A stretch of 10,618 nucleotides of DNA, from positions 1-10,618 of the forward strand of contig CANJSR010000144.1 in NCBI GenBank assembly GCA_947476855.1, written 5' to 3'. This DNA is from Acetobacteraceae bacterium. GTDB taxonomy: Bacteria; Pseudomonadota; Alphaproteobacteria; Acetobacterales; Acetobacteraceae. The notes beneath the pieces are model-generated. The model worked only from the letters and a program-made list of their open reading frames with translations. It did not search any database and was not told the DNA's origin. Positions within the stretch are counted from its first letter, which is position 1, and each line of letters begins with the position of its first letter. Position numbers and translations under genes: made by a program. Shown piece after piece: positions 1-10,618 of the stretch.

Positions 1-102
1 GGACATGGGCGCCAGGATGACGGGCGTCTCGATCCGGACGCCGTCACCGAGGTCGATTGGTCCGAGGGCAGTTTGTGTGATTTGCGAACGACAGTTGCCC
101 AT
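1..102 (-). CDS. dusB: tRNA-dihydrouridine synthase, DusB/NifR3 type (N-terminal part)
   Basis: DusB enzymes are FMN-dependent and reduce uridines in tRNA to dihydrouridine using NADPH. Only the first 34 codons are in the window; the rest lies beyond the left edge. Read on the minus strand from ATG at 102-100, the peptide ends in GDGVRIETPVILAPMS. This matches the conserved Dus start, where a short beta strand leads into PV-LAPM-GVTD, the first strand of the FMN-binding TIM barrel. An in-frame TAG lies 15 bases upstream of the ATG codon, so this is the only reasonable start. No clear Shine-Dalgarno sequence is visible. The gene is divergent from ispDF; dusB (nifR3) next to ispDF, often followed by ntrBC, is a familiar alphaproteobacterial arrangement. 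The call rests on a short fragment plus this context; another Dus subfamily is possible. Confidence 0.72.
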   Translation of the reverse strand, partial: MGNCRSQITQTALGPIDLGDGVRIETPVILAPMS

Positions 103-113
103 GATTTGGGCAA
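95..113. promoter_or_regulatory. Small inverted repeat overlapping the dusB start
   Basis: A 7-bp perfect inverted repeat (TTGCCCA at 95-101, TGGGCAA at 107-113, 5-base spacer) covers the dusB start codon at 100-102. In dusB mRNA it would place the start codon partly in a stem and partly in a loop, which could influence initiation. It might also be a protein-binding site. A repeat this short could be chance; function is inferred only from position. Confidence 0.25.
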
Positions 114-156
114 ACTAACGACACGGCGAACTTTGCGCAATCGGTGTCATCGGGGT

Positions 157-393
157 GAAACGCGGGGCTTTGCCCCGATCCCCACCAGGAGGGCGCTGCC
201 CTCCTGGACCTCCCGGCAAAGGCCGAGCCTTTGCAATCCGTTCTTTGGGGGGAAGGAGGGGCCAACACGGACCTTGATTCGGCACGGTCGGCCCCTCCTT
301 CCCCCCAACGAATTGGTTCCAAGGGCTGTGCCCTTGGCGGGGATCAAAGGGGCGGCGCCCCTTTGCGGGGTCCGGGGCAGCGCCCCGCGCTTC
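157..393. repeat. Composite palindromic element of seven hairpins
   Basis: This non-coding element is a large imperfect inverted repeat whose halves mirror each other around a central hairpin (arms 245-263 and 290-308). On each side lie three short hairpins: 163-177, 185-207 and 216-234 on the left; 319-337, 345-365 and 373-387 on the right. All six have stems of 6-10 bp and exactly 3-base loops closed by a C-G pair. The right half, reverse complemented, aligns with the left half almost end to end, including linkers such as GATCCCC/GGACCCC. Differences between halves are often matched on the other side of the same stem, so pairing is kept. I see no transposase and no obvious target-site duplication. 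GC-rich REP-like intergenic repeats of this flavour are familiar in alphaproteobacterial genomes; that this is a dispersed family here is inference. Short reading frames across it look like repeat translations, not genes. Confidence 0.85.
245..308. repeat. Central 19-bp perfect inverted repeat
   Basis: The arms 245-263 and 290-308 are perfectly complementary over 19 bp, with a purine-rich left arm (TTGGGGGGAAGGAGGGGCC) and a 26-base spacer at 264-289. This is the symmetry centre of the larger element. It is the only one of its seven hairpins with a long loop, and the only one with a strong purine/pyrimidine strand bias. No poly-T run follows on either strand, so it is not a canonical intrinsic terminator. 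Confidence 0.85.
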
Positions 394-433
394 CCGATTG
401 ACGCCGGTCCCGCCGCTCGGCATGGGTGCTAGC

Positions 434-1564
434 ATGCGAATCGCGGCCATTCTTGTCGCCGCCGGATCGGGCAGCCGGTTCGGGGCGGACATTCCCAAGC
501 AGTTCCTGACCCTCGCGGGGCAGCCGGTCATCCGGCACGCCGCGATTCGGCTGGCCGAACACGCCCCGTTCCTCCAGCCGGTGGGGGAGGAGGAGCCGAT
601 CGAGGCCGCGCTGGCCGGCCTGCCGCACCTGCCGGTCGTGCCGGGTGGGGCGACACGCCAGGACAGCGTGCGGGCGGGGTTGGAGGCGTTGGAGCCGTTC
701 GCGCCCGATATCGTGCTGGTGCATGACGCCGCGCGCCCGTTCTTTCCTGCGCGGACGATTCCTGACCTGACCGAGGCACTGAAGACCCATCCGGGCGCGA
801 TTCCGGCCGCCCCCGTGGCGGATACGTTGAAGCGCGTGGCGGCCGGGGTCATCACCGACACAGTGTCCCGCGACGGGCTGTTCCGCGCGCAGACGCCGCA
901 GGCCTTCCGGTTTCCGGTGCTGCTGGCCGCGCATCGGTCGGGACTGGTCGGGGCGACCGACGATGCCTCCTTGCTGGAAGCGGCGGGGGAGCGTGTGGCG
1001 ATCGTTCCTGGCTCGGACGACAACATCAAGCTGACCTACCCCGAGGACCTGCCTCGGTTGGAGCGTGCCATGGCGCCTGTGATGATCCCCCGCGTCGGCA
1101 CGGGCTTTGACGTGCATGTCCTGACCGAGGGGCGGCCGTTGTTCCTGTGCGGCGTCCAGGTGCCGCACGACAAGGGCCTGGCCGGTCATTCGGACGCGGA
1201 TGTGGGTATCCATGCCTTGTGCGACGCGATCTACGGCGCGCTGGCCGAGGGCGATATCGGCCGCCATTTTCCACCCTCCGAGGCGACGTGGAAGGACGCC
1301 GACAGCGCCCGCTTCCTGCGCCACGCCGCGGAACGGATCGCGGCGCGCGGCGGGCGGCTGGCCAATGTGGATGTCACCCTGATCTGTGAGCGGCCGAAAA
1401 TTGCCCCCCACGCCGCGGCGATGATGGAACGGCTCGCGGACCTGATGGGGGTGGCGGTGGACCAGGTCTCGGTGAAGGCCACGACGACCGAGAGACTGGG
1501 CTTCACCGGACGGGGTGAGGGGATTGCCGCGCAGGCGGTCGCCACGGTGCTGCTGCCGGGCTGA
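434..1564 (+). CDS. ispDF: Bifunctional IspD/IspF (MEP pathway)
   Basis: This fused cytosolic enzyme carries two steps of the non-mevalonate isoprenoid pathway. IspD joins CTP and MEP to give CDP-ME, and IspF cyclises CDP-ME 2-phosphate to MEcPP. From ATG 434 the product is 376 aa. The IspD domain spans about residues 1-215, with the nucleotide loop AAGSGSRFG (R15), PKQ (K22), [26 protein letters not shown] and ATDDASL. The IspF domain spans about 218-376, with metal ligands in DVH (D226, H228) and H252 of GHSDADVG, then [27 protein letters not shown]. Length and order match alphaproteobacterial IspDF. ATG 434 ([11 protein letters not shown]) fits the family best; ATG 422 adds four residues, and a TTG at 398 is unlikely. 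No strong Shine-Dalgarno precedes either ATG. The hairpin element ends only about 40 bp upstream. Confidence 0.97.
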
Positions 1565-1569
1565 TTCAA

Positions 1570-1593
1570 GGCTGCGTTGTCCCGGGCGCAGCC
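1570..1593 (+). terminator. Hairpin just after ispDF, possible transcript end
   Basis: A 7-bp perfect stem (GGCTGCG at 1570-1576, CGCAGCC at 1587-1593) with a 10-base loop begins six bases after the ispDF stop codon. Its position suits a terminator or an mRNA 3'-end-protecting hairpin. No T-run follows, so a canonical intrinsic terminator is not supported. Confidence 0.4.
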
Positions 1594-1655
1594 GGCCCCA
1601 GGTGTCTTGCAAATCGCTACCGTACATTGCGGCGTGGGCCGCCCGCCGCTTCGTG

Positions 1656-1749
1656 TTCGCCGTCAGGGTGCCCCGCGGGTCCGGCGAGGAGCCGGCCGGA
1701 GGGCGGGATCCGGCCCGCCAACCAGGACGTCCCTGATGGAAACGGCGAA
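1656..1749 (+). ncRNA. Possible structured RNA (three-way junction)
   Basis: The ends pair over 8 bp (1656-1663 with 1742-1749) and then 5 bp (CAGGG 1664-1668 with CCCTG 1731-1735), with a six-base bulge at 1736-1741. Two hairpins lie inside: CCGGC/GCCGG (1681-1685 with 1691-1695) and GGCGGG/CCCGCC (1702-1707 with 1714-1719). An alternative stem, CAGG/CCTG (1723-1726 with 1732-1735), would compete with the outer stem, as in switch-like leaders. It sits about 290 bases before the FAD gene start. It matches no riboswitch class I can name, and in such GC-rich DNA some pairing is expected by chance. Confidence 0.25.
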
Positions 1750-1857
1750 AAACCGTGCGGGCGGCATGACGTGGGGGCACCGATAGGACCAATCGTCCCG
1801 ACGCGCAGCATCACGTTTCGTCACATACGACAGGTAACGGCAATCGTTGTTCACATT

Positions 1858-1890
1858 CGGCGTGGCATCTGACAGAAAATAGCCACGCCG
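1858..1890. promoter_or_regulatory. 9-bp inverted repeat in the AT-richer upstream segment
   Basis: CGGCGTGGC at 1858-1866 and GCCACGCCG at 1882-1890 form a perfect 9-bp stem around a 15-base A-rich spacer (1867-1881). It could be an operator-type dyad or an RNA hairpin in the leader of the gene at 2038. Only the symmetry is seen; the role is inferred from its location in the likeliest promoter region. Confidence 0.35.
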
Positions 1891-2037
1891 CCGGTCTCGG
1901 CTGCTGGAGTAGCAAGCGTTGCCCGTTCCGCGCATCCGCCTCCTCTTGCGTCCCGACCCGGCCCGGCCCCGCCCCGCCGCCCGCCGCTCGGCCGTCCAGC
2001 GTTCGAACGGCCAACATGCGAACAGCACGGGAGCGCC

Positions 2038-3189
2038 ATGCGACCGCCGGTGATCATCGGAGGGGGCCCAGCCGGCGCCACCGCCGCCCTCGCCCTGCGG
2101 AAAGCCGGCCAGGCCGTCACCTTGATCGAGCGTGCGGGCGGTCCCATCGACAAGGTGTGCGGTGACTTCCTCGGCGCCACCGCGTCCCGGCTGGCGGAAA
2201 CCATGGGAGTGCCGCTGGCCGCCCTCGGTGCCCGCGCGGTTGGCCATGTCCGCGTGATCCGCCGCGACAGCGTCATCGAGACACGGTTGCCGTTCCACGC
2301 CCTGGGGCTGTCCCGCCGCATTTTTGACGAAGCGTTGCTGCGCCAGTGCCTGGCCAACGGCGTCGACCTGATCCGCGGGGACGCCGCCCGCCCGCCGCGC
2401 GCCGACGGCCAGGACCTGGTGATCGAGACAGCCCAGCGGGGGACACTGACCACCGGGACCGTGTTCCTGGCGACCGGCCGCCCGGACCCGAGGACGCTGA
2501 TCCCGGTGCCGAAGCCCAGCGGGGTGACCGGCTACCGGATGTCTCTGCGGCTGCGCGCCGACCAGCGCGACGCTCTGACGGGGCTGGTGGAGATGATGGT
2601 CTTCCCGACCGGCCAGGCCGCCCTGCAACGGGTGGAGCACGACCAGGTCACGCTGTGCCTGCTGCTGCGCCGCCGCCCCAAGGACGATTCCTGGGACACG
2701 ATCAGAGCCGCCATCGAGGCGCGCAGCCCGCATCTGGCCCGCCGGCTCGACGGTTCGGTCCCGCTGCTGGCGCATCCGCTGGTGGCGGCGGATATCCCGC
2801 TGGGCTTCCTCCACCGCGTGCGCGCGACCGATCATGACGGGCTGTTCCGGATCGGCGACCAGGCGGCGGTGCTGTCTTCGCTGCTGGCCGATGGGGTGTC
2901 GGTGGCGATGCGCGGGGCGACGCGGGCGACGCAGTCGTGGCTGACGGGCGCGGGTGCCATGGACTACCACCGGCGGATGAGGGGCATGCTCTGGCCGCGG
3001 GTTCGGATGGTCGCCGACTATGACCCCACGGTTCCACCCGTCGAACACGCGCCGCCAGGGGGCGGACCAGGGAATGGACCAGGGAATGGGTCCGCGAACG
3101 GCCACGACCCGTCCCCCCCGGACCCGCCCCCCCACGACCCCCGCCCCGGCGTCCGGCTGCGGGCGCGCTGGAACCGTCTGATCGCCTGA
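2038..3189 (+). CDS. FAD-dependent oxidoreductase, geranylgeranyl-reductase/UbiH-like superfamily
   Basis: The predicted 383-aa flavoprotein has an N-terminal dinucleotide fold, IIGGGPAGATAAL (residues 6-18), ending at acidic E31. Next comes KVCGDFLG (39-46), the KVCGEFL-type motif of a group of geranylgeranyl-reductase-like and polyketide-associated FAD oxidoreductases. FRIGDQAAVLSSLLADGVSVAMR (270-292) is the GD motif that contacts FAD ribityl and phosphate. In close relatives I would expect P-S-x-x-G-D-G there, so SSLLADG is a divergent version. After about residue 335 the tail is low complexity, rich in Gly, Pro and Asn (338-370), then basic. No transmembrane segment or signal peptide is evident, so it is probably cytosolic or membrane-associated. 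The substrate is unknown; lipid, isoprenoid or alkylresorcinol-type products are possible. It lies 61 bp before lptF and may share transcription with it. Start ATG 2038 follows GGGAG closely. Confidence 0.8.
   Translation: MRPPVIIGGGPAGATAALALRKAGQAVTLIERAGGPIDKVCGDFLGATASRLAETMGVPLAALGARAVGHVRVIRRDSVIETRLPFHALGLSRRIFDEALLRQCLANGVDLIRGDAARPPRADGQDLVIETAQRGTLTTGTVFLATGRPDPRTLIPVPKPSGVTGYRMSLRLRADQRDALTGLVEMMVFPTGQAALQRVEHDQVTLCLLLRRRPKDDSWDTIRAAIEARSPHLARRLDGSVPLLAHPLVAADIPLGFLHRVRATDHDGLFRIGDQAAVLSSLLADGVSVAMRGATRATQSWLTGAGAMDYHRRMRGMLWPRVRMVADYDPTVPPVEHAPPGGGPGNGPGNGSANGHDPSPPDPPPHDPRPGVRLRARWNRLIA
3064..3087 (+). repeat. Two tandem 12-bp repeats in the tail of the FAD oxidoreductase
   Basis: GGACCAGGGAAT occurs twice in direct succession (3064-3075 and 3076-3087), encoding a repeated GPGN peptide. 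Just downstream are two runs of seven C (3113-3119 and 3127-3133). The tract is in frame and encodes the disordered, low-complexity C-terminal tail. Confidence 0.85.
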
Positions 3190-3250
3190 GAAAACAGGGC
3201 CATGGATATCCGGGTTGCATCGGAGTCCGGGGTGCCTCAGAAACCCCACC

Positions 3251-4420
3251 ATGCTGTCGCCCGTCGCCCGCCCACCCTTGTCACGTCGTGGGAAGCTGAT
3301 CACCCGGCTTGACCACTACGTGTTCCGGCAATTGCTGCTGGCGCTGATCGTGGTGACCGGCGGGCTGACGGCGCTGGTCTGGCTGACCCAGTCGCTGCGG
3401 TTCGTGGAGCTTGTGGTGAACCGCGGCCTGTCGATCGCGGTGTTCCTGCATCTGACCGGCCTGCTGATCCCGAGCTTCCTGGTCGTGATCGTACCGATCA
3501 CCACCTATGTCGTGGTCCAGTTCATCTACTACCGGTTGTCCGGGGACCGGGAGCTGACGGTGATGCGCTCGGTCGGCCTGTCCCCCTTCGCGCTGTCGCG
3601 CCCCGCGCTCGTGGTCTCGATGCTGGCGGTGCTGGCGGGCTATTCGCTCAGCCTGTGGGTCGTTCCGTCGACGCTGTTCCAGTTCCGCGCCTACCAGTGG
3701 GAAATCCGCAACACGATCGCCGCCTTCCTGCTGCAGGAGGGGGTGTTCACCAGCATTTCCGACAAGCTGACCGTCTATGTCCGCACCCGCGACACCGATG
3801 GCGGCATGAGCGGCATCATGGTCGACGACGCCCGCGACGGCACGGCGCATGCGACGATCCTGGCCGAACGCGGTCAGTTGCTGGAGGGTCCACGCGGCCC
3901 CCGGGTGCTGCTGTTCAACGGCAGCCGGCAGGAGATCGACCACCAGACCGGGCGGCTGAACATCCTGACCTTCCAGCAGAACGAGATCGACCTGACCGAG
4001 GCCGCCCGCGAAACCGGCGCCCGCTTCCGCGAAATGGCCGAAGTGTCGCTGTCCGAACTGCTGCACCCGTCCCCGCCCAATCCGCGCGACGTGCCGCGCT
4101 GGATCGCCGAGGGGCACAAGCGCCTGACCATGCCCCTGACCACGCTGTCCTATACGCTGGTGGCGCTGTACGCGGCGCTGGCCGGCACGTTCCGCCGGCA
4201 TGGCGGCGTCCTGCGGCCGTTCCTGACCGTGCTGACGGTCGTGGCGCTGCTGGGCGCGGGCCTCGGGATCAGCAACTTCGCCGCCCGCGACAACACCCTG
4301 ATCCCGCTGATGTGGGTCCACGCGCTCGCCCCCGGGGTGGCCGCCGCCTGGCTGCTGTACGCGCCCATGGCGGCCCGCACGACCGCCCGCCGAACGCCCC
4401 AGACGGCACAGGCCGCCTGA
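3251..4420 (+). CDS. lptF: LPS export ABC transporter permease LptF
   Basis: LptF pairs with LptG in the inner membrane. With the LptB ATPase, the complex extracts lipopolysaccharide and pushes it onto the periplasmic LptA/LptD bridge. From ATG 3251 the product is 389 aa, normal for the family. Transmembrane segments are seen at about 28-46, 65-94, 119-139, 296-314, 323-341 and 351-371: three on each side of a periplasmic beta-jellyroll domain (about 140-290), the LptF/G layout. SGDRELTVMRSVGLSP (97-112) is the cytoplasmic coupling-helix region contacting LptB. A TTG at 3215 would add 12 residues but is less likely; RLDHYVFRQ (19-27) matches the usual LptF N-terminus. lptG follows after 4 bp. 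No gene for LptB or LptC is present in this window. Confidence 0.95.
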   Translation: MLSPVARPPLSRRGKLITRLDHYVFRQLLLALIVVTGGLTALVWLTQSLRFVELVVNRGLSIAVFLHLTGLLIPSFLVVIVPITTYVVVQFIYYRLSGDRELTVMRSVGLSPFALSRPALVVSMLAVLAGYSLSLWVVPSTLFQFRAYQWEIRNTIAAFLLQEGVFTSISDKLTVYVRTRDTDGGMSGIMVDDARDGTAHATILAERGQLLEGPRGPRVLLFNGSRQEIDHQTGRLNILTFQQNEIDLTEAARETGARFREMAEVSLSELLHPSPPNPRDVPRWIAEGHKRLTMPLTTLSYTLVALYAALAGTFRRHGGVLRPFLTVLTVVALLGAGLGISNFAARDNTLIPLMWVHALAPGVAAAWLLYAPMAARTTARRTPQTAQAA

Positions 4421-4424
4421 GAAG

Positions 4425-5537
4425 ATGGTCGCGATCGCCACCCTGTCGATCTACATCTCCCGCCAGTTCCTGGGCGCGGTGCTGGGCATGCTGCTGGCGC
4501 TGGCCGGGCTGGTGGTGATGTTCGACTTCATCGAGCTGCTGCGCCGCTCCGCCACCAAGCCCGACGCCACCTTCGGCCTGGTGTCGGAAATCGCGGCCCT
4601 GCGCCTGCCCTATATCGCGATGCAGATCCTGCCCTTCGCGATTCTGCTGGGCGGCATCCTGTGCTTCTGGCGCCTGACCCGGTCGTCGGAGCTGATCATC
4701 GCGCGGGCCTCCGGCGTCTCGGCGTGGGAGTTCCTGGCCGCCCCCACGCTGTGTGCCGTGGTCCTGGGGCTGTTCGCGACCGCCGGGCTCAGCCCCGTCT
4801 CCTCGGTGATGCTGGCCAGGGCCGAGTCGCTGGACAACACCTATCTGCGGACCGGCGGCGGGCCGATGTCGCTGAACGGCGGGCAGTTGTGGCTGCGCCA
4901 GGCGGACAGCGGCGTGGTGCCCAAGGGCGTCGCGATCATCCACGCCCGCAGGGTGGAGGTGAAGGACCGCACTTTGTCCGCCCAGGGCATCAGCGTCTTC
5001 CGGCTCGACCCGCAGGACCGCCTGCTGTCGCGGATCGAGGCCCCGTCCGGCACGCTGGTCGCCGGCGCCTGGAAGCTGGAGGACGCCCGCGCGATCCGCC
5101 CCGAGCAGTTGCCCGAGCCGCCCGAGACGATCGCCCTGCCGACCGACCTGACCGTGTCGCGCATCCAGGACAGCTTTGCCTCCCCCGACACGCTGTCGAT
5201 CTGGTCGCTGCCGGACTTCATCGCGCTGCTCGACCGGTCGGGGTTTTCCTCGATCCGCCACCGGCTGCATTTCCAGGCGCTGCTGGCGCTGCCGGTGCTG
5301 GCCGGCACGATGGCGCTGCTGTCCGCCGGCTTCTCGATGCGCCCGGCCCGCCGGGGCGGCGTGGCGCGGATGATCGGCAGCGGTGTCGCCGCCGGGTTCG
5401 CCTTGTTCCTCGCCTCCAAGATCGCCGGAGAGTTCGGGCAGTCCGGCGTCCTGCCCGTTGTGCTCGCGGCCTGGGCACCGACGCTCGCGGGGCTTATGCT
5501 GACGGTTGCCCTGCTGCTGCACACGGAAGACGGTTGA
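4425..5537 (+). CDS. lptG: LPS export ABC transporter permease LptG
   Basis: LptG is the second membrane subunit of the LptB2FG LPS extractor. The 370-aa product has three N-terminal transmembrane segments (about 14-36, 62-82, 102-124), a periplasmic jellyroll (about 130-275) and three C-terminal segments (about 281-303, 314-335, 343-366). TRSSELIIARASGVSAWEF (85-103) is the conserved coupling region, here with the typical S-E-L-x-x-x-R-A-S/A-G form. The start ATG 4425 is four bases after the lptF stop, and lptD begins two bases after the lptG stop, so translational coupling is likely along the series. Order after lptF and sequence both support LptG over a second LptF copy. Confidence 0.95.
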   Translation: MVAIATLSIYISRQFLGAVLGMLLALAGLVVMFDFIELLRRSATKPDATFGLVSEIAALRLPYIAMQILPFAILLGGILCFWRLTRSSELIIARASGVSAWEFLAAPTLCAVVLGLFATAGLSPVSSVMLARAESLDNTYLRTGGGPMSLNGGQLWLRQADSGVVPKGVAIIHARRVEVKDRTLSAQGISVFRLDPQDRLLSRIEAPSGTLVAGAWKLEDARAIRPEQLPEPPETIALPTDLTVSRIQDSFASPDTLSIWSLPDFIALLDRSGFSSIRHRLHFQALLALPVLAGTMALLSAGFSMRPARRGGVARMIGSGVAAGFALFLASKIAGEFGQSGVLPVVLAAWAPTLAGLMLTVALLLHTEDG

Positions 5538-5539
5538 CC

Positions 5540-7759
5540 ATGGCGCGCGCTCCCATCCTGTCACGAGCCGCCCCCTGGCTCGTCCTGGCCCTTCTCGCGG
5601 CGTCCGGATCCGCCCAGGCGCAGCTTGGCAATTTCGCGACGGCCCGGACGGCGTCGTCCTCCGATCCCGTGACATTCAACGCCGATGAGGTGGAGTACGA
5701 CCGGGCCAACGCGCTGGTCATCGCCCGCGGCCGGGTGGAGGCGTGGCAGAACGACCGCGTGCTGCGGGCCGACAAGATCACCTTCGACCGCAACACCGGC
5801 GTCGCGGCCGCGCACGGCAACGTCGTGCTGATGGAGCCCGACGGCCAGGTGATGTTCGCCGACTACGCCGAGATGTCGCGCAACATGCGCGACGGCGTGC
5901 TGAAGGAAATGAGCGCGCTGCTCACGGAAAACGGCCGCCTGGCAGCCAACGGCGCGCGCCGCACCGACGGGACGATCAACGAATTGTCGCACGTGGTCTA
6001 CTCGACCTGCGACCTGTGCGCGACGGACCCGACCCGCCCGCCGCTTTGGCAGGTGCGCTCCCGGACCGCGGTGCAGGACCAGGAAAAGAAGATCATCGAG
6101 TACCAGGACGCGACGCTCGAGATCTACGGCCTGCCGGTCGCCTATGCGCCATATTTCTGGCATCCCGATCCGTCGGTGAAGCGGGCGTCCGGCATCCTGC
6201 CGCCGTCGATGGGCGTGGGGTCGAATATCGGCGCCTTCTACAGCCAGCCCTATTTCTGGGTGATCGACGACCAGTCCGATGCGACGATCGTGCCGACGGT
6301 CACCACCCGCTCGGGCCCCGACCTGAACGTCGAATACCGGCGGCGGTTCAACAACGGCACGCTGGTCCTGAACCCGTCCGTTGGCTACACCGACAACTCG
6401 ATCCAGGGCGCCATCGCCTCGCGCGGGCAGTTCAGCATCGACGACACCTGGCGCTGGGGCTTCGACGTCAACCGCGCCTCCTCGGTCCGTTACCTGCTGA
6501 ACTTCAACCGGGCGGCGTCCTTCGCCGGCAACCTCAACCTGCTGACCAGCCAGGTCTTCACCGAGGGATTCGGCCAGGGGGCCTATGCCCGTGTCGACGC
6601 CAAGGGCTACCAGTCGCTGAACACATCCTCGCCCTCCTCCAAGCTGCCGATCGTGCTGCCGCGCGCCCAGTACAGCTATTTCGGCCTGCCCGACCGGTTC
6701 GGCGGGCGGACGATCGCGAGCATGGACGCATTCAACGTGATGCGCAGCGACGGCACCACGACCAGGCGCGCCAAGCTGTCGATGACGTGGGAGCGGCCGT
6801 TCACCGGCGCGCTGGGCGATCTGTGGAAGATTTCGCTGCGCAACGACGTGATCGCCTATGACGCGACGCACCTCAACTCCCAGCCCACCTTCGGCACCGG
6901 GGGCAGCGTGTCGACGGCGCGGGCGCTGCCGCAGATGGCGGTCGACTTCCGCTGGCCCTTCGCCCGCCGCTCGGGCAGCTGGGGCACCCAGGTGATCGAG
7001 CCGATCGCCCAGGTCATCGTCGCGCCGCAGACCGGCGACAGCCAGAACAGCCGCTACCCAAACGAGGACAGCCTGGATTTCGAGTTCTCGGACGCCAACC
7101 TGTTCGGCTTCAACCGCTTCCCCGGCGTCGACCGGCTGGAAGGCGGCGTGCGCGCCAATCTGGGCCTGCGCGCGGCCTGGTACCTGAACGGCACCGCGTT
7201 CGAGGGGATCATCGGCCAGTCCTACCGCACGACCGAGAATACCGTCTTCCCGGTCGGGTCCGGGCTGCGCGACAAGGTCTCCGACGTCGTCCTGCGCGGC
7301 ACCTTCACGCCGAACCGCTATCTGGACCTGACCTACAGGACCCGGCTCGACAAAACCAACATGGCCACCCGCATGGCCGAGGCGACGACCAGCTTCGGCG
7401 TCAAGGAATTCCGCGTCACCGGCGGATATTTCTATTCATCCACCAACCCCTACAGCTACTACGATCAGGCGCCGCCGCCGCCGTCCACCAGCGACTACTA
7501 TCAGGCGCGGAACGAGATCATCGCCGGGGTGTCCTCCGACTGGGGCAAGGTCCGCTTCCAGGGCTATGCCCGCCAGGACCTGTCGCGCAAGCGCCTGGTC
7601 GCCTATGGAGCCGACCTGATCTACGAGGACGAGTGTTTCATTTTCGATCTGCGTGTATATCGCCGCAATACGTCGTTGAACGACGACAACGGCTCGACCA
7701 CCGTCCTGCTGCTGTTCACGCTCAAGACCCTTGGCGAGTTCGGGTATCGCGCGCTGTAG
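5540..7759 (+). CDS. lptD: LPS assembly outer-membrane protein LptD
   Basis: LptD is the outer-membrane beta-barrel which, with the lipoprotein LptE, inserts LPS into the outer leaflet. The 739-aa product begins with a signal peptide (MARAPILSRAAPWLVLALLAA, likely cleaved after AQA at residue 27). An OstA/LptA-like beta-jellyroll covers about 43-140 (VTFNADEVEYDR onward), and a long barrel follows from about 190 to the end, with alternating aromatic and polar strands and VYRRNTSLNDDNGSTTVLLLFTLKTLG near the C-terminus. Cysteines are C157 and C160 in STCDLCATDP and a single C699 in EDECFIF; disulfides between jellyroll and barrel are a known LptD maturation feature. A proline-rich loop (PPPP near 645) interrupts late strands. 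The ATG at 5540 gives a proper signal peptide; the frame open further upstream overlaps lptG and is not the gene. A GGAAGA around 5525-5530 is the likely ribosome binding site. Confidence 0.96.
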   Translation: MARAPILSRAAPWLVLALLAASGSAQAQLGNFATARTASSSDPVTFNADEVEYDRANALVIARGRVEAWQNDRVLRADKITFDRNTGVAAAHGNVVLMEPDGQVMFADYAEMSRNMRDGVLKEMSALLTENGRLAANGARRTDGTINELSHVVYSTCDLCATDPTRPPLWQVRSRTAVQDQEKKIIEYQDATLEIYGLPVAYAPYFWHPDPSVKRASGILPPSMGVGSNIGAFYSQPYFWVIDDQSDATIVPTVTTRSGPDLNVEYRRRFNNGTLVLNPSVGYTDNSIQGAIASRGQFSIDDTWRWGFDVNRASSVRYLLNFNRAASFAGNLNLLTSQVFTEGFGQGAYARVDAKGYQSLNTSSPSSKLPIVLPRAQYSYFGLPDRFGGRTIASMDAFNVMRSDGTTTRRAKLSMTWERPFTGALGDLWKISLRNDVIAYDATHLNSQPTFGTGGSVSTARALPQMAVDFRWPFARRSGSWGTQVIEPIAQVIVAPQTGDSQNSRYPNEDSLDFEFSDANLFGFNRFPGVDRLEGGVRANLGLRAAWYLNGTAFEGIIGQSYRTTENTVFPVGSGLRDKVSDVVLRGTFTPNRYLDLTYRTRLDKTNMATRMAEATTSFGVKEFRVTGGYFYSSTNPYSYYDQAPPPPSTSDYYQARNEIIAGVSSDWGKVRFQGYARQDLSRKRLVAYGADLIYEDECFIFDLRVYRRNTSLNDDNGSTTVLLLFTLKTLGEFGYRAL

Positions 7760-7777
7760 AACCGGGAGAGCTAGCGT

Positions 7778-9118
7778 ATGCCGTCTGCCTATTTCGTGCC
7801 GCATCGATGGCTGCCCCGGTTGGCGGCGGCGTTGCTTGCGGTCACCACGCTCCCGCAGCCACTGGCGGCCCAACCGCGGCCAGCCCAGCCGGCGGCCGCC
7901 ACGCCGGCGAACAAGCTGCCGGGCGATCGGATCATCGCGGTCGTCAACACCGATGTGATCAGCACCGGCGACGTGGACAACCGCGCCCGCCTGTTCGCCC
8001 TGTCCACCGGCATGCGGCTGTCCACCGACATCATCGACCGCCTGAAGCCGCAGATCGTCCGCCAATTGGTCGATGAACGGCTCCGGATGCAGGAAGCGCA
8101 GCGGCGCAAGGTCATCATTCCCGACCAGGCCATCGCCGCCGCGATCCGCGATATCGAGCAGCGCAACAACATGCCCCCCGGCATGCTGCGGATGCGCCTG
8201 TCCGTCGACGGTGTCGGCCAGCGCACCCTGATCAGCCAGATCCGCGCCCAACTCGCCTGGACCCAGGTCCTGCGGGAGCAGATGGGCGAACGCGGCAACA
8301 TCACCGAGGCCGATGTCGACGCGCAGCAGCGCCTGCTGGACCAGCTTGTCGGCAAGTCGGAGTACCGGGTGGGTGAAATCTTCATCCCGATCGACGACCC
8401 GGCGCAGACCGCAGATGCCCAGCGCTTCGCCGAGACGGTGATCGGGGAACTGCGCCACGGCGCTCCGTTCCAGATCGTCGCCGCCCAGTTCAGCCAGTCG
8501 CAGGGCGCGCTGGAAGGCGGCGACCGCGGCTGGGTGCAGCTCAGTCAGCTCGACCCCGGCGTCGCCGACCTGGTGACCCAGATGCCGCCTGGCGCGATCA
8601 GCAACCCGGTCAAGGTGCCGGGCGGCTTCTCGATCGTCACGCTGTTCGGCAAGCGGGAAATCGGCCGCGAGATGGGCACCGCCCTGACCCTGCGCCAGGT
8701 GTTCCTGCCATTCTCCTCTCCGCTGAACCCGCAGGCGCCAACCGAGCAGCAGAAGCAGGTGCTGGAACGGGCGCGCGGCATTTCCAACACGGCGCGTGGC
8801 TGTGAGCAGATCGAGCAGATCGGCCGCACCACCGATCCCAACCGCCCGGTTGATCCGGGGGAAATCCGGCTGGAGGGCGTCTCTCCGCCGCAGTTCCGCG
8901 CGATCCTGGCCGCCCTGCCGATCGGCAAGCCGTCGGAGCCGCTGGTCAGCCCCGATGGCATCGCCGTCGTGGTGATCTGCACCCGGGAGCAGAAGGTCAT
9001 GGCGACCATGACCAAGCAGGAAATCCAGCGCTATCTGTTGAATGAGCGGGTGGAGCTCCTGTCCCGCCAGTTGCTGCGGGACCTGCGCCGGCAGGCGACC
9101 ATCCAGATCCGGACCTGA
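7778..9118 (+). CDS. surA: Periplasmic chaperone/peptidyl-prolyl isomerase SurA
   Basis: SurA escorts unfolded outer-membrane proteins, LptD among them, through the periplasm. The 446-aa product starts with a signal peptide (hydrophobic stretch about 12-28, likely cleaved near LAA-Q at 32). The SurA N-terminal domain follows (RIIAVVNTDVISTGDVDNR, 51-69, to about 175), then a parvulin-like domain (about 196-295: YRVGEIFIPI to VPGGFSIVTLFGKREIG). A second, degenerate parvulin-like segment (about 300-402) and the C-terminal helix (RYLLNERVELLSRQLLRDLRRQATIQIR) complete it. The parvulin strand reads VGEIFIPI without the leading His of active parvulins, so this domain may bind rather than isomerise substrates. 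Two cysteines (C342, C401) lie in the degenerate part. GGGAG at 7764-7768, nine bases before ATG 7778, is a good ribosome binding site; the gene follows lptD by 18 bp. Confidence 0.94.
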   Translation: MPSAYFVPHRWLPRLAAALLAVTTLPQPLAAQPRPAQPAAATPANKLPGDRIIAVVNTDVISTGDVDNRARLFALSTGMRLSTDIIDRLKPQIVRQLVDERLRMQEAQRRKVIIPDQAIAAAIRDIEQRNNMPPGMLRMRLSVDGVGQRTLISQIRAQLAWTQVLREQMGERGNITEADVDAQQRLLDQLVGKSEYRVGEIFIPIDDPAQTADAQRFAETVIGELRHGAPFQIVAAQFSQSQGALEGGDRGWVQLSQLDPGVADLVTQMPPGAISNPVKVPGGFSIVTLFGKREIGREMGTALTLRQVFLPFSSPLNPQAPTEQQKQVLERARGISNTARGCEQIEQIGRTTDPNRPVDPGEIRLEGVSPPQFRAILAALPIGKPSEPLVSPDGIAVVVICTREQKVMATMTKQEIQRYLLNERVELLSRQLLRDLRRQATIQIRT

Positions 9119-9185
9119 TCCTGGTGGCGCCCTCGCGGGACGCGTGGAAGGGGTTCGGCCGCAAGCCGCGCCCCGGACACGGGTG

Positions 9186-10034
9186 GTGACCGAGCTGCCC
9201 CCCCTGCGCGACGTCATCGCCCGCCATGGGTTGAACGCGCGCCACTCGCTGGGCCAGCACTTCCTCCTCGACGCCAACCTGACCGCCCGCATCGCGCGGG
9301 AGGCCGGGACGCTGACCGGCCGGCATGTGATCGAGATCGGACCAGGCCCGGGCGGCCTGACCCGCGCCTTGCTGGCCAGCGACGCCGTGGACGTGACGGC
9401 GATCGAGCTTGACCGGCGGGCCGTCGCCGCGATGCACGAACTGGCGGAGCAGGCGGCCGGACGGCTGCATGTGATAGAGGCCGATGCCCTGCGGATCGAC
9501 GCCGCCTCGCTGACCCCGGCGCCGCGGCAGATCATCGCCAACCTGCCCTACAACGTCGCCTCCCCATTGCTGGTCGGCTGGCTGCGGCAGGCGGCGTCGT
9601 TCGAGCGGTTCACGCTGATGTTCCAGCAGGAGGTCGCGGAACGCATCGGCGCCGAACCCTCCACGTCGGCCTATGGCCGGCTGTCGGTGCTGGCGCAGTG
9701 GCTGTGCGCGGTCTCGGTCGTCATGCGGATCCCGCCCGCGGCCTTCGTGCCCCCTCCCAAGGTGTGGTCGGCGGTCGTCGTGCTGACGCCGCATGCCGAA
9801 CAGCCGGGGCCGGCTTTGTTCAAGGTGATGGAGGGCCTGACCGCCGCCGCCTTCGGCCAGCGGCGGAAGATGCTGCGCGGATCGCTGAAGGGGCTGGGTG
9901 GAGAGGCCCTGCTGGCCCGCGCGGGAATCGACGCCGAACGGCGGGCGGAGACGCTGTCGGTGGCGGAATTCGACCGGCTGGCGCGGATGCTGGCGGGGGA
10001 GACGCAAGGGCCAGATGGAGCCGGGGGCCCGTAA
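9186..10034 (+). CDS. rsmA: 16S rRNA (adenine1518-N6/adenine1519-N6)-dimethyltransferase RsmA (KsgA)
   Basis: RsmA uses S-adenosylmethionine to dimethylate two adjacent adenines in the 3'-terminal helix of 16S rRNA late in 30S assembly. The 282-aa product contains GQHFLLD (23-29), the SAM-binding EIGPGPGGLT (50-59), IELD (73-76) for the ribose, EADAL (98-102), the catalytic NLPYNVASPLL (119-129), FVPPPKVWSAVV (187-198) and FGQRRKMLRGSL (223-234). Length and motifs are standard for the family. The start is probably GTG at 9186 (or the adjacent GTG at 9183), because the family begins shortly before an LR-x-x-I-x-x-HGL motif. A GTG at 9144 is a longer alternative. No strong Shine-Dalgarno is visible. 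It follows surA by 67 bp, where pdxA would lie in many proteobacteria. Confidence 0.95.
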   Translation: MTELPPLRDVIARHGLNARHSLGQHFLLDANLTARIAREAGTLTGRHVIEIGPGPGGLTRALLASDAVDVTAIELDRRAVAAMHELAEQAAGRLHVIEADALRIDAASLTPAPRQIIANLPYNVASPLLVGWLRQAASFERFTLMFQQEVAERIGAEPSTSAYGRLSVLAQWLCAVSVVMRIPPAAFVPPPKVWSAVVVLTPHAEQPGPALFKVMEGLTAAAFGQRRKMLRGSLKGLGGEALLARAGIDAERRAETLSVAEFDRLARMLAGETQGPDGAGGP

Positions 10035-10037
10035 GCA

Positions 10038-10061
10038 GCGCCGCGAGGTCGAGAGGCGCGG
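10038..10061. terminator. GC-rich dyad between convergent rsmA and MNT genes
   Basis: The 27-bp gap between the two stop codons holds overlapping inverted repeats: CCGCG/CGCGG (10041-10045 with 10057-10061) and GCGCC/GGCGC (10038-10042 with 10055-10059). The place is right for a bidirectional transcription end, but stems are only 5 bp and no T-run follows on either side. This is a weak call. Confidence 0.25.
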
Positions 10062-10355
10062 TCAAAGCATCATCGCCTCGGCCCGGACCCTCGCCCCGAT
10101 ATGAGGTTTCAACGCCGCCGCCGCGACCAGGTCGACGCGCAGCCCGGTGATCGCGGCCAGCCGCTCTTCCAGGGCAAGAAATGACGACAATGGAATGGGA
10201 CGCGCGAACTCGACCAGCACATCAAGGTCGCTGTCAGGCGTGGCATCATCCCGCGTGCGCGAGCCGAACAGGGCCAGCGACCGGATGGGCCATTCTTCTC
10301 GAAGGGCCGGCAGAGCCGAACGCAGCAGCGCGGGGATGTCGCGGGTATCCAGCAT
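10062..10355 (-). CDS. Small MNT-type nucleotidyltransferase domain protein
   Basis: The 97-aa product is a minimal nucleotidyltransferase (MNT) domain of the polymerase-beta fold. SLALFGSRTRDDATPDSDLDVLVEF (26-50) carries the G-S motif (G31, S32) and the D-x-D metal pair (D43, D45). D75 in RVDLV is the likely third acidic residue, and KPHIGARVRAEA near the end fits the family. Such proteins are often MntA antitoxins that AMPylate a HEPN toxin (HepT) encoded next door. No HEPN gene is visible: the flanks are rsmA (convergent) and a 138-bp gap. The start chosen is ATG at 10355-10353 (MLDTRDIPALL); an open frame continuing upstream to 10505 would add 50 residues unlike the family. Codon choice looks slightly less GC3-biased than its neighbours, a hint of separate origin. 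Toxin-antitoxin function is inference. Confidence 0.82.
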   Translation of the reverse strand: MLDTRDIPALLRSALPALREEWPIRSLALFGSRTRDDATPDSDLDVLVEFARPIPLSSFLALEERLAAITGLRVDLVAAAALKPHIGARVRAEAMML

Positions 10356-10420
10356 GGGGATGCGCCGATCAGGATGGGAGCCAATAACATGGTTTAGGGG
10401 CACATGGGCAGGGTCAGCCA

Positions 10421-10445
10421 CCCCCACCCAATACCCAACCCACCC
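10421..10445 (-). promoter_or_regulatory. G-quadruplex motif (minus strand)
   Basis: Five C-runs on the plus strand (10421-10425, 10427-10429, 10434-10436, 10439-10441, 10443-10445), with spacers of 1, 4, 2 and 1 bases, give five G-runs on the minus strand. This satisfies the classical four-run G3 quadruplex rule with one spare. It lies between two divergent starts: 66 bases upstream of the MNT start and 49 bases upstream of the amidohydrolase start. A regulatory role is inference from position. Confidence 0.55.
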
Positions 10446-10493
10446 AACAAGTGGTATTTCCTCCCTCGATCCGAACGGGAAAGAGACCCAGCC

Positions 10494-10618
10494 ATGCCCG
10501 CGCATTACGACCTGATCATCCGCAACGGGACCTGCGTCCTGCCCTGGGCCATCGAGCTCACCGATGTCGGCGTCCGCAACGGGCGGATCATCGCGCTGGG
10601 CGTCGGCCCCGATGCCAC
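10494..10618 (+). CDS. Dihydroorotase-like amidohydrolase (N-terminal part)
   Basis: Only the first 41 codons are present; the gene continues past the right edge. The peptide MPAHYDLIIRNGTCVLPW followed by DVGVRNGRIIALG is the small beta-sandwich start of metal-dependent cyclic amidohydrolases (dihydroorotase, allantoinase, dihydropyrimidinase). In these, YDLIIRNG and V-x-x-GRI-x-x-(L)G recur. Metal-binding HxH and the other catalytic residues would lie downstream, out of view. GGGAAAGAG at 10477-10485, about eight bases before ATG 10494, is a good ribosome binding site. Dihydroorotase is favoured by the NGTCVLPW wording, but the exact substrate cannot be settled from this fragment. It is divergent from the MNT gene across a 138-bp gap. 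Confidence 0.72.
   Translation, partial: MPAHYDLIIRNGTCVLPWAIELTDVGVRNGRIIALGVGPDA

Follow-up and report, generated by a model that had tools for sequence, protein, structure and literature searches.

A near-palindromic element between dusB and ispDF

The window, a 10,618-nucleotide stretch of DNA from an Acetobacteraceae bacterium, contains at one end two divergent genes, ispDF and the 5' end of a gene that we take to be dusB, as it was named in the first-pass annotation, with a Dus-like start (APMSGVTDLPFRRTAK). Much of the gap separating their starts is occupied by an element organized as a long central hairpin with three hairpins to its left and their mirrored counterparts to its right (Table 1). 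The left half (157-263) matches the reverse complement of the right half (290-393) at 82 of 107 positions with an alignment score of 54, compared with a mean of 0.7 and a maximum of 16.5 for 500 mock half-pairs from elsewhere in the window. Folded as single-stranded DNA, the region 150-400 reaches -97.6 kcal/mol against a mean of -58.28 (sd 3.48) for shuffled versions (z -11.3), and 0 of 200 shuffles fold as stably. The mirror-symmetric seven-hairpin organization described in the first-pass annotation is therefore real and far beyond chance, and the stem pair at 185-207 and 345-365 differs as it stated; the extent given, 157-393, does contain the element, although the boundaries of the core are better set as in Table 1. 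The inner apex of the central hairpin, of the GGCC-ACACGGAC type, is better conserved than its outer stem.

Table 1. Features of the dusB-ispDF region of the window
Feature	Positions	Strand	Basis or remark
dusB 5' end	1..102	-	start codon at 100-102; near-identical to the element-adjoining gene in G254 (L336)
Seven-hairpin element core, near-palindrome	162..388	no strand	fold, half alignment, homologous copies
Outer left hairpin, hp1L	163..177		
Left hairpin 2, hp2L	185..207		
Left hairpin 3, hp3L	216..234		
Central long hairpin	245..308		outer stem variable among copies yet self-complementary
Right hairpin 3, hp3R	319..337		
Right hairpin 2, hp2R	345..365		
Outer right hairpin, hp1R	373..387		
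Likely -35 box of ispDF, TTGACG	398..403	+	directly adjoins the element; sequence
ispDF	434..1564	+	IspD and IspF domains (PF01128, PF02542)

The TTGACG motif at 398 is probably the -35 box of ispDF, and similar boxes are seen by eye 5' of ispDF in many relatives. There are no matches to Rfam families in the window at gathering score, and membership in an Rfam RNA family was rejected on this basis; plasmid relatives of the element were not found at E<=1e-5. Elsewhere in the window, positions 10062-10391 of the minus strand code for a small nucleotidyltransferase-domain protein (PF01909), of the kind common in MNT/HEPN pairs.

A dispersed intergenic repeat family

The element is a member of a multi-copy, non-coding repeat family, as had been proposed from the window alone. 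Relatives were found via ispDF, and the genomes behind 30 of 80 ispDF loci were searched for the element, of which 22 have a match at E<=1e-3. Broader searches give matches at E<=1e-8 in 42 of 200 genomes sampled from the G005 family, at E<=1e-10 in 16 of 33 from the G001 genus, and at E<=1e-5 in 20 of 38 from the G020 genus (titled Acidocella), with the qualifications that weak matches may represent single hairpins and that match numbers exceed copy numbers because matches of a near-palindrome are counted on both strands. A total of 143 copies were placed across the searched genomes, with about 30 near-full copies in G001, and 30 of the 44 sequences at hand were aligned, solely for viewing conservation. 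Ten stretches from further genomes were added, six of which are clear copies by symmetry scan and four of which (L445-L448) are not. Because contigs commonly end in or at the element (L123, L131, L132, L134, L135, L288, L330, L344, and L416), the copy counts for these draft assemblies are probably minimum values.

A five-hairpin form of about 180 bp, with two hairpins on each side of the center, is present in G005, G009, G010, and the genus of G020. Copies at unrelated loci can be very similar (L146/L150 and L151, 88-90% alike), which shows, on sequence comparison, that the repeat spreads to new loci. Thirty of 36 copies have a called gene on each side, 10 of them between divergent, 16 between tandem, and 4 between convergent genes, with no terminator-like orientation bias among these 30, although the ORF caller is crude and some called ORFs extend into the element. 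One of the sequences, L001, comes from a metagenome-assembled genome (MAG) titled Nitrosovibrio sp., but its ispDF/dusB region and repeats are those of Acetobacteraceae and it is probably mislabeled.

Pairing is kept while stem sequence varies

The central hairpin is predicted by folding in all 130 copies (130/130) that remain after 13 of the 143 were left out of this count. The outer 22 nt of the two central arms share an identity of 0.894 within five-hairpin copies (n=51) and 0.925 within seven-hairpin copies (n=79), but only 0.61-0.63 between copies. The stem sequence is thus nearly free whereas its self-complementarity is not, in keeping with the earlier suggestion that pairing is maintained as the sequence changes.

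In-place inversion between orthologous copies

The window locus has a counterpart in G254, which matches it at 706 of 755 positions on the ispDF side and 147 of 162 on the dusB side, the latter with mismatches in the non-coding part. The G254 contig on the ispDF side begins at the element center, and its half-element corresponds to the dusB-side half of the window (81/86) rather than the ispDF-side half (62/88); the G254 half on the dusB side corresponds to the ispDF-side half of the window (103/114) rather than the dusB-side half (88/114). Aside from the other side of G254 itself, the next best half among those compared scores 60, versus 78. Both sides of G254 carry the opposite half of the window element, and the element is therefore inverted between the window organism and G254. 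The dusB contig (L336, G254:C116) crosses the element into a tRNA gene and not into ispDF, which means that either a rearrangement at the element or a join made in assembly also plays a part. In G001 and G273, dusB is still next to ispDF and the gap between them lacks the element.

Flank matching identified 11 orthologous loci, at which 19 pairs were compared, and together with the window locus and L441/L444 there are 13. The flipped alignment is better at eight of these and the direct alignment at four, with one undecided; the set L246/L261/L268 is counted as flipped for one of its three pairs. The evidence is strong at four of the eight flipped loci. L153 and L240 share 0.93 identity flipped but 0.80 direct, exceeding the maximum of 0.92 among 481 non-orthologous pairs, and L265/L266 (0.88 flipped) is at the 99th percentile of such pairs. 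L441, located on a 3.6-Mb contig, matches L444 at 199 of 236 element positions flipped and 169 of 236 direct, with flanks matching at 389/440 and 399/440; these are the sole orthologs compared among the further-genome copies, and the baseline of non-orthologous pairs does not extend to that group. L297 and L314 differ by a nested exchange: the two hp3 hairpins have traded places exactly and the two hp2 hairpins almost so, whereas the center and hp1L retain their orientation; hp1R of L314 is partly deleted.

The identities of L256/L262 (0.85) and L260/L263 (0.83) are not above those of unrelated copies, and since these pairs and L246/L261 are only as alike as unrelated copies, the element may have been replaced in them, or inserted independently into one site. 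L246, L261, and L268 occupy the same insertion site in three species; their flanks are 0.91-0.94 alike but the elements only 0.73-0.77, and the element there may have been replaced, re-inserted, or converted.

Mirror-image flanks

Outside the outermost hairpins, the flanks on the two sides of a copy are more alike, as reverse complements of each other, than they are like the flanks of other copies (126 copies). The median own-flank score is 26.5 against 8.0 for 408 cross pairs in the five-hairpin class (n=51, p 3e-26) and 13.0 against 5.5 for 600 cross pairs in the seven-hairpin class (n=75, p 2e-16), although these p-values, like those for the central arms, are too small because orthologous copies were counted apart. 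The excess is gone by about 50-60 nt. The controls are other copies of the same genome, or of the same class if the genome had fewer than three others, and the set leaves out ten copies (those with wrong boundaries, contig-edge partials, L241, which duplicates L153, and the misaligned L257) and seven with less than 100 nt of flank (L119, L123, L134, L135, L288, L292, and L330). A hand-bounded earlier set of 31 copies gives the same flank picture.

Own-flank scores exceed the 95th percentile of the controls in 40 of 51 five-hairpin and 34 of 75 seven-hairpin copies and do not in the other 11 and 41, respectively; many seven-hairpin copies therefore show no flank mirroring. For the window copy, the anchored score past the outermost hairpins (12.0) is below the 95th percentile (13.5) of the G001 cross-copy control. 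The largest five-hairpin control score, 86, surpasses every own-flank score and comes from the sister-species orthologs L243/L153; when controls are restricted to the same genome (466 pairs, with a highest score of 24.5) and each orthologous set contributes a single copy, the 99th percentile is exceeded by 28 of 39 five-hairpin copies. Site patterns in orthologous flank arms are concerted at 11, crossed at 5, and orthologous at 41 sites over 20 nt (p 0.11), and at 6, 3, and 138 over 45 nt (p 0.25), giving no clear or significant sign of ongoing homogenization.

Flank mirroring is clearest at L285 (99 nt, score 63.5) and at the L122 copy beside pyrE (88 nt, score 63.5), and even these best arms have several mismatches. 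At 9 of 13 loci from relatives, the neighbors of L122, which we take to be a dehydrogenase-like gene and pyrE, are adjacent and divergent, their start codons 58-84 nt apart (the 13 are from 14 non-G001 pyrE loci, with L392 left out). Over the same 45 nt, the palindromy of the site itself is 5-12 in the nine empty-site relatives and 33 in G001, and a pre-existing palindromic target at L122 was rejected because the empty sites are non-palindromic. Past its ribosome-binding site, the left gene has a leader that repeats the pyrE-side leader in inverted orientation, and comparison with these outgroups shows that one gene's leader has been duplicated in inverted form across the element.

L285 lies between presumed mltB and quinone-oxidoreductase genes. 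On visual comparison, the leader of mltB is similar to its counterparts in five relatives, whereas the leader of the quinone-oxidoreductase gene is unlike its counterparts in four relatives and repeats the mltB leader in inverted orientation, strongly suggesting that the flank was copied outward. In relatives matching both genes, these are on separate contigs or are 12 and 52 kb apart (G002 and G007); G001 has the mltB/quinone-oxidoreductase junction on one side, and its contig stops in the element. L285 (G273:C57) and L344 (G001:C232) thus join across the element genes that are apart in relatives, a gene-order breakpoint. At the eno locus (L151/L152), both arms may be ancestral. Three further species (L211-L213) have remnants there, down to one hairpin of the outer ends, and one more distant species with the same gene pair has no element, both as judged by eye.

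Y1 transposases, sequence tags, and target duplications

The first-pass annotation had raised possible mobilization by a RAYT transposase, whose gene might be flanked by the same hairpins, and the searches support neither. The mobilizer search covered Y1 transposases (PF01797), which are absent from all ten repeat-bearing genomes of a first set and above cut-off in 3 of 16 of a second (G231, G253, and G274, with G257 below cut-off). The two sets share four genomes, such that 19 of 22 distinct carriers lack an above-cut-off gene, although several of these carriers are MAGs and may be incomplete; in the search control, a signal was obtained in 5 and 6 of 14 genomes. The Y1 genes at L340 (G231) and L341 (G253) are weak and RAYT-like, and that at L339 (G274) is strong and IS200-like. 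No Y1 locus has a BLAST match longer than 21 nt to any of 16 reference elements, and with so few Y1 genes in the carriers, mobilization of this type was rejected. Palindromes unrelated to the element are visible by eye near the Y1 genes, such as GGTGCAATGCC...GGCATTGCACC on both sides in L340.

The window copy contains none of GTAG, CTAC, CGTC, or GACG on either strand of 157-393. Direct target duplications are not clear, with shared edge 5-mers in 4 of 136 copies against 86 of 2,000 control pairs, and in 4 of 128 against 34 of 2,000 when ten copies with doubtful boundaries are removed.

Interpretation and alternatives

On balance, this is probably a dispersed, non-coding, non-autonomous intergenic repeat, in and near the Acetobacteraceae, that is reshaped by template switching between its arms. 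In a near-palindrome of five or seven hairpins, sequence would pass from one arm to the other when the template is switched, or through some other inter-arm strand exchange, as DNA is replicated or repaired. If the switch is made from arm to arm, the interior would flip in place, as in the inverted orthologs; a switch continuing outward would copy the flank of one neighbor, inverted, to the other side; and one within a stem would keep self-complementarity while the sequence drifts, a mechanism proposed here for stems that are themselves observed. A deletion between the first and last hairpins would leave a one-hairpin scar, as at the eno locus. Template switching could therefore account together for the free stem sequence, the inversions, the mirrored flanks, and the scars, and a change of template at these points during DNA copying is the probable reason that copies tend to sit between mirror-image neighboring DNA. 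The suggestion in the first-pass annotation that the family is recombination-driven fits the in-place inversion and inverted flank duplication. Template switching by itself does not explain copies at new loci, and we infer that these arise by repair-type copying rather than through a RAYT. Template switching is described as homogenizing inverted-repeat arms and inverting spacers (PMC8604942) and as creating and maintaining hairpins (PMC8794818). It is possible, though doubtful, that the palindrome goes further and, without a transposase of its own, folds to capture, invert, and copy DNA at forks or breaks, leaving an inverted and not a direct duplication of the insertion site, rewiring promoters such that divergent genes receive the same leader, and joining distant genes.

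A MITE-like transposon, moved in trans by a DDE or other transposase and later decayed, with flips reflecting independent insertions either way, is an unlikely alternative to template switching. It would account for the movement of copies such as L146/L150 and L151, and for L246/L261/L268, where elements less alike than their flanks look as if re-inserted, but there is no clear direct target duplication, and L297/L314 swap hp2 and hp3 while keeping the center, which insertion does not do. Inverted flank duplication is not known to be a product of DDE transposases, which also counts against a MITE. In-place inversion at several orthologous loci is what an inverton flipped by a site-specific recombinase would produce; a fixed conserved inversion site is not evident, however, with outer stems and flank arms varying by copy, and the nested L297/L314 exchange requires more than one breakpoint pair, making an inverton very improbable. 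It is somewhat easier to envisage, if still quite improbable, that the hairpins are a selected RNA or DNA structure (a two-way terminator, an insulator, an mRNA 3' stabilizer, or a gyrase or nucleoid-protein site) in which compensatory changes keep pairing. They are very stable and intergenic, and pairing is kept, but neighboring genes show no terminator-like orientation bias, relatives in which the two genes still lie side by side lack the element in that gap, and Rfam gives no match.

Two further readings are given hardly any weight. A RAYT/REP or BIME family, in which a Y1 transposase (TnpA-REP) recognizes and mobilizes the hairpins, would be intergenic, multi-copy, and palindromic, with inverted pairs like the REP dimers described in PMC3733652, and three carriers do have above-cut-off Y1 genes; nonetheless, most carriers, including G001, have none, and the Y1 loci lack a copy of the element and adjoin other palindromes (by eye). 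Insertion into already palindromic sites, with mirrored flanks older than the element, has a precedent in REP dimers reported within palindromes in some species (the same source), and the possibly ancestral eno arms would agree with it, but the nine empty L122 sites do not. An artifact of assembly, with contigs often ending inside the element (L344, L416, and others), may still play some part in draft genomes; it was rejected because a turn-back at a palindrome would give identical arms, whereas the arms differ and lie between different genes, and because one inversion involves a 3.6-Mb contig.

Relationship to known systems

Where pairing is conserved in repeats, the usual interpretation is selection on RNA or recognition by a transposase; here, pairing, in-place flipping, and mirrored flanks could share a single mutational origin, a reading that can be tested on the dozens of natural copies that have orthologs in related species. 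In plant chloroplast DNA, hairpin-associated minute inversions flip the segment between inverted repeats across related species, whereas the element is bacterial and dispersed and shows a nested exchange of several hairpins. MITEs are likewise small, non-coding, and dispersed with inverted ends, but the element has no clear direct target duplication and has inverted flank duplication instead.

REP, BIME, and REPIN sequences, of the GTAG- and CGTC-tagged superfamilies, are similarly intergenic, multi-copy palindromes, often in inverted pairs with structured spacers (PMC3733652). The element differs in having five or seven hairpins and a length of 180-240 bp, in lacking a GTAG/CGTC tag in the window copy and a RAYT in most carriers searched, and in its in-place flipping and mirrored flanks. 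Template switching at quasipalindromes in bacteria and yeast shares with it spacer inversion, the creation of perfect stems, and, on the side of the element probably, arm homogenization (PMC8604942 and PMC8794818), although the quasipalindrome events, as described there, are single and occur at unrelated inverted repeats, whereas the element is a dispersed family with flank copying over tens of nucleotides. The family is apparently a variant of intergenic palindromic repeats without a RAYT, marked by in-place inversion and inverted flank duplication, and no prior description of it was recognized in the titles and abstract beginnings of the literature searched.

Flank copying would pass the leader or promoter of one gene to its neighbor, a route of regulatory change that is not usually counted, and at least one copy is at a gene-order breakpoint. 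The spread and persistence of palindromic repeats in the absence of a RAYT also become directly testable. In other Acetobacteraceae (L012 and L024), a different, A/T-rich inverted hairpin pair of the AAAAAGAAGCAAAA type is located 5' of ispDF.
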